Shown: positions 1 through 64,000 of the stretch, in pieces
Layout: each line of letters opens with the position of its first letter
Position numbering within the stretch: position 1 is the stretch's first letter
Source of the DNA: Pediococcus claussenii ATCC BAA-344
Lineage (GTDB): Bacteria; Bacillota; Bacilli; Lactobacillales; Lactobacillaceae
Reading direction: 5' to 3'
Assembly: GCF_000237995.1 (NCBI RefSeq)
Contig: NC_016605.1
Span: 1,054,001-1,118,000, forward strand
Length of the DNA: 64,000 nt
Translations under genes and position numbers: made by a program
Notes under the pieces: generated by a model
Database searches by the model: none
Seen by the model: the letters and a program-made list of their open reading frames with translations, nothing else
Told to the model about the DNA's origin: nothing

Positions 1-145
1 CATCTTGCATATCAATTCTAATTAACTTAACAGCAACATCCCTATCAAGAATTAGGTCGTGAGCAAGATAAACATTGGCCATTCCACCCTCACCAAGGGA
101 CCGAATAACCTTATATCGTCCATTTAAAGTTTGATTAGGAGTCAT
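1..145 (-). CDS. prkC: Ser/Thr protein kinase PrkC, N-terminal fragment
   Basis: This is the first 48 codons of a PASTA-type Ser/Thr kinase that continues past the left edge. Reading from the ATG at 145 gives a Hanks-kinase start: a [20 protein letters not shown] glycine-rich loop, then DVAVKLIR with the ATP-binding Lys. In the family, the kinase is membrane-anchored and senses cell-wall fragments through extracellular PASTA domains, which lie outside the window. Its ATG overlaps the PrpC stop as ATGA, so kinase and phosphatase are translationally coupled. The PrkC name rests on the loop and on pairing with a PP2C phosphatase. Confidence 0.85.
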
Positions 146-888
146 TTTGATTCCTCCTGATCGATTTTCACAATCAATGCAGTAATGTTATCAGGGCCCC
201 CTGCATTATTAGCCATTTCAATCAATTGGTTGCATTTTTCTTCAAGACTAACCGTACTTTGCAAAATAATACTAATAGCATCGTTACTAACCTGGTTGGT
301 CAGTCCATCGGTACATAATAAATATTGGTCATCAACGTGAATCACGAGTTCCTTTGTGTCAATTTGAACATTGTCATCCACACCAAGCGATCTTGTTATG
401 TAATTTTTTTGAGGATGAAATTTTGCCTCTTCATTTGTTATTTCGCCCTTTTCAACTAATTCATTCACTAATGAATGATCTGTGGATAATTGTTGTAAAT
501 TACCATCAGCAGAATAAAGGTAGCAGCGACTATCGCCCAAATTCGTAATAATCACCTGATGATCGACAAACAAAGCAACCACAATCGTAGTTCCCATCCC
601 ATTTAGATCCTGAAATTGTTTTGCTGCGGCTAAAATTTTAGTATTTTCAGCTGAAATTTGTCTTCTCAACCAATTAACTCCATTTTTAGTCGAGCTAACG
701 GTAGATTCTTCAAATAAAACACCAATATGTGAAACGGCCATTTCAGAGGCTACATCACCTCCACGATGACCCCCAACACCGTCTGCGACAATAGAGAGAA
801 CCGCTCCCTTTTTATTTTTAAAGATCCCAACAAAGTCTTGATTATTAGCTCGTTTACTACCACGATCTGACAAATAAGCATAATTCAT
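142..888 (-). CDS. prpC: PP2C-type Ser/Thr protein phosphatase PrpC/Stp
   Basis: Dephosphorylates targets of the partner kinase PrkC in the cytoplasm, using two divalent metal ions. The 248-residue length is typical of bacterial PP2C proteins. Visible motifs are the N-terminal RANNQD (Asp18), the ADGVGGH metal-binding motif (Asp36), [13 protein letters not shown] and a C-terminal GGPDNIT with the last metal-binding Asp. It lies between rsmB and prkC, with a 4-base overlap with prkC. The order fmt-rsmB-prpC-prkC matches Bacillus subtilis and other Firmicutes. Confidence 0.93.
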
Positions 889-893
889 TGGTA

Positions 894-2240
894 TTACCTC
901 ACTCTTTTCAAATTAGCAATGAAGAAGCCATCAGAGCCGAAATCATCTGGGAAAATATTTAATGTATCTAATTCCCGGTCATCTTTCAAGGATTTGTCGG
1001 TTTTAACCTTTACCAATTCAAAATTTGAATGTTTTTCTAAAAACTCCTTAACCGTTCCCTGATTCTCCATGTCTAACATTGTACAGGTACTATAGGTTAA
1101 GATACCATCAATTTTTAATTTTTCAGCAATTGCATCAAGAATGGACAACTGAATTTTATGTAACGTCATCGGATCTAGGTTATCTTTTACATATCTAATC
1201 TCCGGCTTTCTTCTCAAGAGGCCGATTCCCGAACATGGTGCATCCACCAGTATACGATCAAATGTATTATTATCATATTGATCATCAACTATAGATGCAT
1301 CTTGTTTTTCGACCTCAATTCGATCACTAAGCTGCATTCGTCTTGCATTCTTTTTGATCAGATCTAATCGATGGTCATGTATATCCCATGCTACTACTTT
1401 ACCATTTTGACCAACATATTCGGCAATTTGTGTTGTTTTACCACCAGGGGCAGCACATGCATCGAGTACCTTCATACCATCTTTAACATCCATTACCTCA
1501 GCAACTAGCATTGCTGATTCATCCTGTGCAATGATATCTCCCTTTTGGAATAACTCTGATCTAGAGAGCGAGTAAGGTACTCTCTCTAAAATCAACCCTT
1601 CCGATCCCACTTGGCTACGCTCAACACTAAATCCTTCTTTTTCTAAACCTTTTGTCACTTTTTCAGTTGTTGAAAGCACTGTGTTAACTCTGATTGATAA
1701 CTTAGAAGGTGTATTGATACTTTTTAGAATTGAGACAGTTTTTTTCTGCCCTAATTCGTTTATTAGTTGTTTGATAATCCATTTCTTTACACTGTATTCA
1801 ACAGATAACCGTTCAATTGGATCACTAACAGCAGCAACATTAGGAATGCCCTGTCGCTCAATAGACCTTAAGACTCCAGTTACCATTCGTCGAATACCGT
1901 CATGTCCTCTTTTTTTTGCAATCTCTGTCGATTCATTCAAAATTGCAAATTCAGGAATTCGGTCAAGATATTTCATTTGATAGACAGCTGTTCTTAAAAG
2001 ATTCCTAACCCAGTTCTGCAATTTTTGTGGCTTTTTTAAAAAAGGTGATAAATAATAGTCCAACGTTAACTGATTCTGTAAAACGCCATAAACCAGTTCT
2101 GTAATAAGGCGCTTATCCTCAACCTTCAAATCATGTTGTTCGATTTCATTATTAACCTGCAAATTAGAATACGATCCTTCATCGATCTCCGACAATATAT
2201 TTACAGCTATATTTCTTGGGTTATTTCTAATATTCTTCAT
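894..2240 (-). CDS. rsmB: 16S rRNA (cytosine-967-C5)-methyltransferase RsmB
   Basis: Methylates C967 of 16S rRNA using S-adenosylmethionine. The N-terminal ~130 residues are a NusB-like RNA-binding domain. The C-terminal half is a Rossmann methyltransferase with the SAM motif DACAAPGGKTTQIAE, the VDAPCSGIGLLRRKPEIR motif (Cys that releases product) and YSTCTM (catalytic Cys). The 448-residue length is normal. The start overlaps the 3' end of fmt by 14 bases, so the two are probably coupled. Confidence 0.95.
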   Translation of the reverse strand: MKNIRNNPRNIAVNILSEIDEGSYSNLQVNNEIEQHDLKVEDKRLITELVYGVLQNQLTLDYYLSPFLKKPQKLQNWVRNLLRTAVYQMKYLDRIPEFAILNESTEIAKKRGHDGIRRMVTGVLRSIERQGIPNVAAVSDPIERLSVEYSVKKWIIKQLINELGQKKTVSILKSINTPSKLSIRVNTVLSTTEKVTKGLEKEGFSVERSQVGSEGLILERVPYSLSRSELFQKGDIIAQDESAMLVAEVMDVKDGMKVLDACAAPGGKTTQIAEYVGQNGKVVAWDIHDHRLDLIKKNARRMQLSDRIEVEKQDASIVDDQYDNNTFDRILVDAPCSGIGLLRRKPEIRYVKDNLDPMTLHKIQLSILDAIAEKLKIDGILTYSTCTMLDMENQGTVKEFLEKHSNFELVKVKTDKSLKDDRELDTLNIFPDDFGSDGFFIANLKRVR

Positions 2241-3186
2241 ACTTGATCACTTGATCGCCTTCAATAAAGGCATTCTCACTTCCATTAAGATAATCTGTAA
2301 TTGTTAGTTTTGGTTTACCAGCCGGTTGAAGCTCTTCAATTGAAATAACACCATTTTCTCCAGTTGCTATATCTAAAGAATGTTTTGTCTTTTTAACGAC
2401 TTGACCGGGTTCTAAATTAGTTTTTTGTTCCAAAACTTCAACTTTCCATAGCTTTGTTCGTACCCCATTCAAATATACAAAAGCCCCCGGAAATGGACGA
2501 AGTCCGCGAACTTTATCATCCACTAACGAAGCTTTTAAATTAATATCAACCTGTTCTTCTTCCGGCTTAATGTTAGGAGAAAAAGTAACCTTATTTTCAT
2601 CTTGATCCTTAGCCTCTATGCTACCGTCTAAGAGAGCAGGTAAAGTTTTTAATAATAGATCTCTCCCCAATAAGCTCAATTTGTCAAACATCGTTCCGAC
2701 ATCATCTCTTTTGGTAATATCAATGGACTCTTGTGCAAGCATTTTTCCGGCATCCATTTTTTTTACCATATAGATTATTGTGACACCCGTTTCTTCTTCA
2801 CCATGCATAATAGCATAATGAACTGGAGCACCTCCACGATATTTGGGTAATAGCGAGGCGTGTACGTTAATTGCAGCAATTTTGACTGAATCAATCAATT
2901 TCATTGGTAAAAACTGACCAAACGCTGCCGTAACAATCAGATCGGCATGTAAATCAATCAATTGTTCAAGTTCTTCACTACCTCCAAGTTTTTCTGGTTG
3001 ATAAACTGGAATATCGTATTGAATTGCCACTTTTTTTACTGGAGATGGAGTCAAAATATGTTTTCGACCCACTTTTCTATCAGGCTGTGTCACTACTGCA
3101 ATTACATTATATTCTTCAGCATCGATAAGTGAAGTTAGAATTGGAGCGGAAAATTCTGGTGTTCCCATAAAAATAATTGACTTCAT
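2227..3186 (-). CDS. fmt: Methionyl-tRNA formyltransferase
   Basis: Formylates initiator Met-tRNA using 10-formyl-tetrahydrofolate. The N-terminal formyltransferase domain starts with FMGTPEF and carries the folate and catalytic motif NVHASLLPKYRGGAPVHYAI (Asn and His), followed by ETGVTIIYM. The C-terminal ~110 residues form the OB-fold tRNA-binding domain. It is 319 aa, as usual. B. subtilis has def (peptide deformylase) between priA and fmt. Here def is absent from that slot. Confidence 0.96.
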   Translation of the reverse strand: MKSIIFMGTPEFSAPILTSLIDAEEYNVIAVVTQPDRKVGRKHILTPSPVKKVAIQYDIPVYQPEKLGGSEELEQLIDLHADLIVTAAFGQFLPMKLIDSVKIAAINVHASLLPKYRGGAPVHYAIMHGEEETGVTIIYMVKKMDAGKMLAQESIDITKRDDVGTMFDKLSLLGRDLLLKTLPALLDGSIEAKDQDENKVTFSPNIKPEEEQVDINLKASLVDDKVRGLRPFPGAFVYLNGVRTKLWKVEVLEQKTNLEPGQVVKKTKHSLDIATGENGVISIEELQPAGKPKLTITDYLNGSENAFIEGDQVIKYEEY

Positions 3187-3204
3187 ATCTTCTTCTCCTT
3201 TAAA

Positions 3205-5622
3205 TTAGATAAACACCTGTGGCTCAGGATCTATTGAGATACTTATACCTTGACGATACTGTTTCTGTGCTTCATCTCTAATGGATCTAAGTACTTGATC
3301 GAGACCCGGTTCCTTTTGAAATTTAATTACTAATTGGTAAAAATATTTTTGCTTTATTTTTGCAATCGAACGTGGACTTGGTCCTAAGATGACAGACCGA
3401 TCACTGACGACTTTTTTAATCTTATTTACGATATCAAATGCAACTTTAGCAGCGGTCTTCTCTTCTCCACTAGAAACCGCAACTTGCACTGTAAAGAAAT
3501 AGGGTGGATACTTTCCGAGTTTTCGCAAATACATTTCTTTAATAAAAAAGTCTTCATAATCTTGTTTTTGTGCTAATTTAATTGCGTAATGGTCTGGATT
3601 AAAACTTTGAATGAGGACTTCCCCTTCCTTGTCTGCTCTTCCCGCTCGGCCTGCTACTTGTGTTAGCAGTTGAAAAGTTCTTTCTGCGGACCTGAAATCT
3701 GGTAACTCCAGCGACGTGTCTGCGTTCAAAACACCAACAAGTGTTACATCAGGAAAATCGAGTCCCTTCGCAATCATTTGTGTTCCTAATAAAATATCAG
3801 CCTCATGATTACCAAAACGATCAAGTAAACGTTCATGTGCTCCCTTTCTTCGGGTGGTGTCAACGTCCATCCTAATTACCTTAGCATCTGGAACAAGTTT
3901 TGCTAGTTGTTTTTCAACTTTCTCTGTACCAGTTCCATAAAAACGAATTTTGTCACTGCCACAATTTTTGCAAGCCTTGGGAATTACTTCTTCATGACCA
4001 CAATAGTGACATCGCATTGAATGTGTATCAACATGCATGGTTAGTGAAACGTCACAATTTGGACACTTTAAAACAAATCCACACGACCGACACATCACAA
4101 ACGATGAAAAACCTCTTCGATTTAATAATAATACGATTTGTTCTTTCTTGGCAATCCTATCATTAATGGCAGTCAGCATTCCCTTTGAAAATGTTTCATC
4201 TGCTCTGCTATTTAATTCCTTACGCATATCGATAATTTTAATTGTCGGTAAATCATGCTTATTAGCGCGCTCTTTCATTTGCACCAAATTATAAACTTTT
4301 TTCTCCGCACGTGCTCGACTCTCTAAGGAAGGAGTGGCACTTCCAAGCACAACAGGGCACTTATTAGTTCTTGCACGATAAACTGCAACATCTCGCGCTG
4401 AATACCTTGGAGTATCTTCTTGTTTATATGTTGAAGAATGTTCTTCATCAACAATTACAATTCCTAAATTTTGCAAAGGAGCAAAAACTGCTGAACGTGC
4501 TCCAACCACAACAGATACCTCCTGCCGAACTATTCTCCTCCATTCATCGAACTTTTCCCCGTCGGATAGAGCACTGTGCAATACCGCCACTTGATTCCCA
4601 AACCTTGCTCTTACCCGATTTACCATTAACGGTGTTAGAGAAATCTCAGGAACAAGCATAATCGCTGTTTTTCCTTGTTTAACCACTTCTGCGATGCTTT
4701 GTAAATATACTTCCGTTTTCCCAGAACCAGTTACCCCCTCAAGTAATATTGGAGTTGAATCTTTAGACTTAATCTGTCGATCAATCATATTCTTAGCAAT
4801 TTTTTGTTCCGAATTAAGTATTAAAGCAGAATCACTTTGAACCGTTTTGCTTTGGAATGGATTACGGTATTTCTCAATTGCCTTTCTGATAATCCAGTGT
4901 TTCTTTTCAGCACTTTCAATAGTAGAACGGCCAATTTTTTCTTCATTAATCAGTTTCTTCTGAGCAATTCCATCTTCGTCTAGGGTGCCTAGTAACTTGA
5001 GTAATTTAATTTGACCGGTAGCATTGGACGCCAACTGGCTAACTTCAATTTTTAAATCGCTTTCGCTTAAATTTGGATACACTTGCATTTCAGTCTTTAT
5101 CTTAGCGGTATCAGCAATCGCATATTTAAGTTCAACTACTCCTTGGTTAACCCATTCATTAAGTTTAGCTTGTTGCATATGTGTTAACTCTGCTATCCGT
5201 AAATCATTGGCTTGTTCAACACCCAGTAGATCAAGTACTTCATTCTTAGAAATTTTTTCTTCATTTACTAGTACATATCGACGAGTATTTAATTTTAGTA
5301 AATTAGGAAGCATTGCCCTTAAAACATTGGCTCTGAAGGAATATGTTTGGTCTGCTAACCAATTTGATAAACTGATCAACTCAGAATTTAGCATTGGTTC
5401 AGGGTCTAAAAGAGCATTAATATTCTTCAGGTCATCAAGATTTGCTTGAGATTCAATCGAAATAACATAAGCCTGGACGGGTCTGCCAGCTTGTCCAAAA
5501 GGCACAAGAACTCTACTACCAACCTTAACCAAATTTTCAAGCGAATCATCAACAAGATAAGTAAAATTCTGATTAGTTTGAAGTGCTGGTATATCAACAA
5601 TTACATCAATTTTTTTACTCAT
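3205..5622 (-). CDS. priA: Primosomal replication-restart helicase PriA
   Basis: A 3'-5' helicase that reloads the replisome at collapsed forks. The 805-aa protein has an N-terminal DNA-binding region, Walker A GVTGSGKTEVY, the DEEH box, helicase motif VVGARSAVFAP, a zinc-binding insertion with eight Cys (CRSCGFVLKCPNC ... CHYCGHEEVIPKACKNCGS), and C-terminal motifs GTQMIAKGLDFPDVT and QVAGRAGR. It sits between coaBC and fmt with short gaps, consistent with one transcription unit. Confidence 0.96.
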   Translation of the reverse strand: MSKKIDVIVDIPALQTNQNFTYLVDDSLENLVKVGSRVLVPFGQAGRPVQAYVISIESQANLDDLKNINALLDPEPMLNSELISLSNWLADQTYSFRANVLRAMLPNLLKLNTRRYVLVNEEKISKNEVLDLLGVEQANDLRIAELTHMQQAKLNEWVNQGVVELKYAIADTAKIKTEMQVYPNLSESDLKIEVSQLASNATGQIKLLKLLGTLDEDGIAQKKLINEEKIGRSTIESAEKKHWIIRKAIEKYRNPFQSKTVQSDSALILNSEQKIAKNMIDRQIKSKDSTPILLEGVTGSGKTEVYLQSIAEVVKQGKTAIMLVPEISLTPLMVNRVRARFGNQVAVLHSALSDGEKFDEWRRIVRQEVSVVVGARSAVFAPLQNLGIVIVDEEHSSTYKQEDTPRYSARDVAVYRARTNKCPVVLGSATPSLESRARAEKKVYNLVQMKERANKHDLPTIKIIDMRKELNSRADETFSKGMLTAINDRIAKKEQIVLLLNRRGFSSFVMCRSCGFVLKCPNCDVSLTMHVDTHSMRCHYCGHEEVIPKACKNCGSDKIRFYGTGTEKVEKQLAKLVPDAKVIRMDVDTTRRKGAHERLLDRFGNHEADILLGTQMIAKGLDFPDVTLVGVLNADTSLELPDFRSAERTFQLLTQVAGRAGRADKEGEVLIQSFNPDHYAIKLAQKQDYEDFFIKEMYLRKLGKYPPYFFTVQVAVSSGEEKTAAKVAFDIVNKIKKVVSDRSVILGPSPRSIAKIKQKYFYQLVIKFQKEPGLDQVLRSIRDEAQKQYRQGISISIDPEPQVFI

Positions 5623-5632
5623 CTTAATCCTC

Positions 5633-6823
5633 TTATTTCATAATTTTTTCAGCAACAACATTTAAAATTTCTCGTGCTATACTATTTTTAATTTGTTTTT
5701 TTAGCACAATTTTGTCTTTATCAGGCTGTAATAAAGTCACGGCATTATCATCTGCCCCAAACCCAATACCATTACCACTAACATCATTAGCGACAATCAT
5801 ATCTAATCTTTTCTTAGCAAGTTTCGTAGAAGCGTGATCGAGTAAGTCATCAGTTTCAGCTGCAAATCCCACAACCATTTTCAAAGTATCAGGTCTCTTC
5901 ATATTTGCAATAACATCTGGATTCTCAACCAATTTTATTTCTAAATTCCCATCAAAATTTTCTTTTTTTAATTTATGTTGTGCCTTTTCTAATGGTCGAT
6001 AATCAGAAACAGCTGCCGCCATAATAACAACGTCAGCATCTGTTACAGCCTTATTGAGACTTTCTTGTAAATCACGAACAGTTTCAATTGATTCAGATAT
6101 AACTTGAGTAGGTACTTTCAAGTTGGTGGGGCCCGTAATTAAAATTACTTTTGCTCCCCTTTGAGCTGCCTCGTTTGCAATAGCATAACCCATTTTTCCA
6201 GACGAAAAGTTGCCGATGAAGCGAACAGGATCAATTGGCTCTCTCGTTCCACCAGCAGTAACAACGATCTTAAAATTCTCTAAATCCTTGGCTACCTGTT
6301 TTTCAGAATCTAAAAACTGATTTATCTGATCAATTTCTGGAAAGCGTCCCTTTCCAGTGTATCCTTCTGCTAATAATCCATCATCAGGCTCAAGAACATA
6401 AATACCATCATCTCTAAGCTGTTTTACATTGCGCTTAGTAGCAAAGTTAGACCACATATGGGAATTCATTGCCGGAATAACATAAACTGGCGAGTGGCGC
6501 GCCAAAACAATGGTACTAGCAAAATCATCCCCGATTCCATTTGCCATTTTTGCGATGAAGTTAGCAGTTGCTGGCGCCACAACTATTACGTCCGCCCAAT
6601 CCGCTAACGAGACATGGGCGACAGGGTCTTCAACATTATCCTCAAAGTTTGAAAACACGTCCTCATTTGTTAAAGTTTGAAACGTTAATGGGGTGATAAA
6701 ATGTTTTGCCATCTCCGTCATCACCACTCGTACTTTATTACCATTTTTTATCTGATGTCTGATTACATCGATAACTTTATAAATTGCAATTCCACCATTT
6801 AAAATAAAAAGATAGTTTTTCAT
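5633..6823 (-). CDS. coaBC: Bifunctional PPC decarboxylase / phosphopantothenate-cysteine ligase
   Basis: Carries out two successive steps of coenzyme A synthesis. The N-terminal flavoprotein domain (about residues 1-180) has an ATANFIAKMANGI region and the PAMNSHMW motif of CoaC. The C-terminal CoaB domain begins at VTAGGTREPIDPVRFIGN and includes NFSSGKMGYAIA (nucleotide binding) and VKLVENPDVIA. It is 396 aa, typical of the fusion. The start at 6823 follows a clear gap with a terminator-like hairpin behind rpoZ. Confidence 0.95.
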   Translation of the reverse strand: MKNYLFILNGGIAIYKVIDVIRHQIKNGNKVRVVMTEMAKHFITPLTFQTLTNEDVFSNFEDNVEDPVAHVSLADWADVIVVAPATANFIAKMANGIGDDFASTIVLARHSPVYVIPAMNSHMWSNFATKRNVKQLRDDGIYVLEPDDGLLAEGYTGKGRFPEIDQINQFLDSEKQVAKDLENFKIVVTAGGTREPIDPVRFIGNFSSGKMGYAIANEAAQRGAKVILITGPTNLKVPTQVISESIETVRDLQESLNKAVTDADVVIMAAAVSDYRPLEKAQHKLKKENFDGNLEIKLVENPDVIANMKRPDTLKMVVGFAAETDDLLDHASTKLAKKRLDMIVANDVSGNGIGFGADDNAVTLLQPDKDKIVLKKQIKNSIAREILNVVAEKIMK

Positions 6824-6912
6824 TATTGAATACTCCCCTTGTCTTATTAGTGTAATTTTAACAGAAATAATTTATAAATTTGTTTTACTAGTCTTTATCT
6901 TAAAAAAATAAT

Positions 6913-6951
6913 AAAACGACAATCAACCAATCTAGGTCAACTTGTCGTTTT
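6913..6951 (-). terminator. Hairpin between rpoZ and coaBC
   Basis: AAAACGACAA pairs with TTGTCGTTTT across a 19-nt loop. Read on the minus strand it is followed by TTTTATTATTTTTTTA, so it could end gmk-rpoZ transcripts or reduce readthrough into coaBC. Confidence 0.65.
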
Positions 6952-6980
6952 AAGTCTAACTTTAAATTAATACCAGTCCA

Positions 6981-7190
6981 TTAATCATCTACTTCGTTTG
7001 GGTCAATAATAACATCCCCTACTACCACTTCTTCTAACGCTCTACCAACGTTCTTGGTAGACTTATAACTGTCTAACATCTTAGGAGCACCCTCATCTAA
7101 CTGGTGCGCCCGTTTACTAGCTAACATTATCAGTGAATAACGAGAATCCACTTTTTCTAACAAATCATCTACAGATGGATATAAAATCAT
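6981..7190 (-). CDS. rpoZ: RNA polymerase omega subunit
   Basis: A small subunit that assists RNA polymerase assembly and, in Firmicutes, promoter selection. The 69-residue protein begins [13 protein letters not shown], then has the family core [17 protein letters not shown] (the RxA/RAxQ region that contacts beta prime) and an acidic C-terminus. It follows gmk by 2 bases, the usual gmk-rpoZ order. Confidence 0.94.
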
Positions 7191-7192
7191 AA

Positions 7193-7807
7193 TTATAATT
7201 CCCCCAACATTTCTTGATATTCTGGATAAACACGTGTCACACGCAGATGTTCACCCTTTATAATATTCTTAATTTCATCAACTGCAACAACCAAGTCATC
7301 ATTAACAACAGCATAATCATAATCACGCATTGTCTTGATTTCATCTACTGCCTTACCCATTCGTTTATCAATGGTTGCCATATCCTCAGTTCCACGATTA
7401 ATAATTCGTTGCTTTAATTCTACCAAATCTGGTGGCGTTAGGAAAATAAAAACTCCATCTGGCATTTTTTCTCTGACTTGTCTAGCGCCGTTAACTTCGA
7501 TTTCCAAAAACACATCTTTACCAGAATCTAAAGTCTGATTCACATACTGTAGCGGTGTCCCGTAGTAATTATCAACGTATTTTGCGTACTCTAACATTTG
7601 TCCATGCGCTATTTTATCTTCAAAGTCACTTTTTGATACGAAGAAATAATCTTCACCATTAACCTCGCCATTTCTTGGTTGTCTGGTTGTCATTGAAATC
7701 GAATATTGAAAGTCATTATCCTTTTGTTCAAAAATTGCTTTTCGTACGGTTCCTTTTCCTACTCCAGACGGTCCAGACAACACTATTAACATTCCACGCT
7801 TCGCCAT
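7193..7807 (-). CDS. gmk: Guanylate kinase
   Basis: Phosphorylates GMP to GDP. The P-loop is [11 protein letters not shown] at residues 9-19. The GMP-binding region [19 protein letters not shown] follows, and [12 protein letters not shown] is the Walker B-like strand. It is 204 aa, as expected. It opens the gmk-rpoZ-coaBC-priA block and diverges from the SOS-box gene at 7954. Confidence 0.96.
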
Positions 7808-7890
7808 TAATAAAACCCCTCAAAATAATTATGTATGCTATATATATTGCACTTTTTTCAGCTTTTTTTCAAGATAATTAAAATTATATC

Positions 7891-7919
7891 TTGCATTGTC
7901 GAACTAATGTTCGTATAAT
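7891..7919 (+). promoter_or_regulatory. SigA promoter with embedded SOS (LexA/DinR) box
   Basis: The -35 TTGCAT (7891-7896) and -10 TATAAT (7914-7919) are separated by 17 bp. The spacer holds CGAAC-TAAT-GTTCG (7900-7913), a perfect 5-4-5 palindrome matching the Firmicute SOS operator (GAAC-N4-GTTC core). Its position between the two promoter elements is where a LexA repressor would block RNA polymerase. Confidence 0.85.
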
Positions 7920-7953
7920 AGAAAATGCAAACAAACGTTCGGAGGATATAAAA

Positions 7954-8289
7954 ATGCAAAATATTCAAGGCATCCCTTTTAAAAGAATCTCAACATCTCT
8001 AGCTAAAATTCACGATTCCTACGAAAAACTCTTTAACGTTCCAGAAGATCGTGAACAAATTCTAGCAGATCGTCCAATGCCAGAGTACCAAATTTTAGAT
8101 GTGATTTCTTATTCCATTACTAACCACCTTCCTGTAAAAATACAATTAAATATTCGACAAAACATTCTTGAAGCTACAGGTTATCTTCATCAAAACAATT
8201 CAGGATCTCTGCGTTTAGTCAACCCTAATTCAGGACTAACCCACATGCTAAATATCGATACTATTCGTAGTATTAATAATTTGAATTGA
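7954..8289 (+). CDS. YolD-like small protein under SOS control
   Basis: A 111-residue cytoplasmic protein, start chosen at 7954 because GGAGGATAT lies just upstream. The longer open frame from 7891 runs through the promoter and SOS box, so it is rejected. The sequence contains LADRPMPEYQILDVISY, then a beta-rich half (LPVKIQLNIRQNILEATGYL ... HMLNIDTIRSI), resembling the YolD-like family, a predicted Sm-like fold often encoded next to Y-family polymerases of the UvrX/UmuC type. No polymerase gene is adjacent here: gmk is upstream and recN is convergent. The SOS box implies induction by DNA damage. Family assignment is from pattern only. Confidence 0.7.
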   Translation: MQNIQGIPFKRISTSLAKIHDSYEKLFNVPEDREQILADRPMPEYQILDVISYSITNHLPVKIQLNIRQNILEATGYLHQNNSGSLRLVNPNSGLTHMLNIDTIRSINNLN

Positions 8290-8341
8290 TTTTTGCATTT
8301 TTTCGCTAACTTATATGGAGTAAAGTGATTATTTTTCAATT

Positions 8342-8373
8342 TAAAAAGGATTGAATTCATAATATTCAATCCT
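8342..8373 (-). terminator. Terminator behind recN
   Basis: GGATTGAAT pairs with ATTCAATCC across a short loop. On the minus strand it is followed by TTTTTAAATT, so it fits the end of the recN transcript. It lies between convergent genes and may act weakly on the plus strand. Confidence 0.6.
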
Positions 8374-8387
8374 CACTGTGTGATTTT

Positions 8388-10061
8388 TCAAGAATGTTCA
8401 ATTGTTAGCAACTCGCGAGCATGAGCAACACTTAGTTTTGTGATCTCATTACCTGCTAGCATTCTAGCTATTTCTTGTACTCGTCCCTCATCATTTAATA
8501 CCGTTAAAGTGGTTGTCGTCCGATCATTTTTGACTTCTTTTGCAACATGCAGTTGCTGATCTGCTTTTGCAGCAACCTGCGGTAAGTGTGTAATACACAA
8601 GACTTGCGAATGATTTGCAATTTCGTGTATTTTATCTGCAATTGCCTGAGCAACCCTTCCACTTACACCCGTGTCAACCTCATCAAAAATAATACTTGTC
8701 ACACCATCATTTTGGGCAAAGATCGTTTTTAAGGCCAACATGATCCTTGATAATTCACCACCAGATGCAATTTTTACTAAAGGCCGTAGTTGTTCCCCTG
8801 GATTAGGCTGAATAAAAAATTCAACATCGTCTAGGCCACTCAACTCTGGACTCTTTCTTTCAGTAAATTGAACTTTAAAAATTGTATTATTCATATAAAG
8901 TTCGTTTAATTGTTCCTGCACTCTTTTTTCTAAGCTAAGAGCACTTTTTTTCCTGATTTTTGATAGCCTAATTCCCAATTTTTGCGTTTTTGCTTCTAAT
9001 TCTTCAACTTGTTGACTAAGTTCATTGGCGCTGTCGCCCGTTCCAATCATTGAGTCTAGTTCCGTCTTGATTTTTTCAAAATATTCCAGTACTTCGTTTA
9101 TAGAGTCTCCATACTTTCGCTTCAATTGGTGAATTAACTCTAATCTTTGTTCTACCTGGTCTAGTTCACCATTATTCCATTCAAGTCCATCGATTGCATC
9201 GCGCACAGAACTCGCAACATCCTCTAGAGAATAATATGCGTTTGATGCTTCCTCAGCCATCTTTTGATATTCAGTGCCATATTCAGCAATACTTTCAAGA
9301 TCGTTCATAATGCCGCCAACTAAATCAGTAGCCGCCCCACCATCATCATTCTCAAGAGCCTGCATACTAGAGGAAAGTGCCGCAGATATTGCTTGAAAAT
9401 TATTTAATTGGTCTCGCTTGAGGATCAACTCTTCCTCCTCACCACTTTTTAGATTGGCAGTGCTAATTTCGTCAATTTGGAAACGTAACATGTCAACTCT
9501 CTGATTCCACTCTTGCTCATTAGCCAACTGCTTTTTTAAGCTTTGTTTTACCGTTTGAAGTCTTGAAAAAATTGTTTGATATTCTTTCAAGACAGTTTTT
9601 ATTTGTCCATCATCATATTGATCTAAGGTATCCAAGTGCTTCTCTCTATCCATTAGCTCTTGGTGCTCATTCTGACCATGAATATCAATTAAAGTATCGC
9701 CAATTAAACGTAAGCTCTGTAAATTAACAATAGTTCCATTTATTCTGCAAACATTTCGTCCATTGTTATGAATTTCCCGAGTAATAATTAATTCATCATC
9801 AGGTTCAACTCCAACCTCATCCAAAGCTTTTTCCGTATTTTTAGATGTATTTGCATCAAAAACGCCCTGTAATACAGCTTTGGTTGCACCGGTTCGAATA
9901 AAGTCACTTGACCCGCGTCCGCCAGCCAATAACCCTACTGCATCGATTATAATTGATTTACCAGCTCCAGTTTCTCCGGTTAAGGCTGTCATTCCTTTGG
10001 AAAAATCGACATCTAATTTTTCTATTATCGCAAAATCTTTAATTGAAATTTCTCGTAACAT
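8388..10061 (-). CDS. recN: DNA repair protein RecN
   Basis: An SMC-like ATPase that acts early in double-strand break repair. The 557-aa protein starts with LREISIKDFAIIEKLDVDF and Walker A TGETGAGKSIIIDAV, has a central coiled coil (about residues 160-390), and ends with the signature LASGGELSRIMLALKT, Walker B SIIFDEVDTGVSG and the ITHLPQVAA H-loop. It closes the argR-side operon. No SOS box is visible directly upstream because argR is only 17 bases away. Confidence 0.96.
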   Translation of the reverse strand: MLREISIKDFAIIEKLDVDFSKGMTALTGETGAGKSIIIDAVGLLAGGRGSSDFIRTGATKAVLQGVFDANTSKNTEKALDEVGVEPDDELIITREIHNNGRNVCRINGTIVNLQSLRLIGDTLIDIHGQNEHQELMDREKHLDTLDQYDDGQIKTVLKEYQTIFSRLQTVKQSLKKQLANEQEWNQRVDMLRFQIDEISTANLKSGEEEELILKRDQLNNFQAISAALSSSMQALENDDGGAATDLVGGIMNDLESIAEYGTEYQKMAEEASNAYYSLEDVASSVRDAIDGLEWNNGELDQVEQRLELIHQLKRKYGDSINEVLEYFEKIKTELDSMIGTGDSANELSQQVEELEAKTQKLGIRLSKIRKKSALSLEKRVQEQLNELYMNNTIFKVQFTERKSPELSGLDDVEFFIQPNPGEQLRPLVKIASGGELSRIMLALKTIFAQNDGVTSIIFDEVDTGVSGRVAQAIADKIHEIANHSQVLCITHLPQVAAKADQQLHVAKEVKNDRTTTTLTVLNDEGRVQEIARMLAGNEITKLSVAHARELLTIEHS

Positions 10062-10078
10062 TTTAAACTCCTATTAAT

Positions 10079-10537
10079 CTATCTGTACGAAATCATATCA
10101 GTAATTCTCTGCCTTAAACTACTTGCACGATCAGCATCATTGCAAATCACCAATACACCATTATCATCATTTAGAATGCCAAAAACAAAATTATAATTTA
10201 TTTGCTTAAATGCTGCAGAAATACTAGGCCCATACCCTGGTCTCAATTCGATAAAGATCAACTTATCCTGTAACCTAATAGCTACCATAGCACGTTTTAA
10301 AAGATCAAACACCCGTTGTTCTAACTGTGATACATTGTCCTCAGGAACAGCATAGATATTTTTTCCATCACCATTAGGCACTTTTATCAATTGTAATTCA
10401 CGAATATCACGAGAGATTGTCGCCTGAGTAACCTCAATTCCTGCTTGCTTAAGTGCCTTAACTAAATACTCTTGTTTTTCAATATTCTGTTCTTTAATGA
10501 TATTTTTAATTATTTCATGTCGTTTGCTTTTTTGCAT
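10079..10537 (-). CDS. argR: Arginine repressor ArgR/AhrC family
   Basis: A hexameric, arginine-responsive DNA-binding regulator. The N-terminal winged helix carries KRHEIIKNIIKEQ and the family motif VTQATISRDIRELQLIK. The C-terminal domain holds the arginine-binding and oligomerisation segment ending in GVLVICNDADRASSLRQRI. It is 152 aa. It sits between tlyA and recN as in B. subtilis (yqxC-ahrC-recN). No arginine genes occur in this window. Confidence 0.93.
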   Translation of the reverse strand: MQKSKRHEIIKNIIKEQNIEKQEYLVKALKQAGIEVTQATISRDIRELQLIKVPNGDGKNIYAVPEDNVSQLEQRVFDLLKRAMVAIRLQDKLIFIELRPGYGPSISAAFKQINYNFVFGILNDDNGVLVICNDADRASSLRQRITDMISYR

Positions 10538-10539
10538 AA

Positions 10540-11364
10540 TTACTCCGTTGCATTTAATTCCGCATATGCTCTATCTACCGTATTTAAGATATCCACACTA
10601 GAGTTAATCGTACCCCTTGCTCCTGGGACACTTTTTAACAAAATCAGGAATTCAATATTACCCTCTCCACCCTTTATTGGAGAAAAATCCAGTTGTTCGA
10701 CATTAAAGCCTTCTTGAGTTGCCATCGCTGTCACATTTTTAAGAACCTCAATATGGGTACTTCGTTCTTTAACAATGCCATGTTTGCCGACTTTTTCGCG
10801 TCCGGCCTCAAACTGAGGTTTAACTAATGCAACAACTAATCCGTTGGGTTGAATTATATTTTTTAAAGTAGGCAGAATTAACTTGAGAGAAATAAACGAA
10901 ACATCAATTGAGGAAAATTGTGGTTGTCCCTGTGTAAAGTCCTCTAACTTGCTGTATCGAAAATTAGTATTTTCCATAACAACTACTCGCGGATCCTCAC
11001 GCAGTTTCCAGACCAATTGATTAGTCCCAACATCTAATGCATAACTTAGCTTAGCACCATTTTTTAACATTACGTCCGTGAATCCACCAGTTGAAGAACC
11101 AATATCTAAAACCGTTAAGCCATCAACTGTGACATCAAACACTTTTAACGCTTTCTCCAGTTTGAGACCGCCCCGACTCACATATGGCATCGGTTTTCCT
11201 TTTAAATGTAATTCAGTGTCAGAATCGATCTTAACTCCTGGCTTGTCCAATCGTTCTTCATTTTCTCCAAGTATCTCACCCGCCATAACAGCTCGCTTAG
11301 CTTTTTCACGCGTTTCAAAAAGCCCCTGTTGCACTAATAAAACATCAACTCGTTCTTTACTCAT
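10540..11364 (-). CDS. tlyA: TlyA family rRNA 2'-O-methyltransferase (hemolysin A-like)
   Basis: An N-terminal S4 RNA-binding domain (ERVDVLLVQQGLFETREKAK) is followed by an FtsJ-type methyltransferase domain with YVSRGGLKLEKAL, LDIGSSTGGFTDVML (SAM site), ALDVGTNQLVWKLR and a VALVKPQFEAGREKVGKHGI segment. Members methylate rRNA in some bacteria. The haemolysin label is historical. It is 274 aa. The start ATG overlaps the end of ispA by 4 bases. Confidence 0.9.
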   Translation of the reverse strand: MSKERVDVLLVQQGLFETREKAKRAVMAGEILGENEERLDKPGVKIDSDTELHLKGKPMPYVSRGGLKLEKALKVFDVTVDGLTVLDIGSSTGGFTDVMLKNGAKLSYALDVGTNQLVWKLREDPRVVVMENTNFRYSKLEDFTQGQPQFSSIDVSFISLKLILPTLKNIIQPNGLVVALVKPQFEAGREKVGKHGIVKERSTHIEVLKNVTAMATQEGFNVEQLDFSPIKGGEGNIEFLILLKSVPGARGTINSSVDILNTVDRAYAELNATE

Positions 11365-12272
11365 TTTATTTCACCATCAATTTTAAAATCCGATAAAAAT
11401 ACTTCAAGGCTATCAGTTTCAAAATCTATTCTTTCTCTAATCTGAGTAATTGCATATTGACACTGCTGAATTACCCGATTTAATTCTTTTTTAGCTCCGT
11501 CTAATCCTAAAATACTTACATACGTATTCTTATTTAGACTGACATCTTTATTAGCTGTCTTTCCAAGTTCCTTTGATGTTTTAGTGACATCCAATATATC
11601 ATCAAAAATTTGAAAGGCTAAACCGAAATTCCTTCCAAACTCTTTATACCAAGATCGTAGTTCTTCAGAAATATTGGAGTTGGAAACAACAATACCAGTC
11701 TCAACTGCTAGACTAATTAACCGACCTGTTTTATTTAAATGCAGCTGCTTTAATTCAGATAATGAATACTGAATATTATTTCCTAGAATATCTTCCAATT
11801 GACCGGCAATCATACCGTCTGCACCGGCAGCTGTTGCAAACAGATGCACTAATTCTTTAATCTGTTTGCCGTCGAAGTCAGTATCAGTTAACAATTGGAA
11901 TGTATACGTTAATAACGCATCACCTGTAAGTATTGCTTGCGCCTCACCAAATTTTTTATGGCTTGTTAACTTTCCCCGACGCAAATCATCGTTATCCATT
12001 GCGGGTAAATCATCATGAATTAAAGAGTAAGTATGCAATACTTCCAAGGCCATCGCTGTCGTATAAGTAGAAGTATTAATCGTACCTCCTAATGAGCGAA
12101 CAACGGCTAAAAAAAGAGCTGGTCGAATCCTTTTTCCACCCGCCTCCAACGAATATCGCATCATGGTTCGTAAATCGTTGTTTAAGCTGTCACTTTCAAT
12201 CTTTTGATCCATAAAATGATTTAACATTTTTAAATCAAAAATTTTATCTTTACTATTCATTGTCATTGTCAT
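11361..12272 (-). CDS. ispA: Farnesyl diphosphate synthase / polyprenyl synthetase
   Basis: Condenses IPP with allylic diphosphates to farnesyl diphosphate for undecaprenol synthesis. It shows the first Asp-rich motif [18 protein letters not shown] and the second [11 protein letters not shown], plus KRIRPALFL near the N-terminus. It is 303 aa from the longest start. Three ATGs lie within 12 bases (MTMTMNSKD), so the true start could be the third. B. subtilis has dxs between this gene and tlyA. Here dxs is missing, as expected if isoprenoids come from mevalonate. Overlaps xseB by 20 bases. Confidence 0.93.
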
Positions 12273-12486
12273 TTACTTCAAAGGCGTCTTCATCACCATT
12301 ATCTTTCATAACTTTAGCAAGCGTTTCTTCTGCATCCTTCAACGAGCTCTGCAGTTCATTACTTAACTCGACTCCCTTTTGAAACTCTTTTAAAGCTTCC
12401 TCCAATGGAACATCGCCTTGTTCTAAATGAGCAACAATTTGTTGTAAATCCTGTAAATTCTCTTCAAAAGTTTTTTCTTTATCCAT
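12253..12486 (-). CDS. xseB: Exodeoxyribonuclease VII small subunit
   Basis: The small subunit of the ExoVII single-strand nuclease. The 77-residue protein has the conserved core [20 protein letters not shown], then [16 protein letters not shown] and an acidic C-terminal tail. It overlaps xseA by 8 bases and ispA by 20, indicating coupled translation. Confidence 0.93.
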
Positions 12487-13825
12487 TTTCTAAATTTTCC
12501 TTCTCAATCTTTTTAATTTCAGCACTAGCTTCGCCATCAGAAAAATGGAGATTTATCATCATTGATGGTTTTAAATCTGTCGCATTTTTAATAACTTTAT
12601 TATTACTGGTTACGTATGAGTAACCCCGCCCCATAATTTTCAAAGGACTTAAATGATCCAAGCTTTCCGCTAATGAAGCAAATCGATTATTTTTATTTAA
12701 ATATTGTTGCTTTGCAGCATTTTTGTTTCGTTCACTTAAATTAATAACAGTTTGCTTTAGAAGCTTAATTCTATTTGGAAAGTCGTTATTTGATAAATAT
12801 AACGACTTAACTTCAAGTGATTTTCTTTTATCCTCAAGAATATTCCGTTGATTGTCAAATAACCGTTGTTTCAGCAGATCCAAGTTTTGAACATATCCCT
12901 CATACAATCTTTCTGGATTACTAAATAAAAACGATTTTTTAATATTCTTTAAACTTTGTTTCTTTAAATCCAGTAAATTTTTAGTTGCATTGATGACCCG
13001 AATACGTTGTTGCTCAAGATTTACTAGTTCATCAGTTAAAACGGGCGTTGCCAATTCTGCAGCGGCCGTCGGCGTTGCTGCTCTAACATCAGCTACTAAG
13101 TCCGCAATTGTTGTATCAGTTTCATGTCCCACGGACGAAATTACTGGCAATTCGCTATCAAAAATCGCTCTGGCTACATTTTCTTCATTGAAAGGCCACA
13201 AGTCTTCAATGGAGCCACCACCACGTCCAATAATTAATGTGTCAAAACTTGCTAACTGATTGGCGCGCTTAATCTGTCTTGTAATGTCCGCTGAGGCACC
13301 TTCTCCTTGAACCTGAGCAGGAAACAAAACAATCTGGGCGATTGGATAACGTCGCCGCACAGTAGTAATAATATCTCTAATTACTGCACCAGACGGACTA
13401 GTGACAACGGCGATTTTTTTAGGAAATTTTGGAATTGTTTTTTTAGCAATTGTAAACAGGCCTTCTTTTGCAAGCTTTTCTTTAAGCTGTTGATACGCTT
13501 GATACAATGCACCAATACCATCTGGTTGCATATTATCAATGTATATTTGATAACCACCATTACCAGGGAAAACACTGACTCGACCACTCACTAAAACTTT
13601 CATACCTTCTTCAGGCTGAAATTTAACTTTGGAAAATGCCGATTTAAACATAACTGCATTTATCTTTGAATTTTCATCTTTCAAACTGAAATATTGATGA
13701 CCTGGTCTAATTCTAAAATTAGATATTTCACCAGATAAATATATTTTTTGTAAATAAGGGTCAACATCAAATTTCTTTTTGATGTAACTCGTTAACGCTG
13801 TTACAGTAAGATATTGCTCATCCAT
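12479..13825 (-). CDS. xseA: Exodeoxyribonuclease VII large subunit
   Basis: The catalytic subunit of ExoVII, which degrades single-stranded DNA from both ends. The N-terminal OB-fold (about residues 1-105) begins [15 protein letters not shown] and includes [19 protein letters not shown]. The nuclease domain contains [33 protein letters not shown] and [31 protein letters not shown] long helical region follows. It is 448 aa, normal. It directly follows folD. Confidence 0.95.
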
Positions 13826-13826
13826 T

Positions 13827-14678
13827 TTAAATACTCCATTTAGCGAGATTTACGGTTTGTTTCATTAACATTGAGATCGTCATCGGTCCCACACCCTTTG
13901 GAACAGGGGTTATGAAACTAGCGATGGATTTAACCCCTTCAAAATCCACATCTCCGGTTAATTTTCCATTTTCATCACGATCCATACCTACATCGATTAC
14001 AGTAGCACCAATTTTTACTTGATCCTTTTTTATAAAGTGTGCAATTCCTGTTGCAACAACCAAGATATCTGCCTGTTTAATTATATTTGTAATATTTTTT
14101 GTATGACTATGTGCAATCGTTACAGTGGCATTTTCATTTAACAGAAGATTTGCCATTGGTTTCCCTACAATATTACTCCTGCCAACAACTACGGCGTTTT
14201 TACCGTCTAAGTCAATCGAATATTTTTTAAACATTTCCATAATTCCCATTGGTGTACATGCGATCGGAAGATGATATGTTTCCCCAGAGCTAAGTTTTCC
14301 CACATTAATTGGGCTAAAACCATCTGCATCCTTGTTAGGAGAAATTGCTTCAATGATTCTTTGTTCGTTGATTTGTTCTGGAAGTGGCAATTGAACTAAT
14401 ATTGCATGAACGTCTTTATCTTTATTCAAATCTGAAATCTTGATTAATAGTTCTTCTTCGGAACTATTTACTGGCATTCTAATGATTGTAGACTTTATTC
14501 CCAAGCTCTCAGCCCTTTTATGTTTATTTCTCACATAGATTTGGCTGGCTTCATCTTCACCCACTAAAATCACAACTAAATGCGGTATTAAGCCTTCATG
14601 AGATAATTTTTCTACTTCAATTTTAGTTTGCCCATCAATTTCATTCGCGAGTTCTCGTCCGTTAATTATCATCGCCAT
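13827..14678 (-). CDS. folD: Methylene-THF dehydrogenase / methenyl-THF cyclohydrolase
   Basis: A bifunctional one-carbon enzyme making 10-formyl-THF, the donor used by Fmt. The start at 14678 (MAMIINGRELA) is chosen for the GGAGG seven bases upstream. A longer in-frame extension to 14750 has no such site. Motifs seen are IYVRNKHKRAESLGI (with catalytic Lys), VQLPLPEQI, KDADGFSPINVGKL, and CTPMGIMEM, then VVGRSNIVGKPMANLLL for NADP binding. It is 283 aa. Confidence 0.95.
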   Translation of the reverse strand: MAMIINGRELANEIDGQTKIEVEKLSHEGLIPHLVVILVGEDEASQIYVRNKHKRAESLGIKSTIIRMPVNSSEEELLIKISDLNKDKDVHAILVQLPLPEQINEQRIIEAISPNKDADGFSPINVGKLSSGETYHLPIACTPMGIMEMFKKYSIDLDGKNAVVVGRSNIVGKPMANLLLNENATVTIAHSHTKNITNIIKQADILVVATGIAHFIKKDQVKIGATVIDVGMDRDENGKLTGDVDFEGVKSIASFITPVPKGVGPMTISMLMKQTVNLAKWSI

Positions 14679-14792
14679 TTTAAGTCCTCCGTTCAAATTA
14701 CTATCTACAATTTTATCATAGAAAACCATTCGTATTATTTTTAAAAGCAATAAACTAGTGATTAAATAAGCCCTATTAAATTATTTAATTAA

Positions 14793-14834
14793 AATACAAA
14801 AAAAGCATAACAAAATTGTTCATCTTGTTACACT
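14793..14834 (-). terminator. Terminator between nusB and folD
   Basis: On the minus strand GTGTAACAA and TTGTTATGC form a short stem followed by seven Ts. It would end transcripts from efp-asp23-nusB before folD. Confidence 0.55.
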
Positions 14835-14863
14835 TCTATTAATTAATCTTTTTAAAAGCCTCT

Positions 14864-15265
14864 TCAATCGGCAATTTTTGACAAAACGCCGTTGATAAAA
14901 CTCTTAGAACTTTCATCAGTGTATTCTTTAGCTAATTCAATTGCTTCATTGATTGCAACACTATTAGGTGTTTCTGTATGGAGTATTTCAAAAGTACCCA
15001 GTTCTAGAATCGTTAAATCTGGCTTTGCTAATCGTTGAAGAGTCCAACCATCTTTTAACTTTTCTGCAACCGTAGAATCTAAATCTTCCTTATTTGAAAC
15101 AATCCCAGACACTAATTGTTGAAGGTATTGTTCATTATCAGGTGCAACTGTTCTGCCATCAATAATTTGATCAGTCAACGCCTCAACATTTACATCTTGA
15201 TTGGCCTTTTGTGCAAAGGCCACTTGGAAAGCCACTTCACGAACTTGATGTCTTGTTAAACTCAC
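14864..15265 (-). CDS. nusB: Transcription antitermination factor NusB
   Basis: An RNA-binding factor of rRNA transcription antitermination complexes. The 133-aa all-helical protein begins LTRHQVREVAFQVAFA and carries DGWTLQRLAKPDLTILELG and a C-terminal SVAINEAIELAKEYTDESSK, all typical of NusB. It overlaps the preceding asp23-like gene by 4 bases. Confidence 0.94.
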   Translation of the reverse strand: MSLTRHQVREVAFQVAFAQKANQDVNVEALTDQIIDGRTVAPDNEQYLQQLVSGIVSNKEDLDSTVAEKLKDGWTLQRLAKPDLTILELGTFEILHTETPNSVAINEAIELAKEYTDESSKSFINGVLSKIAD

Positions 15266-15693
15266 TTATCTTCACCATCATTTTCTGCAAAAATATCATC
15301 TGGATTAATGTCAGATTTAACTTCTTCTGGTTCCATACCAACTATTTCAACATTCACTTCATTGATTACGATTTCGGTCATAAAAAGCAGTTGCTGCTTA
15401 ATTTTTTCTTGAATTTGAGCAGCTGTCTGAGGCACCGAAATACCAAAATCTAGCATCACTCGAATATCAATTACCAGACCACGATCATCTTCACTTAATC
15501 GAACCCCTTTTGGGTTAGAATCCAATCGTAAAATTGCATTAAAACTTTTGGAAATCCCACTATCAACTAAGTGCACTCCCTTAATCTGTTCAACTTCAAG
15601 TCCCGCAATTGCTTCAACAACTTCTGGGGTAATTGAAATGTTTCCATTTGAAGAACTCGTATCTGTTAATTCCAAAAATTTACTTTCTGCCAT
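15262..15693 (-). CDS. Asp23/Gls24 family envelope stress response protein (YqhY-like)
   Basis: A 143-aa protein with the Asp23 core: GNISITPEVVEAIAGLEV near the N-terminus, then GVRLSEDDRGLVIDIRV and VPQTAAQIQEKIKQQL. The acidic tail is typical of YqhY. In B. subtilis yqhY lies between accC and nusB and has been linked to control of fatty acid synthesis. Here acc genes are not adjacent, and efp precedes it. Confidence 0.88.
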   Translation of the reverse strand: MAESKFLELTDTSSSNGNISITPEVVEAIAGLEVEQIKGVHLVDSGISKSFNAILRLDSNPKGVRLSEDDRGLVIDIRVMLDFGISVPQTAAQIQEKIKQQLLFMTEIVINEVNVEIVGMEPEEVKSDINPDDIFAENDGEDK

Positions 15694-15717
15694 TTTTATA
15701 ACCTGCCTCTTTACTAA

Positions 15718-16281
15718 TTAAGCGCGCGAAATATAACTTCCATCTGATGTATTGATGGTTAACACATCACCTTCGTTTACAAAAAATGGAACTTGAACCA
15801 CTAATCCTGTTTCCAACGTAGCCGGTTTAGAACCACCACTGGCAGTATTTCCTTTGATTGTAGGTTCTGTTTCGGTAACCTTCAAATCAATTGTGTTAGG
15901 CAATTCAACTCCCAATGATTCTGATCCATAAAATGAAATACTAACTTCCATATTTTCAATTAGATAATTTTTTTCAACCTCTAAACGTTCACTTGGAATT
16001 TCAACTTGTTCATAGGTATTGTTATCCATAAAAATATAACTAGATCCATCATTGTAAAGGTACTGCATCTTCCTAGTTTCAATGTTAGCTTGTTCCATCT
16101 TTTCACCCGCGCGGAAAGTTTTTTCCTGAACGGCACCATTGCGTAAGTTCTTTAGCTTTGTTCTAACAAAGGCACTACCCTTACCTGGCTTAACATGCTG
16201 AAACTCAACAATTCGCCAAATATTATCATCAAACTCAATTGTTAGTCCATTTTTAAAATCTGATGTTGAAATCGTACTCAT
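15718..16281 (-). CDS. efp: Elongation factor P
   Basis: Relieves ribosome stalling at proline stretches. The start at 16281 ([12 protein letters not shown]) follows GGAGGATGGAAAT. The upstream in-frame ATG at 16296 overlaps this ribosome site and is rejected. Domain I ends in the loop VKPGKGSAF with the Lys that is modified in other bacteria. The C-terminal OB domain holds DGSYISRA. It is 187 aa, the normal length. Confidence 0.96.
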
Positions 16282-16352
16282 ATTTCCATCCTCCAATAAA
16301 CTTACTTACTCAATAATATCAATCGCGCTATCATTGTACAAGCTAATCACAT

Positions 16353-16383
16353 TAAAAAAACGTCGGATAAGATCCGACGTTTA
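16353..16383 (-). terminator. Terminator behind rpmA
   Basis: ACGTCGGAT pairs with ATCCGACGT across a 3-nt loop, followed on the minus strand by TTTTTTTAAT. This is a clear intrinsic terminator for the rplU-prp-rpmA operon. Confidence 0.9.
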
Positions 16384-16393
16384 ATGCAACCGA

Positions 16394-16681
16394 TTATTCT
16401 GCGTCTGCGACTGGATAAACAGATACTTGACGCTTGTCACGGCCTTTACGTTCGAAGCGAACAACACCTTCTGCCAAAGCAAACAATGTATCATCATTTC
16501 CACGGCCAACGTTTGCACCTGGATAAATATGAGTACCGCGTTGACGATAAATAATCATACCTGCCTTAGCAGTTTGACCATCAGCACGCTTTGTACCTAA
16601 ACGACGACCTGCTGAATCACGACCATTTGATGTTGATCCACCACCTTTATGGTGAGAGAAAAATTGTAAATTCATTTCCAT
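16394..16681 (-). CDS. rpmA: 50S ribosomal protein L27 with cleavable N-terminus
   Basis: L27 lies near the peptidyl-transferase centre. The start at 16681 follows GGAGGTGAACTAACC. A longer frame to 16726 is rejected. The protein begins [16 protein letters not shown]. The NLQFF segment is the N-terminal extension found in Firmicutes and removed by the protease Prp, encoded just upstream. The body has [17 protein letters not shown] and [13 protein letters not shown]. It is 95 aa. Confidence 0.96.
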
Positions 16682-16700
16682 GGTTAGTTCACCTCCATAA

Positions 16701-17027
16701 TTATTTAATTTTAATATATTTTCCATATGACTGACTTACATCTACAAGACCTAACCGTAAACTTTTAAGTAGAACTTGCAATTGCTCGTCCTGCTTACTG
16801 TCAATCGTTCTGGGGACGGTTACATTGAGGTAACCACCATTCGCATTATCAGAATCCACGATTAGCTTGACTCCTGTAAGCTTCTCAGCACTGTTGACAG
16901 TGTTAATTGCTAAAACAGAAATTGCTGAACAAACAATATCCGAACCATATTCCGAATAATCAGCATGTCCAGTAATTTTAAAGCCTGTAATTCGCTTTTG
17001 ATTCTCAAAAACTTGTGCTTGTATCAT
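16701..17027 (-). CDS. prp: Ribosomal-processing cysteine protease Prp
   Basis: Cleaves the N-terminal extension of L27, which is essential in Firmicutes that carry it. The 108-aa protein has the catalytic pair in [18 protein letters not shown] (His and Cys twelve residues apart). It lies between rplU and rpmA, the standard arrangement, so enzyme and substrate are co-transcribed. Confidence 0.94.
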
Positions 17028-17042
17028 AAACTCACACCCGAA

Positions 17043-17351
17043 TTATGCGTTAATTGAGTCGATCATAACCTTAGTATATGGCTGACGATGACCAGTCTTT
17101 GTATGTTGGTTCTTTTTAGCTTTATACTTAAATGTTGTAATCTTCTTTTGCTTGCCTTGTTTTTCAACTGTTCCAGCAACTGAAGCTCCATCAACAACTG
17201 GAGTACCAACTTTAGTAGTATCGCCACCAACGAAGACAACTTGATCAAAAGTAACTTTTTCGCCTTCAGCAACATTCAGCTTTTCAACAAAGATCGATTG
17301 ACCTTCTTCAACTTTAAACTGCTTGCCACCTGTTTTAATAATTGCGTACAT
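17043..17351 (-). CDS. rplU: 50S ribosomal protein L21
   Basis: The start at 17351 ([18 protein letters not shown]) follows AAGGAGGTGCACGTT. The longer in-frame start at 17360 overlaps this site and is rejected. The C-terminal signature [20 protein letters not shown] and RQPYT is L21. It is 102 aa. First gene of the L21-Prp-L27 operon. Confidence 0.97.
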
Positions 17352-17446
17352 AACGTGCACCTCCTTGTTTTCTAATACTCGCCGAAATTAAGTGCTATGC
17401 TTTAAAACTCAATTCGAGCGGTTGTAGCGCAGAGTTCACGCAACGT
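17352..17446 (-). promoter_or_regulatory. 5' leader of rplU, candidate L21 leader
   Basis: About 95 nt separate the predicted start of transcription from the rplU start codon. Firmicutes carry a conserved L21 leader here that is thought to allow autoregulation. Short complementary arms (CGCTCGAATT and AATTTCGGCGAG on the minus strand) could pair around the middle. Assignment is by position and weak structure. I have not matched a covariance model. Confidence 0.45.
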
Positions 17447-17451
17447 TAATC

Positions 17452-17481
17452 ATGATAACTCACTTTACGACTGGACGTCAA
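17452..17481 (-). promoter_or_regulatory. Promoter of rplU-prp-rpmA
   Basis: On the minus strand TTGACG (17476-17481) and TATCAT (17452-17457) are separated by 18 bp, upstream of the rplU leader and just beyond the end of the tetR gene. Confidence 0.7.
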
Positions 17482-17484
17482 GCC

Positions 17485-18111
17485 TTATTCAGTAAAAAAA
17501 TTCAATGGGTGCATTTCATTCTGTCGTGTTGGTGCTTTTAATACTTGGGCCGTAACTCCTGCCATATAATGTGGTGTATAAACCATTCCGGCCGATAACC
17601 AATCAATAATCATACCTACCAAACCATGTACATAAAAAGAATTTATTGTAGCCAGTGGATATCCACCAACGTTCATTCGGCTTTGAAAATACTTGGTAAA
17701 TTGATTGAGATATAAATTAATTGTATTTTCAATAGCCTGAGCAAATCGCCCTTGTTCATCATTACATAATAGAACCGTATACATTTGATAATTAACAGCA
17801 ATATTATCGAAAAGAGCCCCAATCGACATAACATAAACCTCATGTGACTTTATATCATCCACTGGAATTCTTCCTCTTGCATCAAGAATAACTGAACTAA
17901 AAAGGCCCACTACAATATCCTGAAGCGTTTTTTCGACGAAATCATCTTTATCCGTAAAATGTGAATAAAAAGATCCCCTTGTTATTCCTGCTTCATCGGT
18001 CAACTGTCGTACATTTAAATCTTCAACACTATATGTTTTTAACAAGTTAATTAAAGCAACTGTTAACTTCTTTTTAGTTTTTAGCACACGTGGATCACTC
18101 GAATTAACCAT
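17485..18111 (-). CDS. TetR/AcrR family transcriptional regulator
   Basis: A one-component repressor of about 208 aa. The N-terminal helix-turn-helix reads LTDEAGITRGSFYSHFTDKD, a clear TetR signature. The C-terminal two thirds is a helical ligand/dimer domain, with a C-terminal region seen in DhaS/YxbF-like members, whose ligand cannot be read. The start could be the ATG at 18111 or a GTG at 18120. The gene diverges from the SemiSWEET gene, and a perfect palindrome lies between them, so that transporter is a likely target. Confidence 0.88.
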   Translation of the reverse strand: MVNSSDPRVLKTKKKLTVALINLLKTYSVEDLNVRQLTDEAGITRGSFYSHFTDKDDFVEKTLQDIVVGLFSSVILDARGRIPVDDIKSHEVYVMSIGALFDNIAVNYQMYTVLLCNDEQGRFAQAIENTINLYLNQFTKYFQSRMNVGGYPLATINSFYVHGLVGMIIDWLSAGMVYTPHYMAGVTAQVLKAPTRQNEMHPLNFFTE

Positions 18112-18338
18112 ACTTCTCACTCACTTTTCTAGAACTTATCCTAAGTATAGTCAATAAACCATTTTATTTCTATTAAGTTGGCCCTTCAGCATGTAATTTA
18201 GAAACATTAACGAACTATGCTTTTATTCATGTCAGAAAACCTATAATTTTATCTATGAAATAAACTTTATATTTTTCACAAAATTTATTTTCGCGTATAC
18301 TAATCACAACTTATCCGCAGAGGAGGGTTAAATTTTTG

Positions 18339-18351
18339 GTAAACTGTTTAC
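18339..18351. promoter_or_regulatory. Candidate TetR operator, perfect palindrome
   Basis: GTAAAC-T-GTTTAC is a perfect 13-bp inverted repeat. It overlaps the expected -35 of the SemiSWEET gene, whose candidate extended -10 is TG-A-TAAATA (18364-18372). Position and symmetry fit a TetR-type operator. Binding is an inference. Confidence 0.5.
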
Positions 18352-18398
18352 TATTTTAAATCGTGATAAATAATTTAACTTAGGAGATGTTTTAAAGT

Positions 18399-18665
18399 AT
18401 GAAACAGGAAAGTATTTCAATCAAAATCATTGGTCGTTTAGCATCGTTTTTATCAGTTTTAATGTATGTATCCTATATTCCTCAAATTTTTGCTAATTTA
18501 AATGGTTCATATGGTAATCCCATTCAGCCCCTTGTCGCAGGAATAAACTGTACCGTTTGGACCTATTATGGATTGTTCAAAGCCAATCGTGATTGGCCCA
18601 TTGTTATTGCAAATTTGCCTGGAATAGTTCTGGGCTTTTTCACCTTTTTTACAGCGTTACATTAA
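18399..18665 (+). CDS. SemiSWEET-type sugar transporter (MtN3/PQ-loop)
   Basis: An 88-residue membrane protein with one three-helix bundle, which would dimerise to form a sugar uniporter. The PQ motif is in VSYIPQIFANLNG in helix 1. Helix 2 has NCTVWTYYGLFK and helix 3 runs DWPIVIANLPGIVLGFFTFF. AGGAG lies upstream. It stands alone next to a TetR regulator and ends before a strong hairpin. Sugar specificity cannot be read. Confidence 0.88.
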   Translation: MKQESISIKIIGRLASFLSVLMYVSYIPQIFANLNGSYGNPIQPLVAGINCTVWTYYGLFKANRDWPIVIANLPGIVLGFFTFFTALH

Positions 18666-18780
18666 TTAACATTAAACTCACTCAGCATACCAATAATGTT
18701 TAACATTAATGTACTTTAAATTATTGAATTGACGTTAAAGAAATAAGAAGCACTTTGTTAATTGAAATTCGATTTAGAAA

Positions 18781-18812
18781 AAAAGCGATGACCTATTTAC
18801 CATCGCTTTTTT
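18781..18812. terminator. Bidirectional terminator
   Basis: AAAAGCGATG pairs with CATCGCTTTT across a 10-nt loop, with T runs on both strands. It separates the SemiSWEET gene from the convergent Mga-type regulator. Confidence 0.88.
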
Positions 18813-20255
18813 CTATGCCCCATTATTCCGATACTTTATTCTTTTTATTTTCATAATTTGGTTTGCTAGCTGTTTCCAATCCGAATCATGAACAGGATCT
18901 TGTAAAATAACTTGTGGCAAATATACATTTGCCATATAAGAGTCAGATATATATAAATCTGTCCTTGAAAAAACGGTACTATCAATAACGATATTAAGTG
19001 ATACTAAATCCATCAAGCGACTTTTAACATATTCCGTGTACAATGTTCCTTGTGAAAAATCAACTGTGATAAAAACTGTGTCCATAAATGCATTAGCCGG
19101 AATTGTGTCAACTAGGCTGAATAAAAAATAATAATAAATCTGGTTAACATTTTCAAACAATAATTCACGCTCTAGTTTACTTAATACAAACTTAATTTCT
19201 TTTGTCGCTATTGCGTCAATATTAGGGTAAACATCATGAAAAAATGATGTTTTTTTGTGATCAAAAAAAGTGGACCCATTAAAAAATGGAAACAGTGCTC
19301 TAAAATTAATCATGTCGAAGGATTTTTCAAGCTTAACTCTGTTAAAACTAATATCAACCTCATCATCAACGATTTGCATTTCTAACTTTGTCATTCTGGT
19401 AATATCTATTCTAAAATCTGATGTAAAATCTTGTGTATTCACTCTAATTATTTCATTAATCATCATAGATCCAACTAAGAATTCAGTTTCCTCACTTAAT
19501 CTCAAATCGTTAATTTGATAAATTTCTTCTAAAATTTTTTTTATTTCCAAAATATAATAGTTTTGATCATTAATTATTCCAAGTGTAAACTGTTTACCAC
19601 TATCTATTCTAATATTTTGAATTGCTAAGATGTATCGCAGCTGTTCAATTTGTGTCGGCGATAGCTGTTTTAAAAAGATCAATCGCAATTGACTTAATAA
19701 CTCCTTAACATTTACTAGGTACTCCGAAAAAGGAAAAATAATTCCGTTAAAAAAATAATAGTACACATCAAAAATTGTTTCACGAACTTCTAATTCTGAA
19801 GAATTTTTGTCAAAATGAAATATATTATATAAGACTCTATTTATTTCAGAACTCATTCGATAGAAATATGACCGACTTATATGAGATCTTTCTATAAAAT
19901 GACGTTTGGATTCATGTTCTTTTCCAACTAACAAGTAATCAAATATAGCAAAACGAACTGACTCTTGTGCATATTTGCATCTGAGCTGTCTCAATCCAAG
20001 CGAGCTTATGTTTTTGAACAGAATATATCCCTTATAAAATAACAACTCTGGTTTTGGACTACCATCAAAAATATTTGATTGTAAATCTTGTGACAATTTT
20101 TCAACCAGTTGTCCAAGCTTATATTCACTAATTTTAAGTTCGAAAACAAAATTCAATGTAATTGGTACATCATTGCCAAAATCTAATCCCAATTCATAAA
20201 GGGTCAGGCACTTTGCCTGTTCTTCGTCCAGCAATCCCATGAATTCTTTGTTCAT
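18813..20255 (-). CDS. Mga-like transcriptional regulator
   Basis: A 480-aa protein with the layout of Mga/AtxA regulators: an N-terminal half with two helix-turn-helix segments, the second around SHISRSYFYRMSSEINRVL, followed by long helical regions resembling PRD-type domains. The start at 20255 (MNKEFMG) has GGGAG nine bases upstream. The ATG six bases earlier is too close to that site. In streptococci Mga activates surface-protein genes. Here the gene sits just downstream of a large LPQTG adhesin on the same strand, so that adhesin is a plausible target. Amino-acid resemblance is weak outside the HTH region. Confidence 0.7.
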   Translation of the reverse strand: MNKEFMGLLDEEQAKCLTLYELGLDFGNDVPITLNFVFELKISEYKLGQLVEKLSQDLQSNIFDGSPKPELLFYKGYILFKNISSLGLRQLRCKYAQESVRFAIFDYLLVGKEHESKRHFIERSHISRSYFYRMSSEINRVLYNIFHFDKNSSELEVRETIFDVYYYFFNGIIFPFSEYLVNVKELLSQLRLIFLKQLSPTQIEQLRYILAIQNIRIDSGKQFTLGIINDQNYYILEIKKILEEIYQINDLRLSEETEFLVGSMMINEIIRVNTQDFTSDFRIDITRMTKLEMQIVDDEVDISFNRVKLEKSFDMINFRALFPFFNGSTFFDHKKTSFFHDVYPNIDAIATKEIKFVLSKLERELLFENVNQIYYYFLFSLVDTIPANAFMDTVFITVDFSQGTLYTEYVKSRLMDLVSLNIVIDSTVFSRTDLYISDSYMANVYLPQVILQDPVHDSDWKQLANQIMKIKRIKYRNNGA

Positions 20256-20497
20256 AGACATCCACTCCCAAATTTGGTATACACACGGTAATTATACAAA
20301 CCTTAGGTATATCTTAATGTTAAATAGCAAAATAAAATTCCCAATAATTATTGATTTTTAATTGAAATTTGGGATTGTTTTTTAACGACTTTCATCAACG
20401 TTCTTTAGGTATTTTATTTTTTGTCTAAAAGATACCTATTAATTTCATCATAATATTATAATAAAGTTAATACGCTATAAGCTATACTTAAATAACT
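20256..20497. other. Intergenic region upstream of the Mga-like gene
   Basis: AT-rich with no gene. It holds a likely -10 (TATAAT on the minus strand, 20291-20296) for the Mga-like gene, without a convincing -35, and a 12-bp perfect palindrome CAATAATTATTG at 20342-20353. Confidence 0.4.
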
Positions 20498-20540
20498 AAA
20501 AAAAGACACCGATAAATATCATTTATCGGTGTCTTTTTAG
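20498..20540 (-). terminator. Terminator behind the adhesin gene
   Basis: AAAAAGACACCGATAAAT pairs perfectly with ATTTATCGGTGTCTTTTT across a 3-nt loop. The 18-bp stem is followed on the minus strand by a T/A run. It is a strong terminator for the adhesin and may act on both strands. Confidence 0.9.
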
Positions 20541-20580
20541 TAACTACTAAATCCAATTTCATTTTCTTAGATAGTATAGA

Positions 20581-21384
20581 CTACTTCTTTTTATCTATTT
20601 TACGACGTTTTGCAACTACAATTAATGCCATCATTCCTATCACTTCTAGTCCAATAATTGTTGCAACCATTTCACTATTAGTGTCATCACCCGTTTGTGG
20701 AAGTTTTTCAGAATTTAAATGACTATTCATCTCTAACCCTTTCCCTGGATTAAGCTGGTTGATCGAATTATATAAGTAAGTCATCTTTTCAGTTGAGACC
20801 CCTGTATAGTTCATTACCATACGGCTTGGATCTATCAGCGTATTCGCTGGATTAGTAGAAATACTATGACTGTTTTGGTCCAGTGTATTTCTCTTTATTG
20901 ATGTGCTTAAACTCTCGCTCATTGATGTTGAATCACTCAGGCTCTCACTATAACTTGTACTTGTTGAGGTCGAAACACTCAAGCTTTCACTATTACTCGT
21001 TGAGTCACTTAGACTTTCGCTAGTGCTTGCGGAGGTTGATTCACTACCACTTAATATTGTTCTTGTTGATGTTGAATCACTTAAGCTTTCACTAGTGCTT
21101 GTACTTGCCGACATGCTTTCAGTTGTTGAAGTTGAAATACTTAGGCTCTCACTATTACTTGTACTTGCAGAGGTTGAAACACTTAAACTCTCGCTTGTTG
21201 ATGTCGATACACTCTCACTATCACTTGTACTTGTTGAGGTTGAAATACTCAATCTTTCACTATTGCTTGTTGAATTACTCAGACTTTCGCTATTGCTTGC
21301 AGAGGTTGATTCACTACCGCTTGATATTGTTCTTGTTGATGTTGAATCGCTCAAACTCTCACTATTACTTGTCGAGTTACTCAA
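20581..21384 (-). pseudogene. LPQTG adhesin, C-terminal fragment
   Basis: The C-terminal part of one adhesin that spans 20581-24639. It holds the end of the serine-rich repeats, a ~100-residue non-repetitive segment and a sortase anchor: LPQTGDD, then a hydrophobic helix (MVATIIGLEVIGMMALIVVA) and a KRRKIDKKK tail. The frame is cut off from the middle part by an 11-bp tandem duplication at 21379-21400. Removing one copy rejoins both frames as [12 protein letters not shown]. As sequenced, this part would not be translated with the signal peptide. Confidence 0.85.
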
Positions 21385-21400
21385 ACTCTACTCAAACTCT
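21379..21400 (-). repeat. 11-bp tandem duplication causing a frameshift
   Basis: ACTCAAACTCT occurs twice in a row (21379-21389 and 21390-21400). Eleven bases shift the frame inside the serine-rich repeats and create a stop straight after (SLSRV, stop). Removing one copy restores the repeat pattern. Confidence 0.92.
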
Positions 21401-23576
21401 CACTATTACTTGCCGAGTCACTTAAGCTTTCGCTATTGCTTGCTGAATCACTCAAGCTTTCGCTATTACTTGTGGAATCACTCAAGCTTTCGCTATTGCT
21501 TGTGGAATCGCTCAAACTCTCACTATTACTTGTCGAGTTACTCAAACTCTCACTATTACTTGCCGAGTCACTTAAGCTTTCGCTATTGCTTGTCGAGTCA
21601 CTTAAGCTTTCGCTATTACTTGTGGAGTCACTCAAGCTTTCGCTATTGCTTGTGGAATCGCTCAAACTCTCACTATTACTTGTCGAGTTACTCAAACTCT
21701 CGCTTGTGGATGTGCTTAGGCTCTCACTATTGCTTGCTGAATCACTCAAGCTTTCGCTATTACTTGCTGAATCACTCAAGCTTTCGCTATTGCTTGTGGA
21801 ATCACTTAAGCTTTCGCTATTGCTTGCCGAGTTACTCAAACTCTCACTATTACTTGTGGAGTCACTCAAGCTTTCGCTATTGCTTGTGGAATCGCTCAAA
21901 CTCTCACTATTACTTGTCGAGTTACTTAAGCTTTCGCTATTACTTGCCGAGTTACTTAAGCTTTCACTATTGCTTGCCGAGTTACTTAAGCTTTCACTAT
22001 TGCTTGCCGAGTTACTTAAGCTTTCGCTATTACTTGTTGAGTTACTTAAGCTTTCACTTGTACTTGTTGATGTCGAATCACTCAAGCTAGCCAAGTCCGA
22101 AGCACTCATACTTTCAAAACACTTGCGATACGTTGCACTCAAAACCTGGCTTAAGCTACCCGATGCAGAAGCACTACCACTCAAACTATTAACAACATTT
22201 TGGGACAAGGAAACACTGTTACTTAGTGAGCTACTTACTGAACCAGAAAGACTAACTGTATTTGAACTTGTGCTACTACCAGTACCGGACGAAGACAAGG
22301 ATATACTAGCATTCGTAGACTGGCTCAAACTCATGCTTTGAGAGCTGTCAGTACTTATGCTCCCACTGGCGCTTACGATAGCACTATTAGACAAACTATC
22401 AGAATAAGAACCACTTTGGCTTACCGAACCACTTAAGCTCTGCAATCCTGACGTACTCAATGATTCACTTGTCGTTACCGAGGCATTACTAGTTGAGATG
22501 TGGTAAACAACATTAAACACATTACTGCTTCCTGCTGCATATACAGCATTTTGTGCACCGTTAAATGAAACGTAATATCCAGAAATAGTTGGAACAGTTG
22601 CATTTACAGCCGTTCCTGGCAGTCCCATTGAAGTTACCGTTGGTGACAACGTATTTCCGTAAATATCCGTGTAGTTTACTGTTGCAGTAATGTCGTTTTG
22701 AATTACATAAGTTGTTGGTACCGCAACCGCATTAGTTACAACTCCTGTTCCAGTGGCCGTCGCACCAGTTGGATACGCTGCTGTCCCACTTCCAATTGCC
22801 TGCCAATTTCCAGTCGAAGTATAGGTTGTTGGTCCAACTGCTGTTTGAACATTTGCCTGTGGGCTTGCCAATCCAGAAGTAGAAAAGTTAACTAAACCAG
22901 GTCCAACAGATATTTGTTCAAGCCCCGTCAATCCGTCTAAGGCCAAAGTAGCATCCGTCACCTTACTCGTATTCCAGTTTGATAAGTTTAACATGGTTAG
23001 AGCCCTATCATACTGAAACATAGCATTCATATCTACTACATTACTTGTATTGAAATTTGATACATCTAATGTGGTTAATGCCAAATCAAGCTGAAACATA
23101 CCCATCATAAAAATTACATTTTTTGTATTGAAATTTGATACATCTAACGCAGTTAAAGAACTATCGTCAGCAAACATTGTGGACATACTAGTTGCATTGC
23201 TTGTATTAAAATTTGATACATCTAATGCGGTTAGGGCACTATCATTCTGAAACATATTACCCATGTTAGTTACATTGCTTGTATTAAAATTTGATACATC
23301 TAATGCGGTTAAAGAACTATCATTTTGAAACATGGCAGCCATGTTAGTTACATTACTTGTATTGAAATTTGATACATCTAACGCTGTTAAAGAACTATCA
23401 CCGTAAAACATATCCATCATATTAGTTACATTACTTGTATTGAAATATGATACATCTAACGCTGTTAGAGAACTATCACCGCTAAACATATTATTCATAT
23501 CTGTTACATTGCTTGTGTTCCAACTCGATAAATCTAGCGCTGTAAGAGAACTATCACCACTAAACATCCACTCCAT
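21381..23576 (-). pseudogene. LPQTG adhesin, middle fragment (BspA-LRR, MucBP-like, Ser-rich)
   Basis: The middle part of the broken adhesin. In order it holds eight BspA-type leucine-rich repeats of 26 residues (consensus [19 protein letters not shown]), a ~60-residue domain resembling MucBP ([15 protein letters not shown] ... [12 protein letters not shown]), then about 350 residues of serine-rich sequence. The true frame continues upstream of the ATG at 23576 as [20 protein letters not shown], up to the frameshift at 23781-23782. BspA repeats and MucBP domains bind host or mucus ligands in related proteins. Serine-rich stretches are often O-glycosylated. Ligand unknown. Confidence 0.85.
21401..22075 (-). 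repeat. About 21 copies of a 30-bp serine-rich coding repeat
   Basis: The unit encodes S-(D/N)-S-(T/A)-SNSESL. I count 21 full units plus one 24-bp variant (STSTSESL). Copies differ mostly at one or two positions, and runs of two to three copies are identical, a good substrate for slipped-strand or recombination length change. There are no spacers, so it is not CRISPR. Confidence 0.92.
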
Positions 23577-23582
23577 AGTAGT
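22958..23582 (-). repeat. Eight 78-bp BspA leucine-rich repeats
   Basis: Tandem 78-bp units, each encoding 26 residues with the pattern [22 protein letters not shown]. The phase was checked by the spacing of the TACATCTAA element (78 bp). The first and last units are the most diverged. Confidence 0.88.
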
Positions 23583-23769
23583 TGAATTACTTGTATTAAG
23601 ATTACTTATTCCAGTTATCGTTGTTAACGCCTGTAAATCCGAAAAAAGACCATAAGAATTTGCATTTGCAACAACCCCGCTATTAATAACGATTGATTTT
23701 ATAGTAGTATTAGCCGTATCATTAGTCCATTTACCAGTCGTTCCTGACCCAAGTGTTCCGCCATTACCA

Positions 23770-24639
23770 TCAGACCCTAACCGTCAATACCCCGTTGCTG
23801 TCCAGCGTCCATGCAACCGTCCCGTAAGTACCAGAACTCACTATCGTAGCCGCCTGCGCCACCATGGCCATTCTTACCATTGCTAACTTTTTGGTTGCAC
23901 TTGATGAACTACCACTAGCAGCTACCGAAGAAGTATTGGCAACTGAACTAACAGCTGCAGAAGCAATTTCACTATCAACTAAAGATACTGCGCTCGAAGT
24001 TGCTGCGCTTGAAACATCAGTGTTTAACGAAGATGATGTCGCATCAGAAGTTGCTGAACTAGTAGTTGCATCTGGGGATGAATCTGCTGCAACCGCGCTA
24101 CTTATACCGTCAGAAGTGATTGCACCAGACGAAACTGCAGAGCTAGCCGATGAGCTTGCTGTGCTACTGGAACTATTTTCAGTAGCTTGTTGGTCACTTG
24201 CTGTTGAACTAGTAGCAGACGCAACATTTGTCGCCGAACTTGATCCTGACGTTGTACTTTCAGCAGAATTAGCCGCTGAACTAGCTGTACTTGTATCTGA
24301 AGATGCGGAACTTGCAGACGATGAGTCTGTTGCACTCGCACTGCTTGAAGTAGAACTGCTATTGCTTGAACTAGTGGCACTTGATGCAGCTGCACTCGAC
24401 TCAGCGGGAATTACCGCACTATCCTGTGTAGCCAGCACATCATTATCCTGAACATCCTTAGTTGCTGTTGAACCGGTACTCAAAGAATCCGCATGTGCAC
24501 CGATTGCATTTTGCCCACCTAAAAAGCCAGCGACCGTCGTTATTCCCGCAAACATCCATTGGCGTCCAGCTTTATACATCTTGTAGTGGTTCTTTGTGTT
24601 ACTATTTGTTGCCTTATGATTATTTCTCCAAAAAGACAT
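23770..24639 (-). pseudogene. LPQTG adhesin, N-terminal fragment with KxYKxGKxW signal
   Basis: The N-terminal part of the broken adhesin. It starts at 24639 (GGGGG upstream) and has KMYKAGRQWMFAGITTVAG, matching the KxYKxGKxW signal with Arg in place of the second-last Lys, followed by a hydrophobic core and AHAD cleavage region. A ~190-residue Ser/Ala-rich stretch follows. The frame ends at a TGA after GVLTVRV. Dropping one G of the ACGG codon junction (plus strand CC at 23781-23782) gives [20 protein letters not shown] and joins the middle fragment. The whole locus minus 12 bases is 1349 codons. In related bacteria this signal type is used by SecA2/SecY2-exported serine-rich glycoproteins. 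No such export or glycosyltransferase genes are nearby. Confidence 0.85.
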
Positions 24640-24675
24640 CCCTATTCCCCCATTTGAGCTCAATCCCCTAAATAA

Positions 24676-24705
24676 TATTTAGAGTTCAGCATTTTAGTTG
24701 GTCAA
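24676..24705 (-). promoter_or_regulatory. Candidate adhesin promoter
   Basis: On the minus strand TTGACC (24700-24705) and TAAATA (24676-24681) are separated by 18 bp, about 40 bases upstream of the adhesin start codon. The -10 is not ideal. Confidence 0.5.
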
Positions 24706-25138
24706 CATTCAACACTAATGTAAGTTAAAACTACCGCATGTTAATAAACTACATATTATCTTAGCTTAATATCTTTGTTGAAAATCTAGGTTGTTCCAAA
24801 AATAATTCCCAATTATTCACGATTTTTCAAAAAATTTAAAACTCTTTTCGATGCAGGTAAACTAAAAACACTGCATGCTATTCTCGTAATTTTAAAGGTC
24901 ACTAAGACGTAATCAAAAAGGCAAATTTAAAAACATAACTAAGAACAACCAGCTTACACAGCCCAAGCTTATAGCAGTCAGTTAAATTAAACAAGTAGAT
25001 TATGAAAAAAATATTAAATTAATTTTCTCATATAACATCTAAAATAAATCATCCTTTCATTTAGTGATAGTACTTGATTTAGCTTAATAATTAGAACAAA
25101 AAGCTCAGTATTATCCCTTCCAAAATGTAAGCACTTTA
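24706..25138. other. AT-rich intergenic region upstream of the adhesin
   Basis: No gene found on either strand. It contains a perfect 7-3-7 inverted repeat AATAATT-CCC-AATTATT at 24801-24817, about 100 bp upstream of the adhesin promoter, and related ATTCCCAAT sequence also lies upstream of the Mga-like gene near 20337. The region could hold regulatory sites. I see nothing else supportable. Confidence 0.35.
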
Positions 25139-25147
25139 TGATATAAT
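25139..25147 (+). promoter_or_regulatory. Extended -10 promoter for the DUF805 gene
   Basis: TG-A-TATAAT is a full extended -10. The -35 region is poor, which extended -10 promoters tolerate. It leaves about a 95-nt leader before the start at 25250. Confidence 0.6.
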
Positions 25148-25249
25148 CTCATAAGCTTTAAAGCTTTCTAATGTATCTTTAATTTTAGCTCAATAGAAAA
25201 GCCTACGAGCAAACGTGATCCTCGTTAAAAGCTGCTAACGGGGGTAATT

Positions 25250-25594
25250 ATGATTGAATCATATCAGCGTTTTTGGAATAATATTACAAATTTTTCAGAT
25301 ACAGCAAGTCGACTGGATTACTGGTGGCCAGTAATTATTAACTACATACTTGGAGTAATCTTGGTATTTTTGGTCAACGCCGCCACTGGTCATGGCATTT
25401 ATAACCTTGTAAATGTCGGAGCATATATAATTGCAGCAATTATTTGGCTTGGTACATTATCAGTTAAAGTACGTCGTCTACATGACATTGACCACTCCGG
25501 TTGGTGGATATTAATTAGTTTTGTACCATTCATTGGTACAATTTGGTTTTTCATATTAATGGCATTACCTTCTAAACAAAGTCGTTGGAGCTAG
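25250..25594 (+). CDS. DUF805 membrane protein
   Basis: A 114-residue membrane protein with the DUF805 pattern: FSDTASRLDYWWPVIINYIL at the N-terminus, three to four hydrophobic helices, and the core KVRRLHDIDHSGWWILISF. The family has no known biochemical role. GGGGG lies ahead of the start. It stands alone in the accessory region. Confidence 0.9.
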   Translation: MIESYQRFWNNITNFSDTASRLDYWWPVIINYILGVILVFLVNAATGHGIYNLVNVGAYIIAAIIWLGTLSVKVRRLHDIDHSGWWILISFVPFIGTIWFFILMALPSKQSRWS

Positions 25595-25626
25595 TACAGG
25601 CAAGAGCGTTAGTGGGCTTCTATGTC

Positions 25627-25664
25627 AAAATGTGGTCATTTTGTAGAATAAATTTGGCGTTCTA
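25627..25664 (+). repeat. Diverged copy A of an integration-site-like repeat
   Basis: A 38-nt stretch starting AAAATGTGG and ending CGTTCTA matches 26788-26826 at 33 of 39 aligned positions. Both contain AAAATG-N4-CATTTT, a perfect inverted repeat. The rest of 25595-25916 is AT-rich with no gene. Confidence 0.6.
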
Positions 25665-25931
25665 ACACAGTTCTATAAAATAAAGGGCTCCATAATATTT
25701 ATGTGTTGGTGAAAAAATTCATCAACACTATTTTTTGCATATTAAAAGATATGTTCTTTTACACAACAATTTCGTCGGTGAAAACTAAATTGAAAACGGT
25801 GCAAGAACACTCCCTTATTTGGACATCACACAAAATTTCTTCCTTTAAAAATTACACGTACAAAGATATTCTATAGTATAGTTTAGTAAAACTAATATCA
25901 GGTTGAATACATAATTGGAGGAGTGCATATC

Positions 25932-26524
25932 ATGAATAAATTACTAACACTTAGTGTAATATCTATGTCTTCATTTACACTTGCTGCATGTGCAAATGGT
26001 AATAATGCATCAAAAAAAGTAATGTTAGATCTTCAAAAAAGGAGTCTGTATCTGATAAAAAGCAGGATAGTGAAAGTTCTTCTAAAGGATCATCAAGTGA
26101 ACAATCTTCAGATCAGAATTCATCTTCAAATCCAGAAGATGTCTCTACTTCTGTTAACAAATCAGAAATTTTAAGTGGTAATTATAATTCATTGGATGGC
26201 ACCTGGACAAACTCGCATGGTTATAAATTGGTCTTTCAGGACGGAAAAATCACTGCCAATGTTGACAATAGTAATCAAACTTTTTCACTAGCAAATCCAA
26301 CTGAATCACAGAATACAGTTTTTGTTGCATTTACACCTGCCCCTAAGCCTGACGGTATGTCCATCATGATTGCAACAAAAGGTACTGAAGTTGACAGTGG
26401 ATCTGGTGACGGAACTATCACCAGCAAAGATCGCATTATTATGGGAAATAACGGTGGAGCTACACTGTTCGCATCCGAAGATAATGGTGGGGCTTCAGAT
26501 ACTGCATACTACAGGAACAACTAG
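25932..26524 (+). pseudogene. Lipoprotein gene with frameshift in a poly-A run
   Basis: A lipoprotein signal (MNKLLTLSVISMSS, then lipobox LAAC) is followed by ANGNNASKK. The frame then runs into nonsense and stops at 26172-26174. The next frame carries a Ser-rich linker (SSKKESVSDKKQ) and a globular domain LDGTWTNSHGYKLVF ... GTITSKDRIIMGNNG, resembling DUF6287-type domains of lactic acid bacteria. The switch lies at seven As (26012-26018). Eight As would give one 197-residue protein. This is either an inactive or phase-variable gene or a sequencing error. GGAGGAG precedes the start. Confidence 0.8.
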
Positions 26525-26735
26525 ATTTACTATTATGAGCACTCGTAGCATATCTTTACTCGCAGGGAATCGATATTTACGCGATATCTAAACGACTTGG
26601 GCATTCTAATATTTCTATTACAATGTAAGTTATGCTTATTTGATTGATGAGAGCAAAAAGGAAAATAACCTAAAAATTTTAAATAATTTAAATAATATTT
26701 TTATTTCTCCTTCAAAAAAGCAAAATGCAGTATAG
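26525..26735 (+). pseudogene. Tyrosine recombinase (integrase) C-terminal remnant
   Basis: Across two frames one reads GIDIYAISKRLGHSNISITM, a stop, then YAYLIDESKKENNLKILNNL and a TAG at 26733. The first part is the conserved LGH box of phage and ICE integrases, and the second resumes at the Tyr region. Upstream, FTIMSTRSISLLA is a decayed LRHTHAS-like segment. No N-terminal or core-binding part remains. It ends about 190 bp from the 3' end of tRNA-Arg, a typical integration target. Confidence 0.75.
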
Positions 26736-26787
26736 GTTAAAGACACTCTAAAAAGTATTTTTATGGGATTTTTGTGGGATTTCTTTT

Positions 26788-26826
26788 AAAATGTGGGCAT
26801 TTTGTGGGATAAAATTTTACGTTCTA
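26788..26826 (+). repeat. Copy B of the integration-site-like repeat
   Basis: Pairs with 25627-25664. It lies between the integrase remnant and tRNA-Arg and carries the same AAAATG-N4-CATTTT palindrome. Repeated GTGGGAT words flank it (26765-26810), as in the arm sites often found behind integrase genes. Confidence 0.6.
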
Positions 26827-26852
26827 GTGCTTTCTAGTGTAAACTTTTAAAA

Positions 26853-26898
26853 AACAAAAAGTCACAAACGCCGTTATAAAGGCATTTATGACTTTTTG
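26853..26898 (-). terminator. Terminator behind tRNA-Arg
   Basis: AAAAAGTCA pairs with TGACTTTTT, with inner pairing of GCC and GGC. On the minus strand it is followed by GTTTTTT. It fits the end of the tRNA transcript. Confidence 0.7.
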
Positions 26899-26922
26899 TA
26901 AATGTTCTAGTGTGAACTATTA

Positions 26923-26996
26923 TGAACCGGGTGAGATTCGAACTCACGACCGTCCGCTTAGAAGGCGGATGCTCTATCCAGCTGAGCTACCGGTCC
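26923..26996 (-). tRNA. tRNA-Arg (anticodon UCU)
   Basis: A 74-nt cloverleaf read on the minus strand: acceptor GGACCGG paired with CCGGTTC, D-arm GCTCAGCTGGATAGAGC, anticodon stem CCGCC/GGCGG-type arms around CTTCTAA (anticodon TCT) and T-arm GTTCGAATC. The CCA end is not encoded. The neighbouring integrase remnant suggests it served as an integration site. Confidence 0.96.
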
Positions 26997-27115
26997 ATAT
27001 CTAAAAATTATAGAAAAAAAACTTAATATTGTCAATTTTAATATTGAATTACTTTCATATTTTTTTAAATTTGTTATGATTGTTAGTAGTAAAAACGAGA
27101 TGGAGATGACTTGTA

Positions 27116-27628
27116 ATGAAAAAAATAGTTGCTTTGGCTGCCCCGCTTTTGGTACTCATACTTTTCCTCGCAGGATGCGTTCATAACAAAGTATATGCAA
27201 CTGTTGTTATTACACCACAAAAATACGATCAGATCATGAATGACAAGAGAATGATCAATGCTACAATCAAGGATTTAAATAAGTTTAATCCCGAAAAGCC
27301 TAGCACCAAGTCAGATATAATTGATGCTGTAAAAGAGATGGAAAACAAAGGTTCAAAGAATTTAAGTAAAACAGATAAAGTTAAATTTAGGGCTTTACTT
27401 TCAGATAATAAAAAGGGAATAAACGGAATGGTTTCCCATTCCTATGAACATCGTTTAGGCTTTGATGATGACGTTACTGGTCGCATTAGACATAATATGT
27501 TAAGTGCCATTAGACTTATGTCAAAATCTATCACCTCAAATAAAAGTGATCAGGACAAAATATACAAACAATTTATTGACGACACGGGTGCAGAAACAAA
27601 ATTATACAAAATGAATGATAACCAATAA
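27116..27628 (+). CDS. Putative lipoprotein of unknown function
   Basis: A 170-aa protein with a lipoprotein signal: [21 protein letters not shown], lipobox LAGC at Cys21. The mature part is charged and largely helical, rich in Lys, Asn and Asp ([19 protein letters not shown]). I do not recognise a family. It stands alone with its own terminator and is convergent with the folate cluster. Confidence 0.75.
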
Positions 27629-27640
27629 TATTTTATATTA

Positions 27641-27678
27641 AAACGTCGTAGGTTCTGGCCGAACCTACGACGTTTTTT
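27641..27678. terminator. Bidirectional terminator
   Basis: AAACGTCGTAGGTTC pairs perfectly with GAACCTACGACGTTT across 5 nt. It lies between the convergent lipoprotein gene and folP, with T runs on both sides. Confidence 0.92.
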
Positions 27679-27679
27679 C

Positions 27680-28771
27680 TTATGGCTTAAACCAATAACC
27701 AATCTGAATTGTTTTTAACATTTTAATGAGTTGAACAGTCTCTTCAATATCGTGCACTCGTAAAATGCGTCCTCCGCTTAAAAACATAGAACTTTCTGCA
27801 ACCAAGGTAACCGCTAATCTATCCTCACGCTCTAAGCCAAATAACTTTTTTCCAAAGCCTTTTCGCGAAATTGCAATAATTATTGGCCGCTTAAAATCCA
27901 ATAACTGGTTTATATTACGCATCATAGCATAATCTTGATATCCGTCTGCAACTGTTGCATAACCGATTCCTTGATCAAGTGCTATTCGCTCTTGATCAAT
28001 TCCTGCTTCACTTATTTCCTTCAGATTCCCCTCAAAAAAAGCATGAACTTCATCAGTCAGATTGTCGTAGTCGTTACTTCGATTACTGTGCATTGATAAT
28101 AATCCTACCGAAGAAGCTGCTAGTAAATCTAATTTTCGACTGTCATCTGTAAATCCGTTCACATCATTAATAATATCGACGTAATCAATTGCAGCTTTCA
28201 TCACAGGAAACTTATACGTGTCAATTGCTAGTGCTACACCCGGGAAACGCCCTTTAATTTCTTTTAAATATGGAACAGTTCTCTCAATTTCCGTCTCAGG
28301 TGAGATTTCCTTAAAGCCGGGTTTGGTCGTTTGCCCACCAACTTCAATAATATCAACTCCAGCTTCAATCATTTTTTCAACACGTGATATCACAGACTGC
28401 ATATCAGTATATCTTCCACCATCATAAAAAGAATCAGGGCTTGTATTTAACACCCCATAGACCAATGGATTAAACTGGGTTTCTCTGGTAAATCGCCCAT
28501 ATTTCCAAACCACTTGATGCTCTTTAATGATATTTTGAAAACCGGCATCTGTTGTGAATGTCTCAAAAAGTTTTTTTGAAAAAATTTGTAACGCGGCAAT
28601 TGGCAAGGCAAACTGTTTTTCTTCAAAAACACTATCAAATTTGCTAATTAGTACACGCAGCTTATTTTCCTCATCATGTCCAATATCTTCAACCTTAATT
28701 AAAACCAATTGATTAGACTTAAAAATATTTTGAGCTATTTTGGACTCCAAATTAATCTCGGTAAATTTCAT
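27680..28771 (-). CDS. folP: Dihydropteroate synthase
   Basis: Joins dihydropterin pyrophosphate with p-aminobenzoate, the step blocked by sulfonamides. The 363-aa protein has an extra N-terminal region of about 110 residues, then a TIM barrel with YGVLNTSPDSFYDGGRY, IEVGGQTTKPGFKEIS (pterin/phosphate site), VDIINDVNGF, ALDQGIGYA and ISRKGFGKKLFG, ending RVHDIEETVQLI. Last gene of the fol cluster. Confidence 0.93.
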   Translation of the reverse strand: MKFTEINLESKIAQNIFKSNQLVLIKVEDIGHDEENKLRVLISKFDSVFEEKQFALPIAALQIFSKKLFETFTTDAGFQNIIKEHQVVWKYGRFTRETQFNPLVYGVLNTSPDSFYDGGRYTDMQSVISRVEKMIEAGVDIIEVGGQTTKPGFKEISPETEIERTVPYLKEIKGRFPGVALAIDTYKFPVMKAAIDYVDIINDVNGFTDDSRKLDLLAASSVGLLSMHSNRSNDYDNLTDEVHAFFEGNLKEISEAGIDQERIALDQGIGYATVADGYQDYAMMRNINQLLDFKRPIIIAISRKGFGKKLFGLEREDRLAVTLVAESSMFLSGGRILRVHDIEETVQLIKMLKTIQIGYWFKP

Positions 28772-28772
28772 T

Positions 28773-29375
28773 TTACTGTTCCTCCAACTGATCTGCCATT
28801 TGTTTCACTGCAATTGCTCTATGCTGCCACTTTAAACTTTCCTGTACACTCAATTCTGCAAAAGTTTTACCCAGTTTTGGCACAAATAATAGTGGATCAA
28901 ATCCTTGGTTCAAGTGATGGCTCGGATATTTAACAAGTTCCCCTGTAAAAGATCCATGAGAAATGTATACTTTTCCTGCTGGTGATAAGACTACTAAAGC
29001 GGTCCTCATCGTGATCGCCCTATCCCCACTTTTATCTGTAATTTGTACTAAATAATCGTTTAACACGTCATCGTCATCAAAATTCGTTTCCTGACGTAAT
29101 TGACGAGCAGTTAAAATTCCGTATTTGTTAGGAAATGCATGGAGCTCCATTCCAGAATCATCCGCTACAATCCACTCTTTAGGTAACTTATGCTGCAAAA
29201 ATTGAGCTTTTATTAACGCATTGTCATAATATGAGCTCTCTCCTTCAACAGGAAATTCAACCTTTTCAATTAGATCCCTATACCAAACTGCGGCTATATT
29301 AAACGCCTTAAAAAAAGTAATTAACTCTTCACTTTTAATTTTGTTATTTGATGCAATTATAAGTCTTTGATCCAC
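28773..29375 (-). CDS. Ham1/RdgB-like NTP pyrophosphatase of the folate cluster
   Basis: A 200-aa member of the Ham1 family: IASNNKIKSEEL at the start, EGESSYYDNALIKAQFLQ, then VADDSGMELHAFPNKYGILTAR, and a C-terminal SLKWQHRAIAVKQM. Most Ham1 enzymes hydrolyse dITP/XTP. In lactobacilli the copy in the fol cluster (xtp3 in L. plantarum) was proposed to remove pyrophosphate from dihydroneopterin triphosphate. The position between folC and folP supports that. It overlaps folC by 19 bases. Confidence 0.87.
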   Translation of the reverse strand: MDQRLIIASNNKIKSEELITFFKAFNIAAVWYRDLIEKVEFPVEGESSYYDNALIKAQFLQHKLPKEWIVADDSGMELHAFPNKYGILTARQLRQETNFDDDDVLNDYLVQITDKSGDRAITMRTALVVLSPAGKVYISHGSFTGELVKYPSHHLNQGFDPLLFVPKLGKTFAELSVQESLKWQHRAIAVKQMADQLEEQ

Positions 29376-30649
29376 TTTTTAAACTCCTTTACGACATAAA
29401 ATGAGCCAGCCACCACAATTACATCATCCGGCGTGGACTTTTCAATCACTAAATCTAATTCATCACTTGATTTAAGGAAATGAGCATTTTTAAAAACTTG
29501 TTTTAGCAAATTAGCTTTCAGACTTCTAGATTGATTGTCAGCCTCAATCAGAAAAATATCATCTGCATATTCCGCTATTATTTTACTCATCTTAGCATAA
29601 TCCTTATCGGCCAAAACTCCGAAAACAACTCTTATCTTTCCTTTTTCTGCTGTCTCCTTTTTAACCGATTTTAATAGGTTACTTATGCCATCAACATTAT
29701 GCGCGCCATCTAAAATCACGGTTGGATTCTCTTGCAGCACTTGATAACGAGCAGGAATTGAAAAAGATGCCAAAGCTTTGTTTGAAAGGTCACGATTAAT
29801 CTTCCAACCTTTGAAATTCAAATAGTCTAATATACTGAGCAAGGTTGCCACATTATTTTTTTGATACAATGCTCCTGATTTTAAAGAAATTGATGATCCA
29901 GCAATTTTACTTTCGCGATCACTCATTTCAAGATGGGTGAAATTAAAATTATTAATCTTCATTCGATCGTTTTCAACGATAACTAGATTCGAATTAAATT
30001 CCGCTGTACTTTTTTTAACAATTGTTTTTACCATTTTGAATTTTTGGGGTGCTAAAATAACCGTTTGATCAGGCCTAATTATTCCAGCTTTTGCTTCTGC
30101 AATCTTTTTAATCGTCTTCCCTAAAATATTAGTATGATCATAGCTAATGCTGGTAATCACAGTTAATAAACTTTGTTGAATAATATTCGTTGCATCTTCG
30201 GTTCCTCCGAGACCAACTTCTAAAATCACTAAATCTACTTTTTCTCGAGCAAAGAAACACAATGCAATTAAAACAAACCACTCAAAAATACTAATTTTCT
30301 CACTATCTTCTCTTTTAATTTGCTTCTTAATAGAGTTAAATTCCTGAGTGAAAGCCTGTTGTGAAATATTGATATGATTGACAGAAATTTGTTCTAAATC
30401 ATCCCAGATTGCTGGACTCGCAAAATGCCCTACTTTGTATCCATTCTTCTCCAGCACTGTCGCTGTCATTTCGCCTGTAGATCCTTTTCCATTCGTTCCG
30501 GCAATATGAATAATAGAATAGTTTAGGTCTGGATTTCCAAGGTCTTCCAATATTCCTTTTAACCACTTAATACGTTCTTCCCCACCAAATGACATTACAT
30601 TTGGCATTGATTTAATAATTGTATGATATTCATTTTCCTTATTTTCCAT
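29357..30649 (-). CDS. folC: Folylpolyglutamate synthase / dihydrofolate synthase
   Basis: Adds glutamate to dihydropteroate and to reduced folates. A 430-aa Mur-ligase-like protein: P-loop HIAGTNGKGSTGEM, the loop VGHFASPAIWDDLEQISVN, VGLGGTEDATNII, ITSISYDHTNILG and KAGIIRP. The C-terminal domain carries ILDGAHNVDGISNLL. Sits between folE and the Ham1-like gene. Confidence 0.94.
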   Translation of the reverse strand: MENKENEYHTIIKSMPNVMSFGGEERIKWLKGILEDLGNPDLNYSIIHIAGTNGKGSTGEMTATVLEKNGYKVGHFASPAIWDDLEQISVNHINISQQAFTQEFNSIKKQIKREDSEKISIFEWFVLIALCFFAREKVDLVILEVGLGGTEDATNIIQQSLLTVITSISYDHTNILGKTIKKIAEAKAGIIRPDQTVILAPQKFKMVKTIVKKSTAEFNSNLVIVENDRMKINNFNFTHLEMSDRESKIAGSSISLKSGALYQKNNVATLLSILDYLNFKGWKINRDLSNKALASFSIPARYQVLQENPTVILDGAHNVDGISNLLKSVKKETAEKGKIRVVFGVLADKDYAKMSKIIAEYADDIFLIEADNQSRSLKANLLKQVFKNAHFLKSSDELDLVIEKSTPDDVIVVAGSFYVVKEFKKWIKDL

Positions 30650-30664
30650 TTAAATCCCCAAACA

Positions 30665-31210
30665 TTAATTCAAAAATTCACTTCTCATTATAGAATCGCT
30701 TTTAAATATTCCTTGAAATTTAGTAGTGGTTGTCTCTTCACCCTGTTTATTTATTCCACGCATTTCCATGCACATGTGTCGCGCGGTAATCTTAACCGCA
30801 ACCCCCTTGGGATTCAAAATTCTATTCATCTCTGTTATTAGCATACTGGTCATATTCTCCTGTACGTTCGGTCTTTTTGCGACAAAATCTACCAGTCTTG
30901 GAATTTTGGAAAGTCCAATAATTTTTCCATTGTTTGGCACATAGGCTACATCCACAGTTCCAAAAAAGGGGAGTAAATGATGCTCGCACATTGAATAAAA
31001 TGGTATATTCCGAACTACTACAGTTTGATCATCATCATCAATATCAAAAAGCTTAAAATCATTAAATTGTTGATCATTAGTATGCGCAAATATTTCATTA
31101 AAAGCCTTAGCAACCCGTTTCGGCGTCTCTTTTACGGATGAACGTTCTGGATCATCACCGATTGCTTTTAATATGCTAGCAGTTGCTTTCTCGATTTCAC
31201 TATTATTCAT
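30665..31210 (-). CDS. folE: GTP cyclohydrolase I
   Basis: First enzyme of folate synthesis, opening GTP to dihydroneopterin triphosphate. The zinc and catalytic motif is FYSMCEHHLLPFFG, followed by VAYVPNNGKIIGLSKIPR and RHMCMEMRGI with the third zinc ligand. The start is set at 31210, where ATGAATAA overlaps the folK stop and GGGGGAAAAACAG precedes. An ATG at 31225 is the alternative. 181 aa. Confidence 0.95.
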   Translation of the reverse strand: MNNSEIEKATASILKAIGDDPERSSVKETPKRVAKAFNEIFAHTNDQQFNDFKLFDIDDDDQTVVVRNIPFYSMCEHHLLPFFGTVDVAYVPNNGKIIGLSKIPRLVDFVAKRPNVQENMTSMLITEMNRILNPKGVAVKITARHMCMEMRGINKQGEETTTTKFQGIFKSDSIMRSEFLN

Positions 31211-31697
31211 CTGTTTTTCCCCCATATATCTGAACGTTATTCTGATCCATCGTCGCTTTTAAAAGATCGCCAACCTCATACTTAAAATCGCCCTTTGCAA
31301 TTTCATATAGCGGAATTAACACAAATTTTCTATTCTTCATTTCGGGATGTGGTACCTGTAAAACCGTATTATTGATTGTTTTTCCACCATAGTACAGAAT
31401 ATCCAAATCAATTGTCCTTGGTCCCCAATGAATTTTCCTGACCCTATGTAATTTTGCTTCAATTTTATGCAGGTAGTCTAGTAAATCTTCAGCTGACAAT
31501 GTTGTTCTAAAGTAAACAGCAATATTTAAAAAATCATCTTGTTTTACACCGCCAACAGGTTCAGTCTCATAAAAATTAGACATTTTAATATCTTTAATAT
31601 TAGAATTCTCTCGTAATAATTGAACTGCCCACTCTAAATTTTCTTCACGATTTCCTAGATTTGAACCCATACTTAAATATACGTCAACTTCTCCCAT
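31203..31697 (-). CDS. folK: HPPK, 6-hydroxymethyl-dihydropterin pyrophosphokinase
   Basis: Transfers pyrophosphate from ATP to the pterin. The start at 31697 (MGEVDVYLSMGSNLGNREEN) fits the family. Longer frames run back into folB. Motifs are the YLSMGSNLGNR start, GVKQDDFLNIAVYFRT and RKIHWGPRTIDLDILYYG with VPHPEMKNRKFVLIPL. It is 164 aa and overlaps folB by 14 bases. Confidence 0.95.
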   Translation of the reverse strand: MGEVDVYLSMGSNLGNREENLEWAVQLLRENSNIKDIKMSNFYETEPVGGVKQDDFLNIAVYFRTTLSAEDLLDYLHKIEAKLHRVRKIHWGPRTIDLDILYYGGKTINNTVLQVPHPEMKNRKFVLIPLYEIAKGDFKYEVGDLLKATMDQNNVQIYGGKTDE

Positions 31698-32058
31698 TAT
31701 CTCTTCCACCCTCAACTTCAATCTCGACGTTATCAAAAATTCCGGCAATTGGAGCGGAATATTTTCTAATACGAAGCTTTATGTGTTCTAACGTTGGATA
31801 ATTTTGCAAAAGCTCCGACAATAAATGATTAGCAACGCTTTCAATTAAATTATAACTGTGAGAGTTAACAAACTTCTCAACTGTTTTGAACACATCAGAG
31901 TAGCTTACTGTCTCTTTTAAATCGTCATTTCTAACATTATTTTCAATTGGATACGTCATTTCAACATCAATTTCTAATCGTTGCCCAAGTCTTTTTTCCT
32001 CAGGATGAACACCGTTAAAAGTATATAGGTTTATATTATTAATATTAATTTTTCCCAA
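31684..32058 (-). CDS. folB: Dihydroneopterin aldolase
   Basis: Cleaves dihydroneopterin to hydroxymethyl-dihydropterin. I choose the TTG start at 32058 because GAGGTG lies six bases upstream. The longer GTG start overlaps that site. The protein (MGKININNINLYTFNGVHPEE) has TVSYSDVFKTVEKFV and ESVANHLLSELLQ, typical of FolB. It is 124 aa. First gene of the folate cluster. Confidence 0.92.
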   Translation of the reverse strand: MGKININNINLYTFNGVHPEEKRLGQRLEIDVEMTYPIENNVRNDDLKETVSYSDVFKTVEKFVNSHSYNLIESVANHLLSELLQNYPTLEHIKLRIRKYSAPIAGIFDNVEIEVEGGRDNGRS

Positions 32059-32099
32059 TTTATTCACCTCAAACTAATCTCAAAATCACTAAAAACTTT

Positions 32100-32157
32100 T
32101 ATATACATATAGAGACCAGATCAAAACATTGTTTTGTCCGGCCTCTATATGTATATA
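32100..32157. terminator. Long hairpin between the dUTPase gene and folB
   Basis: TATATACATATAGAG pairs perfectly with CTCTATATGTATATA. Inside, CAAAAC-ATT-GTTTTG forms a second stem. On the minus strand AAAAGTTTTTAG follows. It could be a terminator of the operon ending in the dUTPase, though the T run is broken. Confidence 0.55.
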
Positions 32158-32178
32158 CTATTTAATTTAAACCTGTAA

Positions 32179-32718
32179 TCAGTAATTATTTTCCTGTCTT
32201 TTATAATTAATCGTATTTTTATTAAAAAAAGCCTCTTCCATCTGTTTTGGTGTAAATTTCAATCCATTCAGACAAAATTTAATAAACAGGTGCCAAGCAT
32301 GTTGATAATCAGTGCTTCGATTATAAGAATATGCGCCAAATAACATTTTTTTAATATTCAAAAAAGTCTTGGTCAAATTCATTTTTCGGGAATCATTTTG
32401 ATAAGCATCAATCTCATGTTCCTCAATTACAATCAAATGATTCCATTGATTCAAGTAAGCTAACAAAAGGAAAAAATCCATCACATCTCCAACTTCATTA
32501 AGTACGGTTTCATCCACTGTTAGCCCTTCATCGTGCTTTCCAGCATGTGTTTTCCAAACCTTAAACCATTCTGAAGTATTTGCAACCTCTGACAACTCAG
32601 TATCAAGCGCCAAATAACAATTCTCAATCCTTTCATCTATGCTTTCTTGTAGATTGTGTTTTTCCCGAATCTGCCGGTCTAAATCAACCGAAGTTTTTAA
32701 CATTTTTGCCCAATCCAT
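32179..32718 (-). CDS. Dimeric all-alpha dUTPase (dUTP diphosphatase)
   Basis: Hydrolyses dUTP to dUMP and keeps uracil out of DNA. A 179-aa helical protein with the MazG-like metal sites LDTELSEVANTSEWFKVWK and ETVLNEVGDVMDFFLLLAYL, typical of dUTPase family 2. It directly follows the unrecognised gene at 32719 with no gap (stop TAA then ATG), so the two are translated together. Confidence 0.85.
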   Translation of the reverse strand: MDWAKMLKTSVDLDRQIREKHNLQESIDERIENCYLALDTELSEVANTSEWFKVWKTHAGKHDEGLTVDETVLNEVGDVMDFFLLLAYLNQWNHLIVIEEHEIDAYQNDSRKMNLTKTFLNIKKMLFGAYSYNRSTDYQHAWHLFIKFCLNGLKFTPKQMEEAFFNKNTINYKRQENNY

Positions 32719-33645
32719 TTAAATCACCATCTTCAATTTTAGTTCATTTATGTTTCTAATATACCACTCACGAATAAAATCGTATGAATTTAAAATTGCA
32801 AAGAGCGATTGCTTTTCTCCATCATCCGTAACTTTGAAAGCCCATTGGTGAGTATCCGAATCCACCTCAATAATTTTAAAAGTAGCGTTCTTTAGTTCAA
32901 GATAACCACCTTCAACTTTATCATCATTCATAAATACAAGACCATGTTTAGACGACGCAACAAATAGTTGATCCAAAATATTTTTGTTTAAACCGGACTG
33001 TTTGAATAAATATGTCTTAGCATTTCGAGCATCGAACATATTAAAATCAACTTTAAAATCATAAACATTTTCTAAAATGCTTCCAAACTGACTAAATAAA
33101 GCAATTTGATCTTTAAATGCTTCCGATTGCTCTTCGTTGCGATTCAAAAAGTATAGATCATTAATCGTATCAGTATCAAAGCTCATTGTCCTTTTTTTTA
33201 GGTTTAACACAAATAGTTGACGATTAGTTTGCTCCTCAACATACTTAGCTTGATCACTGTCAGCGTGAAACCTAAATTCCTGATCTGATCCCTTCCAAGT
33301 ATGTCTTAACTGTTCATGACCATTTGATTCCTGAATTAATAGACTCAATTTAGTTGGCATATTTTGTAATTCAATTAACCGCGTCATAAATACCAGGTAG
33401 TAGTCGCTTGGCTCAAACTTCTTGGGAAAAACCACAAAATCACTATCTACTTTAAAACTAAATAAATCACGGGCCGAGGATAACAATGAGTCATATTCTG
33501 TTGTTGTGATTAAAGTTCTAAACAGCTTAGCATAATCGTCAGCATGTTTAAGTCCTGCTTCATAGTTATCACGATATGTAAGTAAACGACCTGTTAGTTG
33601 TCGCTCCTCAACTGTTGTTTCGGTTTTCTCACTAGAATTATTCAC
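32719..33645 (-). CDS. Unrecognised protein in the dUTPase operon
   Basis: A 308-aa soluble protein with no signal or membrane segment. I do not recognise a family. Visible features are a charged N-terminal stretch (EKTETTVEERQLTG), several Phe/Tyr-rich segments (DYYLVFMTRLIELQNMP) and a C-terminal beta-rich part (GYLELKNATFKIIEVD). It overlaps the upstream coiled-coil gene by 8 bases and abuts the dUTPase gene, so the three appear to be one operon. Confidence 0.75.
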   Translation of the reverse strand: MNNSSEKTETTVEERQLTGRLLTYRDNYEAGLKHADDYAKLFRTLITTTEYDSLLSSARDLFSFKVDSDFVVFPKKFEPSDYYLVFMTRLIELQNMPTKLSLLIQESNGHEQLRHTWKGSDQEFRFHADSDQAKYVEEQTNRQLFVLNLKKRTMSFDTDTINDLYFLNRNEEQSEAFKDQIALFSQFGSILENVYDFKVDFNMFDARNAKTYLFKQSGLNKNILDQLFVASSKHGLVFMNDDKVEGGYLELKNATFKIIEVDSDTHQWAFKVTDDGEKQSLFAILNSYDFIREWYIRNINELKLKMVI

Positions 33646-34504
33646 TATCCTTCACCCCACTATTTCCAATCAAGCTAGACATATAGTCAACATACAAGCT
33701 GTCGACATGATTACTAAAATCGCCAAAATTTTTGAACTTAAGCAACACTGCATTACGCTCATAACTTAAAATAGTATCTTCCTTAGATAATTCTAAAATC
33801 TTTTGCTCATTTTCCGTTATTTTACGTGGTGCGTCTTTAGCTCCTTCATCTTGACTAGCAAGTTCGGATAATTGTTTTTGCAGGTTCTCACGATCTTCCT
33901 TAACCTTATTAGACTCAAAAAGGCCACCTTTTTCGGATAGTTCAGCTTGTTGTGCACGTAGTTTCTTGCGCTTTTCATCGCGTTCTTCTCGTCCATCGAT
34001 AATCTTTTGTAAAGCATCGTTTTCGGTAGTTAAGGCATTAATCTTCTCAATATTATAAGTTTTCTCATCTTCAGCAAGCTCAAAAGTTTGTTTTAATTTT
34101 GCAAGTTCAGTTTGGTCAAAAATAAAATCAGTATTTAAAACATCTAATTTTCCAAACAAACGTCGATCCCACCAATTTCCCAAAAAGACGGCGAACTCAC
34201 CCTTTGAAACTTCCCGATAGTAAAAAAATGGGAAGGTTTCAATTAGGTATTTTATGAAATTTTCACTAAGAAAGGCCGACAGTTCAATGCGTTGGTCTTT
34301 TACTAAGTCAAAAGGATTATCTCCATACTTTAAATCAAAGCTTGGAGAAATTTCATCACGATAGCGAACAGGATTCAGCATTTGATAAACCGTTAAATCA
34401 TCGTGCTCTGAAATCGCCTTTGCGAGATCAACGATGTAGTTATCCTTATTTTCTAAATTTTGAAGCAGCAAATCTCGATCTTGTACCTTTTGTTCCTCTG
34501 CCAT
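33638..34504 (-). CDS. Unrecognised coiled-coil protein in the dUTPase operon
   Basis: A 288-aa protein starting at 34504 (MAEEQKVQDRD, with GGAG upstream). A GTG twelve bases earlier is too close to that site. About residues 1-140 are globular and aromatic (FFYYREVSKGEFAVFLGNWW). About 145-245 are a charged coiled coil (REERDEKRKKLRAQQAEL). Similar coiled-coil proteins are sometimes labelled SbcC-like, but no Walker motif is present, so it is not an SMC ATPase. First gene of the operon with the dUTPase. Confidence 0.75.
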   Translation of the reverse strand: MAEEQKVQDRDLLLQNLENKDNYIVDLAKAISEHDDLTVYQMLNPVRYRDEISPSFDLKYGDNPFDLVKDQRIELSAFLSENFIKYLIETFPFFYYREVSKGEFAVFLGNWWDRRLFGKLDVLNTDFIFDQTELAKLKQTFELAEDEKTYNIEKINALTTENDALQKIIDGREERDEKRKKLRAQQAELSEKGGLFESNKVKEDRENLQKQLSELASQDEGAKDAPRKITENEQKILELSKEDTILSYERNAVLLKFKNFGDFSNHVDSLYVDYMSSLIGNSGVKDSE

Positions 34505-34589
34505 AGTATTGTCCACTCCGTTTCTTATATTACTAACTACATGTTACAAAAAAAAAAGGTATAAATAAAGTAATGAATTGTATAAAAAT

Positions 34590-34634
34590 AAAAAATACCT
34601 TTAGACCCGCAACTTTACGTGCCCAAAAATATTT
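34590..34634 (-). terminator. Terminator behind glnA
   Basis: On the minus strand AAATATTTTTGGGC can pair over 14 bp (several G-U) with GTCTAAAGGTATTT. A run of TTTTATTTTTAT follows. It fits the end of glnRA. Confidence 0.65.
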
Positions 34635-34656
34635 TTCTTTCCTATTATTTTAATTC

Positions 34657-35997
34657 TTAAAACATTTCTAAATATTGATCTCGTTCCCATTGCGTTACTT
34701 CTTGACGATATGAAGCCCACTCGAGTTTTTTTGCTTCCAAAAAGCTTTGATATATATGTTCTCCCAATGCTTTTTTCATAATATCATCTTTTTCAAATTC
34801 CTTTAAAGCATTGTGCAAGGTCGATGGCAAATCTGTAATATTTTCTTCGGTACGCTCTTCTAAGTTCATCCGATAAATATTGCGATCAACTGAATCATCG
34901 GGTTCAATCTTGTTTCTAATACCATCAAGACCAGCTTCCAATACAGCCGCAATTGCCAGGTATGGATTAGCAGCTGGGTCCACACTACGTACTTCAAACC
35001 TTGTGGAAGCTCCTCTACTACTTGGTACTCGCACTAAAGGTGATCGATTAGAACCTGACCACGCAACATAAACTGGGGCTTCAAATCCTGGAACTAACCT
35101 CTTATATGAATTAACAATTGGATTGCAAACGGCCGTAAAGCTACGCGCATGTTTTAACAAACCACCGAGGAACCAGTATGCCTTCTGCGATAATTGTAGT
35201 TCACCCTTTTCATCGTAGAATGCATTTCCTGAGCCATTAAATAATGACATATTTAGATGCATTCCTGAGCCATTAATACCATCCATTGGTTTAGGCATGA
35301 AAGTAGCATGTAAGTTATACTTACGTGCAACGGTCTTAACCACTAGCTTAAAAGTCTGAATATTGTCAGCTGCTTTCAGTGCATCAGCATACTTAAAGTC
35401 AATTTCATGTTGCCCCGGAGCCACTTCATGATGAGATGCCTCAACATCAAAGCCCATATTCTCAAGTTCCAAAACAATATCTCTTCGACAATTTTCTCCT
35501 AAATCCATTGGTGCCAAATCGAAATAACTTCCAGAATCATTTAAATGAGTCGTTGGTTTACCGTTCTCATCCAGTTTTAAAAGAAAGAATTCAGGTTCTG
35601 GTCCAATATTAAAATCGGTAAATCCTTCTGCCTTCATATCCTCTAAAACACGAATTAGATTATTACGAGGGTCACCAGCAAACGGTTTCCGATCACTTGT
35701 ATAAACCTCACAAATAATTCTTGCAACCTTTCCATGTTCATTGCCCCAAGGGAAAACCATCCAAGTCGATAAATCTGGATATAAATACATATCACTTTCT
35801 TCAATCCGAACAAAACCATCAATAGAAGAACCATCAAACATTAATTTATTGTCTAACAATTTATCTAACTGGCTGATTGGCACCTCTACATTTTTAATCA
35901 TTCCAAATAAATCCGTAAACATCAATCTTAGAAAGCGAACATTCTCTTCCTTAACCATTTCTCTTATGTCTTCTTCGGTGTATGTACGACTAGCCAT
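34657..35997 (-). CDS. glnA: Glutamine synthetase type I
   Basis: Makes glutamine from glutamate, ammonia and ATP. A 446-aa GSI-alpha enzyme with [43 protein letters not shown] (metal and catalytic site), [30 protein letters not shown] and RSPLVRVP. The adenylylation Tyr region of GSI-beta is absent. GSI-alpha enzymes of Firmicutes are feedback-inhibited by glutamine and in that state bind GlnR. Follows glnR by 16 bases. Confidence 0.97.
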
Positions 35998-36013
35998 ATG
36001 TATCTCCTTTATA

Positions 36014-36379
36014 TTATTTTATTCGATTCGATGGAAGTTGCGCGCCTGATTCATCTGACAAACGTCCAATTTGGAGCATCTCATCTCTTAGCAACTGGCG
36101 AATTTCACTATCTGAAAGTTCCTTTTTTATAGTTTGTTTACCATCATAGATATTTTTTATATCCGCAATATTTAGTCCATCTGAAATATAATCTTGAATC
36201 TCAAGAATCCTATCAACGTCGTTCAAAGAATATAGACGTCTATTCCCCTCACTGCGCGCTGGAAAAACTAGTTCTTGTTCCTCATAATATCTAATCTGGC
36301 GTGCCGATAAAGAAGTTAACTTCATAACTGTACCAATCGGTAGAACCGACATGGAACGTCTTAGCTCTTTTTCACTCAT
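36014..36379 (-). CDS. glnR: Nitrogen-control repressor GlnR (MerR family)
   Basis: A repressor of nitrogen genes when glutamine is plentiful. A 121-aa MerR protein with [20 protein letters not shown] and the [14 protein letters not shown] wing, and a short C-terminal tail that in relatives is autoinhibitory until bound by glutamine synthetase. It forms an operon with glnA, and a perfect GlnR box lies upstream of its own promoter. Confidence 0.96.
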
Positions 36380-36406
36380 ATAACCATCCCTCTTGCTAAT
36401 GTCATA

Positions 36407-36459
36407 ATTCTACCAATTTTAGTTATGAGGGTCAAGTTTTCATGTTACATTTTATAACA
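36407..36459 (-). promoter_or_regulatory. glnRA promoter and GlnR box
   Basis: On the minus strand TTGACC (36430-36435) and TAGAAT (36407-36412) are exactly 17 bp apart. Upstream, TGTTACATTTTATAACA (36443-36459) matches the GlnR consensus TGTNA-N7-TNACA at all positions. This supports autoregulation of glnRA. The box starts 4 bp from the end of the ynbB-like gene. Confidence 0.9.
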
Positions 36460-36462
36460 TCA

Positions 36463-37719
36463 CTAAAAAAACGTTGCTTGAACGGCCGAGGTAATTGCGA
36501 TTTTAACTTGCGAATAAGTTAAGCCACCCTGAATATATAACGTGTATGGCGCTCTAATCGGTCCATCAGCAGAGAACTCAATGCTTGCGCCCTGCACAAA
36601 TGTTCCCGCTGCCATTATCACTTTATCTTCGTAACCTGCCATGTCTGACGGTTCAGGTTTTACATATGAATCAATGGGTGAATTTTTTTGGATCATTTGG
36701 GCAAATTTAATCATTGATTCTTTTTTACCAAAATTAACTGATTGTATTAAATCAGTTCGCGCATCATTCCATTTTGGTGAAACAGAAACGCCACACTCTT
36801 CCAAAATTCCACTTTCAAAAATTGCACCTTTAATTGCTGCCCCTGTGACCTCTGGAGCCATAAATAATCCTTGGAACATTCTTCGTAAGCTGCCTAGGGA
36901 TGCACCTTCTTCTTTTCCAGCTCCAACATTGGTTAAGCGATTGGCTACTAAATTGACCAACTTTTCTTTTCCGACTACATATCCACCCGTTTGAGCAATT
37001 CCACCACCAGCATTTTTAATCAACGAGCCGGCCATAATATCTGCTCCTACTTCAGTTGGCTCCAAAGTTTCGGAAAATTCGCCATAACAATTATCTATAA
37101 AAATATATACATTGGGGTTTATTTGTTTTATTTGTTCTATCATTTCTTTTATTTCAGCAACGGTAAAACTAGATCTAGCAGAATATCCACGAGACCGTTG
37201 AATGGCCACAACCTTAACGTCTTCAGTCAGTTTACGTTGAAGCTCCTGATAATTAACTTTTCCTTTCTCATTTAAACCTACATAATCGAACCCTATTCCA
37301 AAGTCTTTAAGTGAACCTTGCCCTTTTTCCCCAACTATTCCTACAACTTCTTGAATAGTGTCGTATGGCATCCCTGTTGCATATAATAATTTATCTCCCG
37401 GACGTAAAATTCCAAAAAAGGTCGAGCTAATCGTATGTGTACCCGAGACAAACTGAGAACGCACCAACGCTGATTCCGTTTTAAAAATATCGGCATAAAC
37501 TCTTTCTAAAACATCTCGCCCAATATCATCATAACCATATCCTGTTGTGCCGTTTAAATGTTCCTCTGCAACTTTTTCTTTTTGAAATGCTTCCAAAACT
37601 TTAGCTTGATTAAAAGTAACCTGGTCATCAATTTCATTCAATTTAGTTTGAATCTTCATTTCAACACTAGAAACAAGTTCCCTGACTTCTGGTTTAAAAC
37701 GTTCTTTCCAATCCATCAT
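36463..37719 (-). CDS. PLP-dependent methionine gamma-lyase family protein (YnbB-like)
   Basis: A 418-aa fold-type I PLP enzyme of the group often annotated 'aluminium resistance' or methionine gamma-lyase-like. The PLP Lys is in GSLIKNAGGGIAQTGGY. Other motifs are LNGTTGYGYDDIGRD, SQFVSGTHTISS, VYIFIDNCYGEFSE, and GAGKEEGASLG. Substrate unproven. The start ATG overlaps the miaA stop as ATGA, and a second ATG follows. In B. subtilis ynbB also precedes glnR. Confidence 0.88.
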   Translation of the reverse strand: MMDWKERFKPEVRELVSSVEMKIQTKLNEIDDQVTFNQAKVLEAFQKEKVAEEHLNGTTGYGYDDIGRDVLERVYADIFKTESALVRSQFVSGTHTISSTFFGILRPGDKLLYATGMPYDTIQEVVGIVGEKGQGSLKDFGIGFDYVGLNEKGKVNYQELQRKLTEDVKVVAIQRSRGYSARSSFTVAEIKEMIEQIKQINPNVYIFIDNCYGEFSETLEPTEVGADIMAGSLIKNAGGGIAQTGGYVVGKEKLVNLVANRLTNVGAGKEEGASLGSLRRMFQGLFMAPEVTGAAIKGAIFESGILEECGVSVSPKWNDARTDLIQSVNFGKKESMIKFAQMIQKNSPIDSYVKPEPSDMAGYEDKVIMAAGTFVQGASIEFSADGPIRAPYTLYIQGGLTYSQVKIAITSAVQATFF

Positions 37720-38630
37720 TTATTCATCCATTCCTTTATTAAATTATTCATTCTTTTTTGATCATTATCGGGCTGCAAAATTAAATCAAACCAGTTAGTA
37801 TCCATCTTATTTCTAAACCAAGTTAGCTGACGCTTAGCATAATTTCTAGAATCTTTTTTTATAAGCTCCAAAAGTTCTGGAAAACTAATTTGTTGATTCC
37901 AATATAAAGGCCACTCACGGTAACCAATTCCCTTTTGCGGTTGTAATTCATTACCTTGTTCAAACAGCCATCTTGCCTCTTTTTCAAGACCAGAATCAAT
38001 CATTTGATCAACCCTTTGATTAATTCGATCGTACAACAAAGGACGTTCTGTATTTAATCCAATGACCAAACTGTCAATATTAATCGCATGTTGCGGTTGT
38101 TCTGAAAATTTATTTCCAGTTAACCTATAAACTTCCAATGCTCTAATTAGGCGTCGTTTCCCACCAAGCGCAATTGAATTAGCACTATTGGGGTCTACTT
38201 TTAATAACTCTTCTCGTAATACCTCTTCACTCAAATTATCTAAACTTAACCGTAAATTCGTACGTTGGCTATCCAGATTAAAATCACCACCCAGCTCCAG
38301 ATTATCAACTAGGGCTTTTAAATAAAAACCTGTGCCACCAACAATAATCGGCAATTTATTTCTTCCTGAAATTTCCGTAATCAATTTATTGGCATGTTGC
38401 TTAAAATCCTTTGCAGTAAATCCTTCGTGAACGTTATTAATATCAATTAGATGGTGTGGAACCGTTAGTTTTTCATCTTCGCTTACTTTAGCTGTCCCAA
38501 TATCCAATCTACGATAAATCTGCATTGAATCCCCAGAAATTATTTCACCGTCCAAACTTTGTGCCAGTTTAATTCCTAACGCCGTTTTTCCCACAGCCGT
38601 TGGGCCAGCAATTATTAAAGCTTTATTCAT
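37716..38630 (-). CDS. miaA: tRNA dimethylallyltransferase MiaA
   Basis: Transfers a dimethylallyl group to A37 of tRNAs reading UNN codons. P-loop AGPTAVGKTALGI, then SGDSMQIYRRLDIGTAK, PHHLIDI, VGGTGFYLKAL and QKGIGYREW. It is 304 aa. The order miaA-ynbB-glnR-glnA matches B. subtilis. Confidence 0.95.
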   Translation of the reverse strand: MNKALIIAGPTAVGKTALGIKLAQSLDGEIISGDSMQIYRRLDIGTAKVSEDEKLTVPHHLIDINNVHEGFTAKDFKQHANKLITEISGRNKLPIIVGGTGFYLKALVDNLELGGDFNLDSQRTNLRLSLDNLSEEVLREELLKVDPNSANSIALGGKRRLIRALEVYRLTGNKFSEQPQHAINIDSLVIGLNTERPLLYDRINQRVDQMIDSGLEKEARWLFEQGNELQPQKGIGYREWPLYWNQQISFPELLELIKKDSRNYAKRQLTWFRNKMDTNWFDLILQPDNDQKRMNNLIKEWMNK

Positions 38631-38633
38631 TAT

Positions 38634-39368
38634 TCACTCTCCCTGAATTGATTTTCGAATACTTAACCCTCGTTCAGGAAAATCTGTAATGATCCCTTTA
38701 AAATGATGTTTAAAACAAAACTCCATATTATCTTCAGAGTTAACTGTCCAAGGCCTTATTTCCATCCTAGGTAAGAACCAGCGATGGCTTCTCACCCATG
38801 CAATGCTTGGATGCCAATCTTGTATAACATTTTTCTTCGCAAATCTTTTTGCTGATGCCGTTCTCAACTTGAATAAACTTGCTGTTTCAATTGTTGGCTG
38901 AATAGCATGTATTTTTTTTATCGATTTAGGATTAAAACTTGAATAAACAAGATGAAATGGATAATCAATGCTGTCAAAATAATTGGCAACTTTTTCTTCT
39001 AATCCAGGATATCCAAATTTGTCAGTCTTAAATTCAAGGTTGAAAACTCCCGTATAATGACTTTCAATCAATAGATGAACCACTTCTTGAAGAGTCGGGA
39101 TCCTAGTACCGAGGTAGTTTAAGCCGAAATATGATCCCGCATCTAACTCCTTCAATTCTTTTAGAGTCATGTCATATACTCTGCCGGTACCATTAGTTGT
39201 TCTGTTTACCGTTTCATCATGAATAATTATTAATTCACCATCTTTAGACAGATGTACATCAGTTTCAATACCATCTGCACCGGCTTCAATTGCTTTACTA
39301 AATGCCGGTAATGTATTTTCTGGACGCAATCCCTTGCTCCCCCTGTGTGCAATAACTTGAGTAATCAT
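38634..39368 (-). CDS. glpQ: Glycerophosphodiester phosphodiesterase
   Basis: Hydrolyses glycerophosphodiesters to glycerol-3-phosphate. A 244-aa cytoplasmic GDPD without a signal peptide. Motifs are AHRGSKGLRPENTLPAF (catalytic His), GADGIETDVHLSKDGELIIIHD (metal ligands and second His), RTTNGTG and a C-terminal GIITDFPERGL. Three bases separate it from miaA. Confidence 0.92.
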   Translation of the reverse strand: MITQVIAHRGSKGLRPENTLPAFSKAIEAGADGIETDVHLSKDGELIIIHDETVNRTTNGTGRVYDMTLKELKELDAGSYFGLNYLGTRIPTLQEVVHLLIESHYTGVFNLEFKTDKFGYPGLEEKVANYFDSIDYPFHLVYSSFNPKSIKKIHAIQPTIETASLFKLRTASAKRFAKKNVIQDWHPSIAWVRSHRWFLPRMEIRPWTVNSEDNMEFCFKHHFKGIITDFPERGLSIRKSIQGE

Positions 39369-39450
39369 ATATTTTCTCCAAAAATCTATTTCTGGTATTT
39401 TATTCCCATACAGCGCATAATTAGCCTATAAATGAAAAGGAGTGACTGTG

Positions 39451-39627
39451 ATGAGTAAATTTTTTAAGGGTTTTGTTTTTGGAACATTTTCAACTTTAGC
39501 TGCAATTGCTGGTTCTTTATACGCATTTCATCAAATTGTAATTCAACCAATTGAGGATCAGGAAAATCGAGCGGCAGAAAACAAGCGTCGGGCACAACGA
39601 AAACAACTTTCTGCTCACCATAACTAG
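39451..39627 (+). CDS. DUF3042 small membrane protein
   Basis: A 58-residue protein, start at 39451 with AAAGGAG upstream. An in-frame GTG at 39442 overlaps that region. One hydrophobic segment (GFVFGTFSTLAAIAGSLYAF) is followed by a basic and charged tail (ENKRRAQRKQ). This is the pattern of DUF3042, known in Lactobacillales, with no assigned function. Confidence 0.85.
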   Translation: MSKFFKGFVFGTFSTLAAIAGSLYAFHQIVIQPIEDQENRAAENKRRAQRKQLSAHHN

Positions 39628-39742
39628 TAATCAATGTTTATTGTAACCTAAATAACAATTAACAACATCGTTGAATGATATTCATAGTTTATATTTAACT
39701 AACTTTTCAAATCAATGATAATATTCCAACTTTCATCAAAGT

Positions 39743-39830
39743 AAAAATCCACTAATTTATGATTCGATGCTGGTGTCCTAAATATTAACTCTTAGGTATC
39801 CTTCATCAATACACTTGTTAGTGGATTTTT
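39743..39830. other. Nested hairpin, terminator or structured RNA
   Basis: AAAAATCCACTAA (39743-39755) pairs perfectly with TTAGTGGATTTTT (39818-39830). Inside, a 6-bp stem (TTCGATG-side with CATCAA, one G-U) encloses a CCTAA/TTAGG hairpin. T runs follow on both strands, so it is likely a bidirectional terminator for the DUF3042 gene and topB. The three nested stems are more than a terminator needs. Confidence 0.6.
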
Positions 39831-41902
39831 TATTTTTCCATTGCTTTTTTCATCGCAATTGCTAGTGGACTTTCTTCCGGATCTTCATTATTAATTTTGC
39901 TTAGTAATTTTCGCTCTTCTTTTTTCGAGATTTTTTTCTTACGTTCTTTTTTATCCAACATTTTCTCAGTGGTTCCATCATTCAGACAGCGAAAATAACT
40001 CTGACCATTTTTTTCAAGAATTACCATCTTTTTATGACATTGTGGGCAACGATGATTCGATACCTTGGGATCTTTACGTCTGCGATAGCCACAATGTGAA
40101 CAGGTCAATATTTTCCCATCTCGTGAATTTCGTTCTTTTAGTGCATATCCACATTCTGGACATAATTTATTTGTCACCCCAAAATCTCGGTACTCAATCT
40201 CACTAGTTTTTATTTCACTCACTAATCTTCTAGTTTCTTTTTCAACATCTTTAACAAAATCCATATAATTTACTTTTCCATGGGCAATCGATTCCAGAGA
40301 CTTCTCCCACTTACTTGTTAAATCGGGCGAAGCCAAACTTTTATTAACAAGTTTTAAAAGTTGTTGTCCCTTAGGGGTGGTTATTAGCGCTCCATTCGTT
40401 CGTTTCACTAATTCACTTTGGGTAAGCTTTTCTATAATTTCGGCACGAGTTGCAGGCGTCCCCAACCCAAATTTTTCCATTTTTCCAAGTAATGTTCCCT
40501 CTGTTAATGGCTTAGGAGGTGTTGTTAACTTTTCTTTAATTATAAACTGGCCCTCAATTTGTTGCTTAAGCTTTAATTGAACCTTCGTTTTTTTAGTTTC
40601 GGTTTCCAAGTCAAACCGCCATCCCGGTTTAACAACTCTAGTTTGTTTAAAAACAAATTTTGCAGATCCAAAGCCAATCGTTGTATTGGTTGTTTCAGTT
40701 ATAAATTTTTCCGCAAATAAGCCCAAAAATCTTTTTTCAATTAAACGGAAAATTCGAAGTTCATCTGACGATAACTTTGCTGGTTGAACTGATTCTTCGG
40801 TCGGAATAAGTGCGTAATGATCTGTAACTTTTTGATCATTAAAAACAGACCTCTGAACAATTTTCGCTCCCCGTCTAAGATATGCTTTTGCTTGTGAATC
40901 AAAGCCACTAAGGGCAGACAAACGTTCTTTTAGAGTATCCTTAATATCTGTTGATAAATACTTAGAATCAGTTCGAGGATAACTAACAATCTTATGCACT
41001 TCATAAAGGGACTGAACAATCGACAAAGTCTTCTTTGCAGAAAATGCATACATACTATTTGCCGTTCTTTGTAACTCGGTTAAATCATATGGTAAAGGTG
41101 CATCCTGCATATTTTGTTTTACTTTTAAATCCTCAACTAGCCCGCTCTTTTTTTGCAACCCCTGTACTACTTTTTCTGCCTGTTCCCGTGTTTCAAACTG
41201 TTCGGAATTTTTCAATAGCAAATCCGCCGTCTGCCCTTGATATACTAAATAAATTTTATAAAATTTATGTGGTCTAAAAGAATTTATTTCTTGTTCCTGC
41301 TTCCATATAAAGGAAAGAGTTGGCGTTTGTACACGCCCGGCAGAAAGATTATCTTTATATTTTGTAGTTAAGGCTCTGGTTACATTCAATCCTACCAGCC
41401 AATCTGCTTTTCCACGCGCTAAAGCAGAAGCATACAAATCGTCAAATTGTTCAGCAGGCCTTAAATTTGAAAAGCCCTCACGAATTGCCTTAGTTGTTTG
41501 TGAGGAGATCCATAATCGTTCAACTGGTTTATTAAAACGTATCCATTCCAAAATATAACGTGCAACAGCTTCTCCCTCGCGTCCAGAATCAGTGGCAATA
41601 ATTGCACTTTCAACGTCAGTTCTTTTAGCTAAACGGCTAATTGCCTTTAATTGTTGCTTTGTTTTCGGTAACGGTTTAATTCCAATATTTTTGGGGATAA
41701 TTGGAAGATCGTTTAAATCCCAATTTTGCCAATCTTTATTAATATCTTCGGGTAGTTTTAAAGTTAGGAGATGACCATAAGCCCACGTAATTATGTAGTT
41801 ATTTCCCTCATAGTACGTTTTATTTTTCTGTTCAACTCCCAAAACTCTTGCTAAATCAGTTGCTACACTGGGTTTTTCAGTAATAATTAGTTTCTTCTTC
41901 AT
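39830..41902 (-). CDS. topB: DNA topoisomerase III
   Basis: A type IA topoisomerase that decatenates DNA. The 690-aa protein has a Toprim domain starting LIITEKPSVATDLARVLG, with ATDSGREGEAVARYI, the active-site Tyr in KIVSYPRTDSKYLS, and GLGTPATRAEIIE. The C-terminus has two Cys-pair zinc ribbons (CPECGYALKERNSRDG, CSHCGY, CPQCHKKM). It is chromosomal here, with no mobilisation genes nearby. Confidence 0.94.
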   Translation of the reverse strand: MKKKLIITEKPSVATDLARVLGVEQKNKTYYEGNNYIITWAYGHLLTLKLPEDINKDWQNWDLNDLPIIPKNIGIKPLPKTKQQLKAISRLAKRTDVESAIIATDSGREGEAVARYILEWIRFNKPVERLWISSQTTKAIREGFSNLRPAEQFDDLYASALARGKADWLVGLNVTRALTTKYKDNLSAGRVQTPTLSFIWKQEQEINSFRPHKFYKIYLVYQGQTADLLLKNSEQFETREQAEKVVQGLQKKSGLVEDLKVKQNMQDAPLPYDLTELQRTANSMYAFSAKKTLSIVQSLYEVHKIVSYPRTDSKYLSTDIKDTLKERLSALSGFDSQAKAYLRRGAKIVQRSVFNDQKVTDHYALIPTEESVQPAKLSSDELRIFRLIEKRFLGLFAEKFITETTNTTIGFGSAKFVFKQTRVVKPGWRFDLETETKKTKVQLKLKQQIEGQFIIKEKLTTPPKPLTEGTLLGKMEKFGLGTPATRAEIIEKLTQSELVKRTNGALITTPKGQQLLKLVNKSLASPDLTSKWEKSLESIAHGKVNYMDFVKDVEKETRRLVSEIKTSEIEYRDFGVTNKLCPECGYALKERNSRDGKILTCSHCGYRRRKDPKVSNHRCPQCHKKMVILEKNGQSYFRCLNDGTTEKMLDKKERKKKISKKEERKLLSKINNEDPEESPLAIAMKKAMEK

Positions 41903-41984
41903 TGTTTATCTCCATTTTTTAAATATTCCAGATAATACATTTAAAATGTTTAAAGCAAACTTAGGATTCAGATAGTAAAACGCG

Positions 41985-42033
41985 AAAAAACAAATCCCGA
42001 ACAATGAACAAAAATCATCATCATTCGGGATTT
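41985..42033 (-). terminator. Terminator behind the rhodanese-like gene
   Basis: AAATCCCGAA pairs with TTCGGGATTT. Read on the minus strand, GTTTTTTCG follows. It lies downstream of 42103-42519. Confidence 0.75.
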
Positions 42034-42102
42034 GCACTTACCAATTTCTATATGGAATTGTCTATTATTAATCGTACTAAGCTAACCTAGGAAACGTTAA
42101 AC

Positions 42103-42519
42103 TTAATATTTACTTTTCTTAGTTTTACCTTCCCAACGTTCAAAACCAGGACGTAAAATCGAAATATTTGTAAAATCATTCTTAGAAAGAAGCAAGGCAG
42201 CTCTACCACTCAGTGTTCTTCCCTGGTCATATAGATAAACTGGTAAATCAGCGCGCAACTCTTGCAAACGATTCTTCAACTGAGAATAGGGAATATTACG
42301 GGCTCCCATGATATGTCCAGCATCAAAATCACGTTTTTCACGCAAATCAATTACCTGAGCCTTCCGCATTCCGGCCTGAAACTCTTCTTCATCTAACATT
42401 TTTGAAATTCTACTACGCTTCCACATCAAGTATCCCTGGTATGAAAAGAAACCAATTAACGCAATGATAACAATGATATTTAACCATGCACCACCACTCA
42501 AACTTGCACCAATTATCAT
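42103..42519 (-). CDS. Membrane-anchored rhodanese-like protein, no catalytic Cys
   Basis: A 138-aa protein with one N-terminal membrane segment (WLNIIVIIALIGFFSYQGYL) and a cytoplasmic rhodanese fold: VIDLREKRDFDAGHIMGARN and LRPGFERWEGK. The active loop reads YLYDQGRTLSGRAA, where rhodaneses have a Cys, so the catalytic residue is missing. It resembles YqgP-neighbour YqgS/YibN-type proteins. It follows glcK. Confidence 0.88.
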   Translation of the reverse strand: MIIGASLSGGAWLNIIVIIALIGFFSYQGYLMWKRSRISKMLDEEEFQAGMRKAQVIDLREKRDFDAGHIMGARNIPYSQLKNRLQELRADLPVYLYDQGRTLSGRAALLLSKNDFTNISILRPGFERWEGKTKKSKY

Positions 42520-42546
42520 TTACATTCACTCCTCAGTCTTAACAAA

Positions 42547-43509
42547 TTAAGCAAAAGTACGGGCAAGTGAAGCAGCTCCAATAACCCCAGCATCATTACC
42601 AAGACGTGCCAATTTTAATTCTGTTGAAGTACGAACTGTTGAAAATGCAAATTGTTGAAAATAGTCATTAACCCGATCTAATAAAAACTCACCAGCGGCA
42701 GAAACCCCACCACCAATAACAATGCTTTCAGGGTTCAAAGTATTACCCAAGTTACCAAGTGCTAATCCAAGGTAATAAGAAACTCGGTCAACTACACGTA
42801 AAGCTAACGGATCACCATCTTTAGCAAGATCAAAAACAAGTTTAGAAGTAATATCTTGACCATCATCAGCTTGTTGCTTCAAGGTGGACTCACCAGAAAA
42901 TTCTTCAGCAAGATCACGAGCAACATGAACAACCCCCGTTGCACTAGCGTATTGTTCTAAGCATCCACGTTTACCACATGTACACAAATATCCATTAGGT
43001 TCAACGGTAACATGACCAATTTCTCCAGCTGCACCAGCTTTTCCGTGCAATAATTGGCCACCAGCAATCAAACCGCCCCCGATACCAGTTCCGAGTGTAA
43101 CGAATGAAACGTCATCTCCGTTTTCACCAGCGCCTTTCCATCGTTCACCCAAACCAGCCACATTAGCATCATTATCAACGGCAAACTTAATTCCAGTGCC
43201 TGCTTCAATATCGTCCTTCACGTTTTGTGTTGTTTTCCAATTTAAATTGAAAGCACCAATAACGGTCCCTTTATCGCGATCTACCGTCCCTGGAGTTCCC
43301 ATCCCAATTCCAACGAACTGAGACTTATCCATTTTATATAAATCAATATGATGATTAATTGATTCAATAATATCTGGTACGATGTGTGACCCTTCATCTA
43401 GAATGTTTGTTTCAACGCTCCATTTTTGTTGAACTTCACCCTCAAGCGTTAAAATAGCGAACTTAATAGTTGTCCCACCTAAATCTACGCCAATTAATTT
43501 TGAATCCAT
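42547..43509 (-). CDS. glcK: ROK-family glucokinase
   Basis: Phosphorylates glucose with ATP. The start at 43509 (MDSKLIGVDLGGTTIKF) follows GGAGGAAGTAGGATT. The open frame continues to 43575 without a better site. It has the ATP motif DLGGTTIKF, DNDANVAGLGERWKGAG, GTGIGGGLI, and the ROK zinc motif CTCGKRGCLEQYAS. It is 320 aa. Confidence 0.95.
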   Translation of the reverse strand: MDSKLIGVDLGGTTIKFAILTLEGEVQQKWSVETNILDEGSHIVPDIIESINHHIDLYKMDKSQFVGIGMGTPGTVDRDKGTVIGAFNLNWKTTQNVKDDIEAGTGIKFAVDNDANVAGLGERWKGAGENGDDVSFVTLGTGIGGGLIAGGQLLHGKAGAAGEIGHVTVEPNGYLCTCGKRGCLEQYASATGVVHVARDLAEEFSGESTLKQQADDGQDITSKLVFDLAKDGDPLALRVVDRVSYYLGLALGNLGNTLNPESIVIGGGVSAAGEFLLDRVNDYFQQFAFSTVRTSTELKLARLGNDAGVIGAASLARTFA

Positions 43510-43528
43510 AATCCTACTTCCTCCAAGT

Positions 43529-43732
43529 CTATTTTTCTCGTTTTTCTTCCTCATGGTGCTCATGCCGTAACACAAGCTGTGCTTTCACAAAGGTTTGATC
43601 ATCAACAACGCCCGCTTTATGTAAATTCTTAAGTTCCAGGCTCATCAATTCAATATCCCATTTGCGTTTTCCAACATATACATATATTCCAAATTGTTTT
43701 AAAAGTTGCTGCACGTCATATAAATTTTTCAT
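43529..43732 (-). CDS. yqgQ: YqgQ family protein (DUF910)
   Basis: A 67-residue soluble protein with the DUF910 pattern: LYDVQQLLKQFGIYVYVGKR, then KWDIELMSLELKNLHKAG. It precedes glcK as in B. subtilis (yqgP-yqgQ-glcK). Function unknown. Confidence 0.9.
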   Translation of the reverse strand: MKNLYDVQQLLKQFGIYVYVGKRKWDIELMSLELKNLHKAGVVDDQTFVKAQLVLRHEHHEEEKREK

Positions 43733-43764
43733 AACACCATCTCAATTAATTTACCAAATTATCA

Positions 43765-44454
43765 CTAAAATGTAAACGCTAAATCAGTTAATACAACCGT
43801 AAATCCAACCAAAATAACTAAACTTCCGACTCTTTTCCACATAGAAATTTTCCCAATCTTTGGAAATCCGATTATAAACCCTAACAAGAACCCTGCTAGG
43901 ACACCTCCTAAATGTGCAGCAATATCCACATCGGGACCCAGAAAACCACCAATCAATCCCAAAATCGTGAAAATTAGCATTTGTTGTCCCATCTGAGCTA
44001 AGTATGGCACACTTCGAAAAGTAATAGCTAACATTAGCCAAACGCCAATTATCCCAAAAATAGCACCGCTAGCTCCCGCAGATATTGTTTGTGGATTGGC
44101 AAAGTATAAGCTTACCAAATTGCCAAAAACACCAGCAAGAAGGTATGTAGCAAGAAATTTCCAATGTCCCATTATAGCTTCTAAAATTCGTCCTAAGAAG
44201 TATAAAGTTACCATGTTCAAAACTAGATGTTCAATACCAATATGAATAAACATAGAGGCAAAAATAGAAAAATAGTCGCTACCGTTCTTGATTGACTCAG
44301 GCACCATCGCCCCGTACCGTATTAAATTATTTATATTTGTTGTTCCGCCCGTGACAGACATCAACAAAAAAACAATCACATTAACTATAACCAATATATT
44401 AGTTACAAAAGCCCCTTGAAACCAACTTTTAATTCTGTAATTAATCGGTTGCAT
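43765..44454 (-). CDS. Rhomboid-family intramembrane serine protease
   Basis: A 229-aa protein with about six membrane helices. The catalytic Ser is in SAGASGAIFGIIGVWL and the catalytic His in DVDIAAHLGGVLAGFLLG. The conserved helix-2 HIGIEHLVLNMVTLYFLGR precedes them. It corresponds to YqgP of B. subtilis but lacks a long N-terminal domain. Overlaps the 5-FCL gene by 14 bases. Confidence 0.93.
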   Translation of the reverse strand: MQPINYRIKSWFQGAFVTNILVIVNVIVFLLMSVTGGTTNINNLIRYGAMVPESIKNGSDYFSIFASMFIHIGIEHLVLNMVTLYFLGRILEAIMGHWKFLATYLLAGVFGNLVSLYFANPQTISAGASGAIFGIIGVWLMLAITFRSVPYLAQMGQQMLIFTILGLIGGFLGPDVDIAAHLGGVLAGFLLGFIIGFPKIGKISMWKRVGSLVILVGFTVVLTDLAFTF

Positions 44455-45025
44455 ATTGAAGTCCTCCAGTAGAACAAATTATCTTTATTGGTACGTCAAA
44501 ATCGTTAACTTTCCATTCTGGAAGCTTAAATAATTGCTCTTCAAAAGCTAATGCCATTGTTATCCCTTTAAAATTAGCTAAATATCGATCATAGTAGCCG
44601 GCTCCAAAGCCAACCCTAAAGCCATCCCTACTTTCAAAAGCAACTCCTGGAACTAGCATCAGGTCAATCTGATCACTCTCATAAACAATACCATTAGTAG
44701 GTTCTAAAATCCCAAATACCTTGGGTTCTAAAATCGTATCAGCATCCAGCCTGACAAACTCCATGGTTCGCTCATCATCGTTATATGTTCTAGGAATAAC
44801 AATGGTTTTATTAATTTTTTTTGCTTCCTGAATAAGTGCATCGGTGCTAAATTCATGTACTTGACTAAGCGTAATCCCGACCACTTTACTTTGCACCCAC
44901 TCATTACTATTGAATAAATATTTAGAGATGATCTTCTCTTCTTTTTGTTTAACAGTTTGATTAATCTTTTCTAAAGCTCTAATCTGCCTTTGCCTAAAAT
45001 CTCTTTTGCTAAGCAAACCCATCAT
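44441..45025 (-). CDS. 5-formyltetrahydrofolate cyclo-ligase
   Basis: Recycles 5-formyl-THF to methenyl-THF, using ATP. The 194-aa protein starts with KRDFRQRQIRALEKINQ and carries MLVPGVAFESRDGFRVGFGAGYYDRYL, the family signature. The exact start is unclear: ATG ATG at 45025 lies right behind AGGAG, and a TTG three codons in has better spacing. Equivalent to yqgN. Confidence 0.9.
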   Translation of the reverse strand: MMGLLSKRDFRQRQIRALEKINQTVKQKEEKIISKYLFNSNEWVQSKVVGITLSQVHEFSTDALIQEAKKINKTIVIPRTYNDDERTMEFVRLDADTILEPKVFGILEPTNGIVYESDQIDLMLVPGVAFESRDGFRVGFGAGYYDRYLANFKGITMALAFEEQLFKLPEWKVNDFDVPIKIICSTGGLQYATD

Positions 45026-45040
45026 CTCCTAATCGCCTAG

Positions 45041-45075
45041 AAAAACAAAAATCCGAGACAAATTGCTTTGCCTCG
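45041..45075 (-). terminator. Terminator behind rpmG
   Basis: CCGAG and CTCGG with inner CAAA/TTTG pairing, followed on the minus strand by ATTTTTGTTTTT. It lies between rpmG and the 5-FCL gene. Confidence 0.8.
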
Positions 45076-45086
45076 GCCTTGTTTGC

Positions 45087-45236
45087 TTATTTTGTTTCGC
45101 GGTGTAAAGTTACTTTACGATCGCGTGGGCAATACTTGTTCAATTCCAAACGATCTGGATTATTACGCTTGTTCTTGCTTGATAAGTATTGACGATTATG
45201 GCATTCTGTACATTCCATTGTAATGTGTACTCGCAT
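45087..45236 (-). CDS. rpmG: 50S ribosomal protein L33
   Basis: A 49-residue protein, start at 45236: [20 protein letters not shown], then [18 protein letters not shown] and KVTLHRETK. This is the L33 signature. It keeps the first CxxC pair and one Cys of the second, as in many lactobacilli. The order pbpA-rpmG-yqgN-rhomboid-yqgQ-glcK matches B. subtilis. Confidence 0.95.
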
Positions 45237-45335
45237 CGAAACAACCTCCATAAAGTCTCAAAAATTGAATTACTGCTTGTAATCCGTTAACAAATATTAA
45301 TACTACCACGTTTACAATTCAAAAGCTAGTTATCT

Positions 45336-47426
45336 TTATCTACTATTTAAGTTTTGTGCTGCACTTGTTGAAGTTGACTTAGTTGGATTTACTAATGTTG
45401 ACTTCGATTGCACTGTATCCCAGTACGCCTTATAAATCTCTTTTGCAGCATCCATATTGTTACTCTCTGCGTCTAGACCTAATCCTGGCAATGCAAGTGC
45501 TACTACCACTTGTGGATCATTAGAAGGCGCAAATGACGCTAACGAAAGGGTCACAGTTTGGTGTCCATTAGTTACGGTTTGGGCTGTACCTGTCTTAGCA
45601 GAAATACCTGGACTAATTCCAGCAAGTGGGCCTCCTGTTTTATATTGATTATTACCATGTACAACATCATATAACCCTTGTTTTACAAGTGCTCGTTGTG
45701 CATCAGTTTCTTTAACATAGTTCATAATTTGCGGACTTGTGGATGATTGAACCGGCCCCAATTTACCATCCTTATCACTACTTCGAATTTGAGAAACTAT
45801 TCGTGGAGCAATTCGGTAACCACCATTTGCAATGGTAGACATATATTGAGCAATTTGAATTGTTGTATAAGCATCGTAATTACCAAATGACAAATCTAAA
45901 GCCTTACCAATATTAGCCATTCCACTTGGTCCAATCAGTCCAGAAGATTCCCCTGGGATATCAACACCAGTATCAGTTCCCAAACCAAACTGTTGAAAAT
46001 ACCCACGCATTTTATTGAATACGTCAGGGTTCATCGAGGCAAGCCCCTTACCAGGCGCATACGTGAATCCGCCCTCTTTCATTGCTAATTGCATCATATA
46101 CGAGTTAGAAGAAACCTGTAAGGCACTGGCTGCATTAACACTCATATCAGCAGAACCAGTTGGATTAAACCAAGAAGATTTTGCTCCAGTTCCTGCTAAT
46201 CTTATAGGTTCATCAGTCAAAGTATTATTTTGAGGCGTTATTACCCCATCCATCAATGCCCCAGAAACCATGGCACCCTTAATTACGGAACCCATTACAA
46301 TTGGTTCATTGATCGTTCCAAGGGGATTTGTCGTGATTTTTCCTGTTGATGGATTACGGTTCACTCCAGCCAAAGCAATAATCTTCCCAGTATTAGGATT
46401 CATTACTACTGCATAACCGCCAGTCGATTCACCGCCAGCACTCTGCGATGCATCGTGCATAATTTGTTGAACCTTTGACTGAAATTTTTCATTAATAGTT
46501 AAAATAAGGTTATCACCTTTTTTACCGGCATACTGCTTAACACGCTTGATTATTTTACCACTACCACTTAATTCCAAAGCAGTTTGCGACTTAGAACCAC
46601 GTAATACTGGCTCATATTGCTGTTCTAAATAACTTTGTCCCACGCTATCATTACGAGCGTAACCTTCTGCCAATAAAGTATTCAACTGGTCACTTGGCAG
46701 ACCTGACTTGGAGTTTGAAACTGTTCCCGTTAGCGCCTTAACTCCATCGCCAGCTGGGTAGCTTCTTGACCAACTAGTACCTATCTTGACTCCTGGCAAG
46801 TCGGATAAATGTTCACCAATTTGTGAGAGTTCTGTGCTGGTTACACCATCATCCTTAATATAGGTTGTAGAAAGCTGATAAGCACCGTTCATGATAGTAA
46901 AAATTCGAGCACTGTTCATCTGAGCATTTGATATTTTAGAATCATCTTTGATTACCAAATCGGTTGCTGCATTTAACAACGCCTTTGATGATAACTCATT
47001 ATGGTCTTTCACTCTATTTTCATATTTTTCTAAGGTGTCAGTATCCGCAAGTAAATACGTAGCTATATTTTGTTTGCTTAATTCCATATCATCTGCTTTT
47101 AAATATTTCCCTAGATTATTAGCAGTTCGATACATATCGGCAGGCATTGTCCCAACGTTTTTAGTGTATAAAACCGCCTGATGAGCTTCATTACCAACTA
47201 AAACCTTGCCAGTTGAGTCATAGATCATCCCACGTTGAACATTATCAGTTTCAACCGTGTTATCCGTTCGATCAACTTCCGCCTGAAACTTAGAACCATA
47301 TAAAATTTGCAAATAGCCAAGTTGCCCTACTAGAAGAAGCAAGAGTGCAAAAACTGTAAAGAAAATTAAATTTAGGCGAAAAGGTAGTTCTTTTTTTCGT
47401 TTAAAATTGTTATTGGAATTTTTCAA
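45336..47426 (-). CDS. pbpA: Class B penicillin-binding protein 2 (transpeptidase)
   Basis: Cross-links peptidoglycan at the membrane. The 696-aa protein has an N-terminal membrane helix (LNLIFFTVFALLLLLVGQLG), a dimerisation domain beginning DRGMIYD-like (QRGMIYDSTGKVL), and a transpeptidase domain with SVIK (catalytic Ser), SSNSY (SxN) and SAKTGTAQ (KTG). The position next to rpmG matches pbpA of B. subtilis, which acts in cell elongation. Confidence 0.9.
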   Translation of the reverse strand: MKNSNNNFKRKKELPFRLNLIFFTVFALLLLLVGQLGYLQILYGSKFQAEVDRTDNTVETDNVQRGMIYDSTGKVLVGNEAHQAVLYTKNVGTMPADMYRTANNLGKYLKADDMELSKQNIATYLLADTDTLEKYENRVKDHNELSSKALLNAATDLVIKDDSKISNAQMNSARIFTIMNGAYQLSTTYIKDDGVTSTELSQIGEHLSDLPGVKIGTSWSRSYPAGDGVKALTGTVSNSKSGLPSDQLNTLLAEGYARNDSVGQSYLEQQYEPVLRGSKSQTALELSGSGKIIKRVKQYAGKKGDNLILTINEKFQSKVQQIMHDASQSAGGESTGGYAVVMNPNTGKIIALAGVNRNPSTGKITTNPLGTINEPIVMGSVIKGAMVSGALMDGVITPQNNTLTDEPIRLAGTGAKSSWFNPTGSADMSVNAASALQVSSNSYMMQLAMKEGGFTYAPGKGLASMNPDVFNKMRGYFQQFGLGTDTGVDIPGESSGLIGPSGMANIGKALDLSFGNYDAYTTIQIAQYMSTIANGGYRIAPRIVSQIRSSDKDGKLGPVQSSTSPQIMNYVKETDAQRALVKQGLYDVVHGNNQYKTGGPLAGISPGISAKTGTAQTVTNGHQTVTLSLASFAPSNDPQVVVALALPGLGLDAESNNMDAAKEIYKAYWDTVQSKSTLVNPTKSTSTSAAQNLNSR

Positions 47427-47562
47427 TGCTAACTTCCCCTTTTAAATCACTTAACACATCATACCAAAAAAAAACGCACCTTACTATCTAATAACGCTCA
47501 ACTTAACATTGTCTTATGCTATGCTAAAAACATAAAAAATAATAATTGGTGCAGGAATAATA

Positions 47563-50172
47563 ATGAAAAATATCAAAACAAAATCTTATATATTAAGTTT
47601 CATAGTTCCTTTTTTAATTCTTGGAATTTACTTTGCAAGTCGTAGAATGGCTCCGTTCGGAACATCGAGTATTTTAACCGTTGATATGGGACAGCAATAT
47701 GTTGAATTCTTTGCGTACTTTCAGCATACAATCTTACATAACCCAGGTGCCCTCTTCTATTCATTCTCTAAGGGAATTGGTGGGGAAATGGTGGGAACAT
47801 GGGCATATTACCTGATGAGTCCCTTTAATTTTTTACTTTTGTTCTTCAAAGGAACGTCTATCACTTCTGGAATACTACTTATTACGTTGCTAAAATATTC
47901 ATTTGCAAGTTTGAGCATGAATTATTATCTAGCAAAAAATCGCAATCTAAATATATTCATTCAGATTGGAGTTTCAGTTTCTTATAGTCTCATGGCATTT
48001 GGTATTGCAAACCAATTGAACATTATGTGGCTAGATGCTTTAATTTTTCTACCCCTCATTACCAATGGTATCGAACACCTAGAAAAAAAATCGAATATCT
48101 TGAATCAGTTCACCATTTGGATGTCATTGATGATTATCGTTAACTATTATTTTGCGTATATGATTGCAATTTTCTCTTTAATCTACTTACTTTTTAAATT
48201 AACCAAAAGCAATTGGAAAAACTATTCTATTAACTTTTTAAAATCTTGGATCGTAACTATTGGTCTAACCGCATGTCTATGGTTACCAACCCTTTGGTCA
48301 TTACAACAAAGTAAGCTTACTTACACTGAAAACACATTTAGCTTTGGAACAGATTACAACCCCATTAATTTGGCTAGTAAATTTTTCCCTGGGGCTTTTA
48401 GCTTTAAACAAATGTCTAGTGGCTACCCTAACATATACATAGGGATATTTTTCATTGTCGCTTTTGTTGCCTACTTTTTTAATCGAAATATTTCAAAATC
48501 TCGAAAAATCAAATCGTTACTCATTACATTGTTCTTACTTGTCTCACTAGATTTTATACCATTTAACTTAATGTGGCATGCCTTCCAATTTCCATGGTGG
48601 TATCCATTTCGTTTTAGTTTCATCGTCAGTTTTTGGTTTATTTTGTTAGGTACTAAGGCTTTAGAAAATTATCAGTTCAGCAATCTAAAATTAACTATCC
48701 TATCTAGTTCAGTAATTATGGCAGTTTTAACATTTTTATCCGTAGTAAAACTGCCTGATCACACTGACTTTATGACAAGTAATCAAATTATGTTGGGCAT
48801 CATTTTCTTTATTACTAGTATCCTACTTTGGAGTGGACTATATAATAAATTCAATCCCAAGGGAATTACACTCCTTTTAGGACTCTTTTTAATTATTGAT
48901 ATCAGTACAAACGCAATATTCTCTTTAAATCGAATTTCCTACGTTTCACAGTCAGAATTTGCCGACTATTCGAATGCAGTCAATGATCTAACAAAACAAA
49001 CTCAAACAAAGAATTCAACTTTTTATCGAGTTGGTAGTAACTTTGCTAGAACAAAAGACGATGCGATGCAATTTAATTATAATGGTGGTTCTCAATTTAA
49101 TTCAAGTTTGGAAAGCAGTATGATCAATTTGTTAGGGACAATCGGTCAGCCTGTTAGCTCTGGAAATGTATCATACTTGAATGGCACTAATCTAAGTGAT
49201 AGTCTCCTCGGTTTTAAATACTGGATGATTAATGACCAAACAGTCCGTGGTGAAAATCCGCTGCCTACACAAAGTGTTCGACAAGAACTTAAGCAACCCA
49301 AAAATAAAGTATTAAAAACCAATTATGCTTCCGTTTATGAAAATAAAAATGCTCTACCCATCGTATTTATGACTTCTAAATATAAATCAAATCAAGTTCT
49401 CCCAATTGATGATCCAATTACTGCACAGAATATTCTTTGGAAAAACGCCACCGGTGAAAAACATGATTTGCTTAACGTACTACCAATGCCACAATATCAA
49501 ATACAAAATATCAATAACATTAATTCTTTGAATGGATCTATCCTGAGAAAACAAAAGCTCAATAAGCCGGCATCTGTAACGTTCTTCTTGAATAAGCCCA
49601 ACAAACCAACATATATGACGATTGGCAGCAATATGAATCACAACAATCTAGATGTTCTGGTTAACGGACATCAGATCACAGAAAATGTTGAACTTGATCA
49701 TCCAATTATCCTTTCAATAAACCAACTATCACATGGCCCAGTTAAAGTTCAAATCGTTTTAAAGAAGCCACAACTAGTGGTTAATAATTTAAACTTTTAC
49801 ACACTAGACCAAAATAGATTGAATCATGATGCATCAGTTTTAAAAAAGGCTAATTCAAATTCACTTACAAACTCTGGTAATAAGATCTCTGGAACAATTA
49901 ATGTTAAAAACAATCACAACTACTTATGGTCTTCTATTCTATATTCCAAAGGATGGCATTTATATGCTAATAATAAATCAGTGCCAATTGTTCAAAATAC
50001 AAATGGATTTTTAGGTGCTAAAGTTCCACTTGGCAAGCAGAAGATCTTGCTTAAATATGAACCTCCATTCCTAAGACTAGGTGTTATAATTTCTTTGCTC
50101 ACTGTAGTGTTATTAGCATTAACAAAGATTACATTCAAAGTAAAAAAAGCAACGAAAAATATTAGCTCATAA
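47563..50172 (+). CDS. yfhO: YfhO family membrane protein
   Basis: An 869-aa protein with about a dozen membrane helices in the first ~450 residues, a large extracellular region (about 460-835) and a final C-terminal helix. N-terminal motifs SSILTVDMGQQYVEFFAYFQ and YSFSKGIGGEMVGTWAYYLMSPFNF are typical of YfhO. Family members glycosylate teichoic acids or use undecaprenyl-linked sugars (GT-C type). Its own promoter lies just upstream and a strong terminator follows. Confidence 0.9.
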   Translation: MKNIKTKSYILSFIVPFLILGIYFASRRMAPFGTSSILTVDMGQQYVEFFAYFQHTILHNPGALFYSFSKGIGGEMVGTWAYYLMSPFNFLLLFFKGTSITSGILLITLLKYSFASLSMNYYLAKNRNLNIFIQIGVSVSYSLMAFGIANQLNIMWLDALIFLPLITNGIEHLEKKSNILNQFTIWMSLMIIVNYYFAYMIAIFSLIYLLFKLTKSNWKNYSINFLKSWIVTIGLTACLWLPTLWSLQQSKLTYTENTFSFGTDYNPINLASKFFPGAFSFKQMSSGYPNIYIGIFFIVAFVAYFFNRNISKSRKIKSLLITLFLLVSLDFIPFNLMWHAFQFPWWYPFRFSFIVSFWFILLGTKALENYQFSNLKLTILSSSVIMAVLTFLSVVKLPDHTDFMTSNQIMLGIIFFITSILLWSGLYNKFNPKGITLLLGLFLIIDISTNAIFSLNRISYVSQSEFADYSNAVNDLTKQTQTKNSTFYRVGSNFARTKDDAMQFNYNGGSQFNSSLESSMINLLGTIGQPVSSGNVSYLNGTNLSDSLLGFKYWMINDQTVRGENPLPTQSVRQELKQPKNKVLKTNYASVYENKNALPIVFMTSKYKSNQVLPIDDPITAQNILWKNATGEKHDLLNVLPMPQYQIQNINNINSLNGSILRKQKLNKPASVTFFLNKPNKPTYMTIGSNMNHNNLDVLVNGHQITENVELDHPIILSINQLSHGPVKVQIVLKKPQLVVNNLNFYTLDQNRLNHDASVLKKANSNSLTNSGNKISGTINVKNNHNYLWSSILYSKGWHLYANNKSVPIVQNTNGFLGAKVPLGKQKILLKYEPPFLRLGVIISLLTVVLLALTKITFKVKKATKNISS

Positions 50173-50174
50173 AT

Positions 50175-50220
50175 AAAAATGGGGTAACAGCAAAACGTAA
50201 TTTGCTGTTACCCCATTTTT
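50175..50220. terminator. Bidirectional terminator
   Basis: AAAAATGGGGTAACAGCAAA pairs perfectly with the same 20 bases on the other side across 6 nt. It lies between the convergent yfhO and greA. Confidence 0.94.
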
Positions 50221-50258
50221 ATTTAATTCACATTATTTTTAATCGCTTGATTTTAGAA

Positions 50259-50738
50259 CTAGTTTTTTACTTCGATGATTTCAACTTCCATCTCACCAAC
50301 AGGGATACTAATCATTACATGATCCCCAACTTTTTTACCAAGCAACGCTTGTGCGATTGGAGAATCATTCGAAATCTTACCAACCATTGGATCAGACTCA
50401 GCTGCTCCAACAATTGTATATTCCTCAGGCTCTTCATCAGGAAGTTCCTTAAAAACAACCGTACGTCCAACCGAAACCTCATCAGTTGCAACATTATCAT
50501 TATCAATGATTTCTGCATTGTGCAACATGTTTTCAATTGTACTGATCCTACCCTCAACCATACTCTGTTCATCTTTAGCTGATTCATATTCAGAGTTTTC
50601 TGACAAATCGCCAAAGCTTCGAGCAATTTTAATTCGCTCAATAATTTCTGGACGAGTCTTTGTTTTTAATTCTTCTAATTCCGCCTCTAACTTATCTTTG
50701 CCCTCTAACGTCATCGGAAAAACTTTCTCTTCTGCCAT
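50259..50738 (-). CDS. greA: Transcription elongation factor GreA
   Basis: Rescues backtracked RNA polymerase by stimulating cleavage of the transcript. The 159-aa protein has the N-terminal coiled coil ([35 protein letters not shown] with the acidic tip) and a C-terminal FKBP-like domain ([17 protein letters not shown]). Confidence 0.96.
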
Positions 50739-50755
50739 TTTAAATCTACCTCTAC

Positions 50756-51412
50756 TTAACCGTTAAATTTTTCATCGCGTCCATCTTCAGAAAGAATATC
50801 ACGTACTTTTGTAACTAGTAAATCAATCGCTACAGTATTCTCTCCACCCTCTGGAACGATCAGATCTGCATATCGTTTTGTTGGTTCAATAAACTGATGA
50901 TACATTGGTTTAACCGTGGTCAAATACTGGGTAATGATCGAATCCAGACTTCTTCCACGTTGTTCCATATCCCGTTGAATTCTACGAATAATTCTAATAT
51001 CATCATCCGTATCAACATAGACCTTAATATCTAACATATCTCTAACACGCTGATCATCTAAAATCAAAACGCCCTCAAGAATGATTACGTCCCGTGGCTC
51101 TTGATGAACGGATTTATTACTACGAGTAAACTCAGAATAATCATATACTGGAATATCGATAGACTGATTACTTTTAAGCATCTTTAAATGCTCTACTAGC
51201 AAATCACTGTCGAACGCAAGTGGATGATCATAATTAACATTAATTCGTTCTTCCATTGACATATCAGCTTGGTCTCGATAATACGAGTCTTGCTGAATAA
51301 TTGAAATTGAGTGTCCAGATAAGTGTTCTAATATTTTACTACTAACCGTCGTTTTTCCACTACCTGACCCACCAGTAACACCTATAATGATTGGTTCTTG
51401 TTTATGTTCCAT
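50756..51412 (-). CDS. udk: Uridine kinase
   Basis: Phosphorylates uridine and cytidine. The start at 51412 ([15 protein letters not shown]) has AGGAG ten bases upstream. The frame to 51454 runs into mltG. P-loop [15 protein letters not shown], then [22 protein letters not shown], and IILEGVLIL. It is 218 aa. Order mltG-udk-greA is common in Firmicutes. Confidence 0.95.
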
Positions 51413-51425
51413 AGCGAACAAACTC

Positions 51426-52598
51426 CTACTTTCCTTCTGGATTGTACTTTGCAACAGCAGCGTTGAAGGAGTTTATATCCTTAAAGTACAGAACATCACC
51501 AACGTTATACTTATTGTCGACCTTCTTTGTAACGGCAAAGAAGAACATATATTCACGATTGGCGTTAATGACTGCCATAATAGAACTTTCCCCTGGGCTA
51601 TCAACTGGTCCAGGCATATATCCGGTATTAACACGCGTGTTATACGGACTATCCGATTGTAAATCGCTTTCCGTTAATGCCTGTGTCGCTGATTTACGAA
51701 CAACAGCATACCTAGTAGAAACATCAGATCCTAACGTATCACCCTTAGAGATTCGATTTAAGAATACACCCGCAATCTTTGGACGATCAGAAGTCTTACT
51801 TCCTTCCATTTCAACCAGAGAAGCAACGCTTAATGCCTGCTGAACAGTCAAGTTCTTTTCTTTTAGTTTTGAATAATATGGCTTCAAAACAGCATCTTCC
51901 TTAGCAACCATTTGAGTTACCAGGTCTTTAAGTGAACTATTCTTGTTGATTGGATAAACGGCTGGGAATAAATAACCTTCCAAACGATACCTAACATTTT
52001 GTGCTTTCATTGCAGATCCCAAAAGGTCTGGATACTTAGCAGCAAGTTGCTTAATAAAAGCTTGGTTATTCATTAAACTCAAAAATTGTTTCCCAGTAAA
52101 CCGATCATTAGTCTTACTCATTGATTTCGCAATCTGATCAATGTTTTCACCCTCACGAATTAATAGCTTAGGTCCATTAACCTCAATCGGAGTTGCAGAT
52201 CCACCTTTTTGTAACTTATCAGCAATCTGTTTCAAAGTCATTGAAGGCGAAAGTACATAATATCCAGCCTGAAAATTAGCCAAATTTTGTTTTTTAGCAT
52301 AATAATTAAAAACTGAACCGTTTTTAACAACTTTTTTCTCTTGCAGAATTGAACCAACCTGGCGTGGTGCGGTTCCAATTGGTATATCAATCTGAACCTG
52401 TTGATTACTATTTGGGTGCAATGGTTTCATTGCGGAATCAAAGAATCGATATCCTAGAAAAACGGTTACCAGAATTACTAGAAGCAAAATTCCCAAAACC
52501 CATTTTACAATCTGATGTCCTCCACCACGTTTTTTATTGTTTTTATTTCCGTTCATCTGCGATCTTGTTCGTGTCATGCTTTGATCGTTGTTATCCAA
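51426..52598 (-). CDS. mltG: Endolytic murein transglycosylase MltG
   Basis: Cleaves nascent glycan strands at the membrane. The 390-aa protein has a basic N-terminus, one membrane helix ([20 protein letters not shown]), a LysM-like region and a YceG catalytic domain with [20 protein letters not shown] (catalytic Glu), VFLNR and [20 protein letters not shown]. The start is a TTG behind GGGGG. Confidence 0.93.
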
Positions 52599-52688
52599 AA
52601 TATGTCCCCCTGGTCTTTTTTACATCCCCGTCATTATACAAAATAATTATCAATTATGCATTAACAACTGAAAAAATTTTCCAGAAAA

Positions 52689-55106
52689 TTATCTAATTGT
52701 TGCATTTAATTGTGTTTGTAAAGCCATTTGCAATTCATCAAATTCGTTATTTACAACACTTTCTTGCAAAGTTTCATTTTGATCTTGATAGGTTAGCTGG
52801 TAAGCCATTGAACGCTTACCACTTGGCAAATGATTTCCTGCGTACACATCAAATAGTTTAATATCAACCAGATATTTCTGCTTAGTACTATTCATGACAT
52901 CAAGAATCGATTGATTTGAAATGTCATTATCAACCAGCATAGCAACATCACGAGTAATTACAGGATATTTTGAAACTGCATCGTAATGCTGAATATTTTT
53001 AGGTAATTCCATGATCTTTGTAAAGTCTAATTCAAAAACATACGTTTCAGAAATTTTAAGTTGTTTTGCTAGTTCAGGATGCACTTGGCCTATAAAACCA
53101 ATTACTTCATCATTAACCAAAACATCTGCCGTTCTTCCAGGGTGTAAGCTATTTAAATCATGATTGGCGCGGTAAGTAATGTTACCTGTCAAGCCTAGGT
53201 TGTGTAAATATTGATCTACAATCCCCTTAACTTGGTAAAAATCAACATCTTGATTCTTAGTATTCCAAGCTTTAGACATTAAACTACCAGCAATCACGCC
53301 TGCCAAATGTTCTGTTTCCATCGGTTGAACATCGTCCGTAGTCTTTTCAAAAATTCTTCCTTGCTCATATAAAGCCACATTTGAAACCGAACGAGCCTGG
53401 TTATATGCAACATCATCCAAAAGACCGCTAATCAAACTCATTCTAAGAGCCTCATGATCCTTGGTCATTGGCCAGTCAACCTTAACTAATTTGTCTGATT
53501 CAGCTTGTGTAAATCGCTGCGCTTTCTCAAGAGTTGTTAAACCATAACTCATTGCTTGTGTTAGTCCCAAGCCTTCCAACACATTACGAGTTTCACGCAT
53601 TAAACGTTGATTTGCGCTAAGTCTCCCAACTGTGGACCCACTTGAAGGTAATGTTGATGGTAAGTTGTCGTATCCATAAATGCGTGCCACTTCTTCTAAG
53701 ATGTCCGCTTCAATTGCAATATCCCATCTTCTCAATGGAATTGTGATGGTAAATTGATCATTACTAAATACTGACTCAAATCCCAGACGATCAAAAATAT
53801 GTTCAACTTCTGATCGTTCTAGATTAGTACCTAATATTTTATTAATACGTGATAATTTAACGTTTACTTCTGTCAAATTAATTTTCGTGTCATTTCCGAT
53901 AACCGTATCGCTCATTACAAAACCACCAGCAATTTCACGAATCATCTCAGAGGCCTCGTCAAGTGCAGTCTGAAGCGAGGAATAATCAATTCCACGTTCA
54001 AAGCGCATTGCTGCTTCACTATGTAAAACATGATAGCGAGCCGTTTTTCTAATCATAATAGGATCAAAGATAGCTGCTTCTAAAACCACATCTGTTGTTT
54101 GATTGCTGATTTCTGAATCCATACCACCCATGACACCAGCTAATGCAATGGGAGTATCACTACTCTTTATAACTAAATCGTCTGGTCTTAACTTACGTTC
54201 AACACCGTCCAAGGTGGTAAAAGTAACATTTGGTCCAGCTGCATCAACAGAAATATCCGTTCCTAGTGTTGTTTGATCAAATGCATGCAGAGGCTGCCCA
54301 TATTTCAGCATAATATAGTTAGTAACATCAACTACATTATTAATCGGACGAACTCCGGCTTTCATCAACTTAACCTGCAACCAAAAAGGACTAGATGTAA
54401 CCTTAACTTCATTAACGACTCGCATCTTATAAACAGGTGCAAATTCGGGATTAACAACATCCACCGAAATCTCTGCATTAGCACTATTCCCAGTTTCCTC
54501 AACTTTGCGTTCTTCAAAAGTTGCTTTTTGATCTAAAATTGCAGCAATCTCATGAACATTACCGTTCATACTGAACATGTCACCACGATTTGGAGTAACT
54601 GAAGTATCAATGATATCATCATCCATGCCAAGTGCTTCCATAACTGAATCACCAGGCTTCACTTCACTATCAGCAGGAAAAACATAAATCCCATCCACAA
54701 ATTCCTTTGGAACAACTGAATCATCGAATCCAATTTCCTGCAAAGCGCATATCATTCCATTTGAAGGAACGCCACGCATTTTACTACGCTTAATTTTAAC
54801 ATTATCTTTTATTCTTGAGCCGTGTAAGGCAACAATAACATCTTGATCTGCTGCAATATTAGGTGCACCACATACAATTTGAATTGGTTCTTCTTCACCA
54901 ACTTCAACCTGGACTATGTGCAAGTGATCTGAATCAGGATGATCAACAACTTCAAGCGTATGTCCCACAACAATTTTCTTGAGTTTGTCATCTAATCGGC
55001 GAACTGAGTCAACTTCAACAGCCGTTCTCTCTATTTTTTCAGCAAGATCTTTTGGTGCAATATTAAGTTCCAAGTATTCCGATAACCATTTATATGATAA
55101 TTTCAT
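52689..55106 (-). CDS. pheT: Phenylalanyl-tRNA synthetase beta subunit
   Basis: The 805-aa protein has the N-terminal tRNA-binding EMAP-type domain (VVGHTLEVVDHPDSDHLHIV), the B3/B4 editing region (MKAGVRPINNVVDVTNYIML), B5, and a C-terminal FDX-ACB domain (YDAVSKYPVITRDVAMLVD). It follows pheS by 6 bases and is under the same T-box. Confidence 0.97.
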   Translation of the reverse strand: MKLSYKWLSEYLELNIAPKDLAEKIERTAVEVDSVRRLDDKLKKIVVGHTLEVVDHPDSDHLHIVQVEVGEEEPIQIVCGAPNIAADQDVIVALHGSRIKDNVKIKRSKMRGVPSNGMICALQEIGFDDSVVPKEFVDGIYVFPADSEVKPGDSVMEALGMDDDIIDTSVTPNRGDMFSMNGNVHEIAAILDQKATFEERKVEETGNSANAEISVDVVNPEFAPVYKMRVVNEVKVTSSPFWLQVKLMKAGVRPINNVVDVTNYIMLKYGQPLHAFDQTTLGTDISVDAAGPNVTFTTLDGVERKLRPDDLVIKSSDTPIALAGVMGGMDSEISNQTTDVVLEAAIFDPIMIRKTARYHVLHSEAAMRFERGIDYSSLQTALDEASEMIREIAGGFVMSDTVIGNDTKINLTEVNVKLSRINKILGTNLERSEVEHIFDRLGFESVFSNDQFTITIPLRRWDIAIEADILEEVARIYGYDNLPSTLPSSGSTVGRLSANQRLMRETRNVLEGLGLTQAMSYGLTTLEKAQRFTQAESDKLVKVDWPMTKDHEALRMSLISGLLDDVAYNQARSVSNVALYEQGRIFEKTTDDVQPMETEHLAGVIAGSLMSKAWNTKNQDVDFYQVKGIVDQYLHNLGLTGNITYRANHDLNSLHPGRTADVLVNDEVIGFIGQVHPELAKQLKISETYVFELDFTKIMELPKNIQHYDAVSKYPVITRDVAMLVDNDISNQSILDVMNSTKQKYLVDIKLFDVYAGNHLPSGKRSMAYQLTYQDQNETLQESVVNNEFDELQMALQTQLNATIR

Positions 55107-55112
55107 TACACA

Positions 55113-56159
55113 TTAACCTCGCTTATTGAACTGAGAAAGAAATCTCACATCATTTAAATAAAAATTACGTATATCATCAACCCCGTAACGCAACATAGCA
55201 AAGCGATCGGGACCTAATCCAAAGGCAAAGCCACCATATGTTTCTGAGTCAACTCCTGCCATTTTTAGTACATTAGGGTGCACCATACCAGCGCCTAACA
55301 CTTCGATCCATCCAGTATACTTACATACTGAGCATCCCTTTCCCATACAATTAAAACAGGTCACGTCTGCTTCAACTGATGGTTCAGTAAAAGGAAAATA
55401 ACTTGGACGAAGACGTACTTCAAAACGATCTCCAAATAATTCCTGGGCAAGTGTTTCTAGGGTACCCTTTAAATCACCCATAGTAATGTTTTTATCGATT
55501 ACGAGACCCTCAACTTGATGAAATTGATGCGAATGTGTTGCATCATCCGTATCACGTCGATAAACAACCCCCGGCGAAATCATCTTCAATGGTCCCTTAG
55601 AAAAATCGTGCTTTTCCATCGTTCGTGCCTGTACAGGTGACGTTTGAGAACGCATTAAAATATCCTTAGTAATATAAAACGTATCTTGCATGTCTCTGGC
55701 AGGATGATCTTTTGGTAAGTTAAGCATTTCAAAGTTGTATCGATCTAATTCGACTTCCGGTCCTTGTACAACCTGATAACCCATGCCAAGAAAAAGATCC
55801 TCAATTTGATCAATAATCTGTTGAATAACATGAGGCTGCCCCTGTGCAACAGGAGTACCAGGAAGAGTAACATCAATACTTTCTTCAGCTAGTTTGCGAT
55901 TCAAACGCTCTTTTTCTAACTCTGTACGGCGTTTTTCAATCGTTGCTGTAAGATTGTCGCGAACCCGATTCGCAAATTCTCCAACCTTTGGGCGATCTTC
56001 CTTACTTAAATCTCGCATCCCCCTTAGAACTTCAGTCAAAGGTCCCTTTTTACCTAGTAAATTAACCCTGATGTCGTTTAGCTTCGAAAGATCACCAGAG
56101 TTCTTAATCTCACTTAAACCATTTTGTTCCAGTTTTTTTAACTGATCTTCTAACCCCAT
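55113..56159 (-). CDS. pheS: Phenylalanyl-tRNA synthetase alpha subunit
   Basis: The catalytic subunit, a 348-aa class II synthetase. The N-terminal coiled coil ([12 protein letters not shown] ... [16 protein letters not shown]) precedes the catalytic core with [24 protein letters not shown]-like [29 protein letters not shown] and [19 protein letters not shown]. Transcription is controlled by the T-box leader upstream. Confidence 0.97.
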
Positions 56160-56177
56160 TCATCTCACTCCTTAAAT

Positions 56178-56400
56178 AAAAAAATAAAACACGCCCCTCA
56201 GAAAGGGACGTGTTAACGCGGTACCACCCTTGTTTGCCAGATTTGACACACTTGGTAACCAAATAAGGATGGTTAACCCATAAACCAATCTGAAGCGAAT
56301 TCACTGCAACTTCTAAAGAGAATTTCTCAGTTAATAATTCTCATTCCTGTTCAGAAGTCTGCCCAGCTACTACTCTTCAGTTACGAATCGCTCAACTATA
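56178..56400 (-). promoter_or_regulatory. T-box leader of pheST
   Basis: On the minus strand the leader has AGGGTGGTACCGCG (plus 56217-56230), the T-box core that pairs with the uncharged tRNA end, then a terminator hairpin CACGTCCC/GGGGCGTG with a TTTTATTTTTTT tail (56178-56213). Candidate specifier codons TTC lie at 56292-56294 and 56297-56299, fitting tRNA-Phe. Uncharged tRNA would stabilise the antiterminator and turn pheST on. Confidence 0.93.
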
Positions 56401-56508
56401 TACTGTACAAAAAAAAAGAGAACCCGTCAATCATCCTCTTTATTACAACTAATCATGCGAAACAATTCACTGATAATTATTTACATAACCTACTGCAAAC
56501 GACTCACT

Positions 56509-56841
56509 TTAATACCAGCAGTCAGCAAAAGCATGTACCGAATCCATAACAGGTCGGAGTGCTTCTCCCCGTTTAGTCACTTGGTATTCAATCAAAGACG
56601 AATTTGAATGAGTTACTCGTTCAATTAAGCCTTCTTTTTCTAGCGTCTTGAGTCGCTCAACCAACACCCGATCACTGCACCTAGCAACCGTATGAGCCAA
56701 ATTCTTAAACCGTTGTGGTCCTTCACTCAATAAAGTCTCAATAATTAAACCGTTCCATTTTTGACCCAAAATCTCAAAAGTTTTTTCAAATTTTGGACAT
56801 AACTCAAATTCTTGCGTCGTACTACTTCTTGTCTCCATCAT
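56509..56841 (-). CDS. HxlR family transcriptional regulator
   Basis: A 110-aa winged-helix regulator: CPKFEKTFEILGQKWNGLII, then SEGPQRFKNLAHTV, SDRVLVERLKTLEKEGLIER and a KRGEALRPVMD C-terminus. It has one Cys early on, as in redox- or aldehyde-sensing HxlR members. It lies behind the HD gene, 18 bases apart, so they may share a transcript. Targets unknown. Confidence 0.9.
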   Translation of the reverse strand: MMETRSSTTQEFELCPKFEKTFEILGQKWNGLIIETLLSEGPQRFKNLAHTVARCSDRVLVERLKTLEKEGLIERVTHSNSSLIEYQVTKRGEALRPVMDSVHAFADCWY

Positions 56842-56859
56842 GGTATTTTACCTCACTAC

Positions 56860-57363
56860 TTAATTAACTTTGGTTATCCATTTTCGATACTTTAAAAACT
56901 TTATATGAAACTCTTTACCCAAATGTCCAAAATATTCTTCAACTGCTTGAACATCATCAACTAATGATACCACACTACTCTCCGTGTACTTAGGAAAAGC
57001 AACTGTCGCACCCCACATATGTTTTAAAATAATATCTTTTTCTTTGTCATTTAAATTTGTTAACTTTTCAGCATTCCTCAAAGCAACTCTAGGGTGAATA
57101 TAAGCATGGGTTCCCAAATCAAACTTAGTCGTTCTCCAATCATAATAGAACAGATCATGAAGTAACCCAGCACGAGCTACTGAACGGGCATCAAGATGCA
57201 AACGCTTGGCAATACGATAACTATCATAAGAAACACTGATTGAATGATCTAACCGAGTTCCATTATGATGCTGAGTGTAATTACCAAGTTTTTGCACTTC
57301 AGCAGTCTTCAAAAGATCTCCAACAATCGACATATACTCTGAATCTTGCTTCCAATCGGACAT
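56860..57363 (-). CDS. HD-domain phosphohydrolase
   Basis: A 167-aa protein with metal-binding HD motifs: TRLDHSISVSYDSYRI, then ARAGLLHDLFYYDW (the HD pair), and HAYIHPRVALRNAE and SVVSLVDDVQAVEE for the later ligands. The pattern fits small HD hydrolases acting on nucleotides or signals. Substrate unknown. Confidence 0.88.
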   Translation of the reverse strand: MSDWKQDSEYMSIVGDLLKTAEVQKLGNYTQHHNGTRLDHSISVSYDSYRIAKRLHLDARSVARAGLLHDLFYYDWRTTKFDLGTHAYIHPRVALRNAEKLTNLNDKEKDIILKHMWGATVAFPKYTESSVVSLVDDVQAVEEYFGHLGKEFHIKFLKYRKWITKVN

Positions 57364-57454
57364 TAAGAATTCCCCTTTAATTTAATACAGCAATACTACA
57401 ACCTTATTTATCTAAAATCAAAGAATCTGGTTGATCGTTTCAAAAACGTAATAT

Positions 57455-58216
57455 TTACAATGAAAACATCAAAACCCCGGCTGCAATCGCCACATTTAAC
57501 GATTCTGCTTTACCTTTTATCGGGATGTATAGGTTAGCAGTAGTCAAATTCGCCAGTTCCGGAGACATACCGTTTCCTTCATTTCCAACGATTAAACCAA
57601 GATCTGAACTTCCTTCTACTTTATCATAAGCAGTAGCATCTTTAGACAAAAGTGATCCGTAAACAGGCATCCCATTATCTATTAAGGTAGGAATTAGTCG
57701 TAAGAGGTTTGCCCGCTTTAGAATCAAATGATATTGGCTTCCCTGCATTGACCTTAGGATTTTGGGATTATAAAAATCAGCGGTTCCATTTCCAAAGACC
57801 ACACCAGTATATCCAGCTGCATCAGCTGTTCTTACCATTGTGCCAATGTTACCGGGATCCTGAACATCATCCAAAATCAGCCACTTTCCCTTGAAACTCG
57901 TTGGCAAACTCCAATCTTCATCTGAAATGGTTCCAACTAAAAAAACTCCTTGGGTATTAATAGTATCAGATAAATGTTTTGCCACCTCTTCTGACAATAT
58001 AATCAAACGCTCATCATCAACACGCTTAACAATATCCACATCCTCTTCTACATCTACAACTAGGATATATTGATATTCAATCCCAGCGTCCAATGCTTCT
58101 CTTACAGGATGACGTCCTTCTATAAGATATGAACCAAACTTTTTTCGTCCACGGGTTGTTTTTAATTTATTCCATTCTTTAACTTTGGTATTTTTTACTG
58201 AAGAAATTTGTTCCAT
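57455..58216 (-). CDS. TrmH/SpoU family RNA methyltransferase
   Basis: A 2'-O-methyltransferase with a knotted fold, 253 aa. The N-terminal substrate domain (SSVKNTKVKEWNKL) is followed by the three SpoU motifs: LDDVQDPGNIGTMVRTADA, LIVGNEGNGMS, and LYIPIKGKAESLNVAIAAGV. The rRNA or tRNA target cannot be read. It is divergent from the acylphosphatase gene, as usual in Firmicutes. Confidence 0.93.
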   Translation of the reverse strand: MEQISSVKNTKVKEWNKLKTTRGRKKFGSYLIEGRHPVREALDAGIEYQYILVVDVEEDVDIVKRVDDERLIILSEEVAKHLSDTINTQGVFLVGTISDEDWSLPTSFKGKWLILDDVQDPGNIGTMVRTADAAGYTGVVFGNGTADFYNPKILRSMQGSQYHLILKRANLLRLIPTLIDNGMPVYGSLLSKDATAYDKVEGSSDLGLIVGNEGNGMSPELANLTTANLYIPIKGKAESLNVAIAAGVLMFSL

Positions 58217-58304
58217 TCTTATCCACCCCTAATCACTGGTTAGTATATCACATGGTCAGTCCTAAAAATGGTATCATGTTATTAAAATAAATGAGGTGAT
58301 ATAC

Positions 58305-58577
58305 TTGAAAACTGTCTATATGAACGCTAGTGGCCGAGTACAAGGCGTTGGCTTTCGATATTCAACTAAGCTTTTAGCTGATCAAACAAAGATAATTGGA
58401 TGGGTTAAAAATGAAACTAACGGTTCTGTTAGTATTGTTGCACAAGCGGATGATGATAGGTTAGATAAATTCATCGAAGCTATTCGCGCTTCACCTTCAC
58501 CCTCCGGACGGGTAACCAAACTTGTCATCAAACAAATTCCCCCAATTAATCAGAATGGTTTTATTGTAAAATACTAA
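58305..58577 (+). CDS. Acylphosphatase
   Basis: Hydrolyses acyl phosphates. The start is set at the TTG 58305, with GAGGTG six bases upstream. The GTG at 58296 lies inside that site. The 90-aa protein (MKTVYMNASGRVQGVGFRYS) carries the catalytic Arg in the GRVQGVGFRY motif and the Asn in GWVKNETNGSV. Order trmH/acyP/yidC is typical. Confidence 0.93.
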   Translation: MKTVYMNASGRVQGVGFRYSTKLLADQTKIIGWVKNETNGSVSIVAQADDDRLDKFIEAIRASPSPSGRVTKLVIKQIPPINQNGFIVKY

Positions 58578-58583
58578 AGTTAA

Positions 58584-58650
58584 TTGAAAAAATCCCGTAA
58601 ATCAAGTATAGTTACCGTTGTATTTTCTATATTGATTGAAGGGATTTTTT
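58584..58650 (+). promoter_or_regulatory. yidC2 promoter nested in a terminator-like hairpin
   Basis: TTGAAA (58584-58589) and TATAGT (58607-58612) are exactly 17 bp apart. The same DNA forms a hairpin: AAAAAATCCC (58587-58596) pairs with GGGATTTTTT (58641-58650), and AATCAAGTATAG pairs with CTATATTGATT. The 5' arm lies upstream of the expected transcription start, so only readthrough RNA from acyP would fold it. The GGGA of the 3' arm is also the likely ribosome site of yidC2. Confidence 0.7.
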
Positions 58651-58653
58651 ACA

Positions 58654-59646
58654 TTGAAAAAATTAAAAGGAATATCTACAATAACCGCTATTTCAACAAT
58701 AGCCTTGCTACTTGGTGGTTGTGTTCAGAGAACTAAATCTGGAAAGCCATATGGTTTGATTTATGACAATTTAGCAGTCCCAACCCAACATTTAATGGAC
58801 GGCATTGCTCATATTTTCGGTGGTAATTATGGCTGGGCAATCATACTAGTAACATTTATTGTTCGCCTAATTTTACTACCGTTAATGATCAACCAGTCTC
58901 GAAAAGCAACCGTGCAACAAGAAAAAATGTCATTCGTACAGCCCCAAATGAAAGCACTCCAGGAAAGAACTAAAAATGCAAAAACTCCTGAAGAAAAATC
59001 TGCAGTTAATCAAGAAATGATGCAACTCTACCGAAATAACAACATAAGTATGACAGGTGGAATTGGTTGTTTACCTATTTTAATTCAATTGCCCGTATTT
59101 GCAGCTTTATATGCCGCTATCCAATACTCACCCGAACTTCAAAATGGTGCTGCACATAGTATTTTTATGGGTATCAACCTTGCTAAGCCAAGTATTTTCC
59201 TTGCGATTCTTTCATTTGCAATGTACTTCTTACAAGGATGGCTAGGAACCTTTGGCATCCCTAAGGAACAACAAACTACCATGAAGTCTATGATGATTGT
59301 TAGTCCTTTGATGATTTTCTTCTTTACCTTAAACGCTCCTGGTGGTCTTGGTCTTTATTTCTTTGTTGGTGGAATTTTTGCTTGTATCCAGACATTGATT
59401 ATTAATTTATATCGTCCACGTATTCGTGCTCGAGTGCAAGAAGAAATGAAAAAGAACCCTCCTAAAATTGTTGAACCCTCTGGACCCGTTGATTTAAAGG
59501 AAATTGCTGAAAGTGAATCAAATCCTGATAACATGGTTATTGAAGATTCAAACAATGATCATGATCAAGTAGACGGTGATGAGCAGAAAAACGTCTCTAA
59601 AAAAGATACCCGACGAAATGCGGGAAAGCAACGCCATCATAATTAA
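58654..59646 (+). CDS. yidC2: Membrane protein insertase YidC2 (lipoprotein type)
   Basis: Inserts proteins into the membrane. I choose the TTG start at 58654 (MKKLKGISTITAISTIALLL), giving a lipoprotein signal with lipobox LLGGC. A TTG at 58636 is the alternative. The 330-aa protein has the family core NYGWAIILVTFIVRLILLPL with the functional Arg, QKQ region KEKMSFVQPQMKALQ, TGGIGCLPILIQLPVFAALY, and a charged C-terminal tail as in YidC2 proteins. Confidence 0.93.
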   Translation: MKKLKGISTITAISTIALLLGGCVQRTKSGKPYGLIYDNLAVPTQHLMDGIAHIFGGNYGWAIILVTFIVRLILLPLMINQSRKATVQQEKMSFVQPQMKALQERTKNAKTPEEKSAVNQEMMQLYRNNNISMTGGIGCLPILIQLPVFAALYAAIQYSPELQNGAAHSIFMGINLAKPSIFLAILSFAMYFLQGWLGTFGIPKEQQTTMKSMMIVSPLMIFFFTLNAPGGLGLYFFVGGIFACIQTLIINLYRPRIRARVQEEMKKNPPKIVEPSGPVDLKEIAESESNPDNMVIEDSNNDHDQVDGDEQKNVSKKDTRRNAGKQRHHN

Positions 59647-59661
59647 TAACACATATATAAT

Positions 59662-59698
59662 AAAAAAGATTGTTGAATTTTTCTCAACAATCTTTTTT
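59662..59698. terminator. Bidirectional terminator
   Basis: AAAAAAGATTGTTGA pairs perfectly with TCAACAATCTTTTTT across 7 nt. It lies between the convergent yidC2 and histidine kinase genes. Confidence 0.93.
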
Positions 59699-61148
59699 AT
59701 CTACTTAAAATTGGTAACTCAATCCTAAAAATGGAACCATGTCCTAATGAACTTTCCAAAGAAATATTTCCCTGATACTCTTCAATCAATCTTTGAGCAA
59801 TTGAGAGGCCAAGACCATTGCCACCTTTATCACGACTACGGGCCTTATCAACCCTGTAGAAGCGATTAAAGACCTGTTTTGCACTATCTTCTGCAATTCC
59901 TTCTCCGAAGTCCTGAACTGCAATTTCAACTGATTGCGTGTTACTAGACAGGGACATGTGTATCTCTTTTCGTTTACCGGAATATTTTACAGCATTGTCA
60001 AGCAAAATTATCAGGACTTGTTCAAAGTGGTTACGATAAATCTGAACAATTGGATCTCCCATAACATCGTTATCAAGCATAAATTTAAACTCAGGATGAA
60101 TCATTTTAAAATCGTTATAAACTTGTGTAACCAACTTTACAACATCCGTTGTCTCGTTTGCGTAGTTAATTTCAATCTGATCTGCTCTTGTTAGATCTAA
60201 CATTTCACTAACTAAACTTTTCATACGTTGAGTTTCTTCTAATGAGGATTCAATCGAATCATCTACAATTTTGGGATCATCTTTCCCCCATCTATTAAGC
60301 CTCTTAAAATGTCCCTCAATCACTGCCACCGGGGTTCTTAACTCATGTGAAACATCCTCAACAAATTGCCTCTGCTGTTCAGTATAACGTTGCATACGAT
60401 TAACCATGTTGTTGAATTCAGTTGCTAAGTCTGACAACTCATCATTTTGCTTCATATTAGGAATTCGAGAATTGGTTTGAGGATCATTTTCCAGTTCGAC
60501 CATCGTTTCATGGACCATATTAATAGGTCGTAAAAAGTAAGCTGCAATCAAATAGCCAAATACCGAAACAATAATAAATACCGTTACAGTTGAAAGTAAA
60601 AAGACCCAAATCAGTCTATTGTAATTTTTTTTATAACTAGTCAACCGATTTACAACTTGGGCATATCCAATCGGACGGTTCTCCTTGCCAATGATTGGTT
60701 TTCGACCAACTAACATTCCACTCTTTCTTGAGAACTGCTGTTGATCCACCCTTTTGAACTTAACGGGATCCTCTCGAGAGGTAAACACATTTTTCCCATT
60801 CAGATCATAAATTGAAACAACAATATCTTGTCTTGCTAAGCTAGTAAATAAGCTATTTGTATACAGGTTGTTATTCTGATGACTACTGCGATCCAGATAT
60901 TGATTCTCAGGTCTCAGCAAGTCGATGCCGCTAGAGCTAATCTTTGTTTCAGAACCTAATCTGTTACCAATTTGATTTAGAGTTAAGTCAACCGAATTAC
61001 GTTCTTGCTCATACATTGAAAAAGTAATACTTCGAAAAATAAAAAAAGAAAAAAGAGCGAAAATAACCAAAAAACCCATTCCGGTTGAAATCGCCCATTT
61101 CCACTTCAAAGATATTCTTCGAGCTTCCTTAATATCTCCGTTATTCAT
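59697..61148 (-). CDS. Sensor histidine kinase, ArlS-like
   Basis: A 483-aa membrane kinase: N-terminal helix (WAISTGMGFLVIFALFSFFI), an extracytoplasmic domain of ~120 residues, a second helix (LIWVFLLSTVTVFIIVSVFG), HAMP, then the H box FVEDVSHELRTPVAVIEGH, N box ILLDNAVKYSG, and G boxes DFGEGI, GGNGLGLSIAQ. It is 4 bases behind the response regulator. The architecture and pairing match ArlRS/CsrRS-type systems. Signal unknown. Confidence 0.9.
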   Translation of the reverse strand: MNNGDIKEARRISLKWKWAISTGMGFLVIFALFSFFIFRSITFSMYEQERNSVDLTLNQIGNRLGSETKISSSGIDLLRPENQYLDRSSHQNNNLYTNSLFTSLARQDIVVSIYDLNGKNVFTSREDPVKFKRVDQQQFSRKSGMLVGRKPIIGKENRPIGYAQVVNRLTSYKKNYNRLIWVFLLSTVTVFIIVSVFGYLIAAYFLRPINMVHETMVELENDPQTNSRIPNMKQNDELSDLATEFNNMVNRMQRYTEQQRQFVEDVSHELRTPVAVIEGHFKRLNRWGKDDPKIVDDSIESSLEETQRMKSLVSEMLDLTRADQIEINYANETTDVVKLVTQVYNDFKMIHPEFKFMLDNDVMGDPIVQIYRNHFEQVLIILLDNAVKYSGKRKEIHMSLSSNTQSVEIAVQDFGEGIAEDSAKQVFNRFYRVDKARSRDKGGNGLGLSIAQRLIEEYQGNISLESSLGHGSIFRIELPILSR

Positions 61149-61152
61149 ATCA

Positions 61153-61839
61153 CTACGTCCTCATTACGTATCCAGTACCACGAACGGTTTGAATATAGCT
61201 TGGTCGTCCATCAACATCAATCTTATTACGAAGGTATCTTATATAAACATCAACAACATTTGTTTCAACACCGTCGTCAACTCCCCAAACCTTGTTTAGC
61301 AATACTTCACGAGACTGGACAACATTAACATTCTCCATTAATAGCAATAACAATTCGTACTCTCGCTTAGTTAAGTTAATTGTTTCATCATTCCGACGAA
61401 CAACTCGATTCTCTTTTTCAATGACAATGTCTTCGTATTCAACTGTTGTTTGATGAAATACCGTATCTTCAGTTTCAAGATCCACCCGACGTAATAGCGC
61501 GCGCAATCTAGCCAATAGCTCTTCAATAGCAAATGGCTTAACAATATAATCATCTGCACCATGATCCAACCCGGAAACTCTATCAATAACTGAGTCACGA
61601 GCTGTCATCATTATAATTGGAGTTATTTTTTCGCGACGAATTCTGCGGCAAACTTCAATCCCGTTAATCTCTGGAAGCATCAGATCAAGGAGAATTGCAT
61701 CAAAATCTTCGCTGAGTGCAGCTTCCAATCCTGTTCGCCCATTTCCTTGTACTTCAACCTCATAACCCTCATGTTGTAACTCAAGCTCAACGAAACGGGC
61801 TAAGCTTTTTTCATCTTCAATTATCAGAATTTTACTCAT
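61153..61839 (-). CDS. OmpR-family response regulator, ArlR-like
   Basis: A 228-aa regulator. Receiver domain: ILIIEDEKSLARFVELEL, phospho-Asp in AILLDLMLPEINGIEV, MMTARD and IVKPFAIEELLARL. C-terminal winged helix: LTKREYELLLLLMEN, and VWGVDDGVETNVVDVYIRYL, ending RGTGYVMR. It forms an operon with the downstream kinase. Confidence 0.93.
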   Translation of the reverse strand: MSKILIIEDEKSLARFVELELQHEGYEVEVQGNGRTGLEAALSEDFDAILLDLMLPEINGIEVCRRIRREKITPIIMMTARDSVIDRVSGLDHGADDYIVKPFAIEELLARLRALLRRVDLETEDTVFHQTTVEYEDIVIEKENRVVRRNDETINLTKREYELLLLLMENVNVVQSREVLLNKVWGVDDGVETNVVDVYIRYLRNKIDVDGRPSYIQTVRGTGYVMRT

Positions 61840-61955
61840 GTCTTACTCCAAAATTAAATTATTTTAATACTTGCAACTTAGAATTTTAACATTAAAATGA
61901 GTTTTTTCCTAGTATCTTTTTAGAACTCGCATGCTTTTACCGTTATAAATAAAAA

Positions 61956-61987
61956 AATCGCAACAGGATTTATCCTGCTACGATTTA
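61956..61987 (-). terminator. Terminator behind gnd
   Basis: AAATCG and CGATTT with inner CAGGAT/ATCCTG form a 15-bp stem with one mismatch. Seven Ts follow on the minus strand. Confidence 0.85.
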
Positions 61988-61995
61988 TAAAAATT

Positions 61996-63414
61996 CTATT
62001 GTTCTTCATACCATGGATAATGGAACGAACCTTCACGGTCAACACGTTCATATGTGTGAGCACCAAAGTAATCACGTTGAGCTTGAACTAAGCTGGCTGG
62101 AAGGACAGGTGTTCTAAATGAATCAAAGTATGCAATAGCAGATGAAAATCCAGGAACTGGAATTCCAGATTTAACGGCCAAAGCTACGATGTCACGAACA
62201 GCAGCCTGATACTTTTCAGAGATTTCTTTAAAGTAATCATCCATTAGCAAGTTATTTAAATCAGCTTTTTTATCAAAAGCGTCTGTGATATTCTGCAAGA
62301 ACCTTGCACGAATAATGCAACCAGCACGCCAAATTTTTGCAATTTCAGCAAAATTTAGATCCCAATCGTAATGTTCGGATGCAACTTTCATTTGTTCAAA
62401 TCCTTGGGCATAACTCATAATCTTACTAAAGTAAAGTGCCTCACGAATTTTTTCAACAAGTTCCTTTTTGTCAACATCTGTAACTACTTCAGGTCCATCA
62501 ATTACCTTACTTGCAGCAACACGTTCGTCTTTCATAACTGAAATATAACGGGCATAAACAGATTCAGTAATTAATGATTGTGGGACACCTAATTCGAGGG
62601 CATTTTGAGAACTCCATTTACCGGTACCCTTATTACCAGTTTTATCCATAATCATATCAACAATTGGCTTATCTGAACCAAGATCGTCTTTGCGAGTGAG
62701 AATATCAGCAGTTATATCAATCAAGTAACTATCCAATTCGCCCTTGTTCCAATCAGCAAAAACATCGGCAATTTCGCCAACACTCATTCCGAGCATGGTC
62801 CGCATTAGTTCATAACTTTCACTGATCAATTGCTCATCGCCATACTCGATTCCGTTATGAACCATCTTTACATAATGGCCAGCTCCGTTAGGACCAATGT
62901 ATGTCACACAAGGAGCACCATCTTTAGCTTTTGCAGCAATTTGTTCAAAAATTGGAGCAACTAAATCGTATGCCTCTTTTTGACCACCTGGCATCATAGA
63001 AGGCCCTTGAAGAGCTCCTAATTCACCACCAGAAACACCAGTACCAATAAAGTTAATTCCTGAGTTATCTAACTCTTTATTACGACGCATAGTATCTTCA
63101 AAGAATGTGTTTCCGCCGTCAATTAGAACATCGCCCTTATCCAAAAAAGGAAGTAACTCAGCAATAACGGCATCCGTTGCTTTACCAGCCTGCACCATCA
63201 TCATAATTCGACGAGGCTTCTCTAAAGAATTAACAAATTCTTCAATCGAGTATGCTGGTACTAACTTTTTTTCTGCGTGATCCTTCATCACTTGTTCAGT
63301 TCTTGAAGCAGTTCTGTTGTAAATGGCTACTGTATATCCACGACTCTCAATATTAAGAGCCAAGTTTTTACCCATAACAGCCATTCCAACTACACCAATT
63401 TGTGGTTGTGCCAT
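61996..63414 (-). CDS. gnd: 6-phosphogluconate dehydrogenase (decarboxylating)
   Basis: Oxidises 6-phosphogluconate to ribulose-5-phosphate with NADP. The start at 63414 ([17 protein letters not shown]) has AGGAGG upstream. The longer frame to 63504 is rejected. Motifs are the NADP-binding [57 protein letters not shown] and [17 protein letters not shown]. It is 472 aa. Central to the phosphoketolase pathway in heterofermenters, but the window does not show the rest of that pathway. Confidence 0.97.
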
Positions 63415-63484
63415 GTTAAATTTCCTCCTAAAAATCACTTCATTTGTACTTATACATACTATCACAATCATTAAATAAAAACAC

Positions 63485-63522
63485 AAAAAAGACCAAAGGA
63501 CCATGGCTCCTTCAGTCTTTTC
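63485..63522 (-). terminator. Terminator behind rpmF
   Basis: AAAAGAC..AAAGGA pairs with TCCTT..GTCTTTT across a short loop. On the minus strand a T run follows. It separates rpmF from gnd. Confidence 0.75.
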
Positions 63523-63534
63523 CTAATTCAAAAA

Positions 63535-63717
63535 TTAGTTTGCTTTTACGTCAATAACTTGCTTTCCGTTGTAGTAACCACAACTTGGGCAAACACGATG
63601 TGATACGCGCAATTCACCACAGTTTGGACATGGTGCCAAACCTGGAGTTGTTAATTTGATATGTCCGCGACGATTACGTTTACGTGTCTTTGATGTTCTT
63701 CTTGCTGGTACAGCCAT
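63535..63717 (-). CDS. rpmF: 50S ribosomal protein L32
   Basis: A 60-residue protein: [20 protein letters not shown], then [20 protein letters not shown] with a four-Cys zinc site and [11 protein letters not shown] at the end. The start at 63717 has AAAGGAGGTG upstream. It directly follows the DUF177/YceD gene, the common pairing. Confidence 0.96.
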
Positions 63718-63767
63718 CAATGAGCACCTCCTTTAAGCGAATTACGGTTCCCCGTTAATTTTTAACC

Positions 63768-64000
63768 CTACTGTTCTGAATCATTGTCCTTAAACAAATC
63801 TTGTAGCTTAGCAAGGCGTGGATCAATATTTTTAGTAGCTTCAGCTTGTTCATCCTTTTCGGACCTTACTTGCCAACCATTACCACTTGGCATCGTGCCC
63901 TTAGCGACCTCATCTGAAGTTAACACTTGCATTGGGACTTGGAGGACAATGTTATCCTCCACCGCCCGATTCAAATCAATTACGTCATCTTCAACAACCA
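63768..64000 (-). CDS. YceD/DUF177 family protein, C-terminal fragment
   Basis: The 3' end of a gene that continues past the right edge. The readable part includes DDVIDLNRAVEDNIVLQVPM, the DUF177 core that precedes the metal-site region, then an acidic tail (DPRLAKLQDLFKDNDSEQ). The frame is open to the end of the window, so the ATG-like TTG at 63974 is not the start. In many bacteria yceD is co-transcribed with rpmF and is involved in rRNA (23S) maturation. Confidence 0.88.
   Translation of the reverse strand, partial: VVEDDVIDLNRAVEDNIVLQVPMQVLTSDEVAKGTMPSGNGWQVRSEKDEQAEATKNIDPRLAKLQDLFKDNDSEQ

Follow-up and report, generated by a model that had tools for sequence, protein, structure and literature searches.

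YolD/YqjX (PF08863) is regarded as the putative small subunit of Gram-positive mutasomes of the UmuC type (YqjW/UvrX), and its co-occurrence with the YqjW/UvrX-type polymerase is reported as near-perfect (PMC6511836). Modelling places the N-terminal arm of YolD/YqjX inside the polymerase, and there are YqjX variants that consist of the arm only, or of the arm and another domain (PMC12926913). Models also put YqjX in a Pol V-like complex, but neither genetic work nor binding assays in Bacillus subtilis have borne this out (PMC13335488). A solitary yolD under LexA control has been described in Staphylococcus aureus (SACOL1986/SAOUHSC_02144) (PMC6511836, PMC11442139). In Lactobacillus plantarum WCFS1, lp_1611 lies beside the opu operon, has a LexA/DinR box and is 32.9-fold up under hydrogen peroxide; it was reported as unknown only, the authors' guess being a transcription regulator (PMC2174512).

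The window analysed here, a stretch of 64,000 nucleotides from the Pediococcus claussenii ATCC BAA-344 genome, contains a solitary gene for a 111-amino-acid protein (7954..8289, + strand). This protein is named here an arm-less relative of the YolD barrel and not a canonical YolD, because the arm is missing, the gene stands alone, the family is confined to Lactobacillales in our sample, and 33 of 180 carrier genomes have no UmuC match. Since a solitary, LexA-controlled yolD is known in S. aureus, SOS control of a stand-alone gene of this type has a precedent. What is new is that the arm is missing, that the gene is conserved across the order together with its paired operators, and that it persists in genomes without detected UmuC.

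Promoter, operators and gene layout

The -35 element TTGCAT (7891..7896, +), of which TTGC occupies the same position in most homologous loci, and the conserved -10 element TATAAT (7914..7919, +) are separated by a spacer of 17 bp that encloses the first LexA box, CGAACTAATGTTCG (7900..7913, +), an exact palindromic match that is kept in homologues. All of these elements, and their spacing, were given in a preliminary description of the locus and are found in the sequence. A second box absent from that description, CAAACAAACGTTCG (7928..7941, +), begins 28 bp from the start of the first and is kept in 54 of 55 homologous loci; it overlaps the ribosome-binding site GGAGG (7941..7945, +) by one base. 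Position 7891 is also the TTG that opens a frame of 132 codons, the true start being the ATG at 7954.

The upstream neighbour is gmk (7193-7807, -), which is divergent, and the downstream neighbour, convergent as described before, is recN (8388-10061, -). A terminator-like hairpin in the convergent gap (8346..8374, -), recognised by pattern only, is probably that of recN. A non-coding ORF is ruled out by the conservation of the protein and of its start across genera, and a phage or plasmid gene was likewise rejected, with no tblastn match in the phage or plasmid collection and housekeeping genes on both sides.

LexA control

Within the 64-kb window, CGAACNNNNGTTCG occurs as one exact and one 1-mismatch copy, and shuffled sequences give 0.66 copies (up to 1 mismatch), so a single box is weak evidence; the whole 1.98-Mb genome has only 3 exact copies. 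Conservation is more telling. Paired boxes are found in 28 of the 29 homologous loci from the first Lactobacillaceae protein search, and wider searches, which included other Lactobacillales families, added 26 loci, every one of them with the pair. The total is 54 of 55 homologous loci, all from other genomes and spread over several Lactobacillales families, and the spacing is nearly constant (between box starts, 26-29 bp in most loci and 32 bp in one). This two-box conservation across homologous loci rules out a chance box.

The same motif precedes recA (exact), lexA, uvrB and umuC in the P. claussenii genome. Counting the motif is no proof of a regulon: GAACNNNNGTTC occurs 20 times in the genome against 23 for the reversed control, i.e. 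without enrichment, and 25 against 46 times when 1 mismatch is allowed. The regulon claim therefore rests on the position of the motif before SOS genes and on its conservation. The locus has the features of a LexA regulon member, namely an operator of the CGAACNNNNGTTCG type that overlaps the promoter and is conserved in orthologues, in a genome that encodes lexA. Because the boxes recur in the homologous loci and the motif precedes known SOS genes, LexA control of the 111-residue gene is well supported, and sequence evidence could hardly make it more certain.

Several other loci were noted in the course of the analysis. At loci L009 and L020, from one Pediococcus genome (G230) and a genome of the g20 group (G057), a stop codon interrupts the homologue, and the paired LexA boxes remain. 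A weak arm-less match (E 2e-8) in an f4/g43 genome (L134:1441-1761), for which 300 bases were examined without revealing a LexA box, may be either derived or unrelated. On a plasmid-sized contig (C6), an exact CGAACNNNNGTTCG palindrome (L162:1842-1855) is flanked by a long ORF on the minus strand and by a small gene pair resembling a toxin-antitoxin system of the MazEF type. Finally, a 1-mismatch LexA box, CAAACGTATGTTCG, stands directly upstream of a gene for an 81-residue protein (L159:1353-1598; C1 near 136,350-136,600, -), which is perhaps an OB-fold protein like a short SSB and a possible further solitary SOS gene.

A YolD-type barrel without the arm

Searches of Pfam, NCBIfam and PHROGs (E up to 10) and of the sequences of solved structures gave no match to the 111-residue protein. 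The preliminary description had called it YolD-like and proposed comparison with the YolD-like profile; in that comparison neither the protein nor any of 28 family members (up to E 1) matches PF08863. Relatedness becomes visible when profile is compared with profile. HHalign gives a probability of 95.9% for the 28 arm-less sequences against 22 canonical YolD sequences, and 96.9% with a diverse set of 36 sequences, the aligned region being the final ~75 residues of the family. Some of the canonical rows had been found with the arm-less family's own model, and the comparison was therefore repeated with only those YolD rows that the Pfam model finds; the probabilities are then 88.4% and 94.0%. 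Column-shuffled control profiles never exceed 1.3%. The next-best whole-genome matches of the arm-less profile are UmuC-linked YolD proteins. In a tree of the barrels arm-less and canonical rows are largely separate, and a single clade is not rejected (p-AU 0.489), although 84 columns are too few for proof. Homology to the C-terminal barrel of UmuC-linked YolD is thus well supported by sequence profiles. The YolD-like label holds for the barrel (residues ~37-110), and does not extend to a Pfam match or to an N-terminal arm; for want of both, an ordinary YolD is ruled out.

The arm of canonical YolD reads Y-DRGMxKWxGFxLSEH. Its motif DRGMxKWxGF, by motif test only, is absent from the window protein and from all 75 arm-less ORFs, and present in 32 canonical ORFs; both numbers were counted over loci, with some genomes counted twice. 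The two groups of ORFs also differ in gene context. At the place of the arm, a short helix is predicted for the window protein (residues 9-26; 7978..8031, +), with a pLDDT of only about 60. It ends in [YF]xx followed by two hydrophobic residues, an ending that the predicted helix has in 24 of 36 sequences, compared with a mean of 7.4 and a maximum of 16 in shuffles; a contact to the clamp or to RecA was considered for this motif as a speculative role.

For the remainder AlphaFold predicts the kind of barrel that the preliminary description had proposed to look for, more precisely an Sm/WYL-like one (residues 43-110; 8080..8283, +) made up of five strands and a helix (44-57), with pLDDT about 90 over residues 41-110. 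The nearest solved folds to this model are the WYL domains of PafBC and DriD and the Hfq/Sm proteins, at Z about 7-8.7, which is near the tool's stated background, and at 8-20% sequence identity. An AlphaFold model of canonical YolD matches the same PDB barrels. There is no Pfam WYL match for the protein, and 111 residues leave no space for a helix-turn-helix domain.

Distribution and the UmuC partner

By protein search, a homologue is present in 68 of 397 Lactobacillaceae genomes. The homologues almost always adjoin gmk, followed by recN, the opu transporter, glnA or other genes; in other Lactobacillales families, genes for a V-type ATPase or for opu frequently lie alongside. A scan of 299 genomes from across the class gave no match above threshold to the arm-less profile outside Lactobacillales, and the streptococcal-type matches read in this sample are mostly canonical, umuC-linked YolD. 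The arm-less gene is solitary at every locus read, and none adjoins umuC.

In named Lactiplantibacillus species a member of the arm-less family, preceded by the same boxes, occupies the gmk-opu position. For this reason, i.e. the gene neighbourhood in congeneric species, lp_1611 is probably an orthologue of the 111-residue gene.

The preliminary description had the gene without a polymerase partner. This is true of the locus and not of the genome, where two arm-bearing yolD genes lie behind umuC, one on the chromosome (with a LexA box) and one on contig C9. Of the 251 genomes of Lactobacillaceae compared, the arm-less family is strongly matched in 180 (29 weak matches were left out of the counts) and UmuC is present in 200; the association between the two is not significant (p = 0.09). 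No UmuC match is found in 33 of the 180 carriers, by a single query with a cut-off of E <= 1e-60; some of these genomes are drafts, where plasmid copies may be missed. It is likely that the gene acts independently of UmuC.

In several Lactobacillaceae umuC operons an apparently conserved third small gene (about 111-130 aa) lies between umuC and yolD (L001:1080-1415; also L035, L036, L041, L046 and L091), and possibly encodes another mutasome component. An apparent in-frame TAA in the plasmid-type umuC of seven genomes (L166, L167-L172) proved to be merely a stop directly before the start codon.

Possible function

On balance, we favour a LexA-repressed, solitary SOS effector with a YolD-type barrel and a different helix for the arm, acting independently of UmuC. 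LexA on its two operators, one in the promoter spacer and the other between the -10 element and the ribosome-binding site, would repress the gene, and after DNA damage the cleavage of LexA would allow a small soluble protein to be made in a burst. The short N-terminal helix would take the place of the arm that is modelled as the contact to Y-family polymerases; because of this replacement the protein probably works apart from UmuC, and its barrel may engage another partner in the damage response. Our guess for that partner is a repair protein such as RecA in the first place and single-stranded nucleic acid in the second. The 32.9-fold rise of lp_1611 speaks for this reading, with the limit that the response was to peroxide and not from a defined LexA mutant. 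The preliminary description had suggested an independent damage-response regulator; independence fits the missing arm and the carriers without UmuC, and the regulatory role is putative. Extended to the whole order, the proposal would be an effector family of Lactobacillales that kept the YolD barrel, swapped the arm for a short helix, and passed from mutasome subunit to independent responder to DNA damage with a new partner, a tentative view that we hold to be slightly less probable than its contrary.

Alternatively, the protein might be a trans-acting small subunit, analogous to UmuD, of a translesion polymerase of the UmuC or DinB type that is encoded apart, as proposed for the S. aureus yolD. 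The barrel homology to UmuC-linked YolD, the LexA control shared with umuC in P. claussenii, and the separate LexA-controlled umuC and yolD loci of S. aureus would agree with this, but the arm modelled as the polymerase contact is missing, the umuC operons of such genomes already hold an arm-bearing yolD, and UmuC is not detected in 33 of the 180 carriers, which makes such a subunit unlikely. Somewhat less likely still is a nucleic-acid-binding protein of the Sm/Hfq kind that acts on RNA or ssDNA during SOS. The solved folds closest to it are indeed Hfq/Sm rings together with the WYL domains of PafBC and DriD, both damage regulators, but with Z scores (7-8.7) near background and identity of 8-20%, and a shared small barrel gives no proof of function.

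It is improbable that the protein is a competitor of canonical YolD, which would occupy the partner of the barrel without recruiting the polymerase and so limit SOS mutagenesis: the barrel is the same, the arm is lacking and the gene is co-regulated with umuC-yolD in P. claussenii through the same motif, but it is kept in genomes without detected UmuC, and the barrel has no known partner. An SOS inhibitor of cell division in place of YneA/SosA is more improbable again, for although the promoter is strong and dedicated and, unlike in B. subtilis, no YneA-like gene adjoins lexA (L161, C1:999500-1003500; lexA neighbourhood only), its sequence is not predicted to be related to that of any division inhibitor.

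A barrel-only family under tight LexA control offers a way to study the role of the barrel in isolation from the polymerase arm. For lactic acid bacteria, including food-used Pediococcus and Lactiplantibacillus, it also adds an SOS gene that is uncharacterised and, it appears, strongly induced.

Comparison with known systems

The WYL domains of PafBC and DriD resemble the 111-residue protein in predicted barrel fold (Z 8.1-8.7), but the latter has no helix-turn-helix and no detectable sequence relation to them; with the Sm/Hfq family the likeness is one of the single-chain predicted fold only. lp_1611 shares the neighbourhood (the opu operon) and the LexA/DinR box, and is likewise uncharacterised. 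The S. aureus yolD, known here by description only, is also stand-alone, LexA-controlled and YolD-related (PMC6511836, PMC11442139), but its authors assign it to YolD proper, and the class-wide scan with the arm-less profile matched nothing outside Lactobacillales. YolD/YqjX itself has in common with the arm-less family the C-terminal barrel of ~70 residues (by profile comparison), a helix with five strands, and LexA control. It differs in having the DRGMxKWxGF arm and the match to the Pfam model, whereas the arm-less gene is not beside umuC in the loci read and is kept in genomes without detected UmuC. The YqjX variants (PMC12926913) show, as does the arm-less family, that the arm and barrel of YolD are separable, but in the opposite direction: in those variants the arm stays and the barrel is lost or exchanged, whereas the arm-less family loses the arm and keeps the barrel.
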